This document shows positions 1 to 64,000 of a stretch of DNA of 64,000 bases, piece after piece (position 1 is the first letter of the stretch; every line of letters starts with the position of its first letter). The notes beneath the pieces were generated by a model. It did not search any database. It worked only from the letters and a program-made list of their open reading frames with translations, and had not been told where the DNA came from. The position numbers were made by a program, and so were the translations under genes. The stretch covers positions 261,719 through 325,718 of the forward strand of contig NZ_VOBR01000004.1 of the NCBI RefSeq assembly GCF_007845675.1, written 5' to 3'. The DNA is from Lentzea tibetensis (GTDB lineage: Bacteria; Actinomycetota; Actinomycetes; Mycobacteriales; Pseudonocardiaceae).

Positions 1-363
1 GACGCAGACCTGGCTCAGCCAGCCGAGGTCCTGCACGTGCGCCTGCGCGCAGACGCCGCCCGCGCCGAAGGTCGTGACGGCGAGCGCTTCCATCCGGCGG
101 GACTGACCGGTCGTGCCGACCGTGGCCACACCGCCGTTCTGCCCGCACACCCAGCCCTGCCAGCCGATGTCCTGCAGGTGGGCGTTGAGGCAGATCGTCG
201 CTGCCGCGATCAGTGGTCTGCTCGGCGGTGCCGGGACCTCGAGGGTCGTTCTCTGCTTGTTCGGGCTGCCCGCGGTGGTGGTCGCGGGTCCGGTGTCGGC
301 GTGGGCGGGGACGGCCAGGGCGAGCGCCGCGAAGATCGCGGCGACGCCAGCGATGAGTCGCAC
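1..363 (-). CDS. Secreted ChW-repeat protein, partial (C-terminus off window)
   Basis: The minus-strand frame begins at GTG 363-361 behind a strong AGGAGG ribosome site and stays open for 121 codons to the window edge. Residues 1-23 form a Sec signal peptide ending AHA. After a Pro/Thr-rich linker there are two copies of the hydrophobic-W (ChW) pattern: HLQDIGWQGWVCGQNGG and then HVQDLGWLSQVC. ChW repeats occur in secreted clostridial and actinobacterial proteins and are thought to act in surface binding or protein interaction; the function here is unknown. No longer frame competes on this strand. The downstream part lies outside the window. Confidence 0.8.
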   Translation of the reverse strand, partial: MRLIAGVAAIFAALALAVPAHADTGPATTTAGSPNKQRTTLEVPAPPSRPLIAAATICLNAHLQDIGWQGWVCGQNGGVATVGTTGQSRRMEALAVTTFGAGGVCAQAHVQDLGWLSQVCV

Positions 364-516
364 GTTTCCTCCTGCTCGGTGGACAACGTGACCAACGCTC
401 GCATGAATCCGACCGTGCTCAATCCGTCGCGTGGAGTGAGTGTGCCTGAGCTGATTGACCTTCCAGGAGTGGGCTGACCAGGCCGTAAAAGGCGGAACCA
501 GAACGAGGGATTCGAG

Positions 517-547
517 TTGACTCTCCACCTACTGGAGGGTTCAGAGT
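517..547 (+). promoter_or_regulatory. MerR-type promoter/operator
   Basis: TTGACT (517-522) and a weak CAGAGT (542-547) are 19 bp apart. This long spacer is typical of MerR-activated promoters. Between them lies the dyad CTCCA-N5-TGGAG (523-527/533-537). The following gene encodes a MerR protein, so this is probably its own operator. The right arm also contains the GGAGGG ribosome-binding site. Confidence 0.6.
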
Positions 548-1475
548 GGTTCCCGTGACGCGCTACAAGATCGGTGAGCTGGCCAGGATGACCGGGCTGA
601 CCGTCAGGACCATCCGGTTCTACTCGGACCAGGGGATCATCCCGCCGTCGGCGAGGACGCACTCCGGCTACCGGACGTACGACGTGGAGGCGCTGGCGAA
701 GCTGAAGCTCGTCCGCACCCTGCGCGAGCTCGGTGTCGACCTGCCCACCGCGCAACGGGTGCTGACCCGCGAGGTGACGGTGACCGAGGTGGCGCGCGTG
801 CACGCGGACGCGATCGACGCGCAGATGAGGACGTTGCGACTCCGTCGCGCCGTGCTGCGCGCGGTCGCCAAGGGAGGGGAGATGGAACTGATGAACGAGT
901 TGGCGCGCATGACAGACGAGGAGCGCCAGCGCATCCTCGACGACTTCTTCGAGGACGTGTTCGGACCGTACGAACTGGACCCCGGCTTCGAGTCGCACAT
1001 GCGGTCCGTGCGCATCGAGCTGCCTGACGACCCGTCCACCGAGCAGCTCGAGGCGTGGGTCGAGCTGGCGAAGCTGGTGCAGGACAACGACTTCCGCGCG
1101 AGCATCAAGCGGATGTCCGCCAGGCACGAGCAGATGCGCGCGGACGGCGAGAACATGGGCGCCCCGAGCCAGGGGCAGATGGACGCGTTCACGAACTCCG
1201 TCCAGGAGGCCCGCGCGGCACTGGACGCGGGCATCGCCCCGGACTCGCCGCAGGCGCGCGAGATCGTCGACCGCGTCAACGCGAAGTGGGCCGAGGCCTT
1301 CGGCGTGCCGAACGACGAGCACCTGCGCGAGAAGTTGTTCCTGCACCAGGACTTCGCCGACCCGCGGGCCGAGCGGTACTGGGTGTTGATCGCGAAGATC
1401 AACGGCTGGCCGCCGGTACCGGACACGTCCGCGGAACGCGCGTGGCTGCGCGCCGCCGGTCAGCCGTTGGCGTGA
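546..1475 (+). CDS. MerR family transcriptional regulator with long effector domain
   Basis: This is a 309-residue protein with an N-terminal MerR winged helix (about residues 6-75; YKIGELA, TVRTIRFYSDQGIIPP, GYRTYD) and a dimerisation helix to about residue 115. The remaining 190 residues are helical and acidic, and I do not recognise the effector domain. GTG 546 has GGAGGG 6 nt upstream; GTG 555 would begin at the usual MTRYKIGELA and could be leaderless if the upstream MerR-type promoter is used. It probably regulates itself. The effector is unknown; no drug pump or metal gene is adjacent. Confidence 0.88.
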   Translation: MVPVTRYKIGELARMTGLTVRTIRFYSDQGIIPPSARTHSGYRTYDVEALAKLKLVRTLRELGVDLPTAQRVLTREVTVTEVARVHADAIDAQMRTLRLRRAVLRAVAKGGEMELMNELARMTDEERQRILDDFFEDVFGPYELDPGFESHMRSVRIELPDDPSTEQLEAWVELAKLVQDNDFRASIKRMSARHEQMRADGENMGAPSQGQMDAFTNSVQEARAALDAGIAPDSPQAREIVDRVNAKWAEAFGVPNDEHLREKLFLHQDFADPRAERYWVLIAKINGWPPVPDTSAERAWLRAAGQPLA

Positions 1476-1493
1476 CTCAGCCGGGCCGGTAGG

Positions 1494-1522
1494 CGGCACA
1501 GCCGATCGCGACGGCTGTGCCG
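1494..1522 (+). terminator. GC-rich hairpin after the MerR gene
   Basis: CGGCACAGCCG (1494-1504) and CGGCTGTGCCG (1512-1522) form an 11-bp perfect stem with a 7-nt loop, 18 nt after the MerR stop. No U-tract follows, which is common for actinomycete terminator-like hairpins. Confidence 0.55.
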
Positions 1523-1573
1523 GGAACGCCCGATCAGGCCCGTTCGTTCCACGTTCGACGAGGGGGAGCGCGG

Positions 1574-1921
1574 ATGGCCGGTTTCGTGGAGGTGCTCGGC
1601 GGAATGCTCGCCGAGCTGTTCAGCTGGCGCACCGGCTACCGGTCCGACGACCGCAACGCGCGTGCGGCGGTGCTGGTCGACGGGCACTGGGAAGAAGGCA
1701 CGCTGTACCTGGGCGACACCGAGCTGGTGTGGAACAACCGCATGGTGTTCAGCAGCGAGGAAGGCCTGGTCATCGAGGCGGTCGACGAGGACGAGGCGTG
1801 GATGATCGCGCCGAACATGGTGGTGCTGCACTACGTGACGGCGGACGGCATGACCCAGCTGGCCGTGCACCAGGCCGACCTGGAGAAGATCGACCGAGTG
1901 CTGCCGCTGCCGTCATTCTGA
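1574..1921 (+). CDS. Small acidic hypothetical protein
   Basis: This 115-residue cytoplasmic protein starts at ATG 1574, with GGGGGAG 5 nt upstream. An upstream ATG at 1517 gives an implausible Arg-rich leader. The protein is Asp/Glu-rich with alternating hydrophobic strands (GTLYLGDTELVW, LAVHQADLEKIDRV), suggesting a small beta-rich fold. It has no signal peptide, membrane segment or recognised motif. I do not recognise the family. Confidence 0.7.
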   Translation: MAGFVEVLGGMLAELFSWRTGYRSDDRNARAAVLVDGHWEEGTLYLGDTELVWNNRMVFSSEEGLVIEAVDEDEAWMIAPNMVVLHYVTADGMTQLAVHQADLEKIDRVLPLPSF

Positions 1922-1992
1922 CCGGGCGGGCTCTCCGGTCAGCCGGATGAGCACCGCACCACCGGAGTGCAGCCCGAGCCCGATGCACGCCA

Positions 1993-2385
1993 TCAACCGC
2001 ACCCCTGCACGGCCGCCCGGTCGTGCACCTCGCGGCTCACCTCGGTGACCTTGTTCCGGTTGACCAGCACGTACTTCCCGTCGCGGATCTCGGGTGCGCC
2101 ACCGGGTCCGGTCACCAGCGTGATGAGCGCGAGCAGCCAGGCGCCGTAGAACACGACCGCGGCCACCGCGATCGCCCCCATGGGCACCCGCGCCCGCAAC
2201 TCCTGCCACACCCCGCGCAGGCCCGCGAACCTCAACCGCCTGCGACCGACGACCACCAGCACGGGCACGGCCGCGACCACCAGCAGCAACACGACCGGCA
2301 ACGGCACCCGCGGCGCACCCGGCACGAACGTCGACCCGATCACGGCGGCGCACACGACCGCGCCGACCACTCCGACGTGCTTCAC
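1993..2385 (-). CDS. Small hypothetical membrane protein
   Basis: The 130-residue frame has three likely membrane helices: residues 3-25, a strongly hydrophobic run around 35-55, and one around 80-100. A polar C-terminal tail follows. GTG 2385 is chosen because GGAGG (2391-2395) sits 5 nt before it; a TTG four codons upstream is the alternative. It lies downstream of the acyl-CoA dehydrogenase on the same strand, but a perfect hairpin separates them, so it is probably a separate unit. The family is not recognised. Confidence 0.65.
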   Translation of the reverse strand: MKHVGVVGAVVCAAVIGSTFVPGAPRVPLPVVLLLVVAAVPVLVVVGRRRLRFAGLRGVWQELRARVPMGAIAVAAVVFYGAWLLALITLVTGPGGAPEIRDGKYVLVNRNKVTEVSREVHDRAAVQGCG

Positions 2386-2407
2386 GCGGTCCTCCAAGTG
2401 GACGTGA

Positions 2408-2435
2408 ACCCTGCTGCTGGTTGCAGCAGCAGGGT
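2408..2435 (-). terminator. Perfect 12-bp hairpin after acyl-CoA dehydrogenase
   Basis: ACCCTGCTGCTG and CAGCAGCAGGGT pair perfectly around a GTTG loop, 7 nt beyond the stop of the minus-strand acyl-CoA dehydrogenase. It probably ends that transcript before the next gene. Confidence 0.6.
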
Positions 2436-2442
2436 AAGCGTC

Positions 2443-3657
2443 CTACTTGATCTGCATGCCCGAAATCGCGCGGGACACGACGAGCCGCTGGATCTCGGAC
2501 GTGCCCTCGAAGATGGTGAAGATCTTGGCGTCGCGGTGCCACCGCTCGACCGGGTGCTCACGCGTGTAGCCGGCACCGCCGAGCACGTGGATCGCGCGTT
2601 CCGTGGCCCACACGGACACCTCGGACGCCTTGAGCTTGGACATCGAGCCCTCGCCCGCGGTGAACGGCACGTTGTTGCGCCCCATCCACGCGGCCCGCCA
2701 CACCAGCAGGCGGGCGGCGTCGATCTCCATCCGCATGTTGGCGAGGTCGAACGCGATCGACTGGTTCTCGACGATCTTCCGGCCGAACGCCTCGCGGTCC
2801 TTGGCGTACTCGAGCGCGTACTCGTAGGCCGCGCGGGCCACGCCGACGGCCATGGCGCCGACGGTCGGACGCGTCGTCTCGAAGGTCGCCATCGCGGCCT
2901 GGCCGCCTGCCTTCTGGCCTTCGCGGGCACGGGCCAGGCGGGCCTCGACGCGCTCACGACCGCCGAGCACGCAGCGACCGGGTACGCGGACGTCGTCGAG
3001 GAACACGTCGGCCGTGTGCGACGCGCGCATGCCGTGCTTCTTGATCTTGCCGGGAGACGAGAGTCCTGGTGTGCCGGGCGGAATGATGAACCCGGCCTGG
3101 CCGCGGGTGCCCAGGGCCGGGTCGATCACCGCGGTCACGACGTGCACGTTCGCGATGCCACCGTTGGTGGCCCACGCCTTCTGGCCGTTGATGACCCACT
3201 CGTCGGTGGCCTCGTCGTACCGGGCGCGCGTGCGGTAGCCGCCGACGTCCGAACCGGCCTGCGGCTCGGAGGCGCAGAACGCGGCCAGCTTCGGGTCCGC
3301 CTCGTCACCGAAGCACTCCGGCACCCACTCGGCGAGCTGCTCGGGCTCGCCGGACGCGAAGATGCCCGCGACCGCCAGGCCCGTGCCCATCAACGCCAAC
3401 GCGATGCCCGCGTCACCCCAGAACAGCTCCTCGGTGGCGATCGGCAGCGACAGGCCGATCGGGTCGGCGAACCAGGTCGCCAGCGCCTCGAACCCGTACA
3501 GGCCGATCTTCGCGGCCTCCTGGATCACCGGCCACGGCGTCTCCTCGCGCTCGTCCCACTCGGACGCCGCGGGGCGGATGACTTCGCGGGAGAATCCGTG
3601 CACCCAGTCGCGCAGGTCGGTCTGGTCCTCGTTGAGCTCGAGCGAGAAGCCACCCAT
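2443..3657 (-). CDS. Acyl-CoA dehydrogenase
   Basis: This is a 404-residue acyl-CoA dehydrogenase, normal length for the single-unit family. It oxidises an acyl-CoA to the 2-enoyl-CoA with FAD and passes electrons to ETF. The FAD/substrate loop is present (FCASEPQAGSD, WVINGQKAWATNG), and the C-terminal motif FEGTSEIQR supplies the catalytic Glu near residue 384. ATG 3657 follows AGGGGA by 9 nt. The gene starts 13 nt after the SCP2-domain gene, so both should share the transcript beginning at the tandem TACT-N4-AGTA sites (4219-4246). Chain-length preference cannot be read from sequence. Confidence 0.93.
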   Translation of the reverse strand: MGGFSLELNEDQTDLRDWVHGFSREVIRPAASEWDEREETPWPVIQEAAKIGLYGFEALATWFADPIGLSLPIATEELFWGDAGIALALMGTGLAVAGIFASGEPEQLAEWVPECFGDEADPKLAAFCASEPQAGSDVGGYRTRARYDEATDEWVINGQKAWATNGGIANVHVVTAVIDPALGTRGQAGFIIPPGTPGLSSPGKIKKHGMRASHTADVFLDDVRVPGRCVLGGRERVEARLARAREGQKAGGQAAMATFETTRPTVGAMAVGVARAAYEYALEYAKDREAFGRKIVENQSIAFDLANMRMEIDAARLLVWRAAWMGRNNVPFTAGEGSMSKLKASEVSVWATERAIHVLGGAGYTREHPVERWHRDAKIFTIFEGTSEIQRLVVSRAISGMQIK

Positions 3658-3670
3658 GTATTAAGTCCCC

Positions 3671-4201
3671 TCAGGCCTTCGGAATGTTGAACAGGCTCAT
3701 GAACCCGGCCGCGAATCCCAGGTCGCCCTTCACCTTCAGCTTGCCCGTCATGAACAGCACGGGCGCGGAGGCGTTGCCGGTGGCGAGCTTCAGGAAGTCC
3801 GCGGGGGTCAGCGTGACCGATGCGCGCGGTTCGCGCGACGGGTCTTTGTTGATGGAGCACGCCGAGTCCTCGATGATCGTCTCGTAGACGTCGTCGACGA
3901 TGTGGAAGTGCACGACGGCCTTCGTCGCGCCCGCGCGGTCGGAGCGGAAGTGCGCCTCCATCCGGCGGAACACCTCGTCCAGCACCCGGACCCGCAGCGC
4001 GGGACGGCTCATCACGGTCTCGATCTGGTCCTTCGACGCGCGCGAGATGATCCGGGCGAAGTTCTGCGGATCGATCTGCGCGAAATTGAGCTCGGCGCCG
4101 TCGAACGCGTCGAGCAGGTCCGCGAACTCGTCCTTGCCGAGCTTCTTCGGGTCGATGTCCTCGATCTTCAACGCCGAGACATCGATCTTTTCCTTGGCCA
4201 T
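3671..4201 (-). CDS. SCP2 sterol-binding domain protein
   Basis: A 176-residue cytosolic protein. The second half looks like an SCP2 lipid-binding domain: AVVHFHIVDDVYETIIED, then DPSREPRASVTLTPADFLKLATG, and the terminal FMTGKLKVKGDLGFAAGFM pattern that closes the lipid tunnel. Residues 1-70 are a charged helical extension. ATG 4201 has GGGAGGG 7 nt upstream. SCP2 proteins carry acyl-CoA or sterol ligands, which fits co-transcription with the acyl-CoA dehydrogenase. The promoter faces the TetR gene, and two palindromes lie between them. Confidence 0.87.
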   Translation of the reverse strand: MAKEKIDVSALKIEDIDPKKLGKDEFADLLDAFDGAELNFAQIDPQNFARIISRASKDQIETVMSRPALRVRVLDEVFRRMEAHFRSDRAGATKAVVHFHIVDDVYETIIEDSACSINKDPSREPRASVTLTPADFLKLATGNASAPVLFMTGKLKVKGDLGFAAGFMSLFNIPKA

Positions 4202-4218
4202 CTGACCCTCCCTGTACC

Positions 4219-4246
4219 TACTCGCGAGTAAGACTACTGACGAGTA
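4219..4246. promoter_or_regulatory. Tandem TACT-N4-AGTA operators between SCP2 gene and TetR gene
   Basis: TACTCGCGAGTA (4219-4230, a perfect palindrome) and TACTGACGAGTA (4235-4246) have centres 16 bp apart in the divergent promoter. The same pair, with the same 16-bp phasing, lies upstream of fabG4/fadA2 (6952-6979). It is probably the binding site of the adjacent TetR protein, which is inference. Confidence 0.7.
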
Positions 4247-4300
4247 GGTAAGGCTGCAAGCCGGTCGGGATAATCTTGTCCCCTTCCAGCAGGGGGTGTG

Positions 4301-4945
4301 ATGCAAGCAGACCAACGCAGGGCCAAGAGGCTGCCGCGTGCGGTTCGGGAACGTCAGATCATGGACGCCGCCGTGGACGTGTTCTCCCGCCTCGGGTTCC
4401 ACGCCGCCTCGATGGACGAGATCTCCGACGTCGCCGGGATCTCCAAGCCGATGCTCTACGCCTACCTGGGCTCCAAGGAGGAGCTGTTCGCCACCTGCAT
4501 CCGCCGCGAGGCGACGCGGATGATGGAGGCGATCGCGGGCGGCGTCGAGCCTGATCAGGAGCCGGACGTCCAGCTGTGGAGCGGCCTGCGCGCGTTCTTC
4601 GGGTTCGTCGGCGAGAACCGGGCCAGCTGGCAGGTGCTGCACCGGCAGGCGTCGACGCAGGGCGGACCGTTCGCCGCCGAGCTCGCGGACATGCGCGGCC
4701 GGGCGGTGTCGCTGGTCGCGGCGCTGCTCGCCCAGTCGACCCAGGCCGCGCCCGCCACCGAGCTGGAGGCCGAGTCACTCGCGGCCGCGCTGGTCGGTGC
4801 GGGCGAGTCGCTGGCCGACTGGTGGCTCGACCACCCCGACGAGCCGGCCGGTGTGGTCGCGGCGCGGCTCATGAACCTCGTCTGGATGGGCTTCGGCGAC
4901 CTCGTGAAGGGCAACATCTGGCACCCGCCGTCACGGCGCGGGTGA
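4301..4945 (+). CDS. TetR/AcrR family regulator, candidate regulator of the fatty-acid genes
   Basis: This is a 214-residue TetR protein with an N-terminal helix-turn-helix (ERQIMDAAVDVFSRLGFHAASMDEISDVAGISKPMLYAYLGSK spans about residues 17-60) and an all-helical ligand domain ending in a Trp-rich stretch. ATG 4301 has AGGGGG 4-5 nt upstream; GTG 4298 directly before it is also possible. It is divergent from the SCP2 gene across two TACT-N4-AGTA sites and converges on the MaoC gene with a 15-nt overlap. Position and shared sites suggest it represses the surrounding beta-oxidation genes, with an acyl-CoA as a plausible ligand (inferred). Confidence 0.88.
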   Translation: MQADQRRAKRLPRAVRERQIMDAAVDVFSRLGFHAASMDEISDVAGISKPMLYAYLGSKEELFATCIRREATRMMEAIAGGVEPDQEPDVQLWSGLRAFFGFVGENRASWQVLHRQASTQGGPFAAELADMRGRAVSLVAALLAQSTQAAPATELEAESLAAALVGAGESLADWWLDHPDEPAGVVAARLMNLVWMGFGDLVKGNIWHPPSRRG

Positions 4946-5692
4946 CCAGCTCCCCAGCAGGTGGGGACGATTAGCCCCCCACACGCTGAACTCGGTGCCG
5001 GACGCCGCGAAGAACGCCTTGCCCGGCAACGACAACGGCGCTTTGAACTGGACATCGACGGTCAGGGCCTCCGGCAGCCCGCCCTCCATGGCCGCGAGGC
5101 AGCGCGCCTTGGTCCACATGCCGTGCGCGATCGCGCGCCGGAAACCGAACAGCCGCGCCGTCAACGCGTGCAGGTGGATCGGGTTCCGGTCACCCGACAC
5201 GGCCCCGTAGCGCCGTCCGATGTCACCAGGCACCCGCCACACCGCCGAAGTCTCCGGCCGCTCGACGGAAGCACCCGACGACGAACCGCCGCCGGTCCGG
5301 CGGAGATAGGTCGACACGCCGACCCACGCGTCGCCGACGGACGTCACCACGTCGACCTGCGTGCCGTGCGCGTGCGGCCGCAGGTCGGTCGCGCGCACCT
5401 CCAGCGGCAGCTCCTCGGACGCGAGCAGCGGCCGCGACTGGGTGATCCGGTTCGCGACGTGCACCACGCCCGGCAGGGGGAACGGAAATCCGGGGCCGCT
5501 CATCAGCTTCATCTGCAGCGCGAACGACAGCACCTGCGGATAGGTCACCGGCAGCACGTCGCTGACGCGGAACCCGCAGACCGCGCTGTACGCGGCCAGG
5601 TGCGTGCGGTCGACCTGCACGACAGCGGACACCGGTGCGGCGTCCAAAGTGGACCCGCGCCGGAACGACGTCAGAGCGGCCTTGAGCAGCAT
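4931..5692 (-). CDS. htdX: MaoC-like (R)-hydratase, HtdX-type
   Basis: A 253-residue MaoC/hotdog protein. The C-terminal half has the hydratase-2 motif YGAVSGDRNPIHLHA, with catalytic Asp near 168 and His near 173. The N-terminal half is a degenerate hotdog repeat, giving the double-hotdog length of mycobacterial HtdX. It hydrates 2-enoyl thioesters or dehydrates (R)-3-hydroxyacyl thioesters. Its ATG overlaps the ketoreductase stop as TGATG, indicating translational coupling. The order FabG4-HtdX with divergent FadA2 matches the mycobacterial Rv0241c-Rv0243 locus as I recall it. Confidence 0.87.
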   Translation of the reverse strand: MLLKAALTSFRRGSTLDAAPVSAVVQVDRTHLAAYSAVCGFRVSDVLPVTYPQVLSFALQMKLMSGPGFPFPLPGVVHVANRITQSRPLLASEELPLEVRATDLRPHAHGTQVDVVTSVGDAWVGVSTYLRRTGGGSSSGASVERPETSAVWRVPGDIGRRYGAVSGDRNPIHLHALTARLFGFRRAIAHGMWTKARCLAAMEGGLPEALTVDVQFKAPLSLPGKAFFAASGTEFSVWGANRPHLLGSWSPAP

Positions 5693-6429
5693 CACGCCCC
5701 CAGCAGCATCTGGCCGCACACGCGGACGACGTTGCCGTTCACGCCACCGGATCCGGGGCTGGCGAACCACGCGATCGTCTCCGCGACGTCCTCCGGGAGA
5801 CCGCCCTGCGACAGGCTGTTCATCCGCCGCCCGACCTCACGCGTCATCAGCGGCACGGCCGCGGTCATCTTCGTCTCGATGAACCCCGGCGCCACCGCGT
5901 TGATCGTGCCGCCGCGCGCCGCCAGCACGGGCGCCATCGACTCGACCATCCCGATCACGCCCGCCTTGGACGTCGCGTAGTTCGTCTGACCGACGTTGCC
6001 CGCGATGCCCGCGATCGACGAGACGCCGATGATCCGGCCACCGGGACGCAGCACGTCTCCTTCCAGCAGAGCGGCGTTGACCCGCTCCTGGCACGCGAGG
6101 TTCACCTCGAGCACCGAGTCCCACTGCGCGGAGTCCATGCGCGCCAACGTCTTGTCGCGCGTGATGCCCGCGTTGTGCACGACGACGTCCACGCCGCCGT
6201 GCCGCTCGGTCAGGTGCGACACCAGCCGCGCGGGATCGCCGGTGATGTCCAGCTGCAGCGCCGATCCGCCGACCGAGTTCGCGACCGCGGACAGCTCGTC
6301 CCCGGCCGCGGGCACGTCCAGGCACACGACGTGCGCACCGTCGCGGCCCGACACCGAAGCGATAGCGGCACCAATACCCCGCGAGGCGCCGGTCACGAGA
6401 GCGACTTTGCCGTCGAGCGGGCGTTCCAT
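5692..6429 (-). CDS. fabG4: FabG4-like ketoreductase, C-terminal SDR domain (split gene)
   Basis: A 245-residue SDR domain with TGASRGIG cofactor motif (14-21), NAG (86-88), and the catalytic set Ser 138, Tyr 151, Lys 155 (YATSK). It ends [10 protein letters not shown], like mycobacterial FabG4. It is an NAD(H)-dependent 3-oxoacyl-thioester reductase by family. In FabG4 this domain follows a flavodoxin-like domain in the same chain; here that domain is in another frame upstream and overlaps by 37 nt. The first in-frame ATG (6429-6427) has no ribosome site. One missing G at the TGG|AA junction would restore the full fusion. Confidence 0.82.
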
Positions 6430-6941
6430 GACTCGGGCGCAGCCGAGGGTGCCGATACGTGGATCACCTGGCCGGACACGTACGCCGACCGTCCGGACAA
6501 CAGGAACCGCAGCGTCGACTCGGCACCGTCCTCGGCACCGTCGGCGACGTGGACCAGTGAAGCGGTCCCGCCACGCCGCAGCTCCTTGCCGACGGAGCGC
6601 ACGAACCCTTCCAGAGCGCGCTGCGCGATCGAGGTGGGCGAGCGGCCGATCACGACGACGCGGCCGCACGGCCCGAGCGACGCCAGGTTCGGGTGGAAGA
6701 AGTCGTACAACTGCCGCAGGTCCGCCACCGAAGACACGTCGGACGCGTCGAAGACCAGCGCGCCGTACGGAGCGGGGCCGGTCTCCAACTGCTTCAGGAA
6801 CGGCAGTCGCGAGGCGCCACCGACCAGCACCGGGCCGGCGAGTCCGGGTTCGCGGCGCAACGGGTACGGGTCGGGCAGTCCGAGCCTGCGCACCAGCTGA
6901 CGGCCGAGGCCGGAGGAAGCGAACTTCTGGTACCTGTCCAC
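6393..6941 (-). CDS. fabG4: FabG4-like N-terminal domain (split gene)
   Basis: This 182-residue frame matches domain I of FabG4: [23 protein letters not shown], the flavodoxin-like [10 protein letters not shown], and [19 protein letters not shown]. It ends with [11 protein letters not shown], the hinge before the ketoreductase domain. After residues PESW it runs on for a few codons out of frame and stops at 6393. The ATG at 6941 is 11 nt from the TACT-N4-AGTA pair shared with fadA2. It is either a real two-gene split, a frameshifted pseudogene or a one-base sequencing deletion; sequence alone cannot decide. Confidence 0.75.
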
Positions 6942-6951
6942 AGCCCTAACC

Positions 6952-6979
6952 TACTCGCTAGTAAGTCTACTCGCTAGTA
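6952..6979. promoter_or_regulatory. Tandem TACT-N4-AGTA operators between fabG4 and fadA2
   Basis: TACTCGCTAGTA occurs twice, at 6952-6963 and 6968-6979, in the 53-bp divergent intergenic region. Centres are 16 bp apart, as at 4219-4246. The short region means a repressor bound here would block both genes. Confidence 0.72.
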
Positions 6980-6994
6980 GGTACACTGGCGGTC

Positions 6995-8251
6995 ATGAAG
7001 CGAGTAGCGATCCTCGGCGGCAACCGGATCCCGTTCGCCCGGTCGAACGGCCCGTACGCGCGCGCGTCGAACCAGGACATGTTCACCGCCGCGCTCGACG
7101 GCCTCGTGAGCCGCTTCGGCCTGCAGGACGAACGGCTCGGCGAGGTCGTCGCGGGCGCCGTGCTCAAGCACCCCGGCGACTTCAACCTCGTCCGCGAGTG
7201 CGTCCTCGGCAGCAGGCTGAGCCCCGAGACGCCCGCGTACGACGTGCAGCAGGCGTGCGGCACCGGGTTGCAGGCGGTCATCGCGGTCGCCAACAAGATC
7301 GCGCTCGGCCAGATCGACTCCGGCATCGCCGGTGGCGTCGACACCGCGAGCGACGCGCCGATCGGCGTCAACGAGGGACTGCGGCAGGTGCTCCTGGACT
7401 TCAACCGCGCTCGCACGGCGGGCCAGCGCCTCAAGCTGCTCACCAAGCTGCGGCCGGGCCACGTCGTGCCGAACATCCCGCGCAACGGCGAGCCGCGCAC
7501 CGGCATGTCGATGGGCGAGCACGCCGCGATCACCGCGCGGCAGTGGGCGATCGGGCGCGAGGAGCAGGACGAGCTCGCCGCGCGCAGCCACCAGAACCTC
7601 GCGCGGGCGTACGAGGACGGCTTCTTCGACGACCTGGTCACGCCGTACCTCGGCCTGACCCGCGACCAGAACCTGCGCGCCGACTCCAGCGCCGAGAAGC
7701 TCGCGAAGCTCGAGCCGGTCTTCGGCGACACCATGACCGCGGGCAACTCGACGCCGCTCACCGACGGCGCCAGCACCGTCCTGCTGTCCACTGTGGACTG
7801 GGCGAAGCAGCACCGGATCCCGGTGCTCGCGCACCTGACGTTCACCGAGACCGCGGCCGTCGACTACGTGCACGGGCGCGAAGGCCTGCTCATGGCACCC
7901 GCGTACGCCGTGCCGCGGATGCTCAAGCGCGCCGGGATCACGTTGCAGGACTTCGACTTCTACGAGATCCACGAGGCGTTCGCCTCGCAGGTGCTCGCCA
8001 CGCTCAAGGCGTGGGAGGACCCGGACTTCTGCAAGGACCGGCTCGGCGTCGACGCACCGCTCGGCGAGATCGACCGCGCCAAGCTGAACGTCAACGGCTC
8101 CTCGCTCGCCGCGGGCCACCCGTTCGCCGCGACCGGCGGCCGCATCGTCGCCACGCTGGCGAAGCTGCTCGCCGAGAAGGGCAAGGGCCGCGGCCTCATC
8201 TCCATCTGCGCGGCAGGCGGCCAGGGCGTGACCGCGATCGTCGAGCGTTAG
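6995..8251 (+). CDS. fadA2: Acetyl-CoA acyltransferase (thiolase), FadA2-like
   Basis: A 418-residue thiolase with nucleophilic Cys near 88 (QQACGTGLQA), the EIHEAFASQV block, the NVNGSSLAAGHPFAATGGR His loop and a second Cys in CAAGGQG. It cleaves 3-ketoacyl-CoA to acetyl-CoA and a shortened acyl-CoA, the last beta-oxidation step. The start ATG 6995 comes 15 nt after the palindromes and has only a weak ribosome site. It is divergent from the fabG4-htdX pair, as in mycobacteria. The 3' end overlaps the SIMPL gene by 4 nt, tail to tail. Confidence 0.94.
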   Translation: MKRVAILGGNRIPFARSNGPYARASNQDMFTAALDGLVSRFGLQDERLGEVVAGAVLKHPGDFNLVRECVLGSRLSPETPAYDVQQACGTGLQAVIAVANKIALGQIDSGIAGGVDTASDAPIGVNEGLRQVLLDFNRARTAGQRLKLLTKLRPGHVVPNIPRNGEPRTGMSMGEHAAITARQWAIGREEQDELAARSHQNLARAYEDGFFDDLVTPYLGLTRDQNLRADSSAEKLAKLEPVFGDTMTAGNSTPLTDGASTVLLSTVDWAKQHRIPVLAHLTFTETAAVDYVHGREGLLMAPAYAVPRMLKRAGITLQDFDFYEIHEAFASQVLATLKAWEDPDFCKDRLGVDAPLGEIDRAKLNVNGSSLAAGHPFAATGGRIVATLAKLLAEKGKGRGLISICAAGGQGVTAIVER

Positions 8252-8895
8252 TCGAGGAGGGTCCAGGTCGCCGTGCAGGTCACCCGCACGGTGATCTGCT
8301 GCGGCTCCAGGTTGAGCTGGTCGACCATGCCCTCCGCGCCAGGTGCGGCGCCGTAGGCCATGGAACGCGCCATCAGCGGTCCGTGCCGGTCGTTCTCGCC
8401 GTCGACGATCCGGTGCAGCGGCCCGAGCCGCCGCCCGAGCGCGGTCGCGTAGCCCTCGGCGCGCCGTGACGCGTCCGCGACGGCCTCGCGCTGCGCCTCG
8501 CGGGACGCTTCGGCGTCGTCGATCAGCTGCCACGACGGGCCGTTCATCCAGGACGGCTCCGCCTGCACCAGTTCGCCGAGCAGCAGGTCGAGCTGCTCCA
8601 GGTCGGTCACCCTGATCACGTAGTTCTGCGACGCCATGCTGCCCGCGCGGCGCTTGCCGTCCCAGTTGTCGTGCACGTTCAGCCGCCGCGAACGCACCTC
8701 CACACCCGGCCGCGTCAGCAGCGGCTCAACGCCTGCCACCTTCTGGTTCAGCGAGCTCACCGCCTCGGCGCGGTCCGCGCCGGTCGCGTCGAACGAGACG
8801 GTCACCTCGGCGCGGTCGGCGGTGCGCTCGACCTCGCCGGTCCCCACGGTCACTACGTCAGCCACGGAAGCCAGCCAACTCGCGTAGTGGTTCAT
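8248..8895 (-). CDS. SIMPL domain (DUF541) protein
   Basis: A 215-residue protein with the SIMPL/DUF541 pattern: an N-terminal strand VVTVGTGEVERTADRAEVTVSFDATG, the helix with AEAVSSLNQKV, a central AQREAVADASRRAEGYATALG helix and the closing QQITVRVTCTATWTL strand. These proteins form oligomeric beta-rich rings; bacterial roles are poorly known, with oxidative-stress links in BP26/YggE. No signal peptide is visible, so it should be cytoplasmic. ATG 8895 is preferred to a TTG at 8904; a start nearer VADVV is possible. Confidence 0.85.
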   Translation of the reverse strand: MNHYASWLASVADVVTVGTGEVERTADRAEVTVSFDATGADRAEAVSSLNQKVAGVEPLLTRPGVEVRSRRLNVHDNWDGKRRAGSMASQNYVIRVTDLEQLDLLLGELVQAEPSWMNGPSWQLIDDAEASREAQREAVADASRRAEGYATALGRRLGPLHRIVDGENDRHGPLMARSMAYGAAPGAEGMVDQLNLEPQQITVRVTCTATWTLLD

Positions 8896-9008
8896 GCGCA
8901 ACAATTGACCTATCTAGCACAAGCACTAGAAAGCGGTATACGAAACAAGCCGTAGGCGTGTCTGCGCGTCTATCGGGTCAGCACTAGACACGCCGATACG
9001 GTGCTCGA

Positions 9009-10202
9009 ATGGACCCGGTGCGCAACCCGTTCGCCCCCGGAGCAGGCCAGCGTCCACCCGAGCTCGCGGGGCGGGACAAGGAAGTCGGCGCCTTCGAGGT
9101 GGTGCTGGAACGCGTCGCCCGCGGACGTCCGGAGCGCAGCCTCGTGCTGACCGGGCTGCGCGGTGTCGGCAAGACCGTGCTGCTCGGCGAGCTGCGGTCG
9201 ATGGCCGTGAAACGCGGCTGGGGCGCGGGCAAGGTCGAGGCCAGGCCGGACGCCGGGCTGCGCAGGCCGTTGTCCGCCGCACTGCACCGGGCGATCCGCG
9301 ATCTCGCCGTGCGGCACCGCGCGCCGGACCGGGTCGAGGACGCGTTGGGTGTGCTGAAGGCGTTCGCGCTGCGCGCCGCGCCGGACACCGCCAAGCTGCG
9401 CGACCGCTGGCAGCCGGGCATCGACGTGCCCGCGAAGCAGGGGCGTGCGGACTCGGGTGACATCGAGATCGACCTGGTCGAGCTGTTCACGGACGTCGCG
9501 GAGCTCGCGCAGGACGTCGGCACCGGCGTCGCGCTGCTGATCGACGAGATGCAGGACCTCCAGGCCGACGACATCTCCGCGCTGTGCGCCGCGTGCCACG
9601 AGCTGTCGCAGTCCGGCGCGCCGCTGGTCGTGGTCGGCGCGGGCCTGCCGCACCTGCCAGCGGTGCTGTCGGCGAGCAAGTCGTACTCGGAGCGGCTGTT
9701 CCGGTACACGCGGATCGACCGGCTCAGCCGCGAGGACGCCGACCGCGCTGTCCTCGCGCCCGTCGAACGAGAGGAGGCGGGCATCAGCGAGGAGGCGCTG
9801 GACGCGATGTACGACGCCTCCGGCGGTTACCCCTACTTCATCCAGGCCTACGGCAAGGCCGCGTGGGACGCCGCGCCCGCCGACCCGATCACCGCGCTGG
9901 ACGTGTCCGTCGCGGCTCCTGAGGCCGACGCGGAGCTGGCCGTCGGCTTCTTCGGCTCGCGCTACGAGCGCGCGACGCCCGCCGAACGGGAGTACCTGCG
10001 GGCCATGGCCGAGCTGACCGACGGCAAGGACGCGGGCGTCAACACCGCCCAGGTCGCGGACCACCTGCAGCGCAAACCGTCGTCGCTGTCGCCCGCACGG
10101 GACAGTCTCATCAAGAAAGGCCTGGTCTACAGCGCGGAACGGGGTCAGATCGCCTTCACGGTGCCCCACTTCGGCCGCTTCTTGCTCGGTCGGGAGGACT
10201 AG
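9009..10202 (+). CDS. AAA/STAND-type ATPase with C-terminal winged helix
   Basis: A 397-residue protein. GRDKEV (21-26) precedes Walker A GLRGVGKT (49-56), and Walker B is ALLIDEMQD around 175-183. A lid helix region with GGYPYFIQAYGKAAW follows. The last 80 residues are a winged helix (GVNTAQVADHLQRKPSSLSPARDSLIKKGLVY). The architecture resembles Orc1/Cdc6-like and archaeal-type ATPases, suggesting ATP-dependent DNA or protein binding. ATG 9009 lies 113 nt from the divergent SIMPL gene. No partner gene is adjacent, so the role is unknown. Confidence 0.82.
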   Translation: MDPVRNPFAPGAGQRPPELAGRDKEVGAFEVVLERVARGRPERSLVLTGLRGVGKTVLLGELRSMAVKRGWGAGKVEARPDAGLRRPLSAALHRAIRDLAVRHRAPDRVEDALGVLKAFALRAAPDTAKLRDRWQPGIDVPAKQGRADSGDIEIDLVELFTDVAELAQDVGTGVALLIDEMQDLQADDISALCAACHELSQSGAPLVVVGAGLPHLPAVLSASKSYSERLFRYTRIDRLSREDADRAVLAPVEREEAGISEEALDAMYDASGGYPYFIQAYGKAAWDAAPADPITALDVSVAAPEADAELAVGFFGSRYERATPAEREYLRAMAELTDGKDAGVNTAQVADHLQRKPSSLSPARDSLIKKGLVYSAERGQIAFTVPHFGRFLLGRED

Positions 10203-10206
10203 GCGC

Positions 10207-10269
10207 TTGTCCGGTGTTTCGTAGCAAGAGCCGATGAATCATCGGCGTGTGCCCCAACTCACCGGACAA
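10207..10269 (+). terminator. Nested hairpin after the ATPase gene
   Basis: An outer 10-bp stem TTGTCCGGTG (10207-10216) with CACCGGACAA (10260-10269) encloses an inner stem GCCGAT-GAATC-ATCGGC (10230-10246). It begins 5 nt after the ATPase stop and probably ends its transcript. Confidence 0.5.
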
Positions 10270-10337
10270 ACCCGTGCATAGCGCGGCTGAATCGTGCATA
10301 CTTGAGTCATCCAAGAAAGACCAGACTTCCGAGAGGG

Positions 10338-10496
10338 ATGACAGCCCAGATGAACATCGCAGCGAAGCTCCGCGCCCGTCGTGCCGAGGCGCGCAACCGG
10401 AAGGCCGTGGCTCGCGCGATCGACATGGCCTCCACGCCGGCCATGCGTCACGAGCTCATGGTGATCGCCCAGGCTCAGGTCTCCACCCTCCGCTGA
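10338..10496 (+). CDS. Small basic protein (53 aa)
   Basis: A short frame encoding a helical, basic protein: KLRARRAEARNRKAVARAID, then MASTPAMRHELMVIAQAQ. ATG 10338 abuts GAGAGGG with almost no spacing; ATG 10350 (13 nt after GAGAGG) would give 49 residues starting MNIAAKL. Codon use and the flanking hairpins (10207-10269 and 10586-10630) support a real stand-alone gene. No family is recognised. A basic helix could contact RNA or DNA, which is only a guess. Confidence 0.6.
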   Translation: MTAQMNIAAKLRARRAEARNRKAVARAIDMASTPAMRHELMVIAQAQVSTLR

Positions 10497-10585
10497 ATGA
10501 AATCCCCTGGTTGCTTCAGCGACGAGGTCTGATCGACACGCAGACCGCGCCCCCGTCGCGAAGCACGTCCCCGCAGGGGAACCAA

Positions 10586-10630
10586 CGACGAAGCTCCTGA
10601 CGCACCTCCCGCGCGTCAGGAGTTTCGTCG
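10586..10630 (+). terminator. 18-bp hairpin
   Basis: CGACGAAGCTCCTGACGC (10586-10603) pairs with GCGTCAGGAGTTTCGTCG (10613-10630) with a single G-U pair and a 9-nt loop. It lies 90 nt after the 53-aa gene and is the likely end of its transcript. No U-tract follows. Confidence 0.6.
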
Positions 10631-10757
10631 TATACGGTCAAACGTGAAGCAAGTCACACTAAGCTGGGTGTGTAACGGCCCACGAACGTGAGCCGATGTT
10701 GTGAGTGACCCCGCGGTGCTGTCGGACCCCCGACCTGGCAGCACCCGGGGTTTCTTC
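10631..10757 (+). ncRNA. Candidate small RNA ending at an orphan terminator
   Basis: This gap carries no plausible reading frame but ends in a full Rho-independent terminator, with the preceding hairpin (10586-10630) closing off the upstream gene. TAAGCT around 10659-10664 could serve as a -10 element, giving a transcript of roughly 85-90 nt. This is a weak call resting on the terminator alone. Confidence 0.25.
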
Positions 10758-10760
10758 GTT
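10708..10760 (+). terminator. Rho-independent terminator with U-rich tail
   Basis: ACCCCG-c-GGTGCTG (10708-10721) pairs with CAGCACC-CGGGGT (10739-10751), with an inner TCGG/CCGA stem in the loop. TTTCTTCGTTT follows. It is the most canonical terminator in the window, yet it sits over 200 nt from the nearest upstream gene and 20 nt before the next start. Confidence 0.7.
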
Positions 10761-10779
10761 TCCTCACTAGCCTGGTCCC

Positions 10780-11643
10780 ATGTCGACTACGAAGGTCGCG
10801 GTACTCGGTACGGGCCTGATGGGCGCACCGATCGCGGGAAACCTCGCTGAACAGGGATTTGACGTCCGGGTGTGGAACCGGACCCGTGCGCGCGCCGAGC
10901 CTCTGCTCCGCCGCGGCGCCACCCTCTGCGCGACACCGGCCGAGGCCGTGCGGCACGCCGAGGTCGTCATCACCATGCTGAACGACGGCGCGACGGTCAC
11001 CGATGTGATGACCGATGCCGCCGACGGGCTGTCACCCGATGCGGTGTGGATCCAGAGCAGCACGGTCGGCGTCCACGCCACCGACGACCACATCGAGCTG
11101 GCCCGGTCGTTCGGACTCGGTTTCGTCGACGCCCCCGTGCTCGGCAGCACCAAGCCCGCCATCGAGGGCAAGCTGGTGATCCTGGCCGCCGGTCCCGACG
11201 AGCTGCACCACGCCGTGCAGCCGATCTTCGACGTCATCGGCGCGCGAACGATCTGGGTCGGTGAGGCGGGTGCGGCGTCCAAGCTCAAGCTCGTCGCGAA
11301 CAGCTGGGTGCTGTCGCTGACCGCCGCGGTCGGCGAGGCGATCTCGCTGGCCGAGGGACTCGACATCGATCCGCGGCTGTTCGTCGACGCCGTCTCCGGC
11401 GGGCCGCTCGACTGCGGCTACCTGCAGGTCAAGGCGGGTGCGATCCTCGACCGCAACCTCGCGCCCGCGTTCTCCGTCGCCAACGCGGCCAAGGACGCGC
11501 ACCTCGTCGAAGAGGCGTCCGTGTTCGCGGGTGTTCATCTCGACGCCGCAGCCGCGGCGGGTGCGCGCATGACCCGTGCGATCGCCCAAGGTCACGGCGA
11601 CGAGGACATGGCGGCCGCGTACTTCGCCAGCTGGAATGAGTGA
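10780..11643 (+). CDS. NAD(P)-dependent beta-hydroxyacid dehydrogenase
   Basis: A 287-residue protein of the 6-phosphogluconate/3-hydroxyisobutyrate dehydrogenase family. It has the Rossmann motif VAVLGTGLMGAPIAGNL (6-22) with VWNRTRARAE favouring NADP-type recognition. The substrate motif DAPVLGSTKPAIEGKL and catalytic Lys in GAASKLKLVANSW are present. It likely oxidises or reduces a small hydroxyacid or imine (imine reductases share this fold). The downstream methyltransferase ATG overlaps its last 8 nt, so the two are translationally coupled. Confidence 0.88.
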   Translation: MSTTKVAVLGTGLMGAPIAGNLAEQGFDVRVWNRTRARAEPLLRRGATLCATPAEAVRHAEVVITMLNDGATVTDVMTDAADGLSPDAVWIQSSTVGVHATDDHIELARSFGLGFVDAPVLGSTKPAIEGKLVILAAGPDELHHAVQPIFDVIGARTIWVGEAGAASKLKLVANSWVLSLTAAVGEAISLAEGLDIDPRLFVDAVSGGPLDCGYLQVKAGAILDRNLAPAFSVANAAKDAHLVEEASVFAGVHLDAAAAAGARMTRAIAQGHGDEDMAAAYFASWNE

Positions 11644-12373
11644 CGCGACGGCGTACGACCAGGTCCACCGGACGGGCGGGGTCTCGCTGCTGCACGAGCT
11701 CACCGCGCGGGCCTTCGGCACGGAGTTCGTGCCCGAGATCCAGGCGTTCAGCTCGTGCTCGCGGCGGACGCTGGACTACGCGGCATCCCGGCTGGCGCTG
11801 CGCCCCGGCGACACGCTGGTCGACCTCGGGTGCGGGCGCGGCGGGCCCGGCCTGTGGCTCGCGCGGGAGCTGCGCGTCCGCCTGATCGGGATCGACTTCA
11901 GCGCCGAGGGGATCGCGCAGGCGCGGGTGCGGCGTGAGCACTTCGGCGTCGACGCCGCGTTCCACACGGGCACGTTCGACGCGACCGAGCTGCCCGACGC
12001 GTCGGTCGACGGGGTGGTCAGCGTGGACGCGCTGCCGTTCGCACCGGACCGGGCCGCGGCGCTGGCCGAGATCCGCCGCGTCCTCAAACCCGGCGGGCGG
12101 CTCGTCGCGAGCGTGTGGGAGACAACGGACTCGTGGCGACCGGACCTCGAAAGCGCTGGTCTGGAGGTCGAGGACCGCACGGAAGCTCCCGAGGTGTTCG
12201 TTCGGATGCAGGCGCTCTACGACGAGTGGATCGCGCACGAGCGGGAACTGCGTGCCGAGGTCGGCGATGACGTCACCGACGACCTCGTCGCCGAGGCTCG
12301 CAGCGGCCAGGAGAAGTTCCGCGATCGGACTGCTTTGCTGGTCACTGCCCGCCGATCGGCCGGTACTGATTGA
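11636..12373 (+). CDS. SAM-dependent methyltransferase (class I)
   Basis: A 245-residue Rossmann methyltransferase with SAM motif LVDLGCGRGGPGLWLA, acidic motif II GIDFSAEG and post-motif region LKPGGRLVASVW. ATG 11636 lies inside the end of the dehydrogenase gene (overlap of 8 nt), implying coupled translation. The substrate is unknown; size and layout fit small-molecule O-, N- or C-methyltransferases. The pair may act on one metabolite, an inference from the overlap. Confidence 0.87.
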   Translation: MSDATAYDQVHRTGGVSLLHELTARAFGTEFVPEIQAFSSCSRRTLDYAASRLALRPGDTLVDLGCGRGGPGLWLARELRVRLIGIDFSAEGIAQARVRREHFGVDAAFHTGTFDATELPDASVDGVVSVDALPFAPDRAAALAEIRRVLKPGGRLVASVWETTDSWRPDLESAGLEVEDRTEAPEVFVRMQALYDEWIAHERELRAEVGDDVTDDLVAEARSGQEKFRDRTALLVTARRSAGTD

Positions 12374-12398
12374 GGAGTTCACTGGATAACTTGACGGC

Positions 12399-13757
12399 GT
12401 GAAGAGGCTTCTCGTCGCCGCACTGGTTTCGGCGCAGGTACTGACGATGGCGGTGACGGCTCAGGCCGCGCCCGACATCAAGGAACGCATCGCGGCCGTT
12501 CCCGGCGTGCGGATCATCAGCGAGGGCACGGTCGGAACGGCGCGGACATTCGTGCTGGGCGTCCAGCAGCCCGTCGACCACCGGCGTCCACGCGGGCAGC
12601 AGTTCGAGCAGCGGTTCTCGTTGCTGCACAAGGACGAGGCCAAGCCGATGGTGCTGCACACCAGCGGCTACGGCCTGCCCGGCACGATCGGCGCGTCCGA
12701 GCCCGCCCGGATCATCGACGGCAACCAGATCAGCGTCGAGCAGCGGTTCTTCACGCCGTCGCGGCCGGACCCGGCCGACTGGAAGCTGCTGAACATCTGG
12801 CAGGCGGCCAACGACCACCACGAGATCGTCGGCAAGCTGAAGAAGATCTACCGCGCCAAGTGGATCTCCACTGGCGCCAGCAAGGGCGGCATGACCTCGG
12901 TCTACCACCGCCGCTTCTTCCCACGCGACGTCGACGCGACCGTCGCGTACGTGGCGCCGAACGACGTGGTGAACAACCGCGACAACTACGGCGAGTTCAT
13001 CGAGAACGTCGGCAACGACCCGACGTGCAACCGTCGCCTCGAGGGCGTGCAGCGGCAGATCCTCCAGCACCGCGACGAGTTCGCGGCCCGGCTGGAGGCC
13101 AAGGGCTACACCTACAAGCAGTTCGGCGGGGTGCAGCGGTCGCTCGAGATCCTGGTGCTCGACACGCCGTTCACGTTCTGGCAGTACGGCCTGCAGGCGG
13201 ACTGCGCGATCGTGCCCGGCGCGAACGCCACGGTCGATCAGATCTGGGACTTCATGGACAAGACGGTCGGCTGGGACTTCTACACCGACGCGGGCGTCGC
13301 GCCCTACTCGCCGTACTACTACCAGGCCGGCACGCAGCTCGGCTGGCCCGCGGCGGACGAGTCGCACGTGCGCGACCTGCTGCGGTACCCCGGTGCCAGC
13401 GTGCCGCGCTCGATGGTGCCCGCGGACATCAAGATGCGCTTCGAGACGGGCGTGATGCGCGACGTCGACAGCTGGGTCCGCCTGTGCGGCAGCCGGCTGC
13501 TGTTCGTCAACGGCCAGAACGACCCGTGGAGCGCCGAGCCGTTCCGACTCGGTCCGGGCACGCGCGACTCCTTCTACTACACGGTTCCCGCGGGCAACCA
13601 CGGCTCGAACATCTCGAAGCTGCCCGAGGCGCAGCGCGCCGAGGCGACCGCCGCGCTGCAGCGGTGGGCCGGTGTCGCCCCGGCGATGAAGGCCGCGTCC
13701 GCCGACCAGGGGCCCGACCCCGACTCGCTGGAGGCTCTGCGCGCTCGTCGCGGCTAG
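12399..13757 (+). CDS. Secreted S37-family prolyl tripeptidyl aminopeptidase
   Basis: A 452-residue secreted peptidase. Residues 1-23 are a signal peptide (cleavage after AQA). The alpha/beta-hydrolase nucleophile is Ser 161 in TGASKGGM. The Asp lies in NGQNDPWSAEP and the His in PAGNHGSN, completing the S37 triad. VQQPVDH and YHRRFFPRDVD are typical of the Streptomyces PS-10 family. These enzymes release tripeptides from extracellular peptides. GTG 12399 lies 25 nt after the methyltransferase stop. Confidence 0.9.
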   Translation: MKRLLVAALVSAQVLTMAVTAQAAPDIKERIAAVPGVRIISEGTVGTARTFVLGVQQPVDHRRPRGQQFEQRFSLLHKDEAKPMVLHTSGYGLPGTIGASEPARIIDGNQISVEQRFFTPSRPDPADWKLLNIWQAANDHHEIVGKLKKIYRAKWISTGASKGGMTSVYHRRFFPRDVDATVAYVAPNDVVNNRDNYGEFIENVGNDPTCNRRLEGVQRQILQHRDEFAARLEAKGYTYKQFGGVQRSLEILVLDTPFTFWQYGLQADCAIVPGANATVDQIWDFMDKTVGWDFYTDAGVAPYSPYYYQAGTQLGWPAADESHVRDLLRYPGASVPRSMVPADIKMRFETGVMRDVDSWVRLCGSRLLFVNGQNDPWSAEPFRLGPGTRDSFYYTVPAGNHGSNISKLPEAQRAEATAALQRWAGVAPAMKAASADQGPDPDSLEALRARRG

Positions 13758-13772
13758 TGCAGGCTTGACGGT

Positions 13773-14123
13773 GTGAAGCCGCTGCTCGTGGTCGACGCCG
13801 CCAACGTCGTGGGATCCGTCCCCGACGGCTGGTGGCGTGACCGGTTCGGAGCCGCCGAACGCCTGCGCGACGCACTCGCCGGGCGTTCGGGAACCGAAGA
13901 CGTCGTACTCGTCGTCGAAGGCAAGGCAAGGGGTGTGCCGAGCGTCGACGGAGTACGAGTCGTCCCCGCTGAACACTCGGGGGACGACAAGATCGTGGAG
14001 GTCGTCCGGACAGAGGGAGCCGGACGACCTGTCACGGTCGTCACCGCGGACCGCGAACTGCGCCGCCGCGTCACCGAGCTCGGCGCCGAGGTGGCGGGAC
14101 CGACGTCGGTCCCGCGCCGTTAG
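13773..14123 (+). CDS. NYN/PIN-like small protein
   Basis: A 116-residue protein resembling a minimal NYN (PIN-like) ribonuclease fold. Conserved acidic residues occur at the strand ends: LLVVDAANVVGSVPDGWW (Asp 8, Asn 11), DVVLVVEGKARG, SGDDKIVEVV and TVVTADRELRRRVTELGAEV. That order of Asp positions fits NYN metal ligands. GTG 13773 begins 15 nt after the peptidase stop. It overlaps the HAD gene end by 4 nt, tail to tail. RNase activity is inferred from fold resemblance only. Confidence 0.75.
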   Translation: MKPLLVVDAANVVGSVPDGWWRDRFGAAERLRDALAGRSGTEDVVLVVEGKARGVPSVDGVRVVPAEHSGDDKIVEVVRTEGAGRPVTVVTADRELRRRVTELGAEVAGPTSVPRR

Positions 14124-14893
14124 AGGCTGAAGAGCTCCTCGATCACCTGCGCGACGCCGTCCTCCTCGTTGGTCGGCGCGTGCCGTTCGCACGCGGCCAG
14201 CACCAGCGGGTGCGCGTTGCCCATCGCGTACGCGTGCCCGGCCCACCGCAGCACCGACAGGTCGTTCGGCATGTCGCCGAACGCGACCACCTCGTGCGCC
14301 CCGATTCCCCTTGCCGCGCACAGTGCTTCGAGCGTGCTCGCCTTCGACACGCCGCTCGGGCTGATCTCCAGCATCCCCACGCCACCCGAGTGCGTCACGG
14401 ACACCTGGTGCCCGACGACCTCGGTCGCGATCTCCATCATGTGGTCGGACTCGGCGTCCGGCGCCCACGCGAGCAGCTGCACGACCTGCCCGGCCTCCTC
14501 CCACACGTGGTCCAGCAGCTCGAGCGTCCGGTGCGGGTTGCTCGCCGAGAAGCCGCGGAACGCCGGTTCGCACAGGACTTCCGCCCCGGTCTCGACGGCG
14601 ATGCCGACGCCGGGGATGTGGACGGCGAGCTCGGACGCGACCTTGCGCACCAGTTCGAGCGGCAACAGCTGCGCGGACACGACCTCGCTCGCCGTCAGGT
14701 CGTAGACCATCGCGCCGTTGCTGCAGATCGCCGTGCCGTGCAGCCCGAGGTTCGCGACGAACCGCGGCGGCCGGGCCGTCACGACGACCACCTCGGCCTC
14801 CGCGCGGTCCAGCGCCTCGCGCGTGCGGTCGGCCAGCGCGCCGCCCTTGCGCAGCAACGTGCCGTCGAGGTCGGTCGCTATCAGCCGGATCAT
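14120..14893 (-). CDS. HAD superfamily (Cof-type) phosphatase
   Basis: A 257-residue Cof/IIB-type HAD hydrolase. Motif I is ATDLDGTLL with the nucleophile Asp near 8, motif II VVVTARPP, motif III Lys in SGVSKASTLEAL, and motif IV AFGDMPNDLSVL. It probably dephosphorylates sugar phosphates or FMN-like substrates. ATG 14893 is the natural start directly before the motif I strand; longer upstream extension is Arg-rich and unlikely. Confidence 0.9.
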   Translation of the reverse strand: MIRLIATDLDGTLLRKGGALADRTREALDRAEAEVVVVTARPPRFVANLGLHGTAICSNGAMVYDLTASEVVSAQLLPLELVRKVASELAVHIPGVGIAVETGAEVLCEPAFRGFSASNPHRTLELLDHVWEEAGQVVQLLAWAPDAESDHMMEIATEVVGHQVSVTHSGGVGMLEISPSGVSKASTLEALCAARGIGAHEVVAFGDMPNDLSVLRWAGHAYAMGNAHPLVLAACERHAPTNEEDGVAQVIEELFSL

Positions 14894-15285
14894 CCGGCGA
14901 TTATCGGCCAAGATCGCCGCAGGGCCACGCGAATTGAAGTCCGAGCGCTGTTGAGTCCGAATCCGACGATCACCGGTGGCCTGACGCACGTCCGCGACCC
15001 CCAAGCCGCGGGCTCGGTCCGTCGTGGTCGTCCGGTGTCGTTCACGACACCGCGCGGGTCCGCTAGTGGTGCGGCGGAGCCGGCACGACCTCCAAGCCGT
15101 GGGAACGATCCGCCGAGACCACTTCGGACACCGCGTCGGCGAGTGCGGAACCATCAGCGCTCGAGCCGTAGCGGGACCCTGCCCGCTGGCTGGAGAGCAT
15201 GATCGTGCATCGCATTAACACTGTGTCCTCTTTCAGGTCTGGTAAGCGGGTCTCACCTTCGGCTGGTTGCGTTGAATGACGAAGC
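14894..15285. other. Intergenic stretch without a supported gene
   Basis: These 392 nt hold no reading frame with credible codon use or ribosome site. A 64-codon frame at 15024-15218 is Arg/His-rich and looks spurious. The only structure seen is a perfect 8-bp hairpin CGGTGTCG-TTCA-CGACACCG at 15033-15052. Confidence 0.5.
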
Positions 15286-16275
15286 CTATCGGTCCGATCC
15301 CGTTTCGGGAATGTCGTCGCCGGGCACGTTCTGGTAACTCAACGCGGCCCATCCCTTTCGGGCGGGAATATTCTGCTCGAGCCATCCGGAAGGCCACTTT
15401 CGGCGTGCATCGCGTGTCTGTGTGTGAGCACCGGTGAGCGACGCGGTCGTCTGCACGCCGAAGTCGACCTCCCCGAGGAACTCGGCGCCGCGGAACACAG
15501 CCGGCTCGCGGACGAACGAAGCGCGGCGGAAGTCCGCGAGGCCGGTGAACCGCGCGCCGCGGAAGTCGGCCGTGCCGAACGTGCTGCCGCGGAACGTGGC
15601 GGGCCCGACGAACCGGGCGCCCGCGAACGACGCGGCCCGCACCGAGGCGTGGGTGAGGGTCAGTTTCACCAGCGTCGCGCCCGCCAGGTTCAGCTCGACG
15701 TCCGCCCACTGCCCCTCACCCGTCCGCAGGTGGTTGACCAGCAACGACTGCGCTGCCTGGCGCACCTCCAGCTCCTGCGCGCGGTTCTCGTCGCGCAGCC
15801 GGGGCCTGCCGCCCGCCTCGGACGGCGGGTCGAACGGCATGCGCAGGTACGCGCACAGCAGGTTCACGATCGTCTGCCGGTGCGCGGTGTTGGCCACGGC
15901 GAGGCGTTCCAGCGCGTAGAGGCCGGCGAGCCGGACCGGCGCCTTGTCGTTGCCGAGCTGGTCGGCGGCCTTGCCGTAGAGCTCGGTGACGCGGCGCTCG
16001 GTAGCGTCGTGGTCCTTCTGCACCAGGTCAAGCTCGCTCACCCGTTGCCGCCGCGCGGCCAGCAACAACGCCGCGCCGCCGCCCGCGCCGAGCACGATGC
16101 TCGACGCCGTGCGAATCGCGTCCAGTCGCACGGAATCACGGGGGTTGCCATTGCCGATCATCATCCATAGCAATCCTATGGAAAGGGTGGATATTCCAAC
16201 CAGTGCGGCCGACCAGATCGCGATTGTCGTCGTCGAAAGAACCCGGTGTTCATCCGTGCGCTGTTTGCCGCCCAT
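15286..16275 (-). CDS. Pentapeptide-repeat membrane protein
   Basis: A 329-residue protein. Two membrane helices lie near the N-terminus (STTTIAIWSAALVGISTLSI and the AASSIVLGAGGGAALLLAA region). A conserved helical unit follows (VRLAGLYALERLA, QTIVNLLCAYLRMPFD). Residues about 195-275 are pentapeptide repeats (ASFAGARFVGPATFRGSTFG, ADFRGARFTGLADFRRASF). The first ATG (16275) lies within the end of the antiporter gene. A paralogue with the same plan sits at 21937-22836. Function unknown. Confidence 0.82.
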   Translation of the reverse strand: MGGKQRTDEHRVLSTTTIAIWSAALVGISTLSIGLLWMMIGNGNPRDSVRLDAIRTASSIVLGAGGGAALLLAARRQRVSELDLVQKDHDATERRVTELYGKAADQLGNDKAPVRLAGLYALERLAVANTAHRQTIVNLLCAYLRMPFDPPSEAGGRPRLRDENRAQELEVRQAAQSLLVNHLRTGEGQWADVELNLAGATLVKLTLTHASVRAASFAGARFVGPATFRGSTFGTADFRGARFTGLADFRRASFVREPAVFRGAEFLGEVDFGVQTTASLTGAHTQTRDARRKWPSGWLEQNIPARKGWAALSYQNVPGDDIPETGSDR

Positions 16276-17518
16276 ATTCGTCAATGTTGCCGTGTTCTCG
16301 CGCGTCGCGTCGGTCCAGCCAGCTGAGCCACGGCGAGGTCATCACCGTCGTCACCACCGCTACCAGCACGAGCACGCTGAACAGCTCGCTCGTCACGATC
16401 CCCGCCTGCAGGCCGACGTTCAGCGCGATCAGCTGCATCAGGCCGCGCGCGTTCATCAGCACGCCGACGCGCAGCGCGTCCGAATGCGACTCGCGGGCGA
16501 GCCTGCCCGCGAGCCAGCAGGCGCCGAACTTCCCCAGCACCGCAACGGTGATCGCGGCCGCGGCGAGCAACAGCACCGGCGGGCTGGCGAGCACGGCGAG
16601 CCGCGTGTTCAGTCCGGAGTAGGCGAAGAACAGCGGCAGGAACACCACGCGCGTGATCGGGCTGATCGCGTTGATCACGCGGTCGGACGCCTGGCCGCGC
16701 GGGAACACGTACCCGACGCAGAAGCCGCCGAACACCGAGTACAGGCCGATCGTGTCGGTGAACCAGGCGGCCGCGAACAGCGCGACCGCGGTGACCAGCA
16801 CCAGCTTGTCGAGCGTCGCGCCCGGCTGGTTGATCGCCTTGTCGAGACCGCGCTTGCCGATCGTGGCGGTGACCAGCACGAACACCACCGCGCCGCCCGC
16901 CGTGATCAGCACCTTCGTCGGGTCACCCGACGCGACGCCGAGCACGACGGCCAGCAGGACCCACGCCACGCCGTCGTCGAGCGCGCCGCACGCCAGCGCG
17001 AGCGAACCGAAGCGGGTGTTGGTCAGCCCGCGCTCGGTGATGATCCGCGCCAGCATCGGGAACGCGGTGATCGCCAGCGTCACGCCGACGAACAGCGCGG
17101 ACACCCACAGCGGGATGCCGGGCTTGAGCACGTCGACCTGGTCGTGCGTCAGGAAGATCAGGCCCATGCCGAGCAGCAGCGGGGTGGTCACCCCGGCCGC
17201 GGACACGATCACCGCCGGACGGCCGAGCCCGGTCACCTTGCGGGACGCGAACTCGTGGCCCACCAGGAACATGAAGCCGACGAGCCCGATGTGGCTCACC
17301 ACGTACAGCATCGGCCGCACGCCCGAGGGGAACAGCGTCTCCTGCACGGCCGGGAAGAGCAGCCCGAGCAGCGACGGCCCGAGCAGCACGCCCGCGATCA
17401 TCTCGCCCACGACAGGTGGCTGCCCGATGCGGCGAACCGCGTTGCCGACGATCCGGCAGACGATCAACACGACGACCGCGGCGAGGAAGAACCGCGCGGC
17501 GGTGGCGGCGACATCCAT
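16250..17518 (-). CDS. Cation:proton antiporter (CPA2 family)
   Basis: A 422-residue integral membrane protein with about 12 helices, matching KefB/NapA-type antiporters: VGEMIAGVLLGPSLLG in the N-terminal domain, ITAFPMLARIITE and the core ACGALDDGVAWVLLA, whose Asp pair is the ion/proton site. It exchanges Na+ or K+ for protons. ATG 17518 follows the P450 stop by 3 nt, and the pentapeptide gene begins inside its 3' end. Its place in a redox operon is odd; it may export a charged product or balance protons (guess). Confidence 0.9.
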   Translation of the reverse strand: MDVAATAARFFLAAVVVLIVCRIVGNAVRRIGQPPVVGEMIAGVLLGPSLLGLLFPAVQETLFPSGVRPMLYVVSHIGLVGFMFLVGHEFASRKVTGLGRPAVIVSAAGVTTPLLLGMGLIFLTHDQVDVLKPGIPLWVSALFVGVTLAITAFPMLARIITERGLTNTRFGSLALACGALDDGVAWVLLAVVLGVASGDPTKVLITAGGAVVFVLVTATIGKRGLDKAINQPGATLDKLVLVTAVALFAAAWFTDTIGLYSVFGGFCVGYVFPRGQASDRVINAISPITRVVFLPLFFAYSGLNTRLAVLASPPVLLLAAAAITVAVLGKFGACWLAGRLARESHSDALRVGVLMNARGLMQLIALNVGLQAGIVTSELFSVLVLVAVVTTVMTSPWLSWLDRRDAREHGNIDEYGRQTAHG

Positions 17519-17521
17519 GAC

Positions 17522-18670
17522 TCAACCCCCGAAGTGGCGTTGGCAGAGCTTGACCCTGCGTGCGTCCCAGACCATGTAGCTGCCGAGCACGAGCTGGACG
17601 AGTCCGCGCCAGGTGTCCTCCCACCGGTCGCGCACGCGCATGAACACCAGCAGCGCCAGGGGTTCGCGCCCCGGACGCGGAACGAGGACGCACGGGCCGC
17701 GGTTGGGCAGCGGGCGGGTGTGCGTCGCGGAGGAGTAGAGGTCGTAGCGCGCCAGCACCTCGCGGGCCACGACGCGCATCGCGGCAGGCGCGTGGACGCG
17801 GGCGGGGCACGGCCGGTTTCCGGTGACACCGAAGGGAATCGGCTCGAGCCCGGCGCGGTGGTACTCGGGGTAGTTGAAGCACAGCACCGATCCGCGCGGG
17901 ATCGTGCGGCCCGATTCCAGCGGGACGTCGGCCGACGTGATCCGGTGCGCGATGCCGAACAGCGGGAACCGCCGGAACGCCTCGTCCATGGCCTCGTCGA
18001 GATCCCGCGGCCGTTCGGCGAGCACCAGCAGCAGGTGCGCCATCGCCTCGGACGACTGCACCACGGCCGTGTTGAAGAACGTGCCCTGCAGGTACCACGC
18101 CTGCTCGATGCGGGACAACGACGACGGCAGGTGGTGCGGCACGTCGTTCAGCCGCGCCAGCAGGTACCGGGTGAGCCGGGCGCGCCGCTTCATGTGCCGC
18201 AAACCGGTGCACTTCAACGCGGTGACGACGTCGTCGGCGTTCGCGACGATCAGGTCCCGCGCCTCGCGCGGACACCGCGTGCCGAACACGACCTCGTAGT
18301 AGAACTCGGCCCAGATCGGCATCATCAGGTCCCGCAACCGGACCAGCCCGCGCCGCCCGTCGAGCACGCGTGCGGCGCACCGTTCGGCCAGCTCCTCGAC
18401 GGGCACGCGCGCCAGGACGTGCCGGGTGGTGCGGGCGACGTCGCGGTACTGCTCACCGGGTTCGAGGTGTTCCTGGTGCACGTGCGGTCCTGGCGCGAGC
18501 CAGTACCAGAAGAGGTCGGACAGCGCCGCGCCCCTGCTCCGGCCGTTCGCCGCCGGATGCTCGTAGACGCGCCGGAACTCGTCGATGCCGACCAGGTCGC
18601 CGGGCACCGGGATGCCCTCGTCGCCGTTGACGCGGGCGAAGACCCAGTTGCGCAGCCTGGTGATCACCAT
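17522..18670 (-). CDS. Atypical cytochrome P450
   Basis: A 382-residue P450-like protein. The heme loop reads PFGVTGNRPCPAR with Cys 288; Gly and Arg stand at -4 and -2, but Phe is at -8 instead of -7. The K-helix E-x-x-R is E230-R233. The I-helix region is TAVVQSSEAMA and lacks the acid-Thr pair used for O2 activation, a change seen in P450s that rearrange or use peroxides. ATG 18670 overlaps the hydroxyacid-oxidase stop by 7 nt, so the genes are coupled. Substrate unknown. Confidence 0.83.
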   Translation of the reverse strand: MVITRLRNWVFARVNGDEGIPVPGDLVGIDEFRRVYEHPAANGRSRGAALSDLFWYWLAPGPHVHQEHLEPGEQYRDVARTTRHVLARVPVEELAERCAARVLDGRRGLVRLRDLMMPIWAEFYYEVVFGTRCPREARDLIVANADDVVTALKCTGLRHMKRRARLTRYLLARLNDVPHHLPSSLSRIEQAWYLQGTFFNTAVVQSSEAMAHLLLVLAERPRDLDEAMDEAFRRFPLFGIAHRITSADVPLESGRTIPRGSVLCFNYPEYHRAGLEPIPFGVTGNRPCPARVHAPAAMRVVAREVLARYDLYSSATHTRPLPNRGPCVLVPRPGREPLALLVFMRVRDRWEDTWRGLVQLVLGSYMVWDARRVKLCQRHFGG

Positions 18671-19683
18671 CGGAGCAGGTCCTCGGACAGGTCGTCCAGC
18701 GAGCTCGCGCCGCACAACGCGAGCGCGCGGTCGAGTTCTTCGCGCAGCAGCGAGAGGACGCGTTCGACGCCGCGCTGACCGTCGATCGCGAGACCCCACA
18801 GCACCGGCCGGCCGATGCCCACGGCCGTCGCGCCGAGAGCGCGCGCTTTGACGATGTCGGTGCTCCTGCGCACCCCTCCGTCCAGGAGCACCGGCACCCG
18901 GCCGCCAACCGCTGAGGTGATGTCCGGCAGCAGGTCGATCGTGGCGGCCACCGAGTCGAGCTGCCGTCCGCCGTGGTTGGACACGATCAGCCCGTCGACG
19001 CCGTGGTCGAGCGCGCGCCGTGCGTCGGCGGGATGCGTGATCCCCTTGAGCACCAGGGGAAGCGCGCTGATCTCGCGGATCCACGCGAGGTCGGACCAGG
19101 CGAGGTCGGGTGCGAACTCGATGCGTCGCACCACGCCCGCGGCGTCGCGCATGTTCTCGCAGACCAGCCCGTCCGGCAGGTGGTCGAACCCGTTGCGCAG
19201 GTCTCTTTCCCGGTGTCCGAACGCGGCCACGTCCACGCTGAGCACCAGCGCGCGGCAGCCCGCCTTCTCGGCCCGTTGGACCTGGTACCTGGTGAGCTCG
19301 CGGTCGGGCTGGACGTTGAACTGGAACCACGTGTCCCCAGGGATCTCCTCGACCGGCGTGGTCGCGGCCATGCTGACGATCATGATCGTGCCCGCGGCCT
19401 GCGCCGCGCGTGCGGTCGAGATCTCACCGTCGGGGTGCGCGAGCCGGTGGAACGCCGTCGGCGCGATCACCACCGGCAGCGCGATCGTCCTGCCGAGCAA
19501 CGAGGTGCTCAGGTCGCGTTCCGCGCTGCCGCTCAGCACGCGCGGCACGAGCCCGATCCGCGCGAAGGCGGACTCGTTGGCGCGCAACGTGATCTCGTCG
19601 TCCGCGCCGCCCGCGAACAGGTCGTGCACCTCGGGCGCGAGGTGTGCCCGCGCCTCGTTCTCCAGCTCCCGCAGGGAGATCAT
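18664..19683 (-). CDS. FMN-dependent alpha-hydroxyacid oxidase family protein
   Basis: A 339-residue TIM-barrel flavoprotein of the lactate/glycolate/mandelate family. Catalytic SNHGGRQLD places His 237 and Arg 240, and FMN Lys 213 (VLKG) and LLDGGVRRSTDIVKA are intact. However, the two tyrosines that normally bind the substrate carboxylate are replaced: the DYY motif reads DLF (21-23) and QLY reads QFN (121-123). The substrate may not be a simple hydroxyacid. ATG 19683 overlaps the upstream stop as ATGA. Confidence 0.88.
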   Translation of the reverse strand: MISLRELENEARAHLAPEVHDLFAGGADDEITLRANESAFARIGLVPRVLSGSAERDLSTSLLGRTIALPVVIAPTAFHRLAHPDGEISTARAAQAAGTIMIVSMAATTPVEEIPGDTWFQFNVQPDRELTRYQVQRAEKAGCRALVLSVDVAAFGHRERDLRNGFDHLPDGLVCENMRDAAGVVRRIEFAPDLAWSDLAWIREISALPLVLKGITHPADARRALDHGVDGLIVSNHGGRQLDSVAATIDLLPDITSAVGGRVPVLLDGGVRRSTDIVKARALGATAVGIGRPVLWGLAIDGQRGVERVLSLLREELDRALALCGASSLDDLSEDLLRW

Positions 19684-21209
19684 GCGATCGAGGGGACGGC
19701 GAGCTGTCTGGCGAGGAACCGCTCCAGCGGCACGCGGTGCGCGTCGCGGCTGGTCCAGTCGTTCTCCAGGTTCTCCGCGACGTGGTGCGTCCCGGCCAGC
19801 TCACCGCCCCGGTAGTGCCGGATCACCGGGTGCAGGTACGCGGCGTCCAGCGCCTGCTCGGGCGCGTTCTGCGCGGGCCTGCGCACGGTGATGTCGAACG
19901 GGTCGACCTTGTCGTGGTCCGGCCCGTACTCCAGCGTGACGACGAACCCGGTCGGCGGCATGTACCCGACCGGCATCTCCTCGTAGTACCTCGCGTGGTC
20001 GCAGTTGGTGACGACGAGGTCGCCGAGCTGCCCGAACTGCTGCCACAGCGCGCTGGACCTGTTGACCCGCCTGATGATCGCGTTCGAGATGGACTCCGGC
20101 CGGTTGGGCAGCCGCGTGCTCGGCCAGTCCGCACCGTGGTACTTGCGCTCGAAGATCCGCTGCTGCGCGCGCACGCAGTAGCGGAAGCCGTGGATGAACC
20201 CGCTCGTCGACTTCTTGAAGTCGCGGACCTGCATGAGCGTGCCGGCGAAGTAGAGGTCGGGGATGTTCGCCGACTCCCACTCCGGCGTCAGCTCGGGGAA
20301 GCGGTCGTCGATGACGAGGTTCGGCCGGCAGTCCTCGGCGAAGTGGTCGGCGTTGAAGCGGAACCCGGTGCACGCGATGACGCGGTCGTAGCGGATGTCC
20401 TTGGTGACCTCGTCGGCGCGCGAGAAGCTGACCGTGACGAGGTAGCCCTCCTCGTCCTTCACGATCTTCAGCACGTTGCCGTCCAGCACGGCGTTCTGCG
20501 ACTTCAGCTGGTAGGTGTCGAGGAAGTTGTTGTTCACCGCGCGCAGATGTCCGACGTAGTGCGACTTCCACGCCATCCGGATGGAGCTGCGCCCGACGAC
20601 GTGGATCACCGCGGCGGTCTCGACGAGGTTGTCCGCGGTCTCGAACGCCGAGTTGCCCTTGCCGATGATCAGCACGCGCTGGTCGGTGAAGTCCTTCGGG
20701 TCCGTGCTGACCGTGTGGTACCGCTCGACGCCCTCGATGCCGGGGATGTTCGGCAGGAACGGTTTCGACGGCCCGGTCGACACGATCAGCCTGCGCGCGG
20801 TGTGCGTCTCGCCGCGCTGGTCGAGCACCTCGAAGTGCCCGTTGCGCGAGATCCTGGTGGCGCGCGTGTTGTACCGGACGTTGAGGTTCGTCTTCGCCGC
20901 GAAGTCCCCCAGGTACCGGACGAGGTCGTCGGCGTCCGGGAAGTACCGGTCGCTGTACCTCGTGAACAGCAGCTCTGGATCGTCGGACAGCAGCGAGTTC
21001 CAGTCCATCCGCAGGTTCAGCTCGGGATCGTTCGTCCCGGTGTGCGGCTTGTTGATGGAGATCAGCTTGCGGTGCCTGGGAAACGTGCGGAAGAACGTTC
21101 CGGGTGCGGGCCCCGCCTCGATGATCTCGTAGCTCCGGCGGGCCTTCTTCAGGAAGTAGCCGAGCTGCAGTCCGGCCGGGCCTGCCCCGACCACCAGGTA
21201 GTCGATCAC
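19680..21209 (-). CDS. FAD-dependent monooxygenase-like oxidoreductase (FOXRED2/FMO-like)
   Basis: A 509-residue two-dinucleotide-binding flavoprotein. FAD motif VVGAGPAGLQLGYFL lies at residues 6-20, NAD(P) motif VLIIGKGNSAFETADNL around 178-194, and CTGFRFNAD closes the FAD domain. The HRKLISINKPHTG block resembles FOXRED2-like flavoproteins. GTG 21209 has GGGGAGG 6 nt upstream. It is the first gene of a five-gene minus-strand operon with overlapping or near-overlapping junctions. It could hydroxylate a substrate with NADPH and O2 or act as a reductase. Confidence 0.86.
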   Translation of the reverse strand: MIDYLVVGAGPAGLQLGYFLKKARRSYEIIEAGPAPGTFFRTFPRHRKLISINKPHTGTNDPELNLRMDWNSLLSDDPELLFTRYSDRYFPDADDLVRYLGDFAAKTNLNVRYNTRATRISRNGHFEVLDQRGETHTARRLIVSTGPSKPFLPNIPGIEGVERYHTVSTDPKDFTDQRVLIIGKGNSAFETADNLVETAAVIHVVGRSSIRMAWKSHYVGHLRAVNNNFLDTYQLKSQNAVLDGNVLKIVKDEEGYLVTVSFSRADEVTKDIRYDRVIACTGFRFNADHFAEDCRPNLVIDDRFPELTPEWESANIPDLYFAGTLMQVRDFKKSTSGFIHGFRYCVRAQQRIFERKYHGADWPSTRLPNRPESISNAIIRRVNRSSALWQQFGQLGDLVVTNCDHARYYEEMPVGYMPPTGFVVTLEYGPDHDKVDPFDITVRRPAQNAPEQALDAAYLHPVIRHYRGGELAGTHHVAENLENDWTSRDAHRVPLERFLARQLAVPSIA

Positions 21210-21251
21210 GTGAAACCTCCCCGATTCCGTTCACCTCTACGCTGTTTTCTT

Positions 21252-21752
21252 GTGAAGGGTTCAGCGGGAATCCGGCCTGTTCGCCCAGGTGAAGGCGCTC
21301 GGCTGAGGGAGTTCCGGTTGCGTGCGCTGAAAGACGCACCGCATGCCTTCTACTGGCCCATCGAGGTCGAGGAATCCGTATCGGTCGCGGAGTGGGAGCT
21401 GTGGGCCGGTGCCGGCCGCGTCATGTACGTGGTGGAGGAGGAATCCGCGTGGCTAGGCATGGCCGGCTGCATCCTGCGCGGTGACGTTCTGGACGCGACC
21501 GGCATGTGGGTCGTCGCCTCCGCGCGCGGCCGCGGTTTCGGCGAGGAGCTGATCTCCGCGATCATCGCGTGGGGCCTGGAGCGAGGCGCTTCGTCGATGA
21601 GGTTCGCGGTGACCGAGACCAACTCGGTCGCCATCACCCTGTACACCCGGCTCGGCTTTCAGCCGACCGGCGAACGCCGTGCGCTGGCGTCCGACCCGTC
21701 GCTGACCGGGATCTTCATGGCGAAGCCCATTTTTCCGCCGAGATCAACTTAG
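21252..21752 (+). CDS. GNAT family N-acetyltransferase
   Basis: A 166-residue GNAT protein: N-terminal IRPVRPGEGARLREFRL, strand 4 and helix 3 with acetyl-CoA motif VVASARGRGFGEELI, and the C-terminal AITLYTRLGFQPTGERR. It transfers acetyl from acetyl-CoA to an amine; the substrate is unknown. GTG 21252 is 42 nt from the divergent FAD-monooxygenase start, so they share a promoter region. It could acetylate, and so protect from, the operon product (speculative). Confidence 0.85.
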   Translation: MKGSAGIRPVRPGEGARLREFRLRALKDAPHAFYWPIEVEESVSVAEWELWAGAGRVMYVVEEESAWLGMAGCILRGDVLDATGMWVVASARGRGFGEELISAIIAWGLERGASSMRFAVTETNSVAITLYTRLGFQPTGERRALASDPSLTGIFMAKPIFPPRST

Positions 21753-21763
21753 GCTGCCGTGCC

Positions 21764-21940
21764 ATGGGGCCCGAGCAACTTCACTTCTCACCAGCACCGG
21801 CCGACGCGTTCCCCTTGCTGGCGGCCGGTGTCGCGTTGTGGCGGATGCCCGGACGTCCACGCCAGTTCGCTTCTGCCGCAGGGCTCGTGCTCGCACTGGT
21901 CGGCCTGCTGTTCGCCGCCGGGGTGCTGGTGCCGGCATGA
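21764..21940 (+). CDS. Small membrane protein (58 aa)
   Basis: A short frame with two hydrophobic segments (FPLLAAGVALW; AAGLVLALVGLLFAAGVLV). It starts at ATG 21764, 11 nt after the acetyltransferase stop. Its stop overlaps the next ATG as ATGA, and this tight spacing on both sides supports it as a real gene. No family is recognised. Confidence 0.55.
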   Translation: MGPEQLHFSPAPADAFPLLAAGVALWRMPGRPRQFASAAGLVLALVGLLFAAGVLVPA

Positions 21941-22836
21941 GATCGATCAAGGCGCACATCGTCGTCGTGGTTCTGGTCGGCCTCGCGGTGTTCTTGGTTT
22001 CTGGTTCGCTGCTGTGGCTCGCACTCGGCCTGCCGACCGCGCTGGCGCCGAACACCAGGCTCGACGTCATCAAGATCGCGCTGTCCGTCGTGGCGGGCGT
22101 CGGCGGCGTGGTGGCGCTGGTCGTCGCCTACCGCAAGCAGCAGATCAGCGAGTCGGCCGAAACTCGCGAACGCGTGAAGGTCCTCAACGACCGCTTCGCC
22201 TCCGCGTGCACCCAGATCGGCCACGACCGCCCCACCGTGCGCCTGGCGGGCGTCTACGCGATGGCGAGCCTGGCCGACGAGTGGGTCGAGCAGCGGCAGG
22301 TGTGCATCGAGGTCCTGTGCGCGTACCTGCGCATCCCGTACGAACCCGCACTCGACTCGCCGTGGCTGCACGACGAGGAGTCCGAGATCCGCCTGTCCAT
22401 CACCCGCGTGATCAGCGACCACCTGCGCGCGGGCGCTCCGGTCAGCTGGCAGGGCCACGAGTTCAACCTCGTCCGCGCGGTGCTCCGCAACGCCGACTTC
22501 GCGGGCATCCAGGTGTCCGGCGGCCGGCTGTTCTTCAGCCTGGCCCAGTTCCCCGGCGGCCGGATCGCGTTCGACGGCATGCACGTCAGCGGTGGCGAGG
22601 TGTGGTTCGGCGGCGCTTCCTTCTCCGGCGCTTCGGTCAACTTCGACGGTGCCGAGTTCAGCGGTGGGCGGGTGCGGTTCGAGGGGGCCGCGTTCACCGG
22701 CGGGGAGGTCAGCTTCCGCGGTGCTCGGTTCACCGGGGGTGAGGTCGACCTGTCGGCCGTCAGCGCCGACCACTACACGTCGCCGCCCGTGTTCGACGAC
22801 GGCGAGAAGCCGGGCCTGCTCCTCCCGTCCACATGA
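21937..22836 (+). CDS. Pentapeptide-repeat membrane protein (paralogue)
   Basis: A 299-residue protein with the same plan as the one at 15286-16275: two N-terminal membrane helices, a helical unit VRLAGVYAMASLADEW/EVLCAYLRIPYEP, then about 90 residues of pentapeptide-like repeats (FDGAEFSGGRVRFEGAAFTG, FRGARFTGGEVDL). Many repeats carry GG where the typical motif is A(D/N)LXX. ATG 21937 overlaps the preceding stop. It may form a beta-helix on the cytoplasmic face. Confidence 0.8.
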   Translation: MRSIKAHIVVVVLVGLAVFLVSGSLLWLALGLPTALAPNTRLDVIKIALSVVAGVGGVVALVVAYRKQQISESAETRERVKVLNDRFASACTQIGHDRPTVRLAGVYAMASLADEWVEQRQVCIEVLCAYLRIPYEPALDSPWLHDEESEIRLSITRVISDHLRAGAPVSWQGHEFNLVRAVLRNADFAGIQVSGGRLFFSLAQFPGGRIAFDGMHVSGGEVWFGGASFSGASVNFDGAEFSGGRVRFEGAAFTGGEVSFRGARFTGGEVDLSAVSADHYTSPPVFDDGEKPGLLLPST

Positions 22837-22866
22837 TGGAACCCGGAACAGGAAACGTCCCACCTG

Positions 22867-24693
22867 TTGTTGACTTCTCCCGTGACCACTGCGAAGCGCC
22901 GCGCCCGCGTCCGTGCCCCTGAGCTGGTAGGACGCGGCTGGCTGAACACCGGTGACAAGCAGGTCAACCTGACCGACCTGCGCGGCAAGATCGTGCTCCT
23001 GGACTTCTGGACGTTCTGCTGCATCAACTGCCTCCACGTGCTGGACGAGCTGCGCCCGCTGGAGGAGGAGTTCGAAGACGTACTGGTCACGATCGGCGTC
23101 CACAGCCCCAAGTTCGTGCACGAGGCCGACGAGCAGGCACTGAGGGACGCCGTCGAGCGCTACGAGGTGCACCACCCGGTCCTCGACGACCCCGAGCTCA
23201 CCACGTGGCAGAACTACGCGGTGAAGGCGTGGCCGACGCTCGTCCTGGTCGACCCGGAGGGCTACGTCGTGCACGTGGCCGCGGGTGAGGGACACGTCGA
23301 GGCGCTCAGGACGATCATCAAGGAACTGAGCGAGGAGCACGACACCAAGGGCACGCTGCACCGCGGCGACGGCCCGTACGTGCCGCCGCCCGCGCCGGAC
23401 ACCGTGCTGCGCTTCCCGGCCAAGGCGATCACGACGCCGAACAACACGCTGCTGGTCAGCGACTCCGCCCACCACAGCCTGGTCGAGCTGGACGGCGAGA
23501 CGATCGTCCGCCGGATCGGCACGGGCGAACGCGGCAGGCAGGACGGAACACAGCCGACCTTCTCCGAACCGGCTGGCCTCACGACGATCCCGCAACAAGT
23601 AGCGGACAGGGTCGGCTACCACGTGGTCGTCGCGGACACGGTGAACCACCTGCTCAGGGGCGTGAACCTGGACACCGGCGAGGTCACCACGATCGCGGGC
23701 ACGGGCGAGCAGTGGCGTGACGGCGACACCGACGGCGACGCGGACAAGATCGACCTCACCAGCCCGTGGGACGTGGCGTGGTGGCGGAACGGCGTCGCCA
23801 TCGCGATGGCGGGCAACCACACGCTCGGCTTCTTCGACCCGGTCACCAGGCAGGTCAGCAGGCTCGCCGGCACGACGGTCGAAGGCTTGAACGACGGTCC
23901 AAAAGACGAGGCCTTCTTCGCGCAGACCAGCGGGCTCGCGGCCGACGGTGACCGGCTGTGGATGGTCGACTCGGAGACCTCGGCCCTGCGGTACCTGGAG
24001 AACGGCCAGGTGCGGTCCGTCATCGGCGAGGGGTTGTTCTCGTTCGGCCACCGCGACGGCCAGGCGGACGAGGCGCTGCTCCAGCACCCGCTGGGCGTCA
24101 CGGTCCTGCCGGACGGCTCGGTCGCGATCTCGGACACCTACAACGGCGCGATCCGCCGCTACGACCCCGCGACGAACGAGGTCAGCACCATCGCGACCGG
24201 CATCGCGGAGCCCAGTGACGTCGTCATCGCGGACGGTGAGCTGCTCGTCGTCGCGAGCGCGGGGCACCGGATCGAACAGCTCGCCGCGAACATCACGAAG
24301 ATCATCGGGGACGCGCACGAGGTGAAGCGGCCGCCGACGGACATCGCACCCGGTGAGCTGGAGCTCGCGGTCGTGTTCACGCCGCCGACCGGATCGAAGC
24401 TGGACGACCGGTACGGGCCGTCGACCCGGCTGGAGATCACCAGCTCGCCGCCGGAGCTGATCCTGGACGGCGCGGGCGTCGGTACGAACCTGTCGAGAAC
24501 GATAAAGATCAACAACAAGATCACACAGGGCGTTCTGCACGTCGTGGCGCAGGCGGCGAGTTGCACCGACGACCCATCGGTCGAGCATCCGGCATGCCGT
24601 CTGACCAGGCAGGACTGGGGTGTGCCCGTGCGCGTCACCGATACGGGTCCAAACCGGTTGCCGCTCATGATGGGCGGCATGGACGAGGCCTAG
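22867..24693 (+). CDS. Thioredoxin-fold plus NHL-repeat protein (NHLRC2-like)
   Basis: A 608-residue protein. The N-terminal thioredoxin-like domain has the WTFCCINC motif (48-55), characteristic of NHLRC2-type proteins. Residues about 180-480 form NHL/beta-propeller repeats (GLAADGDRLWMVDSE, HPLGVTVLPDGSVAISDTYNGAIRRYD). The last 110 residues are a beta-sandwich. No signal peptide is present. TTG 22867 is the earliest start; GTG 22882 (MTTAKRRARVRAP) is an equally good choice. The activity is unknown, though CxxC suggests redox chemistry. Confidence 0.85.
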   Translation: MLTSPVTTAKRRARVRAPELVGRGWLNTGDKQVNLTDLRGKIVLLDFWTFCCINCLHVLDELRPLEEEFEDVLVTIGVHSPKFVHEADEQALRDAVERYEVHHPVLDDPELTTWQNYAVKAWPTLVLVDPEGYVVHVAAGEGHVEALRTIIKELSEEHDTKGTLHRGDGPYVPPPAPDTVLRFPAKAITTPNNTLLVSDSAHHSLVELDGETIVRRIGTGERGRQDGTQPTFSEPAGLTTIPQQVADRVGYHVVVADTVNHLLRGVNLDTGEVTTIAGTGEQWRDGDTDGDADKIDLTSPWDVAWWRNGVAIAMAGNHTLGFFDPVTRQVSRLAGTTVEGLNDGPKDEAFFAQTSGLAADGDRLWMVDSETSALRYLENGQVRSVIGEGLFSFGHRDGQADEALLQHPLGVTVLPDGSVAISDTYNGAIRRYDPATNEVSTIATGIAEPSDVVIADGELLVVASAGHRIEQLAANITKIIGDAHEVKRPPTDIAPGELELAVVFTPPTGSKLDDRYGPSTRLEITSSPPELILDGAGVGTNLSRTIKINNKITQGVLHVVAQAASCTDDPSVEHPACRLTRQDWGVPVRVTDTGPNRLPLMMGGMDEA

Positions 24694-24718
24694 TTCCGGG
24701 TGCACGTAGACTCTGCCG

Positions 24719-25039
24719 GTGCCTGATGTCAAGCTCGAGATCCAGATGCTGTACGACCGCGTCATGGTGCGGATCTCGCCGGAGGATGGCGAGCGCCGCA
24801 GCAGCGGTGGCATCGTCATCCCCGCTACGGCCACCATGGCGAAGCGGCTGGCATGGGGCGACGTGTTCGGAGTCGGTACCAGCGTGCGGCACGTGAAGGT
24901 CGGCGACCGGGTGTTGTTCAACCCGGACGACCAGCTCGAGGTCGAGGTGAAGGGAACCACTTACCTCGTCATGCGCGAACGTGATCTGCACGCGGTGGCT
25001 TCCGAGCTGACCGAGCACGGGACTGGTCTGTACCTATGA
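24719..25039 (+). CDS. GroES-like co-chaperonin (Cpn10 family), lone
   Basis: A 106-residue Cpn10-fold protein: YDRVMVRISPEDGERRSSGGIVIPATA includes the mobile-loop region, then GVGTSVRHVKVGDRVLFNPDD and TYLVMRERDL. No groEL is adjacent, and the context is a thioredoxin-NHL gene upstream. The family usually caps chaperonins; stand-alone actinobacterial copies have unclear roles. GTG 24719 has no ribosome site, and TAGACT lies 7 nt upstream, so the mRNA may be leaderless. Confidence 0.85.
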   Translation: MPDVKLEIQMLYDRVMVRISPEDGERRSSGGIVIPATATMAKRLAWGDVFGVGTSVRHVKVGDRVLFNPDDQLEVEVKGTTYLVMRERDLHAVASELTEHGTGLYL

Positions 25040-25116
25040 CGGACCGGTTCGTGATCTGCGCGTGGTAGTTACACGCGTGCACGCCCTCAGACGGACGACA
25101 GGCAACGGGGAGAGCA

Positions 25117-27210
25117 GTGCCGTACGACGACGCTGACAAGACGAGAGCGATGCTGCCGGTGGCCCCTGAACCAACCGCATCCGAGAAGACCACGAAGATC
25201 TCGGTCGACGCGATGCGCGCGGACCAGGAGGCGTGGCCGCAGGACGAGCCCGACGCCGAACAGCCGACCGTCAAGACGCCGGTGCCACCGCCCGTCACGC
25301 AGGTGACGCAGCCGGTCGCACCGCCGGTCACCCAGCAGGTGACGCCGGTCACCCAGCAGGTGCCGCGGGCCGACTTCGGCGCGGACCTGACGCGGCCGGA
25401 CTTCGGCGCGGACCCGACGGTGCAGCACATGGCGCCGGTGCTCCCGGAGCCCGAGGACTCGGGTGTCTACGGGCCGGTCATGGTCGAGCCCGACGCCGAC
25501 CAGGCCGATGCCGGCAAGAACCGCAAGAAGGCGCTGATCGTCGCGGCCGCGGCCGTCGGCGCGCTGGGCCTGCTCTACGGGCTCGACATCCTGATCTCCA
25601 GCGGCAACGTGCCGCGCGGCGTGACCGTCGCCGGCGTGGACGTCGGCGGCATGAGCCACACCGCGGCCGAGTCGAAGCTGCGCGAGGCCATCGAGCCGAG
25701 GCTGGGCAAGCCGGTCGCCGCCAAGGCGGGGGACGTCGACACCGAGGTCGACCCGAAGAGCGCCGGTCTCACGCTCGACTGGAACAAGACGATCGACCGC
25801 GCGGGCAGCCAGCCGCTGAACCCGGTCACCCGCGTCACCTCGTTCTTCACCAGCCGCGAGGTCGGTGTCGCGACGCAGGCGGACGACGAGAAGCTGAACG
25901 CGGCCGTCGAGGCGCTGCGCGCGAAGACGGACCACGAGCCGACCGAGGGCACCATCAAGTTCGAGGGTGCCAAGCCGGTCGCGGTCGACCCGCACAACGG
26001 TCAGAAGCTGAAGGCCGACGAGGCAGCCAACGCGCTGATCGCGAGCTGGGCCGAGGGCCGCGTCGTCGAGCTGCCGGTCGACAGCACGCCGGTGAAGACG
26101 ACCAAGGAAGGCGTCCAGAAGATGCTGGACGAGGTCGTCAAGCCCGCCGTGTCCGGCCCGGTGCTCGTCAAGGGCGAGGGCAAGGACGCGACGCTCACGC
26201 CGGAGCAGATCGCCTCGACGCTCAGCTTCGAGCCGGGCGACGGCGGCGCGCTGAACGTCAAGCAGGACAACGCGAAGATCATCGAAGCGGCCGGCCCCCA
26301 GCTCAAGGAGACCGAGAAGGAGGGCAAGGACGCCGCCATCGTCTTCGAAGGCGGCGCGCCCAAGGTCAAGGAGTCCGTCGACGGCCTCGGCATCGACTGG
26401 GACAAGAGCTTCGCCAAGTACTTCGACGTGCTGAAGAGCTCGGACAAGCGTGAGATCAAGGCCGAGTACAAGCACACGCCCGCGAAGGTCACCACCGAGC
26501 AGGCGAACAAGATGGGCATCAAGGAGGTCATCGGCGAGTTCCAGACCGGTGGCTTCGCCGCGGACTCCGGCACCAACATCAAGGTCGTCGCCGCCAAGGT
26601 CAACGGCGCGATCGTGAAGCCCAAGGAGACGTTCAGCCTCAACGGCTACACCGGTCCGCGCGGCGTCGCGCAGGGCTACGTCGAGGCGGGCATCATCGAG
26701 AACGGCGCCCCCGGCCGCGCGGTCGGCGGTGGCATCTCGCAGTTCGCGACGACGCTCTACAACGCCGGGTACCACGCGGGCATGCAGGACGCGGGGCACA
26801 AGGAGCACAGCTACTGGATCTCCCGGTACCCGGCGGGCCGCGAGGCCACGGTGTTCATGGACGGCGCGGGCAACAGCCTGATCGACATCAAGTTCACCAA
26901 CCCGGACGACACGGGGATCGCGATCCAGACCATCTGGACGCCGTCGACGCTGAAGATCGTCCTGTGGGGCACCAAGAACTACGACGTCACGGGCTCGACC
27001 GGTGAGCGCACGAACTTCACCGAGCCGCGCGAGATCAAGAAGACCACCCAGCCGTGCGCGGCGGGTAACGGCGCGCAGGGCTTCACGGTGACCGACACCC
27101 GCACGATCAGGGACCGGCGCACCGGCCAGTCGCGGTCCGAGAGCCGCACGGTCAGGTACGACGCGGCACCCAAGATCGTCTGTGAGACGCCGCCACCACC
27201 GGCGGGCTGA
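25117..27210 (+). CDS. VanW family membrane-anchored protein
   Basis: A 697-residue protein. Residues 1-135 are a cytoplasmic acidic/Pro-rich segment with repeats of PPVTQ. A single membrane helix (KKALIVAAAAVGALGLLYGLDILI) follows near 140-160. Outside are two putative peptidoglycan-binding (PG_binding_4-like) domains and a VanW domain (FSLNGYTGPRGVAQGYVEAGII, GGGISQFATTLYNAGYHAGM). VanW proteins are linked to cell walls and glycopeptide clusters, with no settled activity. GTG 25117 has GGGGAG upstream. Confidence 0.9.
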   Translation: MPYDDADKTRAMLPVAPEPTASEKTTKISVDAMRADQEAWPQDEPDAEQPTVKTPVPPPVTQVTQPVAPPVTQQVTPVTQQVPRADFGADLTRPDFGADPTVQHMAPVLPEPEDSGVYGPVMVEPDADQADAGKNRKKALIVAAAAVGALGLLYGLDILISSGNVPRGVTVAGVDVGGMSHTAAESKLREAIEPRLGKPVAAKAGDVDTEVDPKSAGLTLDWNKTIDRAGSQPLNPVTRVTSFFTSREVGVATQADDEKLNAAVEALRAKTDHEPTEGTIKFEGAKPVAVDPHNGQKLKADEAANALIASWAEGRVVELPVDSTPVKTTKEGVQKMLDEVVKPAVSGPVLVKGEGKDATLTPEQIASTLSFEPGDGGALNVKQDNAKIIEAAGPQLKETEKEGKDAAIVFEGGAPKVKESVDGLGIDWDKSFAKYFDVLKSSDKREIKAEYKHTPAKVTTEQANKMGIKEVIGEFQTGGFAADSGTNIKVVAAKVNGAIVKPKETFSLNGYTGPRGVAQGYVEAGIIENGAPGRAVGGGISQFATTLYNAGYHAGMQDAGHKEHSYWISRYPAGREATVFMDGAGNSLIDIKFTNPDDTGIAIQTIWTPSTLKIVLWGTKNYDVTGSTGERTNFTEPREIKKTTQPCAAGNGAQGFTVTDTRTIRDRRTGQSRSESRTVRYDAAPKIVCETPPPPAG

Positions 27211-27224
27211 CTCTTCGCGGTTCC

Positions 27225-27264
27225 CAGTGGCCATGAGCGGGTACTCACCCGGTCATGGCCACTG
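27225..27264 (+). promoter_or_regulatory. Hairpin covering the DUF1206 start codon
   Basis: CAGTGGCCATGA (27225-27236) and TCATGGCCACTG (27253-27264) pair perfectly around an inner CGGGT-ACTC-ACCCG stem. It begins 15 nt after the VanW stop and its right arm includes ATG 27255 of the next gene. It may be a terminator or a translational lock. Confidence 0.5.
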
Positions 27265-28049
27265 TCGTTAACGAGGCGCGAAGACATCCCGTAGTCCAGG
27301 TTCTGGGGCGGGCGGGGATGGTGATGTACGGGGTCGTGCACGTCCTGGTGGCGTGGCTCGCGATCCAGATCGTCCTGGGCGGCGACGAGCAGGCCGACTC
27401 CAAGGGCGCGGTGTCCGAGCTCGCTCAGACCTCGTTCGGCCCGTTCCTGCTGTGGGTGCTGGTGATCGGGCTGGCGTGCTTCGCGGTGTGGCAGTTCCTG
27501 CTGGCCGGTGTGGGGTACTGGTACATCCACAAGAAGCGCAAGCGGATCACCAAGCGCATCGGCGCGGCAGCGCGCGGCATCACCGCGAGTGCGATCGCGA
27601 TCGCCGCGTTCAAGTACGCGACCGCGGGCTCGTCCGGTGACTCGACCGAACAGCAGCAGACGCTGACGGCGAAGGTCCTCGCGATGCCGGGTGGTCAGCT
27701 GCTCGTCGGTGCGGTCGCCATCGGCATCCTGGTCATCGCGTTCGTCATCGCCCGCAAGGGCGTGAAGAAGTCGTTCGAGGAAGACCTCGACATGAGCCGA
27801 GCGCCCGGTTGGATCGAGCCGGTCGGACGAGCGGGCTGGATCGCGAAGGGCGTCGCGTACGGCGTCATCGGCATCCTCGTCGGGCTAGCCGCCTTCTACG
27901 CCGATGCCGAGCAGTCCGGCGGCATGGACAAGGCGCTGCACACGGTCGTCGAGCAGCCCTACGGCGCGTTCCTGCTGACCGCGGTCGCGCTCGGCATGGC
28001 GGCGTTCGGCGTGTACTGCTTCGTCGCCGCACGCGCCCTCAAGGGGTGA
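27255..28049 (+). CDS. DUF1206 integral membrane protein
   Basis: A 264-residue protein of three repeated two-helix units, each starting with a Gly-Arg-Ala-Gly motif: LGRAGMVMYGVVHVLVAWLA, then ARGITASAIAIAAF, then VGRAGWIAKGVAYGVIGILVG. This is the DUF1206 plan, with six membrane helices. Function unknown. ATG 27255 lies inside a strong inverted repeat, so initiation may be structure-controlled. The gene ends at a bidirectional terminator shared with fadE5. Confidence 0.87.
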   Translation: MATVVNEARRHPVVQVLGRAGMVMYGVVHVLVAWLAIQIVLGGDEQADSKGAVSELAQTSFGPFLLWVLVIGLACFAVWQFLLAGVGYWYIHKKRKRITKRIGAAARGITASAIAIAAFKYATAGSSGDSTEQQQTLTAKVLAMPGGQLLVGAVAIGILVIAFVIARKGVKKSFEEDLDMSRAPGWIEPVGRAGWIAKGVAYGVIGILVGLAAFYADAEQSGGMDKALHTVVEQPYGAFLLTAVALGMAAFGVYCFVAARALKG

Positions 28050-28054
28050 AAAAC

Positions 28055-28090
28055 GGGGCCTCGCACCTCGGGCAGGAGGTGCGAGGCCCC
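28055..28090. terminator. Bidirectional terminator between DUF1206 gene and fadE5
   Basis: GGGGCCTCGCACCT (28055-28068) and AGGTGCGAGGCCCC (28077-28090) form a perfect 14-bp stem with an 8-nt loop. An A-run (28049-28053) precedes it, giving a U-tract on the minus strand for fadE5. Confidence 0.8.
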
Positions 28091-28113
28091 GTCGTCTCTG
28101 CGGGACCGGAGAA

Positions 28114-29949
28114 CTAGAAGACGTTCTCGTCCAGGTCCATCAGCGCGTTGTCGGTCTGCTCGGCGATCTTGCGGCGCGCGGTCAGCTCCGGCAGGACGCT
28201 CTTCGCGAAGAAGGACGCGACGGCGACCTTGCCCTCGTAGAACGCCTTGTCCTTGGCCGACGGGGTGCCCGCCAGCTTCTGCAGCGCGACCTCGGCCTGG
28301 CGCAGCAGCAGCCAGCCGACGAGGACGTCACCGGCGGTCATCAGCAGGCGGACCGAGTTCTGGCCGACCTTGTAGATGTTCCGCACGTCCTCCTGCGAGG
28401 TGGTCAGGAAGCCGACCAGCGCGCCCAGCATGCCCTGCAGGTCCTCGAGACCCTGCTTGAGCAGCGCCCGCTCCTCCTTCAGGCGGCCGTTGCCACCCTC
28501 GTTGTCGAGGAACTTCTGGATCTCGCCGTTGATGAAGCCGAGCGCCTGGCCCTTGTCGCGGATGATCTTCCGGAAGAAGAAGTCCAGCGACTGGATGGCC
28601 GTGGTGCCCTCGTACAGCGAGTCGATCTTCGCGTCGCGGATGTACTGCTCGATCGGGTACTCCTGCAGGAAGCCCGAGCCGCCCAACGTCTGCAGCGACT
28701 GCGCGAGCTGCTCGTACGCGCGCTCCGAGCCGACGCCCTTGACGATCGGGAGCAGCAGGTCGTTGACCTTCGCCGCCAGCTCCGCGTCGTCGCCGCCGAG
28801 CATCACCTTGTCCTGGAACGTCGCCGTGTACAGGTACACCGCGCGCAGGCCCTCGGCGTACGCCTTCTGCAGCATCAGGCTGCGGCGCACGTCCGGGTGG
28901 TTGGTGATGGTGACGCGCGGGGCGGTCTTGTCCGTCATGCGCGTCAGGTCGGCGCTCTGCACGCGCTCCTTGGCGTAGGACAGCGCGTTCAGGTAACCGG
29001 TCGACAGCGTCGCGATGGCCTTGGTGCCGACCATCATGCGGGCGTACTCGATGACGTCGAACATCTGCGCGATGCCGTCGTGCACCTCGCCCAGCAGCCA
29101 GCCCTTGGCGGGTACGCCGTGCTGGCCGAAGGTCAGCTCGCACGTGGTGGACGCTTTGAGGCCCATCTTGTGCTCGACGTTGGTGACGAAGGCGCCGTTG
29201 CGCTCGCCCAGGTCACCGCTCTCCGGGTCGAAGTGGAACTTCGGCACGAGGAACAGCGACAGGCCCTTGGTGCCCGGCTTCGCCTCGATGCCTTCGCCCT
29301 CGGGACGCGCCAGCACCATGTGCATGATGTTCTCGGTGAGGTCCTGGTCCGCGGACGTGATGAAGCGCTTCACGCCCTCGATGTGCCAGGTGCCGTCGTC
29401 CTGCTTGATGGCCTTGGTGCGGCCGGCGCCGACGTCCGAACCCGCGTCCGGCTCGGTCAGCACCATCGTGGCGCCCCAGCCGCGCTCGATCATCAGGTTG
29501 GCCCAGTGCTTGTCGCGCTCAGTGCCGTTGTTGTAGACGACCGTCGCGAAGCTCGGACCCGCCAGGTACATGTAGATCGCCGGGTTGGCACCGAGCATCA
29601 GCTCGGACGCGGCCCAGGTGACCGACGGCGGGGTGCCGAAGCCGCCCAGCTCGTTCGGCAGGAACAGGCGGTACCACTCGCCGTCCCAGACCGCCTTGTA
29701 CGACTTCTTCAGCGACTCGGGCAGCGTGGCGGTGTGGGTCTTCGGGTCGAACACCGGCGGGTTGCGGTCGGCGTCGACGAAGGAGTCCCCGAGCGGACCC
29801 TCCGACAGGTTCTTCAGCTCGGCCAGCACGCCGCGCGCGGTGTCCTCGTCGGACTGCTCGAACGGCCCCGTGCCGAGGTGGTCCTGCACGTTGAAGACCT
29901 CGAACAGGTTGAACTCGAGATCCCGGACGTTGCTCTTGTAGTGGCCCAT
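28114..29949 (-). CDS. fadE5: Long-form acyl-CoA dehydrogenase, FadE5-like
   Basis: A 611-residue acyl-CoA dehydrogenase of the FadE5 class, the same length as the mycobacterial enzyme. It contains [28 protein letters not shown] and catalytic Glu 447 in YEGTTAIQS, and has the extra C-terminal helical domain (DUF4974-like tail) of this class. FadE5 oxidises a broad range of acyl-CoAs and delivers electrons to ETF. It stands apart from the fabG4/fadA2 cluster but carries related TACT-N4-AGTA sites upstream. ATG 29949 has AGGAGTGAG upstream. Confidence 0.93.
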
Positions 29950-30282
29950 CTCGTCAGCTCACTCCTCAGGGTCGCGGCGGCGAATCGCCTACTGACCGGT
30001 AACAACAGCATATTACTTGCCAGTAACCCCGGCAAGGGGCCCCACCCGCTCGTGGTCAATCAGACACTGCAGCGCCTTGGCGTGCGCCCAAACGTGCCAA
30101 CGCTGTTCACATGGGAGAACAAGAGTCACGAATGTGATTCAAGACCGCCGTAACTCTTCCCTCACGGGCAACGGCCTCGTAAGACCTACGTCACATATCC
30201 CGTGCGGATGTGCCAGGTTCCGCCGCCCCGAGGCCTGGTGCGCTCTCGCGGGCACATACGTGTGCACACGCAGGGAGGTCAC
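29950..30282. other. Divergent intergenic region, fadE5 / sodium:solute symporter
   Basis: These 333 nt hold the fadE5 control sites at the left. The rest is relatively AT-rich, with no credible frame. CACATACGTGTG (30254-30265), an imperfect palindrome 18 nt before the symporter start, may be an operator. Confidence 0.5.
29990..30026. promoter_or_regulatory. TACT-N4-AGTA type sites upstream of fadE5
   Basis: TTACTTGCCAGTAA (30013-30026) has exact TACT-N4-AGTA half-sites. TACTGACCGGTA (29990-30001) differs by one base in the right half-site. Centres are 24 bp apart, not 16 as in the other two promoters, so occupancy may differ. Confidence 0.6.
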
Positions 30283-31797
30283 ATGGGCACCCTCGACTGG
30301 ATCGTCGTCGCTGGGTACTTCTTCGTGATGGTCGCGATCGGAATCTGGTCGCGCGGGCGGATCCACAACATCTCCGACTTTTTCACCGCGGGCGGCAAGA
30401 TGCCCTGGTGGTTGTCGGGCATCTCGCACCACATGTCCGGCTACAGCGCCGTCATGTTCGTGGCGTTCGCGGCCGAGGCCTACCGGCTCGGTCTCACCGT
30501 CTACGTCTGGTGGTCGCTGACCATCGGCATCGGTGTCGGCATCGGCGCGTTCCTCTGGGCACCGGCCTGGAACCGGCTGCGCAGCAAGCACGGCGTCAAG
30601 TCGCCGCTCGAGTACCTGGCCCGCCGGTACAACGTGCCCACGCAGCAGGTGATGGCGTGGGCCGGTGCGATGCTCAAGGTCGTCGACATCGCGGCCAAGT
30701 GGGTCGCGGTCGCGTTGCTGCTCCAGGGCTTCGCGGGTGTCCCGATCTTCTGGGGCATCGCGCTCACCGGTGTCGTGACGATGATCTACTCGGTGCTCGG
30801 CGGTCTCTGGGCCGACGCGCTCACCGACTTCGGCCAGTTCATCATCCAGGCCGCGGCCGGCTTCGCGATGTTCTTCGCGGTGGCGTCGCACTTCGGCGGC
30901 ATCTCGTTCATGTGGGAGATCTGGGACAAGCTCCCGGAGAACCACAGCGAGCCGCTGGCGGGCCCGTACACGCTGACCTTCTTCATGGCGTTGTTCCTCA
31001 TCAAGACCCTCGAGTACAACGGCGGCATGTGGAACCTGGCGCAGCGCTACATGGCCGCGCCGTCCGGTTACGAGGCCAAGCGCTCCGCACTGCTCTCGGC
31101 GGGCCTCTGGCTGGTGTGGCCGCTGGTGCTGTTCTTCCCGATGTGGGCGGCGCCGCTGATCGTGCCCGGCATGGAGAACAACGCCGAGCAGGCGTACGTC
31201 GCGATGGGCAAGATGATGCTCCCGGCCGGCATGATCGGCCTGGTGCTCGCGGGCTTCTTCTCGCACACGATGGCGATGGTGTCCTCGGACGCCAACGTGA
31301 TCACCGCGGTCATCACCCGCGACATCCTGCCGCGCATCTGGAAGGGCGCGGTCCGGCTGTCGTCGGACGCCCAGCTGCAACTGGCCCGCGTCACCACGTT
31401 CCTCTTCATCGGCCTGTCCATGACGATCGCACTGACAGCCGACACGAAGGGATTCGTGCTGAAAGTCGTGATCGCGCTCGTCGCGGCCACCATGGGCCCG
31501 ATCGCGATCCCGTTGATGCTCGGCCTGCTGCCCTGGTTCCGGAAGTTCGGCCCGTCGGCGGCGATCGCGTCCGTCGTGGGTGGTCTGAGCACCTGGGCGT
31601 TCCTCTACACCGAGCAGCAGTTCCTGAAGGACTTCACGGTGACCCAGGCGCTCATCGTGTCGACGCCGCTGATCGTGTCGCTGGTGCTCTACCTGGGGAT
31701 CGGGCTGCTCAAGCCGGAGCCCTCGGAGTCCCGTGACGAGCTGCTCGAGTCGCTGCGCTCCGACGAGCCCGAGCGCGACGAGGCCGTCAAGGCGTAG
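30283..31797 (+). CDS. Sodium:solute symporter (SSS family)
   Basis: A 504-residue integral membrane protein with about 13 helices. SSS features include the N-terminal DWIVVAGYFFVMVAIGIWSRGR, the FTAGGKMPWWLSGISHHMSGYS signature-like region and the GGLWADALTDFGQFI segment. It imports a solute with Na+; the family includes transporters for sugars, proline, pantothenate and carboxylates, and the specificity cannot be read. ATG 30283 has GGGAGG 5 nt upstream. The C-terminus is acidic. Confidence 0.9.
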   Translation: MGTLDWIVVAGYFFVMVAIGIWSRGRIHNISDFFTAGGKMPWWLSGISHHMSGYSAVMFVAFAAEAYRLGLTVYVWWSLTIGIGVGIGAFLWAPAWNRLRSKHGVKSPLEYLARRYNVPTQQVMAWAGAMLKVVDIAAKWVAVALLLQGFAGVPIFWGIALTGVVTMIYSVLGGLWADALTDFGQFIIQAAAGFAMFFAVASHFGGISFMWEIWDKLPENHSEPLAGPYTLTFFMALFLIKTLEYNGGMWNLAQRYMAAPSGYEAKRSALLSAGLWLVWPLVLFFPMWAAPLIVPGMENNAEQAYVAMGKMMLPAGMIGLVLAGFFSHTMAMVSSDANVITAVITRDILPRIWKGAVRLSSDAQLQLARVTTFLFIGLSMTIALTADTKGFVLKVVIALVAATMGPIAIPLMLGLLPWFRKFGPSAAIASVVGGLSTWAFLYTEQQFLKDFTVTQALIVSTPLIVSLVLYLGIGLLKPEPSESRDELLESLRSDEPERDEAVKA

Positions 31798-31804
31798 GTG
31801 GTGA

Positions 31805-31848
31805 CCAGCAGGGCGGCGGCGAGCACGACGGCGCCGCCGCCCTGCTGG
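31805..31848 (+). terminator. 16-bp hairpin after symporter gene
   Basis: CCAGCAGGGCGGCGGC (31805-31820) and GCCGCCGCCCTGCTGG (31833-31848) pair perfectly around a 12-nt loop, 8 nt after the symporter stop. No U-tract follows. Confidence 0.65.
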
Positions 31849-31991
31849 TCCACGAGCCCCCGGCGGCCAGGCTGAGCAGCGCCGTGAGGCCGTGCAGGAT
31901 CTTGGTCATCCCCGGTGGACGTCTCACGTCACCCTGTGGTTGTTCTCATCGTCGCGAGACTGCGCGCGTTCCTGCGGGCACAGTGGAGTGC

Positions 31992-32414
31992 ATGGGATCG
32001 TGGCAGCCGATGGACGACGCCGAGCTGGCCGCCGGCTGGCGGCTGTGGCTCGAGCTGAGCACCCGCGTCTGGCCGGATCCGTCGTGGGACGGAACACCGG
32101 CGGACGCGATCCGGCAGATGCGCGACCTGCTGGCCGCGTGCGAGGAGATCAGGGCCTCCTACGTCGGCGAGAGCACCGCGCCGTCGATCGCACTGCTGCA
32201 GCTGCTCCAGTCGATGACCTTCGTCGCGAGCTTCCCCGTCGACCTGTGGCACGACGACACCCACCCGCTGGACGTCGAACGCGCCGCGCTGCTGCACGGC
32301 GACCTCGCGTCGTTCGCCGAACACGTGGCAGGCGTGCGCGCGGCGCTGGCTCGCGGCGGCGGCTGGGCCTCGCTGGACGCCGAACGTCGCCCGTGGGGCC
32401 TACCGGTCGACTGA
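31992..32414 (+). CDS. Hypothetical protein
   Basis: A 140-residue acidic, Trp-rich protein (ELAAGWRLWLELSTRVWPD; VASFPVDLWHDDTHPLDVERAALL). It is mostly helical with no membrane segment. ATG 31992 follows GGAG by 4 nt and gives a sensible N-terminus. It converges with the PH-like gene, overlapping by 15 nt. The family is not recognised. Confidence 0.65.
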   Translation: MGSWQPMDDAELAAGWRLWLELSTRVWPDPSWDGTPADAIRQMRDLLAACEEIRASYVGESTAPSIALLQLLQSMTFVASFPVDLWHDDTHPLDVERAALLHGDLASFAEHVAGVRAALARGGGWASLDAERRPWGLPVD

Positions 32415-32828
32415 CCGCGCGTTGATCGCCTCGACGATCGTCTGACCGATCTTCTCGTCGTCCGCAGGGCTGCCCTTGTAGACGTCGCACGGCACGGTCT
32501 TGCCGTCCGTCAGCTTCAGGTAGAGGGCGTCACGGGCGATGAACCCGCTGCTCGACCTGAGCTCCGCACCCTCGATCTCGGCCCACTTCAGCTTGCGGTC
32601 GCGCATGTGGTTGCGCACCTCGATGCCGTCGTCGGTGAGCACGACCGCCACGCGCCACGTCCGCCAGGTGCCGTAGAGCAGGAAGGCGATGAACGCGGCC
32701 GAGCCCCACACCTGCGCCGTGGAGCCGCGGTTGATGCCGAAGACGAGGTAGACCGCCGCCAGCACCAGCAGGAACGCGAAGCCTGCCACCTGGACGGCCC
32801 GGATCTTGGGCTGGTTGAACGTCGTCAT
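32400..32828 (-). CDS. Bacterial PH-domain membrane protein
   Basis: A 142-residue protein. Two membrane helices (VAGFAFLLVLAAVYLVFG; GSAAFIAFLLYGTWRTWR) precede a small beta domain: VVLTDDGIEVRNHMRDRKLKWAEIEGAEL, as in bacterial PH domains, then a Cys-containing strand. Its ATG overlaps the upstream paralogue stop as ATGA. The pair probably forms a heteromer in the membrane, which is inference. Confidence 0.75.
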   Translation of the reverse strand: MTTFNQPKIRAVQVAGFAFLLVLAAVYLVFGINRGSTAQVWGSAAFIAFLLYGTWRTWRVAVVLTDDGIEVRNHMRDRKLKWAEIEGAELRSSSGFIARDALYLKLTDGKTVPCDVYKGSPADDEKIGQTIVEAINARSVDR

Positions 32829-33265
32829 GGTGTTGTCACCACCCTGGCGTTCAACGCCTGCAGGACGTGCTGGGTGGCCCGCATGTCGTCGAGCGGGCCG
32901 TCACCGAAGGCGTGGCACCGCACCTCCCGGCCGTCCTCGAGGAGGAGGAACACGCCGCCGGGCTGGTAGAACCGCGGGAACATCCGGTACTCGGCTCCGG
33001 TGATCTCGCTCCACCGCAGGTGGTGGTCGCGGAGCTGGTTCCGCACGACGACACCGTCCGCGGTGACGGTGATCGACTGCCGCCACACCCGCCAGATGCC
33101 CCACACCGCTACTGGCGCGGTCATGCTCGACAACACCATCTGCACGGGATCCGGCTGGCCGAGCAACGGCACGAGGCCCGCGATGGCCCCGACCAGCACG
33201 ATCCCGAAGGCGACCACGCCGAAGGCGCGCAGTCGCGGCTGGAAGTACCTGACGGGCTGGTCCAT
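32825..33265 (-). CDS. Bacterial PH-domain membrane protein (paralogue)
   Basis: A 146-residue protein with the same plan as its downstream neighbour: two membrane helices and ITVTADGVVVRNQLRDHHLRWSEITGAEYRM, with the matching GREVRCHAFGD strand. The V-R-N-x-x-R-D-x-x-L-x-W-x-E-I block is shared, so the two genes arose by tandem duplication. ATG 33265 is 193 nt from the divergent SDR-P450 gene. Confidence 0.75.
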   Translation of the reverse strand: MDQPVRYFQPRLRAFGVVAFGIVLVGAIAGLVPLLGQPDPVQMVLSSMTAPVAVWGIWRVWRQSITVTADGVVVRNQLRDHHLRWSEITGAEYRMFPRFYQPGGVFLLLEDGREVRCHAFGDGPLDDMRATQHVLQALNARVVTTP

Positions 33266-33457
33266 GAGCCGCAGCCTAACGACAGAGCGTCGGCCTGATC
33301 GAGCGAACGGCCGCCCTGTTCGGATTCGCGATCAAAGGATCTAGGTCGCGCATTTGTCTCACCACGGGTGGTGGAGCGACCACATTTGAGGCGCGACCGA
33401 GGTAGCCGAAGTCGGCGACCCGAGTTGACGGCCTCAGGCCGAGTTACCGTCCGCCCC

Positions 33458-35584
33458 ATGAGGATTGTCGTCAGTGGAGCGTCCGGGTTCTTCGGTCGAG
33501 CAGTGACCGATCTGTTGCTGCGGCACCCCGTTCAGCCCGAGTTGATCCTCACCTCGCGCACGCCTGAGAAAATCGCTGACCAGGGTGCCGCCGTGCGCCG
33601 CGGCGACTTCGACGACCGTGCCGGTTCGGCAGAGGCGTTCGCGGGTGGCGACGTCCTGTTGTTGATCAGTGGTGTGAAAGTCGGCCACCGCGTCGAACAG
33701 CACCGAAACGCGATCGAAGCGGCGAAAACCGCCGGAGTGCGGCGGATCGTCTACACCTCGTTCATCGGCACGACCGCGGACAACACCGCGTCGGTCAGCC
33801 GGGAACACTTCGAAACCGAGGAAATCCTCAAAGCCAGCGGGCTCGACTGGACGATTCTGCGCAACGGCTTCTACGCGGAGTCGATGCTGGACGCGAGCGT
33901 GCCGATCGCGGTGCGGACCGGTCGCTGGGTCAGCGCGGGCGGCGACGGCACGGTGAGCTTCGTCGACCGGGCCGACTGCGTGAGCTGCGCCGTGGAGGTG
34001 CTCACCGCACCTGGGCACGAGAACCGCACCTACGAGATCAACAGCGGCGACCTGCTGTCGTTCCGCGACGTCGCCGCGCTCGTCTCCGACGTCGCCGGCA
34101 CGCCCGTCGAGTTCGTCGACGTGACCGACGAGGGGCTGTACGAGCACTTCGGCCGGCTCGGCATCCCGCGTGAGGCGCTCGCCGAGTTCGACGTCGACGG
34201 CTACCGCTTCTGCAGCGACGACATGGTCTCGTTCGAACGCGCCATGCGGCACGGCCACTTCGCCGTGCCCACCAGCGACGTCGAACACCTCATCGGCCGC
34301 CCGCCCCGCCGCCTGCCCGAACTGGTGCGATCGCGGCGCGCCGAACTGCGCGCACTCGTGGCGCCCCCTGAGTTCGACCCGCTCAGCGACGCCGCACTGC
34401 GCGATCCCGCGTGCATGTTCGCCACCGCGCTGAACGACCGCCCGGTGTTCTGGTCGGAGGCCATCGGGGCCTGGATCGTCACCCGCTACGACGACGTCCA
34501 CCGCTACCTCAACGAGCTGGACGTCTTCCGCGCCCCGGTCCACGACGCGTTCACGGTCCCGGAGAAGTTCGCCGACCGCTTCCCGTCCGAGCTGATGAAC
34601 TACCTGCTGCCCGCGATGGACCCGCCCGAGCACACCGCGCCGAGGCGCGCGATCCAGAGCTGGTTCCGGCGCCCGCGAATCCTCGAGCTGCAGGACCGGA
34701 TCGCGACCGCGGCGCACGAGCTCATCGACGGGTACGCCGAAGCCGGCGAGGTCGACCTGATGGCGACCTACTGCTATCCGCTGACCCTGAACACCCTGCT
34801 CGGCATGCTGGGTCTGCCGGACACCGACGCCAAGGTGATCCACGACCTCGGTGAAGCCGCCATCCGCATCCTGGAGGCGGTGAAGGTCCCGCTCGCCGAA
34901 CCCGAGCTGAGCCAGGTGTGGGAGGACTACCTCGCCGGTCAGGAGTACATCCGCACGGTCGTCGACGAGCGGATCGCCAACCCCGGCGACGACATCATCT
35001 CGTTCATGGCGACCGCGACGGACGACGACGGGAACCCGGTGCTGACCCGCGAACGCGTCGCACTGCACGTCGCCGAGCTCGCTTTCGCCGGGCACGACAC
35101 GACCGCCCAGCTCATCGCCAACATGGTCCAGCACCTGTCCAGCCACCCCGCGCAGCTGGCCAAAGCCCGCCGCGATCCCGACCTGTGGCCGAACGTCACC
35201 GAGGAGACGCTGCGCAGGCGTCCGTCCGCCACCTTCACCGCACGGGCCGCGGCACGCGACGTCACCGTGGGCGGCGTGACCATCCGCGCGGGAGAGCTGG
35301 CCTGGTTCGCGCTGACCGGCGCGTCGAACGACCCGCACCACTACGACACCCCGGCGCGGTTCGACATCGACCGCCCGCACCCTGCGGACCACCTGGCGTT
35401 CGGCCGCGGCCCGCACGCCTGCCCCGGCGCGCCGCTCAGCCGCGCCCAGGCGACCGTCGCGGCCCGCGTGCTCTTCGAGCGGCTCACCGACCTGCGCGTG
35501 GTGACGGATCTCCCGCTCGACTTCGCCCCGCTGGTGATCCTGCCCAAGCGCAACAGCATGCGGGTGGCGTGGTCAGCGCACTAG
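33458..35584 (+). CDS. NmrA-type SDR fused to cytochrome P450
   Basis: One uninterrupted 708-codon frame encodes two enzymes. Residues 1-285 are an NmrA/atypical SDR: GASGFFG (7-13), VYTSFIG (98-104), LRNGFYAESML, no obvious Tyr-Lys pair. Residues 300-708 are a complete bacterial P450: I-helix AFAGHDTTA (542-550), K-helix EETLR (582-586), heme loop FGRGPHACPGAP with Cys 655. The junction, around RPPRRLPELVRSRRAELRAL, has no stop or internal ribosome site. Such proteins could reduce and oxidise one substrate in sequence. ATG 33458 has no clear ribosome site. I do not know this fusion as a standard architecture. Confidence 0.9.
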   Translation: MRIVVSGASGFFGRAVTDLLLRHPVQPELILTSRTPEKIADQGAAVRRGDFDDRAGSAEAFAGGDVLLLISGVKVGHRVEQHRNAIEAAKTAGVRRIVYTSFIGTTADNTASVSREHFETEEILKASGLDWTILRNGFYAESMLDASVPIAVRTGRWVSAGGDGTVSFVDRADCVSCAVEVLTAPGHENRTYEINSGDLLSFRDVAALVSDVAGTPVEFVDVTDEGLYEHFGRLGIPREALAEFDVDGYRFCSDDMVSFERAMRHGHFAVPTSDVEHLIGRPPRRLPELVRSRRAELRALVAPPEFDPLSDAALRDPACMFATALNDRPVFWSEAIGAWIVTRYDDVHRYLNELDVFRAPVHDAFTVPEKFADRFPSELMNYLLPAMDPPEHTAPRRAIQSWFRRPRILELQDRIATAAHELIDGYAEAGEVDLMATYCYPLTLNTLLGMLGLPDTDAKVIHDLGEAAIRILEAVKVPLAEPELSQVWEDYLAGQEYIRTVVDERIANPGDDIISFMATATDDDGNPVLTRERVALHVAELAFAGHDTTAQLIANMVQHLSSHPAQLAKARRDPDLWPNVTEETLRRRPSATFTARAAARDVTVGGVTIRAGELAWFALTGASNDPHHYDTPARFDIDRPHPADHLAFGRGPHACPGAPLSRAQATVAARVLFERLTDLRVVTDLPLDFAPLVILPKRNSMRVAWSAH

Positions 35585-36118
35585 CGCCCGCACCGTGCTC
35601 GCGAGCTCCTCGTCGTCGATCTCGGCCACCAGCAGTTCGGTGGTCGCGTCGAACGCACGCACGAGCTCGGCCGGATCGAGCGAGTGGACGCGCGTTGCGG
35701 TGAACCTCTCCCGCCGATCGTGTACTCCGCCTGCCACATCCGCCCTCGGGCGAGGCTCGACCGCACCTGCAGCGCGTAGTGCCACGCCCAGCCGATCAGC
35801 TCGCCGGCCGTGGTCGGCGGAGCCTGCGGCAGGTCGTTCGCCGTGCCGAAGAGCAGCGCGAAACCCGGCCCTGTCGCACCGAACTCCGCCTCCGGCCAGA
35901 ACGCGACGTCGACCGCAACGTGTTCGCGAGCAGGTAGACGCGGTTCAGGATCCCGCCCTGCCACAGGTCGAGGTGACCCACCGCGTCGTGCGCGGCGTAG
36001 ATGCGCTCAGTCAGGTTCCGCGACCACCTGGTCGAGATCGGCTGTCACGGACAGCGCGAGATCGATGTCGGACCAGCGGTCGTCCGTGCCGAGTGCGGCT
36101 GACCCGGTGTTAAACCGA
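35579..36118 (-). pseudogene. Decayed nucleotidyltransferase gene
   Basis: Pieces of one nucleotidyltransferase lie in order in different minus-strand frames. The first piece has the catalytic NTGSAALGTDDRWSDIDLAL (about 36113-36050). Next comes GHLDLWQGGILNRVYLLANTL, then VDVAFWPEAEFGATGPGFALLFG...WHYALQVRSSLARG, then ERFTATRVHSLDPAELVRAFD to a stop near 35579. At least three frameshifts are needed. The extreme N-terminus is missing next to the aldo/keto reductase stop. The intact ancestor would resemble small aminoglycoside-type nucleotidyltransferases. Confidence 0.7.
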
Positions 36119-36128
36119 AGGCCTCGAC

Positions 36129-37112
36129 TCAGTTGTCGACGCGGTGCATGAGCTGCTCGGGATAGCGAAGCCCGGCCGCGGCGCCGGGCGGCAGAGCGGC
36201 CTCGAGCTCGGCGAGTTGGCGTGCGTCGAGCTCGATGTCGGCGGCCGCCGCGTTCTCCTCCAGGTAGCTGACGCGCTTGGTGCCGGGGATGGGGACGATG
36301 TCGTCGCCCTGGTGCAGCAGCCAGGCCAGCGCGAGCTGGGTGGGCGTGATGCCGGCTTCGGCGGCCACGGCGCGGACCTGGTCGGCCAGACGCAGGTTCT
36401 GGCGCAGGTTCTCGCCCTGGAACCGGGGGTCGTAACGGCGGTAGTCGTCCGCGGCGAGCGTGGCGACGTCCTTGATCGCGCCGGAGAGGAACCCGCGGCC
36501 GACCGGGGAGTACGGGACCACCGCGATGCCGAGCTCGCGGGCGGTGGGCAGGGTCTTCGCTTCGAGACCCCGTTCCCACAGGGAGTACTCGCTCTGCAGC
36601 GCGGCGACGGGGTGGACGGCGTGCGCGCGGCGGAGGGTGTCGGCGTTGACCTCGGACAGGCCGATGTGGCGGATCTTGCCAGCGGCGACGAGTTCGGCCA
36701 GCGCGCCGACCGTGTCCTCGATCGGCACCGCCGGGTTGCGCCGGTGCAGGTAGTACAGGTCGATGTGGTCGAGACCGAGCCGGGCGAGCGAGGCGTCGAC
36801 GGCCTTCTTGGCGTACTGCGGGGTGGAGTCGACGGTGAAGGTGCCTTCGTGCAGCCGTGAGCCGAACTTGGTGGCGACCACGGCCTCGTCGCGGCGTCGA
36901 CCGGCGAGAGCGCGGCCGAGCAGCTGTTCGTTGTGGCCCGCGCCGTAGATGTCGGCGGTGTCGAGCAGGTTCACCCCGAGGTCGAGGGCGCGGTGGATGG
37001 TGGTGATGGACTCGGTGTCGTTGGTGGCTCCGTAGAACTCGGACATGCCCATCAAGCCGAGGCCGACGGCGGAGACGGCGGGCCCGTTGGTGCCCAGCGT
37101 GCGGTGCTTCAT
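36129..37112 (-). CDS. Aldo/keto reductase
   Basis: A 327-residue AKR with the catalytic tetrad: Asp in [10 protein letters not shown], Tyr in that IYG, Lys in VATKFGSR and His in [10 protein letters not shown]. The C-terminal [18 protein letters not shown] binds the NADPH phosphate. It reduces aldehydes or ketones with NADPH, probably as detoxification. It is divergent from a MarR gene, with two inverted repeats between, so repression by that protein relieved by a toxic carbonyl or oxidant is likely. Confidence 0.93.
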
Positions 37113-37165
37113 CGTGACGACTCCCGATCAGAGGTGTTCAGCGGTCTGCCAGCAGGGATTAACTT

Positions 37166-37201
37166 ATGATGCATAACCATCATAGTCAACCCTTGTGGTT
37201 G
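37166..37201. promoter_or_regulatory. Two inverted repeats in the AKR/MarR divergent promoter
   Basis: ATGAT-N8-ATCAT (37166-37183) and CAACC-N5-GGTTG (37187-37201) lie between the divergent genes. Either may be the MarR operator. The MarR start is 27-30 nt downstream of the second. Confidence 0.5.
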
Positions 37202-37227
37202 TTAACTAGTTCACGTAGTCTCGATAC

Positions 37228-37650
37228 GTGATGTCTGCGGATGACCCCTTGTCCTCTGAGGTGATCACGCTCTTCGCGTTGATCACCGATCGCTACACCC
37301 GCGAGTACGAGTCCGCCGCGGCCCACCACGGCCTCACGTCGCAGCAGGTGAAGGCACTCCTGGCCCTGGACAAGACCGCGCTGCCCATGCGGCGCATCGC
37401 CGAGCACCTGAGGGTCGAGCCGTCCAACCTGACCGGCGTGGTGGACCGCCTGCAGGCCCGTGGACTCGTCGAGCGGCAACCCGATCCGAACGACCGGCGG
37501 GTCAAGCTCCTGGTCACCACGGACGCAGGCGCGGCCGCGGCCGCGGATCTCCGCGAGCGACTGCGCTTCGCGCGCGACCCCCTCGCCGTCTTCAGCGCGG
37601 ACCAGCGCCTCGCCCTGCGCGACCTGCTGCGCCTGATGGTCGACTCGTAG
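37228..37650 (+). CDS. MarR family regulator
   Basis: A 140-residue MarR protein with a winged helix at about residues 45-105 (LTSQQVKALLALD, MRRIAEHLRVEPSNLTGVVDRLQARGLVERQPDPNDRRVKLLVTT). The DR-basic wing DPNDRR is classic. GTG 37228 is followed at once by ATG 37231, either of which could start. It is divergent from the aldo/keto reductase, its likely target. Confidence 0.9.
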   Translation: MMSADDPLSSEVITLFALITDRYTREYESAAAHHGLTSQQVKALLALDKTALPMRRIAEHLRVEPSNLTGVVDRLQARGLVERQPDPNDRRVKLLVTTDAGAAAAADLRERLRFARDPLAVFSADQRLALRDLLRLMVDS

Positions 37651-37692
37651 ACCTGAAAGGCGAGCGCGCCTGACCGCAGATCAACGGCAAGC

Positions 37693-37752
37693 CGTCCGGG
37701 GGTCCGGGGGCGAAGCCCGCCGGCTGGGGGTCTGGGGGCTCGGCCCCCAGTG
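37693..37752. repeat. REP-like GC-rich repeat
   Basis: The stretch contains GGGGGTCCGGGGGCGAAGCCC and GGGGGTCTGGGGGCTCGGCC as two similar units in tandem, each able to fold on itself. Such GGGGTCCGGGG-type elements are frequent in high-GC actinomycetes. It lies between the MarR stop and the tRNA terminator. Confidence 0.5.
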
Positions 37753-37768
37753 TGATTCGAACGAAAAC

Positions 37769-37795
37769 GGCTCATGCTCTCCATGAGCATGAGCC
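37769..37795 (-). terminator. Terminator of tRNA-Gly
   Basis: GGCTCATGCTC (37769-37779) and GAGCATGAGCC (37785-37795) form a perfect 11-bp stem. On the minus strand GTTTTCG follows, the U-tract of a Rho-independent terminator, 14 nt after the tRNA 3' end. Confidence 0.8.
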
Positions 37796-37808
37796 GCCTT
37801 GAGTGAGA

Positions 37809-37878
37809 GCGGGTGACGGGAATCGAACCCGCCTCTACAGCTTGGGAAGCTGTCGTTCTACCAATGAACTACACCCGC
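37809..37878 (-). tRNA. tRNA-Gly (anticodon CCC)
   Basis: Read on the minus strand, GCGGGTG pairs with CACCCGC as the acceptor stem. The D-loop has ATTGGTA, the anticodon arm is ACAGC-TTCCCAA-GCTGT with CCC at 34-36, and the T-arm is GCGGG-TTCGAAT-CCCGT. No CCA is encoded. It reads GGG glycine codons. Confidence 0.95.
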
Positions 37879-37926
37879 TTGATGGTGCGCCGCCGATCAT
37901 ACACAGGGCCCCGTTACCCTGTCCCA

Positions 37927-38508
37927 GTGCTTCTGAGTGACCAGGATCTGCGCAAAGAGGTCGAGTCCGGGCGTCTGCACCTGGACCCGTTCGACGTCGA
38001 GATGGTGCAACCGTCGAGCATCGACGTGCGCCTCGACCGGTTCTTCCGGGTCTTCAACAACCTGAAGTACACGCACATCGACCCGAGCGTGCAGCAGGAC
38101 GAGCTGACCAGTCTGGTCGAGACGCCGGAGAAGGAACCGTTCGTCCTGCACCCCGGCGAGTTCGTGCTGGGCTCGACGTTCGAGATGGTCACGCTGCCGG
38201 ACGACCTGGCCGGTCGGCTGGAGGGCAAGTCGTCCCTCGGTCGCCTCGGCCTGCTCACCCACTCGACGGCCGGCTTCATCGACCCCGGCTTCTCCGGCCA
38301 CATCACGCTGGAGCTGTCGAACGTCGCGAACCTGCCGATCACGCTGTGGCCGGGCATGAAGATCGGCCAGCTGTGCCTGTTCCGGCTGACCAGCGCGGCC
38401 GAGTTCCCGTACGGCTCGGCCCAGGCCGGGTCCCGCTACCAGGGGCAGCGCGGCCCGACGCCGAGCCGCGCGTACCTCAACTTCCACCGCACGGACACGC
38501 GACGCTGA
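37927..38508 (+). CDS. dcd: dCTP deaminase (bifunctional dCTP deaminase/dUTPase type)
   Basis: A 193-residue protein with the dCTP deaminase/dUTPase fold: [47 protein letters not shown] and the C-terminal [14 protein letters not shown]. Length and the [10 protein letters not shown] block resemble the mycobacterial enzyme that makes dUMP directly from dCTP. It supplies dUMP for thymidylate synthesis and limits dUTP. GTG 37927 follows TACCCT by 7 nt, so leaderless translation is possible. tRNA-Gly is divergent just upstream. Confidence 0.94.
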
Positions 38509-38512
38509 GAAG

Positions 38513-39481
38513 CTAGAACCCGTACCGGTCGAGCACCCGCTGCCGCAGATCGGGATCGGTGCGCGGCACGGGTTCGAGGAAGATCTCGTCCAGGTCGGGG
38601 AACGCGGCCCGCAGCTCACCGGAGATCCGGACGCACGCGTGCTCCAGCGCGGGGACGGTCACCGAGTCGTCGAAGTCGAGGCGGGCGCACAGCAGCACGC
38701 GGTCGGTGCCGATGAGCATGGTCAGCACGTCCACCACGGCGTCGACCTCGGGCACGTCCGACAGCTGCTTCCAGATCGCCTTGACCATCACCGGGTCGGC
38801 CTGACGTCCGATGAGCAGACCGCGGTTGGTGCGCGCCAGCACGTAGGCGACGACGGCGAGCAGGACGCCGATGAGCAGCGACGCCACGCCGTCCCACACG
38901 TGCGAGCCGGTCAGCTGGTGCAGGCCGAGTCCGGAGAACGCCAGCACGAGGCCGATCAACGCGGCCGAGTCCTCGAGGAACACGGTCTTCACGGTCGGGT
39001 CGTCGGACACCTCCAGGAACTTCCGGATCCCGCGTCCCTCCGCGGCCGCGGACGAGCGGACCTGGCGGAACGCCTGCGTCCACGACACGCACTCCAGCAC
39101 GAAAGCCAGCCCGAGCACGATGTAGCCGACCGTCGGGTCGACCTCCTGCTCCGAGTCCTGGAACAACGTGCGGAAACCTTCGTAGAACGCGAACATCGCG
39201 CCCGACGCGAAGATCGACACGGCGGCGAGCAGCGACCAGAAGTAGCGCTCCTTGCCGTAACCGAAGGGGTGCTTGCGGTCGGCCGGGCGGTCCGAACGGC
39301 GCAACGCCGTCAGCAGCAGGGCCTCGGTGAACGTGTCCGCGACGGAGTGCGCGGCCTCCGACAGCACGGCGGCCGAGCCGGTGATCACGCCCGCGATCGC
39401 TTTCATGATGGCGATCGCCAGGTTCACGAACAGTGCGAGAACCACGGTCAGCGTGCTCTCACCAGCCGGTTTCTCGCTCAT
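38513..39481 (-). CDS. Cation diffusion facilitator (CDF) transporter
   Basis: A 322-residue CDF/ZIP-type efflux protein with six membrane helices. Helix 2 has SEAAHSVADTFTEALLL, containing H-x3-D (His 45, Asp 49 approximately), and helix 5 has FLEDSAALIGL with E-D in place of the usual H-x3-D. The HPFGYGKERYFWSLLA block is highly conserved. The C-terminal domain has a ferredoxin-like fold. It exports divalent metal ions against protons. The helix-5 change may shift metal choice toward Mn2+ or Fe2+. It converges with dcd. Confidence 0.9.
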   Translation of the reverse strand: MSEKPAGESTLTVVLALFVNLAIAIMKAIAGVITGSAAVLSEAAHSVADTFTEALLLTALRRSDRPADRKHPFGYGKERYFWSLLAAVSIFASGAMFAFYEGFRTLFQDSEQEVDPTVGYIVLGLAFVLECVSWTQAFRQVRSSAAAEGRGIRKFLEVSDDPTVKTVFLEDSAALIGLVLAFSGLGLHQLTGSHVWDGVASLLIGVLLAVVAYVLARTNRGLLIGRQADPVMVKAIWKQLSDVPEVDAVVDVLTMLIGTDRVLLCARLDFDDSVTVPALEHACVRISGELRAAFPDLDEIFLEPVPRTDPDLRQRVLDRYGF

Positions 39482-39614
39482 GCGACAACACTAGGACCCC
39501 TGGCCAGTTAGTGCATTCGAGTGACGTTCGCGGAACGAAGCAACATCGGACCTCCGAGCGGTGTCTTACGTACGGGATCGACGCTGGGGGGCGCTGATCA
39601 CCAGGGGGTAGGTC

Positions 39615-39651
39615 GGAGCGGCCCGTGTCCACATTGGACACGGGCCGCTCC
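39615..39651 (+). promoter_or_regulatory. 16-bp perfect inverted repeat before MarR gene
   Basis: GGAGCGGCCCGTGTCC (39615-39630) and GGACACGGGCCGCTCC (39636-39651) flank a 5-nt ACATT loop, ending 15 nt before the MarR ATG. It may be an operator for the MarR protein or an mRNA hairpin that blocks its translation. Confidence 0.6.
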
Positions 39652-39666
39652 AGTTACCATCGGAAG

Positions 39667-40212
39667 ATGCGAGGCGAGGACGACACCGACGCCGAGGTCG
39701 AATCCTGGAGGACGATGGTTCCCGCGATCGATCCGGTGGTCGAGGGCGTGGTGGACCGCGTGCACCAGATCAGCAAGTACCTGGACTTCCTCGCGACCGA
39801 GATCGCGGCACCGCACGGGCTGAACCGCGCCGACTACGAGATCCTCGCCCGCCTCTTCTGGATCGGGCCGCCGCACCGCCTCACGCCGAAGCAGCTCGCG
39901 AACGGCACGCTGAGCCCGGCGACGACCATCACCAGCAGGCTCGACCGGCTCGAGAAGGCCGGACTCGTGGTGCGCGAACTGGACCCGAGCGACCGGCGTT
40001 CGCTGCCCGCCACGATCACCGACGCGGGCAAGGAGGTCTTCCTCCGCATCGTCGCCGGCCAGGCCGAACGCGAGAAGGAGCTGTTCACCGCGTTGCCCGA
40101 GCCCGAGCTCGAACGGCTGCGCGAGCTGTTGAAGCAGGTCATGGAGGTCATGGCGGGCGAACTGGGGCCCGCGCACCGCCGGACGCGGCTTGCGTTGGAC
40201 GGAAAAGAGTAG
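39667..40212 (+). CDS. MarR family regulator
   Basis: A 181-residue MarR protein: dimer helices, then a winged helix with LTPKQLANGTLSPATTITSRLDRLEKAGLVVRELDPSDRRSLPATIT. DPSDRR is the basic wing. ATG 39667 stands 15 nt from a perfect 37-nt inverted repeat, probably self-regulatory. The downstream remnant and holin-like gene are not obvious targets. Confidence 0.88.
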   Translation: MRGEDDTDAEVESWRTMVPAIDPVVEGVVDRVHQISKYLDFLATEIAAPHGLNRADYEILARLFWIGPPHRLTPKQLANGTLSPATTITSRLDRLEKAGLVVRELDPSDRRSLPATITDAGKEVFLRIVAGQAEREKELFTALPEPELERLRELLKQVMEVMAGELGPAHRRTRLALDGKE

Positions 40213-40259
40213 ATTGCTACGAACTCGTACTATCCGATATCGTACTGATCAGTGCGACA

Positions 40260-40656
40260 TCGGAGGAGGCGACGTGGACGGCTACCCGGTTTCCGAGTGA
40301 CTCGGATCACGAAACGATCGTCGGCGAAGAGGGCGACGTCCAGCTGAAGATCAAGAACAACGGCCAGGCACCGGACAAGACGTCGTTCGTGCTCGGCAGC
40401 TTCGCGGCGAAGACCCTCTCGGCCACCCCGAACGTCAAGATGATCGACGGTCGCAACGACGAGTTCGACATCGTGGACCGAGACCACCACCACGACCGCG
40501 CCGACGACCACCGCGGTCGCGCCCGTCGTGAAGAAGAGCGGCCTGGCGAGCACGGGTGCGTCGCCGCTGGGCTTCATCGGCATCGGCGGCCTGCTGCTGG
40601 CGATCGGTGCGCTCGTCACCGTCCTGGCCAGGAAGCGACGCGCCGCGACGAAGTAG
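40260..40656 (+). pseudogene. Remnant of a sortase-anchored (LAXTG) surface protein
   Basis: One frame encodes a beta-sandwich-like fragment (SDHETIVGEEGDVQLKIKNN, APDKTSFVLGSFAAKTLS). Near 40478 the coding continues in another frame with a Thr-rich stalk (ETTTTTAPTTTAVAPVV), then a cell-wall sorting signal: LASTG, a hydrophobic helix FIGIGGLLLAIGALVTVL and tail ARKRRAATK, stop at 40656. LAXTG is the class E sortase motif of actinobacteria. The 5' end lacks a start and signal peptide, so it is decayed. Confidence 0.7.
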
Positions 40657-40689
40657 CACGACGCCGGACCGCCACCGTTAGCCTGCGGC

Positions 40690-41070
40690 ATGGGAATTTT
40701 GGTTCATGTGCTGCTGACCGCGGTGGCGGTCTGGGTGTCGACGCTGATTCCCGGCATCGACCTGACCGGGGGCACCACGACGTCGCGGATCCTCACGCTG
40801 CTCGGTGTCGCGGTGATCTTCGGTCTGGTGAACGCGATCGTGAAACCGGTCGTGAAGTTCCTCGGCTGCGTGTTCTACCTCGTCACGCTGGGCCTGATCG
40901 GCCTCGTCGTGAACGCGCTGCTGTTCATGCTGAGCGGCTGGCTCGCGGAACAGGCGGGGCTCCCGTTCCAGGTCGACGGCTTCTGGCCCGCGTTCTGGGG
41001 TGCGATCATCGTCGCACTGACCAGCTGGGTGTTGAACCTGGTCTACGACAAGGTCACCGACAACGACTGA
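40690..41070 (+). CDS. Phage holin-like family membrane protein
   Basis: A 126-residue protein with four membrane helices: ILVHVLLTAVAVWVSTLIPG, TLLGVAVIFGLVNAIVKPVVKFL, YLVTLGLIGLVVNALLFML and AFWGAIIVALTSWVLNLV. This matches the Pfam phage-holin/YvlD-like family, common on bacterial chromosomes and not phage-related in most cases. Function unknown. It ends in a 22-bp terminator shared with the EtfD-like gene. Confidence 0.87.
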   Translation: MGILVHVLLTAVAVWVSTLIPGIDLTGGTTTSRILTLLGVAVIFGLVNAIVKPVVKFLGCVFYLVTLGLIGLVVNALLFMLSGWLAEQAGLPFQVDGFWPAFWGAIIVALTSWVLNLVYDKVTDND

Positions 41071-41071
41071 C

Positions 41072-41120
41072 CACATGAGAAAGGCCCCGGTCCGATGTGG
41101 ACCGGGGCCTTTCTCATGTG
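41072..41120. terminator. 22-bp bidirectional terminator
   Basis: The left arm (41072-41093, CACATGAGAAAGGCCCCGG...) pairs perfectly with the right arm (41099-41120) around GATGT. It separates the converging holin-like and etfD-like genes. Confidence 0.85.
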
Positions 41121-41124
41121 CACG

Positions 41125-43338
41125 TCAGGCGGTGGGAGCCTTCTCGTCCGCGCCGCGCTTCACCGCGGTGAGCAGCAGCTGCGCCACGTCCACGACCTCG
41201 ACGTGCGCACCGGCCAGGCCGTCGGCCTGCCGCGCGGTGACGCCGTCGGTCAGCATCACGCGGCAGAACGGGCAGCCCGTCGCGATCTTCGACGGCGCCG
41301 TCGACAGCGCCTCGTCGACGCGGTCGACGTTGATGCGCTTGCCGATCCGCTCCTCCATCCACATGCGAGCGCCACCGGCGCCGCAGCACATGGAGCGCTC
41401 CTCGTGCCGCGGCATCTCCCGCAGCGTGGCGCCGGAAGCACCCACGAGCTCACGCGGAGCCTCGTAGACCTTGTTGTGGCGCCCCAGGTAGCACGGGTCG
41501 TGGTACGTGACGTCCTCGGTGACCGGCGCGACCGGCACCAGACGGCGTTCGCGCACCAGCTTGTTCAGCAGCTGCGTGTGGTGCACGACCTCGTAGGTGC
41601 CACCGACCTGCGGGTACTCGTTGGCCAGCGTGTTGAAGCAGTGCGCACACGTGACGACGATCTTGCGCTTGCCCGCCTCGCGGCCCTCGAACACCGAGTT
41701 GAGGACCTCGACGTTCTGCTGCGCCAGCATCTGGAACAGGAACTCGTTGCCCGCGCGGCGAGCCGGGTCGCCGGTGCAGGTCTCCTCGGGGCCGAGCACG
41801 GTGAACTTGACGCCCGCGGTGTGCAGCAGTTCGGCGACGGCGCGCGTGGTCTTCTTCGCGCGGTCCTCGAACGCTCCTGCGCAGCCGACCCAGAACAGGT
41901 ACTCGGTGTCGCCCAGCTCGCCGTCGAACACCGGCACCTCGAAGTCGAGGCCGTCGGTCCACGCGAGGCGGTCCTTGGCGTTCTGGCCCCAGGGGTTGCC
42001 CTTGTTCTCGAGGTTCTTGAACATGCCGCCGAGCTCGGTCGGGAAGTTCGACTCGATCAGCACCTGGTAGCGGCGCATGTCGACGATGTGGTCGACGTGC
42101 TCGATGTCCACCGGGCACTGCTCGACGCACGCACCGCAGGACGTGCACGACCACAGGACCTCGGGGTCGATGACGCCCATCTCGTCCGGGCCGCCGACGA
42201 GCGGGCGCTCGGCCTCGGCCATCGCCAGCACGTCGATCTTCTCGAGGCGCTTCTGGTAGTCCGCGTACTTGTCCTCGGTGAGGCCGACCTCGTCGCCGGC
42301 CATGTCCTTGCTACCACCGGCCAGCAGGTACGGCGCCTTCGCGTAGGCGTGGTCGCGCAGCTGCGTGATGACCAGCTTGGGGGACAACGGCTTGCCGGTG
42401 TTCCACGCGGGGCACTGGGACTGGCAGCGACCGCACTCGGTGCAGGTGCTGAAGTCCAGCCAGCCCTTCCAGCTGAAGTCCTCGACCTTGCCGACGCCGA
42501 AGATGTCCTTGTCGGGATCGGCTTCTTCGAGGTCGAGTACCTTGCCGCCGCTCATCATCGGCTTGAGCGCGCCGAGCGCGACGCCGCCGTCGGCCTCGCG
42601 CTTGAAGTAGATGTTGAAGAACGCGCTGAAGCGGTGCCACGCGACGCCCATGGTCAGGTTCTTGCCGACCACGACGAGCCAGATCATGCCGGACAGCAGC
42701 TTGACCAGCGCCATGATCGAGACCCAGATCGGCGCGGACGGCAGCAGGTGCGACAGCGGCTGCGTGACGAAGCTCGTCCACAGCGGAGCCGTCTCCAGGC
42801 CGCTCGACTGCTTGAACGCCTTCACGCCGAGGATGCCGAGACCCTCGATGATCACGACGGCCTCGACGAAGTACGCGGCCTTGAAGTTCGAGCCCGCGAA
42901 CCGGGAGACCCGGTCGGCGCGGCGCGGGTGGTTGAGCTGGCGGATGACCGCGAGCGCGACGCCACCCACCACGGTGCCGAGTCCGAGCAGCTCGATCAGC
43001 AGCAGCCACACCGACCACGTGCCGATGATCGGCCAGTGGAAGTGCGGGTCGAAGACCTCGCCGTACGCCTCGAACAGCACGGCGGAGCCGATGAGGAAGC
43101 CCCACATCACCATCCAGTGCCACGGCGCGACGCTGCGGAACTTGGCCATTCGGGTGTGGGCGACGAACTCGACGATCATCGTCCGCAGCCGGGGCACGAA
43201 CGGACCGTTGCGCGTCGCGTCCGGCTGGCCGAGGCGGATGATCTTGATCATCTTCACGACGCCGGCGACGAACACGCCCCAGGCGACGACGCTCACCGCG
43301 ACGGCGGTGAGCCCCAGTGCGAGCTGGACGGCTCCCAT
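41125..43338 (-). CDS. etfD: ETF-linked membrane iron-sulfur oxidoreductase, EtfD-like
   Basis: A 737-residue protein. The N-terminal 230 residues hold about six membrane helices with conserved His (cytochrome b-like). Two 4Fe-4S motifs follow: CTECGRCQSQCPAW and CTSCGACVEQCPVD. The C-terminal half has two CCG domains (ETCTGDPARRAG, CYLGRHNKVYEAP, MCCGAGGARMW), as in heterodisulfide-reductase subunits. Mycobacterial EtfD passes electrons from ETF to the quinone pool during acyl-CoA oxidation. It fits the fadE genes here, and a TACC-N4-AGTA site lies upstream. Confidence 0.9.
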   Translation of the reverse strand: MGAVQLALGLTAVAVSVVAWGVFVAGVVKMIKIIRLGQPDATRNGPFVPRLRTMIVEFVAHTRMAKFRSVAPWHWMVMWGFLIGSAVLFEAYGEVFDPHFHWPIIGTWSVWLLLIELLGLGTVVGGVALAVIRQLNHPRRADRVSRFAGSNFKAAYFVEAVVIIEGLGILGVKAFKQSSGLETAPLWTSFVTQPLSHLLPSAPIWVSIMALVKLLSGMIWLVVVGKNLTMGVAWHRFSAFFNIYFKREADGGVALGALKPMMSGGKVLDLEEADPDKDIFGVGKVEDFSWKGWLDFSTCTECGRCQSQCPAWNTGKPLSPKLVITQLRDHAYAKAPYLLAGGSKDMAGDEVGLTEDKYADYQKRLEKIDVLAMAEAERPLVGGPDEMGVIDPEVLWSCTSCGACVEQCPVDIEHVDHIVDMRRYQVLIESNFPTELGGMFKNLENKGNPWGQNAKDRLAWTDGLDFEVPVFDGELGDTEYLFWVGCAGAFEDRAKKTTRAVAELLHTAGVKFTVLGPEETCTGDPARRAGNEFLFQMLAQQNVEVLNSVFEGREAGKRKIVVTCAHCFNTLANEYPQVGGTYEVVHHTQLLNKLVRERRLVPVAPVTEDVTYHDPCYLGRHNKVYEAPRELVGASGATLREMPRHEERSMCCGAGGARMWMEERIGKRINVDRVDEALSTAPSKIATGCPFCRVMLTDGVTARQADGLAGAHVEVVDVAQLLLTAVKRGADEKAPTA

Positions 43339-43392
43339 GTGGTGGGCCTCTTTCGGAGTCCGGGATGTGGTGCAGAGGGAGATTACGCCTCA

Positions 43393-43406
43393 TTACCGAC
43401 GAGTAA
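43393..43406. promoter_or_regulatory. TACT-N4-AGTA-like site upstream of etfD
   Basis: TTACCGACGAGTAA lies 55 nt before the etfD start. It differs from the consensus TACT-N4-AGTA by one base. Its N4 (GACG) is identical to that at 4239-4242. Confidence 0.45.
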
Positions 43407-43486
43407 CCACTTGGACGTGGCCGGTGTCATGCGGAAACTTGTGGAACAATAGTTCAAGTTGTTTCGGGAGTCGTCGAGGTGAAGTC

Positions 43487-43810
43487 GTGCTCTACCTGGT
43501 GCTGGCCGTCGCGATCGCGGGTGAGATCGCCGCGACCGTCTCGTTGAAGTTGTCGGAGGGTTTCACCAAGCTGTGGCCCTCGGTGGTCGTCGTCGCCGGT
43601 TACGCGATCGCGTTCACCATGCTGTCCAAGGCGTTGAAGATGGGGATGCCCATCGGCGTCGCCTACGCGATCTGGTCCGCGGTGGGCGTCGCCGCCGTCG
43701 CGATCATCGGCTGGCGGTTCCTCGGTGAGAACCTCAACCCGACGATGATCGTCGGACTGGTGCTCGTCGTGGCGGGCGTCGTGACCCTGGAACTCGGGAG
43801 GATGCACTGA
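43487..43810 (+). CDS. SMR family multidrug efflux transporter
   Basis: A 107-residue protein with four membrane helices and the SMR signature: essential Glu 13 in AIAGEIAATVSLKLSEGF, KALKMGMPIGVAYAIWSAVG and IIGWRFLGENLNPTMIVGL. It exports cationic compounds against protons as an antiparallel dimer. GTG 43487 follows GAGGTGA. The TetR gene begins at its last codon, so the pair is a self-regulated efflux unit. Confidence 0.92.
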   Translation: MLYLVLAVAIAGEIAATVSLKLSEGFTKLWPSVVVVAGYAIAFTMLSKALKMGMPIGVAYAIWSAVGVAAVAIIGWRFLGENLNPTMIVGLVLVVAGVVTLELGRMH

Positions 43811-44358
43811 CCGGACGTCAGGAGACGATCGACGGCCGCAAGCTGCGCGGTGAACGGCGGCGCCGCGCGATCCTGGACGCGACGTTGCGGGTGATCGAAC
43901 GCGACGGGGTCAGCGCGGTCACGCACCGCGCGGTCGCACGCGAAGCCGACGTGCCGCCGACGTCGCCGACCTACTACTACGCGACCATCGACGACCTGTT
44001 GATCGCGACGCTCGTCAGCGCCGCCGAGACGCTGTGCACGGACATGCTGCGCATGGTCGAGGCCGAGCCGGGCGAGATCGCGGCATTGCTCGCGAAGGCC
44101 GTCGGTGAAGATCGCGGCCGGACGCTCGCCGAGTACGAGCTGTACCTGCTCGCGGTCCGCCGCCCCGAGCTGCGGCCGGCCGCGCGGCGCTGGCTCGACC
44201 TCGCGTTCGAGATCGTGCGGCCGGAGGACCCGGTGCGCTTCCGCGCGTTCCTCGCGGCGATCGACGGGCTGCTGATCCAGGGCCTGCTGGCGGATGTTCC
44301 GCCCACAGCGGACGAGCTGGAGCCAATCGTGTCCTTCTTGATCCGCACCCGCGACTGA
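43807..44358 (+). CDS. TetR family regulator, non-ATG start
   Basis: A 183-residue TetR protein. The helix-turn-helix (RRRAILDATLRVIERDGVSAVTHRAVAREADVPPTSPTYYYATIDDL) needs a start upstream of TTG 43885, but no ATG, GTG or TTG fits. CTG 43807 overlaps the SMR stop as CTGA, mimicking the ATGA coupling seen elsewhere in the window, and is the best start. It probably represses the SMR pump gene. The C-terminal domain resembles the TetR_C_6-like group (inference). Confidence 0.78.
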   Translation: MTGRQETIDGRKLRGERRRRAILDATLRVIERDGVSAVTHRAVAREADVPPTSPTYYYATIDDLLIATLVSAAETLCTDMLRMVEAEPGEIAALLAKAVGEDRGRTLAEYELYLLAVRRPELRPAARRWLDLAFEIVRPEDPVRFRAFLAAIDGLLIQGLLADVPPTADELEPIVSFLIRTRD

Positions 44359-44378
44359 CCAGGCCACACAATGGATGT

Positions 44379-44948
44379 GTGGCCTTCTCGAAGCGGGGTT
44401 CGTGGACGGTGGAGCGCGGCGTCGCACCTCCGTCGTTGCTGGCCGCCCTTTTCGTGAGGGACACGCTCGCGCTGTCCGTCGACACGTCACCCGATCTGCC
44501 CGGCCTCGACCCGGCGGTGCCGGTGATCGTGCCGCGCGGCGTCGACCGCGCGGCCGCCACACGCGAGTGGCCGGGCTGGTGGTCCGACGCGCTGGAGGAG
44601 GCGCGGTCGGACGAACCAGAACAGGTCGAGGACGTGACCGAAACCGCGACGCTGCTGACGCGTCCCGCACTGCGCGAGGCCGTGATCGCGCTGCGGGACG
44701 ACTTCTACCGCTTCCGCGGCCCGGAGGGACGGCCGAACGTGCTGCCCGTCGGCGAGGTCGTGCACGGCGTCGAGACCAGGCTCGGTCGGCAGATCAGGCC
44801 GTTTCGGCTGGTGATCACCGACGTGCCGGTGCAGGGGATGGTGTGGGAGCGCGTCGCGCCGGGGCACGTGCTCGCCTCGTCGGCTTTCTTGCGGGATCCG
44901 GCCAGATGTGCGCCCGCGTTGCGCGAAGTTGTCGAGGACCTGGCATAG
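44379..44948 (+). CDS. Hypothetical protein
   Basis: A 189-residue protein with no membrane segment. It has a Trp-rich centre (ATREWPGWWSDALEEA), then an acidic helix and a C-terminal region with LVITDVPVQGMVWERVAPGHVLASSAFLRDP. GTG 44379 lies 20 nt after the TetR stop, and may be co-transcribed. The family is not recognised. Confidence 0.7.
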   Translation: MAFSKRGSWTVERGVAPPSLLAALFVRDTLALSVDTSPDLPGLDPAVPVIVPRGVDRAAATREWPGWWSDALEEARSDEPEQVEDVTETATLLTRPALREAVIALRDDFYRFRGPEGRPNVLPVGEVVHGVETRLGRQIRPFRLVITDVPVQGMVWERVAPGHVLASSAFLRDPARCAPALREVVEDLA

Positions 44949-45023
44949 GTAGGGCTGTCCCCACCACCACTTCGGGGGCTTTCCCTGGTGTTCCCGCCGC
45001 CTCGTCCCCCTAACTTTGAACAC

Positions 45024-45854
45024 ATGGTGGCGAGGACAGCGTTGGTGATGGTGGCACTGGGAATCACGCTCTCGGCGTGCGGCATCCGCTTCGTGCAGCA
45101 CGAGTTCGAGGACGACCACTCACTGAAGGACAAGGTGGCGTCCGTCCGAATACAGAGCGGTTCCGGAAGCGTGACCGTCCGGCATTCGGAGGGCGCGACC
45201 GAGACGACGATCCACCGCAGGGTCCAGCACCAGCGGGACGCCAAGCCGGAGGGTGTGTCGCACCGCATGGAGGGCAGCGTCCTCGTGCTCAGGGACTGCG
45301 GCAACAACTGCACCGTCGACTACGAGGTCGCGGTGCCGGACAAGACGACCAAGGTGGTCGGTCAGCTCGGCTCGGGCGACGTGACCATCGAGGGGGTCGC
45401 CTCGGTCGAGCTGAGTGCCGGCTCGGGTCACGTCACGGCGCGCGACATCACGGGCAACGTGCGGCTCGACGCCGGTTCCGGTGACTTCACGGCCGAGCGC
45501 ATCGCCGGCGAGGTGTCCGCGAGCGTCAGCTCCGGCCAGCTGAAGGTCACCGACGTCAAGGGCAAGGCGACGCTGAAGAACAGCTCCGGCGACATCGTCG
45601 GCGAGGGTCTCGAGTCCGACGTCATCGCCGACGCCAGCTCGGGTTCCGTCACGCTGAAGCTCACTGCGCAGAAGGCCGTGCGCGCCGAGGCGAGCTCGGG
45701 TGACATCAACATCACCGTGCCGGGTGGCCCGTACAAGGTCACCGCGGACTCGGGTTCCGGCGACAAGACCGTCAAGGTGCCGACCGACCCGAGCGCACCG
45801 ACCGAGCTCAACCTGCACACCGGCTCCGGCGACATCATCGTCTCCGCGGCCTGA
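45024..45854 (+). CDS. DUF4097 lipoprotein with beta-helical repeats
   Basis: A 276-residue protein. Residues 1-19 form a lipoprotein signal with lipobox LSAC. The rest is a repeating beta-strand protein of the DUF4097 putative adhesin type. SGSG/SSGD turns recur about every 20 residues (IQSGSGSVTV, GQLGSGDVTIEG, LSAGSGHVTARDITG, DAGSGDFTAERIAG, HTGSGDIIVSA). It should be anchored on the outer face of the membrane. ATG 45024 is chosen because it begins the signal peptide. Confidence 0.87.
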   Translation: MVARTALVMVALGITLSACGIRFVQHEFEDDHSLKDKVASVRIQSGSGSVTVRHSEGATETTIHRRVQHQRDAKPEGVSHRMEGSVLVLRDCGNNCTVDYEVAVPDKTTKVVGQLGSGDVTIEGVASVELSAGSGHVTARDITGNVRLDAGSGDFTAERIAGEVSASVSSGQLKVTDVKGKATLKNSSGDIVGEGLESDVIADASSGSVTLKLTAQKAVRAEASSGDINITVPGGPYKVTADSGSGDKTVKVPTDPSAPTELNLHTGSGDIIVSAA

Positions 45855-45865
45855 CCAAGGGGGAT

Positions 45866-45903
45866 GCCGTCGGGGGCACGTCCACGGACGTGCCCCCGAC
45901 GGC
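45866..45903. terminator. Perfect 18-bp inverted repeat
   Basis: GCCGTCGGGGGCACGTCC (45866-45883) and its complement (45886-45903) are almost contiguous. They lie between the converging DUF4097 and DUF4287 genes. Confidence 0.7.
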
Positions 45904-45905
45904 CA

Positions 45906-46472
45906 TTACGCGTTCTGCTCGTAGGCGGCGCGGAGCAGGGCCTCGACCTCGGGGGTGACGTCGTCCGGTGAGGTCAGGGTCAGCTTGTGGGTGGACTGGC
46001 CGGGTGCCTTCGCCGGAGAGAGCAGCGGGCTGTCCGGTGCGGCGGTGAAGCGCAGGCCGAGGTCCACTCGCGCGGCGAGCGCCTGGACCGCGGCGAACTG
46101 GCGGCCGCGGACGAACGGGACGTAGGTCGAGCGGCCCTCCGCGTGGACGTCCTCACCGAGCGACAGGGCCAGTTCGGCCACCCGGTCGTAGATCGGCCGC
46201 AGCGCCGCCTTCTTCCCGGTGTACTGGGAGTCGGTGTACTCGGCGACCGACGGACGCTCCCAGCCCGCCGCCCGCGCGGCCGCGTCGGCGATCGCCCACT
46301 GGGTGTTCTGCTTCACTCCGTGCACGTCGCGCAGCCAGGTGCGGACCGCGAGCTGGTCGAGCGGGTCGACCCCGGACCCCTGCACGAGCGCGACCCATTC
46401 GTCCAGCGTGCGGCCGGTGCGGTCGGTCATCGACGCGGTCACGGCGGCCATCATGTCGGCTGGTTCTGCCAT
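45906..46472 (-). CDS. DUF4287/DUF5655-like protein
   Basis: A 188-residue cytoplasmic protein. The N-terminal part has the DUF4287 pattern (MTDRTGRTLDEWVALV, QLAVRTWLRDVHGVKQNTQWAIADAAARAAGW). The C-terminal part fits DUF5655 (AEYTDSQYTGKKAALRPIYDRVAELALSLG, DVHAEGRSTYVPFVRGRQFAAVQ). Function unknown. ATG 46472 is divergent from the dnaK operon. Confidence 0.82.
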   Translation of the reverse strand: MAEPADMMAAVTASMTDRTGRTLDEWVALVQGSGVDPLDQLAVRTWLRDVHGVKQNTQWAIADAAARAAGWERPSVAEYTDSQYTGKKAALRPIYDRVAELALSLGEDVHAEGRSTYVPFVRGRQFAAVQALAARVDLGLRFTAAPDSPLLSPAKAPGQSTHKLTLTSPDDVTPEVEALLRAAYEQNA

Positions 46473-46544
46473 GTCGTCGAGTGTCCCCGATCACCTTCTG
46501 CCGGGAACACCAGGCGCGGCCCGTCCGTTGAGCCAGTCAGAAAG

Positions 46545-46604
46545 CTTGAGTCGAGTGGACTCAACTCTGGGTGGCCTGGCAAACTTGAGCCAGCACCACT
46601 CAAC
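46545..46604 (+). promoter_or_regulatory. Two HAIR operators upstream of dnaK
   Basis: CTTGAGT-N7-ACTCAAC (46545-46565) and CTTGAGC-N7-ACTCAAC (46584-46604) match the HspR-binding HAIR consensus CTTGAGT-N7-ACTCAAG with one and two changes. The same element precedes clpB. HspR, encoded by the fourth gene of this operon, should repress here. Confidence 0.92.
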
Positions 46605-46628
46605 AAGTACTAGCGAAGGGAACTCCAA

Positions 46629-48482
46629 ATGGCGCGTGCAGTCGGCATCGACCTGGGGACGACCAACTCCGTCGTCGCCGTCCTCGAGGGCGGTGAGCCG
46701 ACGGTCATCGCCAACTCGGAGGGCTCTCGGACGACCCCGTCCATCGTGGCGTTCGCCAAGAACGGCGAGGTCCTCGTCGGTCAGCCCGCGAAGAACCAGG
46801 CTGTCACCAACGTCGACCGCACCATCCGGTCCGTCAAGCGCCACATCGGCACGAACTGGCAGACGGACCAGATCGACGACAAGAAGTACACCTCGCAGGA
46901 GATCAGCGCCCGCGTGCTGCAGAAGCTCAAGCGCGACGCGGAGGCCTACCTCGGCGAGGAGATCACCGACGCGGTGATCACCGTCCCCGCCTACTTCGAG
47001 GACGCGCAGCGCCAGGCGACCAAGGAGGCCGGCCAGATCGCGGGCCTCAACGTCCTGCGCATCGTCAACGAGCCCACCTCCGCCGCGCTGGCCTACGGCC
47101 TCGACAAGGGCGAGAAGGAGCAGACCATCCTGGTCTTCGACCTCGGTGGCGGCACGTTCGACGTCTCGCTGCTCGAGCTCGGTGACGGTGTCGTCGAGGT
47201 CCGCGCGACCTCCGGTGACAACCACCTCGGTGGCGACGACTGGGACCAGCGCATCGTCGACTGGCTGGTCGAGCGCTTCAAGTCCGCCAACGGCATCGAC
47301 CTGACCAAGGACAAGATGGCGCTGCAGCGGATCCGCGAGGCCGCTGAGAAGGCGAAGATCGAGCTCTCCAGCTCGACGAACGCCAGCATCAACCTGCCGT
47401 ACATCACGGTCGACTCGGACAAGAACCCGCTGTTCCTGGACGAGACGCTGTCCCGCGCCGAGTTCCAGCGCATCACGAACGACCTGCTCGAGCGCACCCG
47501 CGCGCCGTTCAACAACGTGATCAAGGACGCCGGCGTCTCCGTCGGCGACATCGACCACGTCGTGCTCGTCGGTGGCTCGACCCGCATGCCCGCCGTCGCG
47601 GAGCTCGTCAAGGAGCTGACCGGCGGCCGCGAGCCCAACAAGGGCGTGAACCCGGACGAGGTCGTCGCCGTCGGCGCCGCACTGCAGGCCGGTGTCCTCA
47701 AGGGTGAGGTCAAGGACGTCCTGCTGCTGGACGTCACCCCGCTGTCCCTCGGCATCGAGACCAAGGGCGGCATCATGACCAAGCTGATCGAGCGCAACAC
47801 CACGATCCCGACGAAGCGCTCCGAGATCTTCACGACCGCTGACGACAACCAGCCGTCCGTGCAGATCCAGGTCTTCCAGGGCGAGCGCGAGATCGCGGCG
47901 CACAACAAGAAGCTCGGCATGTTCGAGCTGACCGGCCTGCCCCCGGCCCCGCGCGGCCTGCCGCAGATCGAGGTCACCTTCGACATCGACGCGAACGGCA
48001 TCGTCCACGTCGGCGCCAAGGACCTGGGCACCGGCAAGGAGCAGTCGATGACGATCACCGGTGGCTCCGCGCTGCCGAAGGACGACATCGACCGCATGGT
48101 CAAGGACGCCGAGGCGCACGCCGAGGAGGACAAGCGCCGCCGCGAGGAGGCCGAGGTCCGCAACCAGGCCGAGACCCTCGTCTACCAGACCGAGAAGGTC
48201 GTCAAGGAGAACGAGGACAAGCTCCCGGCCGACGTCAAGGACAAGGTCAACGCCGCGATCGCCGAGGCCAACGAGGCGCTCAAGGGCACCGACATCGCCG
48301 CGATCAAGACCGCGGTCGAGAAGCTCGCCACCGAGTCCCAGTCCATCGGCCAGGCGCTCTACGCGAACGCCCCCGGTGCCGCCGAGACCCCCGGTGCCGC
48401 CGGCGCCGGTGAGGCAGGAGCGGACGCCAAGGCCGACGACGTCGTGGACGCCGAGATCGTCGACGAGGACGAGAAGAAGTGA
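46629..48482 (+). CDS. dnaK: Molecular chaperone DnaK (Hsp70)
   Basis: A 617-residue Hsp70. The ATPase domain has [23 protein letters not shown] and [12 protein letters not shown]. The peptide-binding domain has [17 protein letters not shown], and the lid domain ends in an acidic tail. It starts at ATG 46629 after GGGAAC. As the first gene of the dnaK-grpE-dnaJ-hspR operon under HAIR control, it folds nascent and stress-damaged proteins with ATP, and DnaK also assists HspR repression in Streptomyces. Confidence 0.98.
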
Positions 48483-49108
48483 CCGAACCGAGGCATGCAG
48501 CTCCGGACGACGAGCAGCCTCACCTCGTGGTCAACGACCGGCGCCGGATCGACCCCGAGACGGGGGAGCTCCGGCGCGCGGAGCCGGAGCCCGAGGTGAC
48601 CGAGGTCGTCGTCGAGGAACCAGTGGTCGTGGTGCGGGACGACGTCGCCGCCGAGCTGAAGTCCCAGCTCGACGAGCGCACGGCGGACCTGCAGCGGCTC
48701 ACCGCCGAGTACGCGAACTACCGCAAGCGGGTGGAACGCGACCGGGAAGCGGTGATCAACTCCGCCAAGGCGCAGGTGGCTTCCGAGCTCCTGCCCGTTT
48801 TGGACGACATCGAGCGAGCCGCTGCACACGGCGACCTCACCGGTGCGTTCAAGGCAGTGGCGGACAAGTTCGTCAGCACGTTGCAGAAGGCCGGCCTCGA
48901 GCCGTTCGCGCACGAGGGCGAGGCGTTCGACCCCGCGGTCCACCAGGCGGTGCAGCACAGCACCTCCCCGGACGTCGCAGGGCCGACCGTCACCGCCGTG
49001 CTGCGGCGCGGCTACCGGTTCGGTGAGCGGTTGGTCAGGCCCGCGATGGTGGCCGTGACCGACCACGAGCCGGCGCCGGCCGAGCCTTCCGCAACCGAGG
49101 AAAACTGA
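48479..49108 (+). CDS. grpE: Nucleotide exchange factor GrpE
   Basis: A 209-residue GrpE. A disordered acidic N-terminus precedes the long dimer helix ([41 protein letters not shown]). The C-terminal beta domain has [19 protein letters not shown] and [21 protein letters not shown]. It exchanges ADP on DnaK and its helix acts as a thermosensor in some bacteria. GTG 48479 overlaps the dnaK stop as GTGA. Confidence 0.96.
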
Positions 49109-49127
49109 GAGAGGAGGAGACGTCCGC

Positions 49128-50300
49128 ATGAGTTCGAGGGACTGGATCGAAAAGGACTTCTACTGCGAGCTGGGCGTCTCCTCCGACGCTTCCGCGGACG
49201 AGATCAAGAAGGCGTATCGCAAGCTCGCCCGCGAGCTGCACCCCGACGCGAATCCGGGCGACGCCAAGGCCGAGGCGCGGTTCAAGTCCGTGTCCGAGGC
49301 CTACGGCGTGCTGAACGACCCGGCCAAGCGCAAGCAGTACGACGAGGCCCGCCGCCTGTTCGCGGGCGGCGGCGGCTTCCCCGGCGCGGGCGGGTTCGGC
49401 CAGGGCGGCTTCGACATGAACGACCTGTTCGGCCGCGCCGCGCAACAGGGCGGCGCGCAGGGCGGTATGGGCGGCCTCGGCGACCTGCTCGGCGGCCTGT
49501 TCAACCGCCGCGGCGGCACCGCGTCGTCCGCGGCCCGCCCGCGCCGCGGCGACGACGTCGAGACCGACGTCCGCATCGACTTCACCGAGGCCGTGCAGGG
49601 CGCGACCGTTCCGCTGCGCCTGTCGTCGCCCGCGGCGTGCGGCACGTGCCACGGTTCCGGCGCGAAGCCCGGCACCACGCCGCACACCTGCGCGACGTGC
49701 AGCGGCTCGGGCCTGGTGACCCGCAGCCAGGGCGCGTTCGCGTTCAGCGAGCCGTGCCGCGACTGCCGCGGCACCGGCAAGATCATCGACGACCCGTGCC
49801 CCGAGTGCGGCGGCGAGGGCGTCAGCACCAAGACCCGCAAGCTCACCGTCCGCATCCCGGCGGGCGTCGACGACGGCCAGCGCATCCGCCTGGCGGGCCA
49901 GGGCGAACCGGGCCGCAACGGCGCACCCTCGGGCGACCTGTTCGTCCGCGTGCACGTCAACCCGCACCCGGTGTTCGGCCGCAACGGCAACAACCTCACC
50001 ATCACCGTCCCGGTCACCTACCCCGAGCTGACGCTCGGCACGACGTTGACCGTGCCGACCCTCGACGGCAAGGTGACCTTGAAGGTGCCCGCGGGAACGA
50101 CCAGCGGGCGCGTGCTGCGCGCCCGCGGCAAGGGCATCACGCGCCGGGACGGTTCCTCGGGCGATCTGCTGATCACCCTGGAGGTCGCGGTGCCGCAGAA
50201 CCTGGACGGCAAGGCCCGCGACGCACTCGCGGCCTACGCCGAGGCCACCGCCGACCACGACCCCCGCGCCGACCTGAACGCCCTGCTCGAGGGGAGGTAG
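49128..50300 (+). CDS. dnaJ: Class I DnaJ co-chaperone
   Basis: A 390-residue class I DnaJ. The J domain has the HPD motif (ELHPDANPGD). A Gly/Phe-rich region follows (about 80-125). The zinc domain has four repeats: CGTCHGSG, CATCSGSG, CRDCRGTG and CPECGGEG. The C-terminal substrate domain has IRLAGQGEPGRNGAPSGDLFV. It delivers clients to DnaK and stimulates ATP hydrolysis. ATG 49128 follows GAGAGGAGGA. Confidence 0.97.
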   Translation: MSSRDWIEKDFYCELGVSSDASADEIKKAYRKLARELHPDANPGDAKAEARFKSVSEAYGVLNDPAKRKQYDEARRLFAGGGGFPGAGGFGQGGFDMNDLFGRAAQQGGAQGGMGGLGDLLGGLFNRRGGTASSAARPRRGDDVETDVRIDFTEAVQGATVPLRLSSPAACGTCHGSGAKPGTTPHTCATCSGSGLVTRSQGAFAFSEPCRDCRGTGKIIDDPCPECGGEGVSTKTRKLTVRIPAGVDDGQRIRLAGQGEPGRNGAPSGDLFVRVHVNPHPVFGRNGNNLTITVPVTYPELTLGTTLTVPTLDGKVTLKVPAGTTSGRVLRARGKGITRRDGSSGDLLITLEVAVPQNLDGKARDALAAYAEATADHDPRADLNALLEGR

Positions 50301-50302
50301 CC

Positions 50303-50731
50303 GTGAGCTTCCCGTTCCCGCCCGGCACCAACGAGGACACCCCGTTCTTCGTGATCTCGGTGGCAGCGCAGCTCTCCGGCCTGCACGCCCAGACCCTGCG
50401 GTCCTACGACCGTCTGGGCCTGGTCTCGCCAGGGCGCACCTCCGGCGGCGGCCGCCGCTACTCGATGCGCGACATCGTCCTGCTCCGCGAGGTCCAGCGC
50501 CTCTCCCAGGAGGACGGCGTCAACCTGGCGGGCATCAAGCGCATCATCGAACTCGAGAACGAGGTCGACGCCCTGCGCGCCAAGGTCGTCGAGCTGACCG
50601 AGGAACTGGCTCACGCCCTGGCGGTGGCCGAGCAGACCGCCGCCACCGTGCACGCCTCCTACCGCCGTGACCTGGTGCCGCTGCGCCAGGAGACCGCGCT
50701 CGTCGTCTGGAAGCCCAAGCCTCGCAAGTAA
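50303..50731 (+). CDS. hspR: HspR, MerR-family heat shock repressor
   Basis: A 142-residue MerR-type repressor: FVISVAAQLSGLHAQTLRSYDRLGLVSPGRTSGGGRRYSMRDIVLLREVQRL, then a coiled dimer helix. It binds HAIR sites upstream of dnaK and clpB and represses both at normal temperature. GTG 50303 follows GGGGAGG and is 2 nt after the dnaJ stop. Confidence 0.95.
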   Translation: MSFPFPPGTNEDTPFFVISVAAQLSGLHAQTLRSYDRLGLVSPGRTSGGGRRYSMRDIVLLREVQRLSQEDGVNLAGIKRIIELENEVDALRAKVVELTEELAHALAVAEQTAATVHASYRRDLVPLRQETALVVWKPKPRK

Positions 50732-51055
50732 CCCAGTCGGGTGAACCGTGTCCCGATTCGGCTTGTTCGGCGCTCCCGTGAATACGGAAATCGCGGGCGG
50801 CGGAGCGGGGATGGCGGATGGCTCGAGTGGTGAGGCGGACCGGGCAGGGCGTTGCGGCGGAGTGGTGCCGAGGCCGAAGCAGTTGGCGGCGTTGGGTGCA
50901 GCGGTGACGCGTGACGCGGGCACGACGCGGCAGGCGTGACGCGGGCGCGGCAGGTCGCGCGTGATGCGCGGGCGCTCGCGCGTGTGCGGGTGGTGCGGGG
51001 CGCGGGCGCAGGCGAGGCACGGCAGGCCTGCCCACGCGCGTGATGTCCCGCGGCG
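50732..51055. other. Intergenic stretch with degenerate GC-rich repeats
   Basis: This 324-nt gap lies between hspR and the converging methyltransferase. No credible frame is seen. From 50904 to about 50985 it contains GCGTGACGCGGGC-type units (two close copies, at about 50907 and 50935, and a weaker third) among GCAGG and CGCGCGTG words. Confidence 0.5.
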
Positions 51056-51679
51056 CTACCCCTTGCGGAACAACAGATGCGCGGTCGGCGTCGCGATCTT
51101 CTCGTCGGGCGCGCACAACATCCGGGCCACCTCGACGAACCCGGCATCAACGAGCATCGGCACGACGAACTCGGGCGACAACGCCTGGAACACCAGCGAA
51201 ATCTCGTGCCCGAACGCCGACGTCAGGTGCTTGGGCTCATCGCGAACCTGAAACCCCAGCAGCACGTGCCCGCCGGGCGCCAGCACGCGGTGGAACTCGG
51301 CGAACACGCCCGGCAGGTGCACGGGCGGGATGTTGATGATCGAGTACCACGCCACCAGCCCGGCCAGGCCGGCGTCCGGCAGGTCCAGCGCGGTCATCGA
51401 GCCCACGGTGAAGCGCAGATCGGGGTGCTGCCGGGAGGCGACGGCCACCATCTCCGGCGACAGGTCGATGCCGGACACGTCCAGCCCGAGCGAGCTGAGG
51501 TGCGCGGTCGTGCATCCGGGGCCGCTGCCGACCTCGACGACTGGGCCGTCGACGAGTTCGGCGAACGCGGCGAACAAAGCGCGCCACAGCGGCATGCCTT
51601 CGAGCTCTCCGGCGTACATCTCCGCATACCCGACAGCCGCGGTGTCCCAGCCCGCTCGTGTCGTGTCCAGGAAATCCAT
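51056..51679 (-). CDS. SAM-dependent methyltransferase
   Basis: A 207-residue class I methyltransferase: VVEVGSGPGCTTAHLSSLG is the SAM motif, GIDLSPEMVAVASRQ motif II, and LAPGGHVLLGFQV the post region. Its ATG overlaps the stop of the globin-reductase gene as TGATG, so translation is coupled. Substrate unknown. Confidence 0.87.
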   Translation of the reverse strand: MDFLDTTRAGWDTAAVGYAEMYAGELEGMPLWRALFAAFAELVDGPVVEVGSGPGCTTAHLSSLGLDVSGIDLSPEMVAVASRQHPDLRFTVGSMTALDLPDAGLAGLVAWYSIINIPPVHLPGVFAEFHRVLAPGGHVLLGFQVRDEPKHLTSAFGHEISLVFQALSPEFVVPMLVDAGFVEVARMLCAPDEKIATPTAHLLFRKG

Positions 51680-52854
51680 CAGTCCAGTGTGAAGGGGTCG
51701 TACTTGATCTTGTCGAGAGGCGTGCCCGCGACCAGCATGCGCGACACCGTCGAACGGATCATGGCCGGCGAGCCGCACACGAGCACGTCCCGCTCCTCCC
51801 ACGCGCCGTACCGCGTCACGACGTCGGCCAGCGTGCCCTGTTCGACCCCGCGGGCACCGGGGTCGGACTCCAGCACCGGTACGACCGTCAGCCACGGGTT
51901 GGTGGTGGCGATCCGCTGCAGGTTGTCCAGGTCGTAGAGGTCCTCGCGTGTTCGTCCGCCGTAGAACAGGTGCACGCGCGGGTTCTCGCCGAACTGCGCC
52001 ATCTCGTCGATGATCGCGTGCATCGGTGCGACACCGGTGCCGCCCGCGACCATCAGGATGTCGGTGCCCGCGGTCCGGTCGACCGACAGGCGGCCCATCG
52101 GCGGGCCGATGCGCCACGTGTCACCGGCCTGCGTGTGGCCGACGACCGAGCGCGACACCCAGCCGCCGTCGACGGAGCGCACGTGGAACTCGATGATCCC
52201 GTCCTCGCGCGGTGCGTTGGCGGGTGAGTAGTAACGCCACAGGCGCTTGCGCTGCGGTGTCTCGACCGAGACGTACTGACCGGCGCGGTAGGACACCGGG
52301 TGGTCGGGCTGCAGGCGCACGACCGCGAGGTCCCACGAGACGCGCTGGTGCTCCAGCACCGTCGCGTGCCAGTAGGCGGGGCCGTTGTCGGCCTCGGCGG
52401 CCTCCTGCATGGCGCGGGCCATGATCGTGTAGGCCTCGGCCCAGGCCATCTCGACCTTCGGCGTCCACGAGGCGCCCGCGAACTTCTTGACCGCCGACAG
52501 CAGGGCGGTGCCGACGGCTTCGTAGTGGGCGCTGACCACACCGAACTTGCGGTGGTCGCGGCCGAGTTGGCGGAGGAAGGGGATGAGGTCGTCCGGGCGG
52601 TCCACCATCTGCACCACGTGCACGAGGGCGCGCAGCAGGCGGCTGCGCTGCACCTCCATGTTCGCGGGGAACATCTCGCGGGTGGCGGGCGACAGGGAGA
52701 AGAGCATGCCGTAGAAGAACTTCGCTACCTCTTCAGCATGCGGCTCCACCACCGCGAAGCTCTCCCGGATCATGCGCACCATTGCGGTGACACCGGGTGG
52801 CGGCTCGCGGTGTGGCGGGGTCGGGATGGGGCTCAGCACAGCGTTCGCAGTCAT
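51679..52854 (-). CDS. Flavohemoglobin-like globin/FAD-NAD(P) reductase
   Basis: A 391-residue fusion. Residues 20-150 are a globin: FYGMLFSLSPATREMFP, LGRDHRKFGVVSAHYEAVGTALLSAV with the proximal His. Residues 155-391 are a ferredoxin-reductase-like module: RYYSPANAP is the FAD motif, MVAGGTGVAPMHAIIDEM binds NAD(P), VLVCGSPAMIRSTVSRML closes it. Flavohemoglobins oxidise NO to nitrate. ATG 52854 starts MTANAVL; a longer GTG/TTG start at 52914 is less likely. Confidence 0.9.
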   Translation of the reverse strand: MTANAVLSPIPTPPHREPPPGVTAMVRMIRESFAVVEPHAEEVAKFFYGMLFSLSPATREMFPANMEVQRSRLLRALVHVVQMVDRPDDLIPFLRQLGRDHRKFGVVSAHYEAVGTALLSAVKKFAGASWTPKVEMAWAEAYTIMARAMQEAAEADNGPAYWHATVLEHQRVSWDLAVVRLQPDHPVSYRAGQYVSVETPQRKRLWRYYSPANAPREDGIIEFHVRSVDGGWVSRSVVGHTQAGDTWRIGPPMGRLSVDRTAGTDILMVAGGTGVAPMHAIIDEMAQFGENPRVHLFYGGRTREDLYDLDNLQRIATTNPWLTVVPVLESDPGARGVEQGTLADVVTRYGAWEERDVLVCGSPAMIRSTVSRMLVAGTPLDKIKYDPFTLD

Positions 52855-53085
52855 GGTCCGCGCGCAGTCTCCACGTTCTGATTGGCGCCAGCAAGGCGCG
52901 ATAGTCCTCGTCAAGCATCCGTCCCCCGACAGGGTGGACAGTAACCCGTCGAACAGGCCTGTGGGTCCTTGATGCCACCTTCGAGTGCAGTCTGGTTACG
53001 CTCCGCAGTTGGTTGTTCCCGCAACTGGTTGATTATGCGATGCGAGAAGTACCTTGATCGAGCCTTGCGTGCGACGCTCACGCGT

Positions 53086-53694
53086 GTGTCCCCGTCTGAC
53101 CTGACTGCCACCACCTCACCCGACTGCGCCGTCCGACCCGGTTCGCTGGGCGAGCATTTCCTCCAATCTGCCTTTAATACGGAGGAGCGCGCCACAAAGT
53201 TCTACGCGGACCAGGTTCTGGATCGGCTCAACCCGGCGATGGCCACCTTCATCCGCAGGATGGAGCTGGCGTTCATCTCCACAGCCGACGCGGACGGGGA
53301 GTGCGACGCGACCTTGAGATCGGGGCAACCGGGGTTCATCCAGGTGCTGGACGACCGGCGCGTGGCCTACCCGGAGTACCGCGGCAACGGCGTCATGGCG
53401 AGCCTCGGCAACATCAAGGAGAACCCGCACGTCGGCATGCTCATGGTCGACTTCACGCGGGACCTCATCGGGCTGCACGTGAACGGACGTGCGCGCATCG
53501 TCGAGGCCGCCGAGTTCACCGGCCGGGCGGACCCGAAGGCCGAGCGGTGGGTCGTCGTCGAGATTCAGGAGGCGTACATCCACTGCCGCAAGCACATCCC
53601 GCGCATGGTGGCCGTCGACCGGACCCGCGACTGGGGCACGGACGACGTCAAGCGCAAGGGTGGCGACTACTTCGGGGTGAAGGCCGACCGGTAA
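53086..53694 (+). CDS. Pyridoxamine 5'-phosphate oxidase-fold protein
   Basis: A 202-residue PPOX-family FMN-binding-like protein: RMELAFISTADADGECDATLRSGQPGFIQVLDDRRVAYPEYRGNG, NIKENPHVGMLMVDF and LHVNGRARIVE. It resembles split-barrel flavoproteins, possibly F420 or FMN dependent. GTG 53086 is the chosen start; ATG 53035 would add 17 residues. It is divergent from the globin-reductase gene. Substrate unknown. Confidence 0.82.
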   Translation: MSPSDLTATTSPDCAVRPGSLGEHFLQSAFNTEERATKFYADQVLDRLNPAMATFIRRMELAFISTADADGECDATLRSGQPGFIQVLDDRRVAYPEYRGNGVMASLGNIKENPHVGMLMVDFTRDLIGLHVNGRARIVEAAEFTGRADPKAERWVVVEIQEAYIHCRKHIPRMVAVDRTRDWGTDDVKRKGGDYFGVKADR

Positions 53695-53720
53695 GTGACC
53701 CACAACAAGTTGCCCTAGCT

Positions 53721-53740
53721 AACTATCTCCGGATATAGTT
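53721..53740. promoter_or_regulatory. 20-bp palindrome upstream of MFS gene
   Basis: AACTATCTCCGGATATAGTT reads as an inverted repeat with one mismatched pair, 30 nt before the TTG start. It is the likely operator of an unlinked regulator. Confidence 0.5.
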
Positions 53741-53770
53741 GTTTCACACGAACTAACCGGAGGTGTGTGC

Positions 53771-55468
53771 TTGAACAGGCATCGGGAGATCCGCGAGGCG
53801 CTGTCGGGCCTCTGGGTCGCCCTGCTGGTCGCGATCCTGAGCTCGACGATCGTCGCCAACGCGCTCCCGACGATCCTGGCTGAGCTGGGCGGTACCCAGA
53901 CCCAGTACACCTGGGTGATCACCGCGATGCTCCTGGCTTCCACGGCGAGCACGCCGATCTGGGGCAAGCTGTCCGACCTGTTCAGCAAGAAGCTCCTGAT
54001 GCAGGTCAGCATCACGATCTTCACGATCGGCTCGGTGCTCGCCGGCTTCAGCCAGGACATGACCCAGCTGATCGCGTTCCGCACGGTCCAGGGCCTCGGC
54101 ATGGGCGGCGTCCAGGCGCTGGCCCAGGTGATCGTCGGCGCGATGATCAGCCCGCGGGAACGGGGTCGCTACAGCGGCTACACCGGCATGGTCATCGCCG
54201 CGGGCACCGTGGGCGGCCCGCTGGTGGGCGGCTTCCTGGTCGACTCGCCGTGGCTGGGCTGGCGCTGGTGCTTCTTCGTCTGCGTCCCGCTCTCGATCGG
54301 CGCGCTCACCATCCTCGCGCGCACCCTGCACCTCCCGACCACCAAGCGGCACGTCAAGATCGACTACCTGGGCGCCACGCTCATCACCGGCGCCGTCAGC
54401 CTCTTGCTCCTCTGGGTCAGCTTCGCGGGCAAGGACTTCGCCTGGATGTCTGCCAAGAGCCTCGGCTACGTCACGGCTGCGGCCGCGCTGCTCGTGCTCG
54501 CCTACTTCGTCGAACGCCGGGCCAGCTCACCGGTCATCCCGCTGCACCTGTTCCGCAACCGCGCGGTGCTGCTCGCGATGCTCGGCGGCATCGCGGTCGG
54601 CACGGCCATGTTCGGCGCGAGCGTGTTCATGGGGCAGTACTTCCAGATCTCCCGCGGCTTCTCGCCGACGAAGGCGGGTCTGCTGACCGTGCCGCTGGTG
54701 CTCGGGCTGAGCATCTCGTCGACGGTGTCCGGCCAGCTGATCTCCAAGCACGGCAGGTGGAAGGGCTACCTGGTCACCGGCGCGTTCTCGCTGGTCGTCG
54801 GACTCGCGCTGCTCGGCACGATCGACCACCGCACGAACCTCGTGCTGATGGGCGGCTACCTGCTGCTGGTGGGCGTCGGGGTCGGGTTGACGATGCAGAA
54901 CCTCGTGCTGGCCGTGCAGAACGGCGTCAGCCTGTCCGACCTGGGCGTCGCCAGCTCGACCGCGACGTTCCTCCGCTCGCTCGGCGGGACGGCCGGCGTC
55001 TCCGTGCTCGGCGCGATCCTCGCGAGCCACGTGAGCACGAAGACGCTCGGCTCTCTGACCGCCGAGGTGCGCGACGACTACGGCGACGCGATGGGCGAGC
55101 TCTTCCTCATCGCCGCCGGCCTGGCCGTGCTCACCGTCATCGCGGTCCTGTTGATCAAGGAGTCACCACTCCGGACGTCGGTCGATGTCACCCAGCCGGG
55201 GGCTGGTGCACGCACAGTGGACACTGAGCTTGCTTCACCTGTGGATGCCGAACTGCGGATTGTGGACAACTCCGCAACCGCTGTGGACAAGCTGTTGGTA
55301 CGTGTGGGTGACGGTAATCAGGAGGTCGCGGCGCGTTCGGCTGCGCTGCGCAAGATGCAGAACTCGTTGCCCTCCGGGTCCGCCATCACGACCCAGCCCG
55401 TGCCGTCGGGCTTGCGCTGGTCGTCCACGACGGTCGCGCCGAGCGCCAGCACCCGTTCGACCTCCTGA
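53771..55468 (+). CDS. MFS transporter (DHA2 type) with repeat-derived C-terminal tail
   Basis: A 565-residue drug:H+ antiporter with about 14 helices. DHA2 motifs: RTVQGLGMGGVQAL, GRYSGYTGMVIAAGTVGGPLVGGFLV and WRWCFFVCVPLSIGAL. TTG 53771 is preferred because GGAGG lies 7 nt upstream; GTG 53765 is too close. The last 53 residues, from GDGNQEVAARSA, are read from the left copy of a 162-bp direct repeat, antisense to a VOC gene end, so the original C-terminus was probably different. Confidence 0.88.
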   Translation: MNRHREIREALSGLWVALLVAILSSTIVANALPTILAELGGTQTQYTWVITAMLLASTASTPIWGKLSDLFSKKLLMQVSITIFTIGSVLAGFSQDMTQLIAFRTVQGLGMGGVQALAQVIVGAMISPRERGRYSGYTGMVIAAGTVGGPLVGGFLVDSPWLGWRWCFFVCVPLSIGALTILARTLHLPTTKRHVKIDYLGATLITGAVSLLLLWVSFAGKDFAWMSAKSLGYVTAAAALLVLAYFVERRASSPVIPLHLFRNRAVLLAMLGGIAVGTAMFGASVFMGQYFQISRGFSPTKAGLLTVPLVLGLSISSTVSGQLISKHGRWKGYLVTGAFSLVVGLALLGTIDHRTNLVLMGGYLLLVGVGVGLTMQNLVLAVQNGVSLSDLGVASSTATFLRSLGGTAGVSVLGAILASHVSTKTLGSLTAEVRDDYGDAMGELFLIAAGLAVLTVIAVLLIKESPLRTSVDVTQPGAGARTVDTELASPVDAELRIVDNSATAVDKLLVRVGDGNQEVAARSAALRKMQNSLPSGSAITTQPVPSGLRWSSTTVAPSASTRSTS

Positions 55469-55470
55469 TC
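55309..55470. repeat. 162-bp direct repeat, left copy
   Basis: Identical over 162 bp to 57588-57749, with a 2279-bp offset. It holds the last 50 or so codons of the VOC gene in antisense orientation without the rest of the gene, so this is the duplicated copy. The first mismatches are at 55308 and 55471. Confidence 0.95.
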
Positions 55471-55581
55471 GTGCACCCTGATCGTGATCGAGGAGACGAT
55501 CGAGCGTGTCTGCCGGCGACAATCAACTCGTGCGGCGCGCCGAGTTGACGAGTGACATTCGTCAGAATATGCTCATCGACT

Positions 55582-56175
55582 ATGTCACTCCCTAGTGATG
55601 GCGAGCGTCGACAGTTGGACGTCATCGCCCTCGACCTTCGCGAGGCGGTTGAGGAGCGCGGGTACCGGGTCGATGTTGCACTCGAAGCAGATTCATCTTT
55701 CGGTAGCGGTGCAACACGGAGCGCGCTGCTGCGCGATATGGTCCTGGACGCTATCGGCAGCGCTGCGAGTCAGGTCAGCCTCAGCTTCAACCCTGTGAAC
55801 GGCAGTGGGCGCGAACTGATTGGAGAGCGACACCGCTACCGGGTGCGCAAGGCGCACCGAGACGCAAGCGAGAGCTTCGTCGTCACAGTGTCGACCGAGT
55901 CCAGCCTCGGCGTGGTGGAGGAGGAGAGTCTCTTCCCTCTGGAGTCGTGGGTGTTCGGCTGGGTCCCCGGCGACGACGGCTTGATCGCGGACGTCTTTGT
56001 CGCCGAAATCTACGGCATCGAACCTGGGAGTCCTGGGCGGCTCTTGCTCGGGCGCCCGTTGCTGCTCGGTGGTGGAAGTCCCTTTGGCGGCGGCTTCACA
56101 CCGTCTGACGAAGGTCTGGACCTTGATGTGGACGACGAGGACATGGGCGACGCTCGGGACGATCTTGGAGCGTGA
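55582..56175 (+). CDS. Hypothetical acidic protein of the island
   Basis: A 197-residue protein. Residues 1-150 look like a compact alpha/beta domain (ERRQLDVIALDLREAVEERGYRVDVALEA; SALLRDMVLDAIGSAASQVSLSF). The last 50 are low-complexity, with a Gly/Leu stretch (LLLGRPLLLGGGSPFGGGF) and an acidic tail (EGLDLDVDDEDMGDARDDLG). ATG 55582 is the first sensible start. It is 47 nt upstream of the XRE-ImmA gene and likely in the same unit. The family is not recognised. Confidence 0.7.
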   Translation: MSLPSDGERRQLDVIALDLREAVEERGYRVDVALEADSSFGSGATRSALLRDMVLDAIGSAASQVSLSFNPVNGSGRELIGERHRYRVRKAHRDASESFVVTVSTESSLGVVEEESLFPLESWVFGWVPGDDGLIADVFVAEIYGIEPGSPGRLLLGRPLLLGGGSPFGGGFTPSDEGLDLDVDDEDMGDARDDLGA

Positions 56176-56222
56176 CAAACTCGGCCTCGTTAGTCATCGT
56201 GATCAAGAGGGGATGATTCACC

Positions 56223-57449
56223 GTGGTGTCGCAGGCACTCGTGGGACAGCGCATCCGACGGTTGCGGCACGTGTCGGGCCTAGGGCAAGACGATTTCGCC
56301 AAGAGGGTCGGAATCGCTTCGGGTTCGGTATCAAAGTTGGAGAACGGCCGCATGTCGATACCCGGTGATGTTCTATCGGGCATTGGTGAGGTGCTGGGGT
56401 GTACGCCAAACTTCCTGACTTCGGCCGTGGAGCTAGCTCCGACGACGCGACCGTGGTTGCGGGCCTATGCTGACGCACCTAAGCGCACTGTCGATCAGAT
56501 TGTTGATGATTGCACCACGGCGATGGAAGCCATCGTCGGGCTGGATCTGAAGCTCCTGCAAGATTCAATTCCCCATTTCACGGGCGATCTCATGGATCAG
56601 TCTGCGATCGAGGAATTCGCCATGGAAGTTCGTGTTGCGGCTGGACTTGGTGAAGGTGATGTAGTCGGCAACTCGATTCGTGCTGCAGAACGGCTAGGTT
56701 GCGTTGTTCTACCGATGTCTGATGAAGTGGGACGTCATATTGGGCTTTCGGTGCGTGCTAATCGCATCGGCATGATCTGTCTAGGGCGTTTGACCTCTGA
56801 CGGAGTACCGGTTCCGGGAGATCGGCAGCGATGGACAGTTGCCCACGAACTCGGTCATCTAGCTCTTCACATGAGTCAGAGCGCTCCAACGAGCGCCGAG
56901 GAAGCAAGTCAGATCGAGAAGCAAGCAAACGCATTCGCAGGTGCTTTTCTTGCTCCTGGAGATGCAATGCTCGAAGCGCTTGAACGTCTCGGTGGGCGAG
57001 TGACCCTGCAGACCCTCGCTCGAATCAAGGAACACTGGGGGATCTCAATCAAGGCCTTGGTGACCCGCTTCCGGAGCCTTGGTGTGATCGATGCTGACCA
57101 TGCGCGCAGCCTGTTCAAGCAGATATCCGCACGAGGTTGGAACAAAAAGGAACCAGTACCGGTTGGTACTGAGCAGGCAATTTGGTTCATTAAGGCAATC
57201 GAAAAGGCCATGCGTGGCACAATTGACCCTGTTGCGAGCGCTGCGCACATTGTAGGGCTTGATCGCGGGCATTTGGACCGTTGGACCAACTGGTCCCCTC
57301 CAGTCCCAGCGGAACTCGCCGACGTGGTTACATCGACATTTGGTGAGCGATCAACAACTACTCAGGCGCCACGATCCAAGGCCGCAGTCGTATCGATGCT
57401 TTCCTCGCATCGGAGTCGCACCAAGATGCGGCCCAAACCAGCCACGTGA
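56223..57449 (+). CDS. XRE-family HTH plus ImmA/IrrE metallopeptidase
   Basis: A 408-residue protein. Residues 8-62 are a Cro/C1-type HTH (IRRLRHVSGLGQDDFAKRVGIASGSVSKLENGRMSIP). Residues 135-260 are a DUF955 peptidase with HELGH (208-212) and a third zinc ligand in EKQANAFAGAFLAP. A C-terminal helical part of about 120 residues follows. Such proteins cleave repressors in mobile elements (ImmA) or regulate toxin-antitoxin units. It is the main gene of the island. GTG 56223 is the start. Confidence 0.88.
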   Translation: MVSQALVGQRIRRLRHVSGLGQDDFAKRVGIASGSVSKLENGRMSIPGDVLSGIGEVLGCTPNFLTSAVELAPTTRPWLRAYADAPKRTVDQIVDDCTTAMEAIVGLDLKLLQDSIPHFTGDLMDQSAIEEFAMEVRVAAGLGEGDVVGNSIRAAERLGCVVLPMSDEVGRHIGLSVRANRIGMICLGRLTSDGVPVPGDRQRWTVAHELGHLALHMSQSAPTSAEEASQIEKQANAFAGAFLAPGDAMLEALERLGGRVTLQTLARIKEHWGISIKALVTRFRSLGVIDADHARSLFKQISARGWNKKEPVPVGTEQAIWFIKAIEKAMRGTIDPVASAAHIVGLDRGHLDRWTNWSPPVPAELADVVTSTFGERSTTTQAPRSKAAVVSMLSSHRSRTKMRPKPAT

Positions 57450-57587
57450 CCAAGGGTGAAACCGCGGTTTACCCCGGCTAAGCGGAGGACCGCGAAGCTT
57501 GTGACCCGTTCGGGGCATTTGCGCCATCAGGCGTGAATCAGCTGTGCACCGCGCCACCTTTGGAATGGAAGTGAAGCGGCGCACGGC

Positions 57588-57749
57588 TGACGGTAATCAG
57601 GAGGTCGCGGCGCGTTCGGCTGCGCTGCGCAAGATGCAGAACTCGTTGCCCTCCGGGTCCGCCATCACGACCCAGCCCGTGCCGTCGGGCTTGCGCTGGT
57701 CGTCCACGACGGTCGCGCCGAGCGCCAGCACCCGTTCGACCTCCTGATC
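57588..57749. repeat. 162-bp direct repeat, right copy (in VOC gene)
   Basis: Identical to 55309-55470. This copy is the true 3' end of the intact VOC gene, which continues rightward. First mismatches are at 57587 and 57750. Confidence 0.95.
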
Positions 57750-57977
57750 ACGGGGAACCAGCGGCTGCAGGTCGAGGTGGAGGCGGTTCTTCACCGTCTT
57801 GCGCTCCGGCACCTCGATGAACAGCAGTGGCGGGCCGGCCGGCATCGCGATCAGCACCTCGGGGTCGCCGGGGTGGTCGTCGTCGGCGAGCGGCTTGTCG
57901 AGCACCTCGCTCCACCAGGTGCCGAGTTCGTAGGCGTTCGAGCAGTCGATCGTGAAGCTGTGGATCTCAGACGTCAT
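57597..57977 (-). CDS. VOC family (glyoxalase-like) protein
   Basis: A 126-residue single-unit VOC protein: EIHSFTIDCSNAYELGTWWSEVLDKPL, RLHLDLQPLVPRDQEVERVLALGATVV and WVVMADPEGNEFCIL. The His and Glu metal positions of the fold are partly kept. These proteins bind small metabolites or antibiotics. ATG 57977 or ATG 57989 could start it. Its 3' end is duplicated 2.28 kb away. Confidence 0.88.
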   Translation of the reverse strand: MTSEIHSFTIDCSNAYELGTWWSEVLDKPLADDDHPGDPEVLIAMPAGPPLLFIEVPERKTVKNRLHLDLQPLVPRDQEVERVLALGATVVDDQRKPDGTGWVVMADPEGNEFCILRSAAERAATS

Positions 57978-58035
57978 GAGCCTGATCATGCGCTAGCCTG
58001 GCCGCACCGCCACCTCTTTTGTGAGAGGGCGTGAC

Positions 58036-59391
58036 ATGAGGCTGTTGGCAGCCGCGATCCTCGCAAGTCTCCTCATCCCCGGTACCGCACAGGCAGGCCG
58101 TTGCACGGCCGTGTCGACGGACGCCGCACTCGCCGCCGAAACCGCGAAACCCGGCAACTGCGTGATCGCCGAGAACGGGACGTACACCGCGCTGACGATC
58201 GCCGCGGAAGGCGTGCACCTCAAGGCGCGCAAGCGCTTGGGCGCGGGCTTCGCCGCGGGCACGGTCATCGTCACCGGCTCGAACGTGACGGTGGAGGGCT
58301 TCACCTTCACCGGCAGCGCGAACTTCCGCCTGGCGGACACGGTCGGCTCGCGGATCACCCGCAGCAAGTTCACCTCGTCGGCCGCCGAGTACGTGCAGCT
58401 GCACGGGCAGAAGGGCGACCGGAACCGGGTCGACCACAACGAGATGGGCCCGAAGGCGCAGATGGGCCACATGATCCAGATAGGCAAGAACCCGTACACG
58501 CCGACGCGCACGCGGGTCGACCACAACTACCTGCACGACCTCGCGGACGGCATCCAGGGCGGCGAGGCGCTGCGGGTCGGCGGCTTCGGCCCGCCCGGCG
58601 ACTACTTCCACGCGCTCACCGTGTTCGAGTACAACCTGATCGTCCGCTGCAACGGCGACCAGGAGGTCCTGTCGCTCAAGAGCTCGGCGAACGTCTTCCG
58701 CTACAACACCGTGCGCGCGTCCACCGGCGAGATCAACATCAGGGCCGGTCAGTCCAACGAGATCTACGGCAACTTCATCTTCGCGGACGGCGTGAAGGCC
58801 GCGCACGGCATCCGGCTCAGCGAGGACGACCACAAGATCTACAACAACTACGTGGAGACCGTCGAGGACGCCTTCCTGCTGTTCCCCGGCGACGAGAAGC
58901 CGGGCAACCCGCCGCCGGGCGTGCCGCCGTCGGGCCCGTTCACCGGGCACGCGCAGGTGCGCAACGCGCTCGTCGCGGGCAACACGTTCATCACCACCGG
59001 GCGCGCCGTCGACTTCGGCGGTGGTGTGAAGCCGCCGGACAACCTGACGTTCGTCAACAACCTGGTCCACGCGGGCGGGCTGAACATCGGCAACGCGGCG
59101 ACCGTCACCACGCCGACCTACCGGGGCAACCTGCTGTTCGGCGGCGAGCCGGGCGTCACGGGACCGGGCTTCCTGCAGGCCGACCCGAAGCTGGTGCGCA
59201 GGGACGGACTGCTCCGGCCTGGCTGGCACAGCCCGGCGCTGCGCGCGGGTGCATCCGGCTATCCGCGCGAGGACGTGCAGGGCCGCAAGCGCTTGTCCCC
59301 GCCGGACATCGGCGCGATCGAGGCGTCGGCGTGGTGGGCGCACCCGCGGCGGGCCCCGCTCACCACGGCTGAAGTCGGCCCCTGGTCCTGA
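58036..59391 (+). CDS. Secreted polysaccharide lyase family 6
   Basis: A 451-residue protein with a signal peptide (1-20, AQA). The right-handed beta-helix carries the PL6 active site: Glu 210, Lys 215 in LSLKSSANVFRYNT, and Arg 236 in INIRAGQSN, with the same 21-residue K-to-R spacing as chondroitinase B. It cleaves uronate-containing polysaccharides such as alginate or dermatan sulfate by beta-elimination. ATG 58036 follows GAGAGGGCG. Confidence 0.9.
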   Translation: MRLLAAAILASLLIPGTAQAGRCTAVSTDAALAAETAKPGNCVIAENGTYTALTIAAEGVHLKARKRLGAGFAAGTVIVTGSNVTVEGFTFTGSANFRLADTVGSRITRSKFTSSAAEYVQLHGQKGDRNRVDHNEMGPKAQMGHMIQIGKNPYTPTRTRVDHNYLHDLADGIQGGEALRVGGFGPPGDYFHALTVFEYNLIVRCNGDQEVLSLKSSANVFRYNTVRASTGEINIRAGQSNEIYGNFIFADGVKAAHGIRLSEDDHKIYNNYVETVEDAFLLFPGDEKPGNPPPGVPPSGPFTGHAQVRNALVAGNTFITTGRAVDFGGGVKPPDNLTFVNNLVHAGGLNIGNAATVTTPTYRGNLLFGGEPGVTGPGFLQADPKLVRRDGLLRPGWHSPALRAGASGYPREDVQGRKRLSPPDIGAIEASAWWAHPRRAPLTTAEVGPWS

Positions 59392-62002
59392 CCCACGCGG
59401 CACGCAGCACACCGGGCGCGTGCGAGCCGGCCGCCTCAGCGCACAGCCGGCTCGCCGCGGCCTCGTGCTCGTCGGCCGCACGTCCGTCCCCGGTCAGCCG
59501 GAGCACCTCGGCGAGCAGCATGAGGTCGTCGACCTCGTGCAGCCGCTGGCCGGTGCTCCGGTGCCGGTCGAGCGCGCGTGACACCGCTGTCCGCGCCTGT
59601 TCGTGGTCCTGCCGCGCGAGCGCGACGGCCGCCCGTGCGTGCAGCGCACGACCGGTGTGCCTGCCGACCTCGTACTTCTCGGTCAGCACGACCGCTTCCT
59701 CGGCGCAGCCGGCGGCCGCGTCCGGATCAGCGAGCGCCAGGTGGACGTCGGTGAGCACGACGAGGGTGCCGACCAGGTTGCCGATGTCCGAGAGGTCGCG
59801 GTAGAGGCGCAACGCCTGTTCGGCCAGGTCGAGCGCCTCCGCGGGGTTCGTGAAGACCTGCGCCTCGGCGAGCCCGCCGAGCGCGTTCGCGACCCGGCGG
59901 CGCGCGCCGAGCTGCTCGGTCTCCTCGAGCGCCAGCCGGAACAACGCCACCGCGCGGTCGGTGTCGCCCGCGCGCAGGAGCACCAGCCCGAGCGTGGTGA
60001 GGCAGTGCAGCCCGTCGGTGCGGTTGCCGCAGGCGCTGTGGATCTCGAGCGCCTCGTGCAGGTGGTCCTGCGCTCGTTCGAGACCTCCCAGGTCGAGATG
60101 CGCCCATCCCAGAATTTGCAGCCCCGATGCCCACTGCCGGGGTTCGGCGGGCGAGCAGAGCTCCATGCACCGCCGCGCGGTGTCGATGATCAGCTGCGGC
60201 GTGCCCAGCCGCAGCTGGGTGATCCCCAGGTTGCCCAACGCGATGATCTGGGTGGTGACGTTGCCGTCCTCGACGGCGATGGCGATGGCCCTTTCGAGTC
60301 GCCGCGCCGCCGCCAGGTTGGCGCCCTTGTCGCCGAGGCAGAGGCTGATCAGGGTGGACGTGATGCCCGGCCGGTCGTCGAGCTGCTCGAACAGCGCCAA
60401 CGCCCGGTCGTGGTGATCGGTCGACTCGTCGATCCTGCCGAGCGCGTACGTCGCGAGCCCGAGGTTGCGGTGCATGGCGGCTCGCAGCCGGGGGTCGCCG
60501 TCGCGTTCGGCCGCCGCCAGCCCCGTCTCGCCCGCGCGAATCCAGTCCGTCAGATCCTGCGTCAGCCAGAAGCAGCCCCGCAGCGCGTCGACCAGGTGGG
60601 CGCACGCCGCGTCGAAGCCGTTGCCGCCCGCCCACGTGACGGCACCCATCAGGTTCTGGTGCTCGTCCGCCAACCAGGCCGACGCGCTCTTCCCGTCGGG
60701 GAACGCCGGTGCGTCCGCCGCACGAGGCCGCGGCAGCCGCTTGAACGTCGGCGACAGCGCGGTGCCCGCCGCGTCGACGGCGGCGGTCTGGTGGTCGAGC
60801 CAGCGGGCGAGCGCGGCGTCCTGGTCCGCTCTGCTGTCCTCGGCCGCGGACCGGGCGGCCGCGAACACGTGCACGAGGTCGTGCACCCGGTACCGGCCGG
60901 GTTGGTGCAGCGTGACGAAGTGCGTGTCGGACAACGTGGCCAGCGGCCGGGACGCGGGTGCCCCGAGCAGCGCGGACGCGGCTTCGACCGTGACGTCGGC
61001 GATCGGCGCGCACCCGATGCACCGCAGCAATGTGCGCGCTCCCGCGGGCAGCCTGTCGTACGCGAGGTCCAGCGCGGCCGCCGTCCGGTCCGCGGTGGAG
61101 CGAGCCAGCTCCGCCACGGCATCGGCGATCAGCCGGTCCGGCGTGGCCGCGAGCTCGCCCGCGACGACCCGCAGCGCCAGCGGCAGGTGGCCGCACGCCC
61201 ACGCCAGCTCGTCGGCGGCCTCCGGCTCCGCGTCGACCCGGCTCGCGCCGAGCAGGTGCTTGAGCAGCAGCTGCGACTCGTGGACCTCGAGCAGGCCCAG
61301 GTGGATGTGGCTGACGTCCGGCAGCGAGCCGAGCGGGTCGCGGCTGGTGATCACGACGGCGTTCTCGTGCGGTGCGACCAGCAGCGGCAGGACCTGGTCG
61401 GCACGTGCGGCGTTGTCGAGCACGACCAGCACGCGCCGTCTGGCGAGCAGCGACCGGAACAGCGTCGCGCGGGCCTGCACCGCGTCCGGGACCATGGCCG
61501 GCGGCACGCCCAGCGCGTGCAGGGAGAGCTTCAGCGCGTCCGCGGCGCTGAGCGGCTCACCGTTGTCGTAGCCGTGCAGGTTCAGGTACAGCTGGCCACC
61601 GGGGAAGGCGCTGCGGAACCGGTTCGCCCAGTGCACGGCGAGCGCCGTCTTGCCGACGCCGGCCTGCCCGGTGATCACCGTGGCCCCGGTGGGCGCGTCC
61701 AGCCGCTCCAGCAGCTCGGTGCGCCCGACGAAGTGCGCGACGTCCGCGGGCAGCTGGTCCAGCACCGGGATCTCGTCGTCCTGGATCTCGTCGTGCAGCC
61801 GCCGCAGCCGGGCGCTCGGCGCGCGGCCGCTGTCGAGCGCCAGCCTGGCCTGCAGCCGGTGGAAGGCGTCCAGCGCCTCCCTGCGCTGCCCGAGCCGCTG
61901 GTAGGTCCGCATCAGCTGTTCGACGGGCCGCTCGTCCAGCGGGAAGCGCTTGATCAATGCCGTCAGTTCCCGCACGGCTTCCCGGTGGTGGCCGTCCGAC
62001 AT
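59360..62002 (-). CDS. AfsR-like STAND protein lacking its DNA-binding domain
   Basis: An 880-residue protein. Residues 5-75 are the C-terminal part of a BTAD domain ([25 protein letters not shown]). The NB-ARC domain has Walker A GQAGVGKT (112-119), [10 protein letters not shown] and a GLPLAL-like [13 protein letters not shown] repeats fill the second half. AfsR/SARP proteins normally carry an OmpR-type winged helix at the N-terminus, absent here; 127 nt upstream is clpB. It may signal without binding DNA. It converges with PL6, overlapping 32 nt. Confidence 0.88.
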
Positions 62003-62049
62003 CGGGTAAGGATATGGGAACCGAGAGTCACCTCGGTCACTTCTTCATA

Positions 62050-62070
62050 GTTGAGTGGAACTGACTCAAC
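62050..62070 (+). promoter_or_regulatory. HAIR operator upstream of clpB
   Basis: GTTGAGT-N7-ACTCAAC, a perfect 7+7 palindrome, starts 79 nt before the clpB ATG and 48 nt from the divergent AfsR-like gene. It is the third HAIR element of the window and should bind HspR. Confidence 0.9.
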
Positions 62071-62128
62071 TTTTCTGACGTTGTGCGGGATGACGGTGCT
62101 TGCGCAAGGCTGACCACGAGGTGGAGGA

Positions 62129-64000
<1,872 letters not shown>

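What the first reader, a model, noticed from the sequence alone, without database searches (positions are those of the whole stretch)
33458..35584. One polypeptide joins an NmrA-type SDR to a complete P450
A continuous 708-codon frame links a Rossmann NmrA-like protein (1-285) and a P450 with all hallmarks (I-helix AGHDT, ExxR, Cys 655). No stop or internal start separates them. P450 fusions are usually to ferredoxin or reductase domains, and this combination is not one I know. The SDR half could reduce or sense NADPH, deliver substrate to the P450, or supply a two-step oxidoreduction. Tandem membrane PH proteins are divergent upstream.
Basis: partly seen in the sequence, partly recalled or inferred. 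Interest (0 to 1): 0.75.

Follow-up and report, generated by a model that had tools for sequence, protein, structure and literature searches.

The report
Natural reductase-P450 fusion enzyme
An actinobacterial gene encodes one protein that joins a pinoresinol-reductase-like enzyme to a cytochrome P450, probably carrying out two successive reactions on plant-type aromatic compounds, a pairing of known enzymes that I did not find described.

Summary
In detail: one open frame of 708 codons joins an NmrA-type NADPH reductase domain to a complete P450. Among sampled genomes only the window's own carries the fusion (1 of 25 in the genus; 1 of 347 in the family). The closest P450s (58% identity, two Saccharopolyspora) are separate proteins 53-63 bp behind a separate NmrA gene, but that NmrA is another subfamily: a shared origin of the two NmrA partners is rejected (AU p 8e-51). 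So this P450 lineage met an NmrA reductase at least twice. The fused NmrA half groups with sphingomonad reductases near lignostilbene-dioxygenase-family genes and keeps every NADPH contact modelled for pinoresinol reductase NrPinZ, one conservatively. Several relatives of both halves lie among aromatic-metabolism genes. Best reading: a bifunctional enzyme for phenolic compounds, the reductase acting on substrate and not feeding the heme; the P450 takes electrons from separate proteins. Activity is untested, one genome only, and a single-base error at the junction is unlikely but not excluded.

The parts
33458..35584 (+). Fused gene, 708 codons plus stop
33458..34327 (+). NmrA-type (QOR2/PinZ-like) NADPH reductase half, residues 1-290
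   Evidence: Pfam; PDB matches QOR2 and triphenylmethane reductase; trees
33476..33496 (+). GxxGxxG dinucleotide motif GASGFFG, residues 7-13
34214..34228 (+). SDDMV, core of an insert shared with the two sphingomonad homologues and (as SDELV) with L036 and L164, absent from the other 7 of the 12 rows aligned
   Evidence: alignment
34310..34366 (+). Junction, residues about 285-303; in-frame GTG codons at 34325 and 34358; residues 285-298 modelled as a helix at low confidence
34364..35581 (+). Cytochrome P450 half, residues 303-708
   Evidence: Pfam; solved P450 7x53 aligns over residues 302-705; model pLDDT 79-98 in blocks of ten; fold match
35087..35101 (+). I-helix AGHDT, residues 544-548
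35204..35215 (+). ExxR motif, E583-R586
35420..35422 (+). Heme-ligand Cys655

Best explanation
One polypeptide carries two catalytic units that act on the same small phenolic or lignan-like compound. The N-terminal unit is an NADPH-dependent reductase of the QOR2/PinZ type that transfers hydride to a quinone, quinone methide, benzylic ether or similar group. The C-terminal unit is a class-I-like P450 that hydroxylates or O-dealkylates the same molecule, fed by a separate ferredoxin and reductase. The reductase half is not the P450's electron donor, because the chain has no flavin or iron-sulphur domain. Fusion keeps a reactive intermediate close to both sites. Shown: one frame, both families, intact motifs, relatives and their neighbourhoods. 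Inferred: activity, substrate class, order of the steps, channelling.
For: Both halves keep their catalytic or cofactor residues (read against the NrPinZ contacts). The nearest NmrA relatives (L160, L161; 46-48% identity) sit with a GMC oxidoreductase and a lignostilbene-dioxygenase-family (RPE65) gene, the kinds of enzyme that work with PinZ. In the six-row NmrA subgroup 4 of 6 have a P450 fused or within 4 kb, against 2 of 29 control NmrA loci (Fisher p 0.004, or 0.015 without the window). L166 (NmrA relative) has an intradiol dioxygenase, an iron alcohol dehydrogenase, a ferredoxin reductase and a P450. L172 (P450 relative) has an intradiol dioxygenase, a likely iron alcohol dehydrogenase, a 2Fe-2S reductase and FolD. 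The S. spinosa NmrA-P450 pair lies beside an aromatic amino acid lyase. No reductase domain follows the P450.
Against: No aromatic-catabolic cluster surrounds the fusion: of 16 window proteins tested (6, 10) none is a ring-cleaving dioxygenase, ferredoxin or ferredoxin reductase of a P450; flavin oxidoreductases lie 12-15 kb away. In the 18-row P450 group only 4 rows (the window, two Saccharopolyspora, L043) have an NmrA in the DNA held, which for 10 of the 18 rows is about 1.5 kb of flank. The P450s near L164 and L166 are only about 26% identical to this one. The NmrA subgroup and the 4 kb limit were chosen after seeing the data; if the two Saccharopolyspora loci and L167 are counted as controls the p values rise to 0.012 and 0.037. 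L043's place in the subgroup is weak (94/88). The NmrA half of the structure model is poor. L160/L161 do not have the published pin gene order. One genome only.
Confidence: 0.5

Rival explanations
1. Same two-enzyme chemistry, but in secondary-metabolite biosynthesis (p-coumarate-type or other aromatic scaffold) rather than catabolism.
For: The S. spinosa NmrA-P450 pair lies beside an aromatic amino acid lyase whose best NCBIfam match is tyrosine ammonia-lyase BagA/FevW, below that model's cut-off. In Streptomyces sp. NBC_00239 a more distant P450 and an NAD(P)H-binding gene are adjacent in a gamma-butyrolactone region.
Against: No biosynthetic core gene among the 16 window proteins tested; the NmrA half is nearer to homologues in catabolic-looking clusters.
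Confidence: 0.2
2. The NmrA half is a non-catalytic NADP(H) sensor or scaffold that regulates the P450, as NmrA proper does for its partners (recalled).
For: NmrA-family membership; a fused Rossmann domain could gate the P450.
Against: It keeps the residues that face the 2'-phosphate, the ribose and the nicotinamide in the NrPinZ model and groups with likely catalytic reductases.
Confidence: 0.12
3. Two separate proteins: an assembly or sequencing indel at the junction, or internal initiation at GTG 34325 or 34358.
For: Frame +2 is open from 34171 to a stop at 34369, just after a run of C, so one missing or added base could hide overlapping genes; in-frame GTG codons exist. Only one genome shows the fusion.
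Against: Coding signal holds through the junction and there is no Shine-Dalgarno match before the internal starts, though the main start has none either; almost no spacer is left between the domains. Read data could not be seen.
Confidence: 0.1
4. The NmrA half delivers electrons from NADPH to the heme, a new kind of self-sufficient P450.
For: It should bind NADPH by sequence; members of the sister P450 group carry a reductase in the same chain at the other end.
Against: No flavin or Fe-S domain in the chain, so no evident route for single electrons.
Confidence: 0.04

Closest known systems
PinZ pinoresinol reductases (NrPinZ, NaPinZ, SlPinZ) and QOR2/YtfG-type NmrA reductases
   Same: Same fold family by sequence; the residues modelled to hold NADPH in NrPinZ are present (S9, S33 for Thr, R34, K38, S71, G72, R78, Y139); best solved relatives by sequence are QOR2/YtfG and triphenylmethane reductase, which also head the NrPinZ structure list in PMC12817470
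   Different: Fused to a P450; no pin cluster around it; PinZ letters themselves were not compared; substrate unknown
Self-sufficient P450-reductase (PFOR) fusions, the architecture of CYP116B
   Same: The sister group of this P450 (40-46% identity) includes chains with a C-terminal 2Fe-2S reductase, shown by Pfam for the three tested (L009, L030, L031)
   Different: The window P450 has no C-terminal reductase; its extra domain is N-terminal; CYP116B46 (6laa) is not among its best 60 solved relatives
Adjacent NmrA and P450 genes of Saccharopolyspora spinosa and a congener
   Same: Closest P450 found (58%), with an NmrA gene directly upstream on the same strand
   Different: Separate genes; NmrA of another subfamily (34% identity; AU p 8e-51)
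Solved P450 7x53
   Same: 45% identity over the P450 half, TM-score 0.94 by target
   Different: Solved as a stand-alone P450 chain; the one paper search for it found nothing relevant, so its function is unknown to me

Membership tests
Cytochrome P450 | Heme Cys motif, ExxR, I-helix acid/Thr | tested here: met
Cytochrome P450 | P450 fold | tested here: met
   model pLDDT 79-98 in blocks of ten in this half; 7x53 TM 0.94 by target
Cytochrome P450 | 450-nm CO band | not testable with these tools
   needs protein
NmrA-like NADPH reductase (QOR2/PinZ type) | GxxGxxG and NADPH-contact residues | tested here: met
   one conservative change, Ser33 for Thr
NmrA-like NADPH reductase (QOR2/PinZ type) | Fold of the N-terminal half | tested here: inconclusive
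   model confidence too low in this half, two NmrA rows besides the window
NmrA-like NADPH reductase (QOR2/PinZ type) | NADPH-dependent reductase activity | not testable with these tools
   needs assay
Pinoresinol reductase PinZ | Sequence orthology with NrPinZ/SlPinZ/NaPinZ | not tested
   no PinZ letters at hand; L160, the window's relative, agrees with NrPinZ at 10 of the 11 numbered residues checked, Thr for Gly76
Pinoresinol reductase PinZ | Next to a lignostilbene dioxygenase (pinU) | tested here: not met
   none among the 16 window proteins tested; in relatives L160 and L161 an RPE65-family gene lies two genes on
Self-sufficient P450 (PFOR type) | Reductase and 2Fe-2S domains in the same chain | tested here: not met
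   Pfam finds neither

The most novel reading that the evidence does not exclude
A natural P450 fusion whose partner domain acts on the substrate rather than on electron supply: a built-in NADPH reductase that opens, or removes, the reactive quinone, quinone methide or benzylic ether that the P450 consumes or makes, in a P450 lineage that acquired NmrA partners independently at least twice.
Probability: 0.35. Interest if true: 0.65.

Novelty: new variant of a known kind. Interest (0 to 1): 0.5.

Why it matters
The P450 fusions known to me (recalled) mostly solve electron supply. A P450 fused to a substrate reductase would be a ready-made two-step catalyst for aromatic, possibly lignin-related, compounds. 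The repeated pairing of this P450 lineage with different NmrA subfamilies gives a direct way to look for its substrate.

Tried and rejected
Rejected: origin of the fusion by simple joining of the Saccharopolyspora gene pair (different NmrA subfamily). Not supported: recent foreign origin by base composition; G+C in 200-base steps from 33401 on is 0.66-0.76, window mean 0.69. Led nowhere: viral contigs held no relative; the promoter scan found none; the aldo/keto reductases near the fusion and near the S. spinosa pair are 33% identical, so they are not taken as a shared cluster. The structure model was poor in the NmrA half, with only two NmrA rows besides the window. NmrA-P450 adjacency alone is weak evidence: in the window's own genome one further pair (contig C25) is seen by eye among 73 P450 rows and 30 NAD_binding_10 rows, about what chance gives by my own estimate. 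The long open frames around NmrA in L038 and L136 were taken as spurious extensions; Pfam was run on L038 only and found nothing before its NmrA. Rows left out of the 29 controls: L167 (no P450), the two Saccharopolyspora (found by their P450) and the Streptomyces L127 (found by a query with both halves; it has a P450 next to it). L127 was also left out of the second NmrA tree as a very long branch.

Full report
What is there. The frame at 33458-35584 encodes 708 residues without interruption. Residues 1-290 are an NmrA-type Rossmann reductase and residues 303-708 a P450. The linker is minimal: solved P450 7x53 aligns from residue 302, and the NmrA homology runs to about residue 290. In-frame GTG codons at 34325 and 34358 have no Shine-Dalgarno match; the main ATG has none either. 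The P450 half is modelled with high confidence and matches 7x53 (45% identity, TM 0.94 by target); the NmrA half is modelled badly, with only two NmrA rows besides the window. No arrangement of the two halves is claimed.

How rare it is. With the whole protein at E 1e-54, 1 of 25 genomes of the genus and 12 of 347 sampled from the family match; of these only the window's own genome has both domains in one frame. With the P450 half alone, 1 of 394 genomes of the class (at 1e-100), 4 of 397 of the order (at 1e-60), 3 of 396 of the phylum and 3 of 150 of the genus of G387 match; the window's genome is counted in the first three, the samples overlap, and only a few candidates per genome were scored, so a strongly diverged fusion could be missed. 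In these loci (about 1.5 kb flank) an NmrA lies next to the P450 only in the window and the two Saccharopolyspora. A scan of 84,980 species genomes found 211 stretches with relatives of the P450, of which the best 80 were kept; of these 80, two have an NmrA in the 6 kb or less of flank held, S. spinosa (L042) and a Conexibacter MAG (L043), and neither is fused. Of 72,556 plasmid records 1689 match and 2 cover at least 80% of the query; in both the halves are annotated as separate genes. Viral contigs hold none.

P450 lineage. The nearest P450s are 58% identical and come from S. spinosa (named; G156 has a contig of the same length) and a genome with the same genus code. With the window they form one group (100/100), next to a nine-row group (99/98) of stand-alone P450s and P450s with a C-terminal reductase; a 2Fe-2S domain was shown in the three of these tested. 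Three plasmid members lie near a classical SDR and a serine hydrolase. The window chain has no such reductase. CYP116B46 is not among the best 60 solved relatives, so I speak of the architecture, not of the CYP116 family. In the 18-row group around all of these, 4 rows have an NmrA nearby or fused and 14 have none in the DNA held.

NmrA lineage. The fused NmrA half groups with two sphingomonad proteins (L160, L161), L036 (wider locus L166) and Rhodococcus L164 (95/93). These five share an insert around SDDMV/SDELV that the other seven aligned rows lack. The Conexibacter protein L043, tail to tail with a P450 of the wider lineage (34% identity), joins at 94/88, not firmly; holding it as the window's direct sister is mildly rejected (p 0.029). 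The NmrA next to the Saccharopolyspora P450 belongs elsewhere: holding it with the window is rejected (lnL difference 97.6, AU p 7.8e-51; the test was named after the first tree was seen). Hence at least two independent associations with this P450 lineage.

Link to pinoresinol reductase. In PMC12817470 (abstract, passages, section 2.1, and the first part each of sections 1 and 2.2 seen) the NADPH contacts modelled in NrPinZ include Ser10, Thr34, Arg35, Lys39, Ser75, Gly76, Arg82 and Tyr144. L160 has these at the same numbers except Thr76; the window has S9, S33, R34, K38, S71, G72, R78 and Y139. In PMC12607616 (passages, and sections 7 and 8 whole) pinZ is translationally coupled to pinU, a lignostilbene-dioxygenase relative, and PinY is a GMC oxidoreductase. 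In L160 the order is NmrA, PQQ dehydrogenase, GMC oxidoreductase, RPE65-family gene; L161 has the same GMC and RPE65 genes at the same distance. So the company is alike but the order is not the published one. PinZ letters were not compared. PMC12997858, PMC4640377 and PMC7260179 were seen in passages only.

Neighbourhoods. L166 (NmrA relative): intradiol dioxygenase, iron alcohol dehydrogenase, ferredoxin reductase, P450. L164: a monooxygenase scoring best against HsaA, below its cut-off, a flavin reductase and a P450. Both P450s are about 26% identical to the window's. L172 (P450 relative, 32%): 2Fe-2S reductase, intradiol dioxygenase and iron alcohol dehydrogenase by NCBIfam matches below cut-off, and FolD. 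S. spinosa pair: aromatic amino acid lyase, aldo/keto reductase and two more P450s. A P450 is fused or within 4 kb in 4 of 6 members of the NmrA subgroup and in 2 of 29 control loci; another control has one at 5.3 kb, and four controls (L185, L188, L200, L203) have under 4 kb on one side, as does L043. Fisher p is 0.004 (0.015 without the window); with L167 and the two Saccharopolyspora as controls it is 0.012 (0.037). Group and limit were set after seeing the data, so these are indicative only. Around the fusion itself, 16 window proteins tested show no such cluster: bPH_6 twice, aldo/keto reductase, symporter, MarR regulators, acyl-CoA dehydrogenase, DUF1206, VanW, thioredoxin-like/NHL, FMN dehydrogenase, FAD oxidoreductase, dCTP deaminase-like, cation efflux, and two without a match.

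Mechanism. An NmrA reductase moves hydride and has no carrier for single electrons (family knowledge), so it should act on a substrate, not on the heme; the P450 should draw on separate redox proteins. The most economical account is a two-step enzyme on phenolic compounds. The order of the steps and the substrate are open. Literature searches for such a fusion listed none; two returned no paper, and for the others I saw titles and abstract starts only.

Noticed in passing
window 35581-36128 (-): Only short ORFs in shifting frames between the fusion gene and the aldo/keto reductase; possibly a decayed gene. Not read through.
   Followed up: no
window 32400-33265 (-): Two tandem bacterial PH (bPH_6) proteins divergent from the fusion; no link to it found.
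   Followed up: partly
L166 2975-9754: Compact stretch with intradiol dioxygenase, iron alcohol dehydrogenase, NmrA reductase, ferredoxin reductase and P450: looks like an aromatic catabolic cluster.
   Followed up: partly
L040 2197-9661 and L039 2786-10235: Saccharopolyspora: two P450s, an aldo/keto reductase and (tested in L040) an aromatic amino acid lyase, facing an NmrA-P450 pair; looks like a small aromatic gene cluster.
   Followed up: partly
L128, L162, L163: P450s of the sister group lie near a classical SDR and a serine hydrolase on Streptomyces, Rhodococcus and Salipiger plasmids.
   Followed up: partly
L129 3989-6200: Halorubrum plasmid pR1SE2 has an SDR-family gene directly before a P450, the same order as in the fusion, at low identity.
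   Followed up: no
L169 7685-11004: A P450 of the wider group has, two genes away, a protein that begins like an extended Rossmann reductase (by sight; not an NmrA match at the thresholds used).
   Followed up: no
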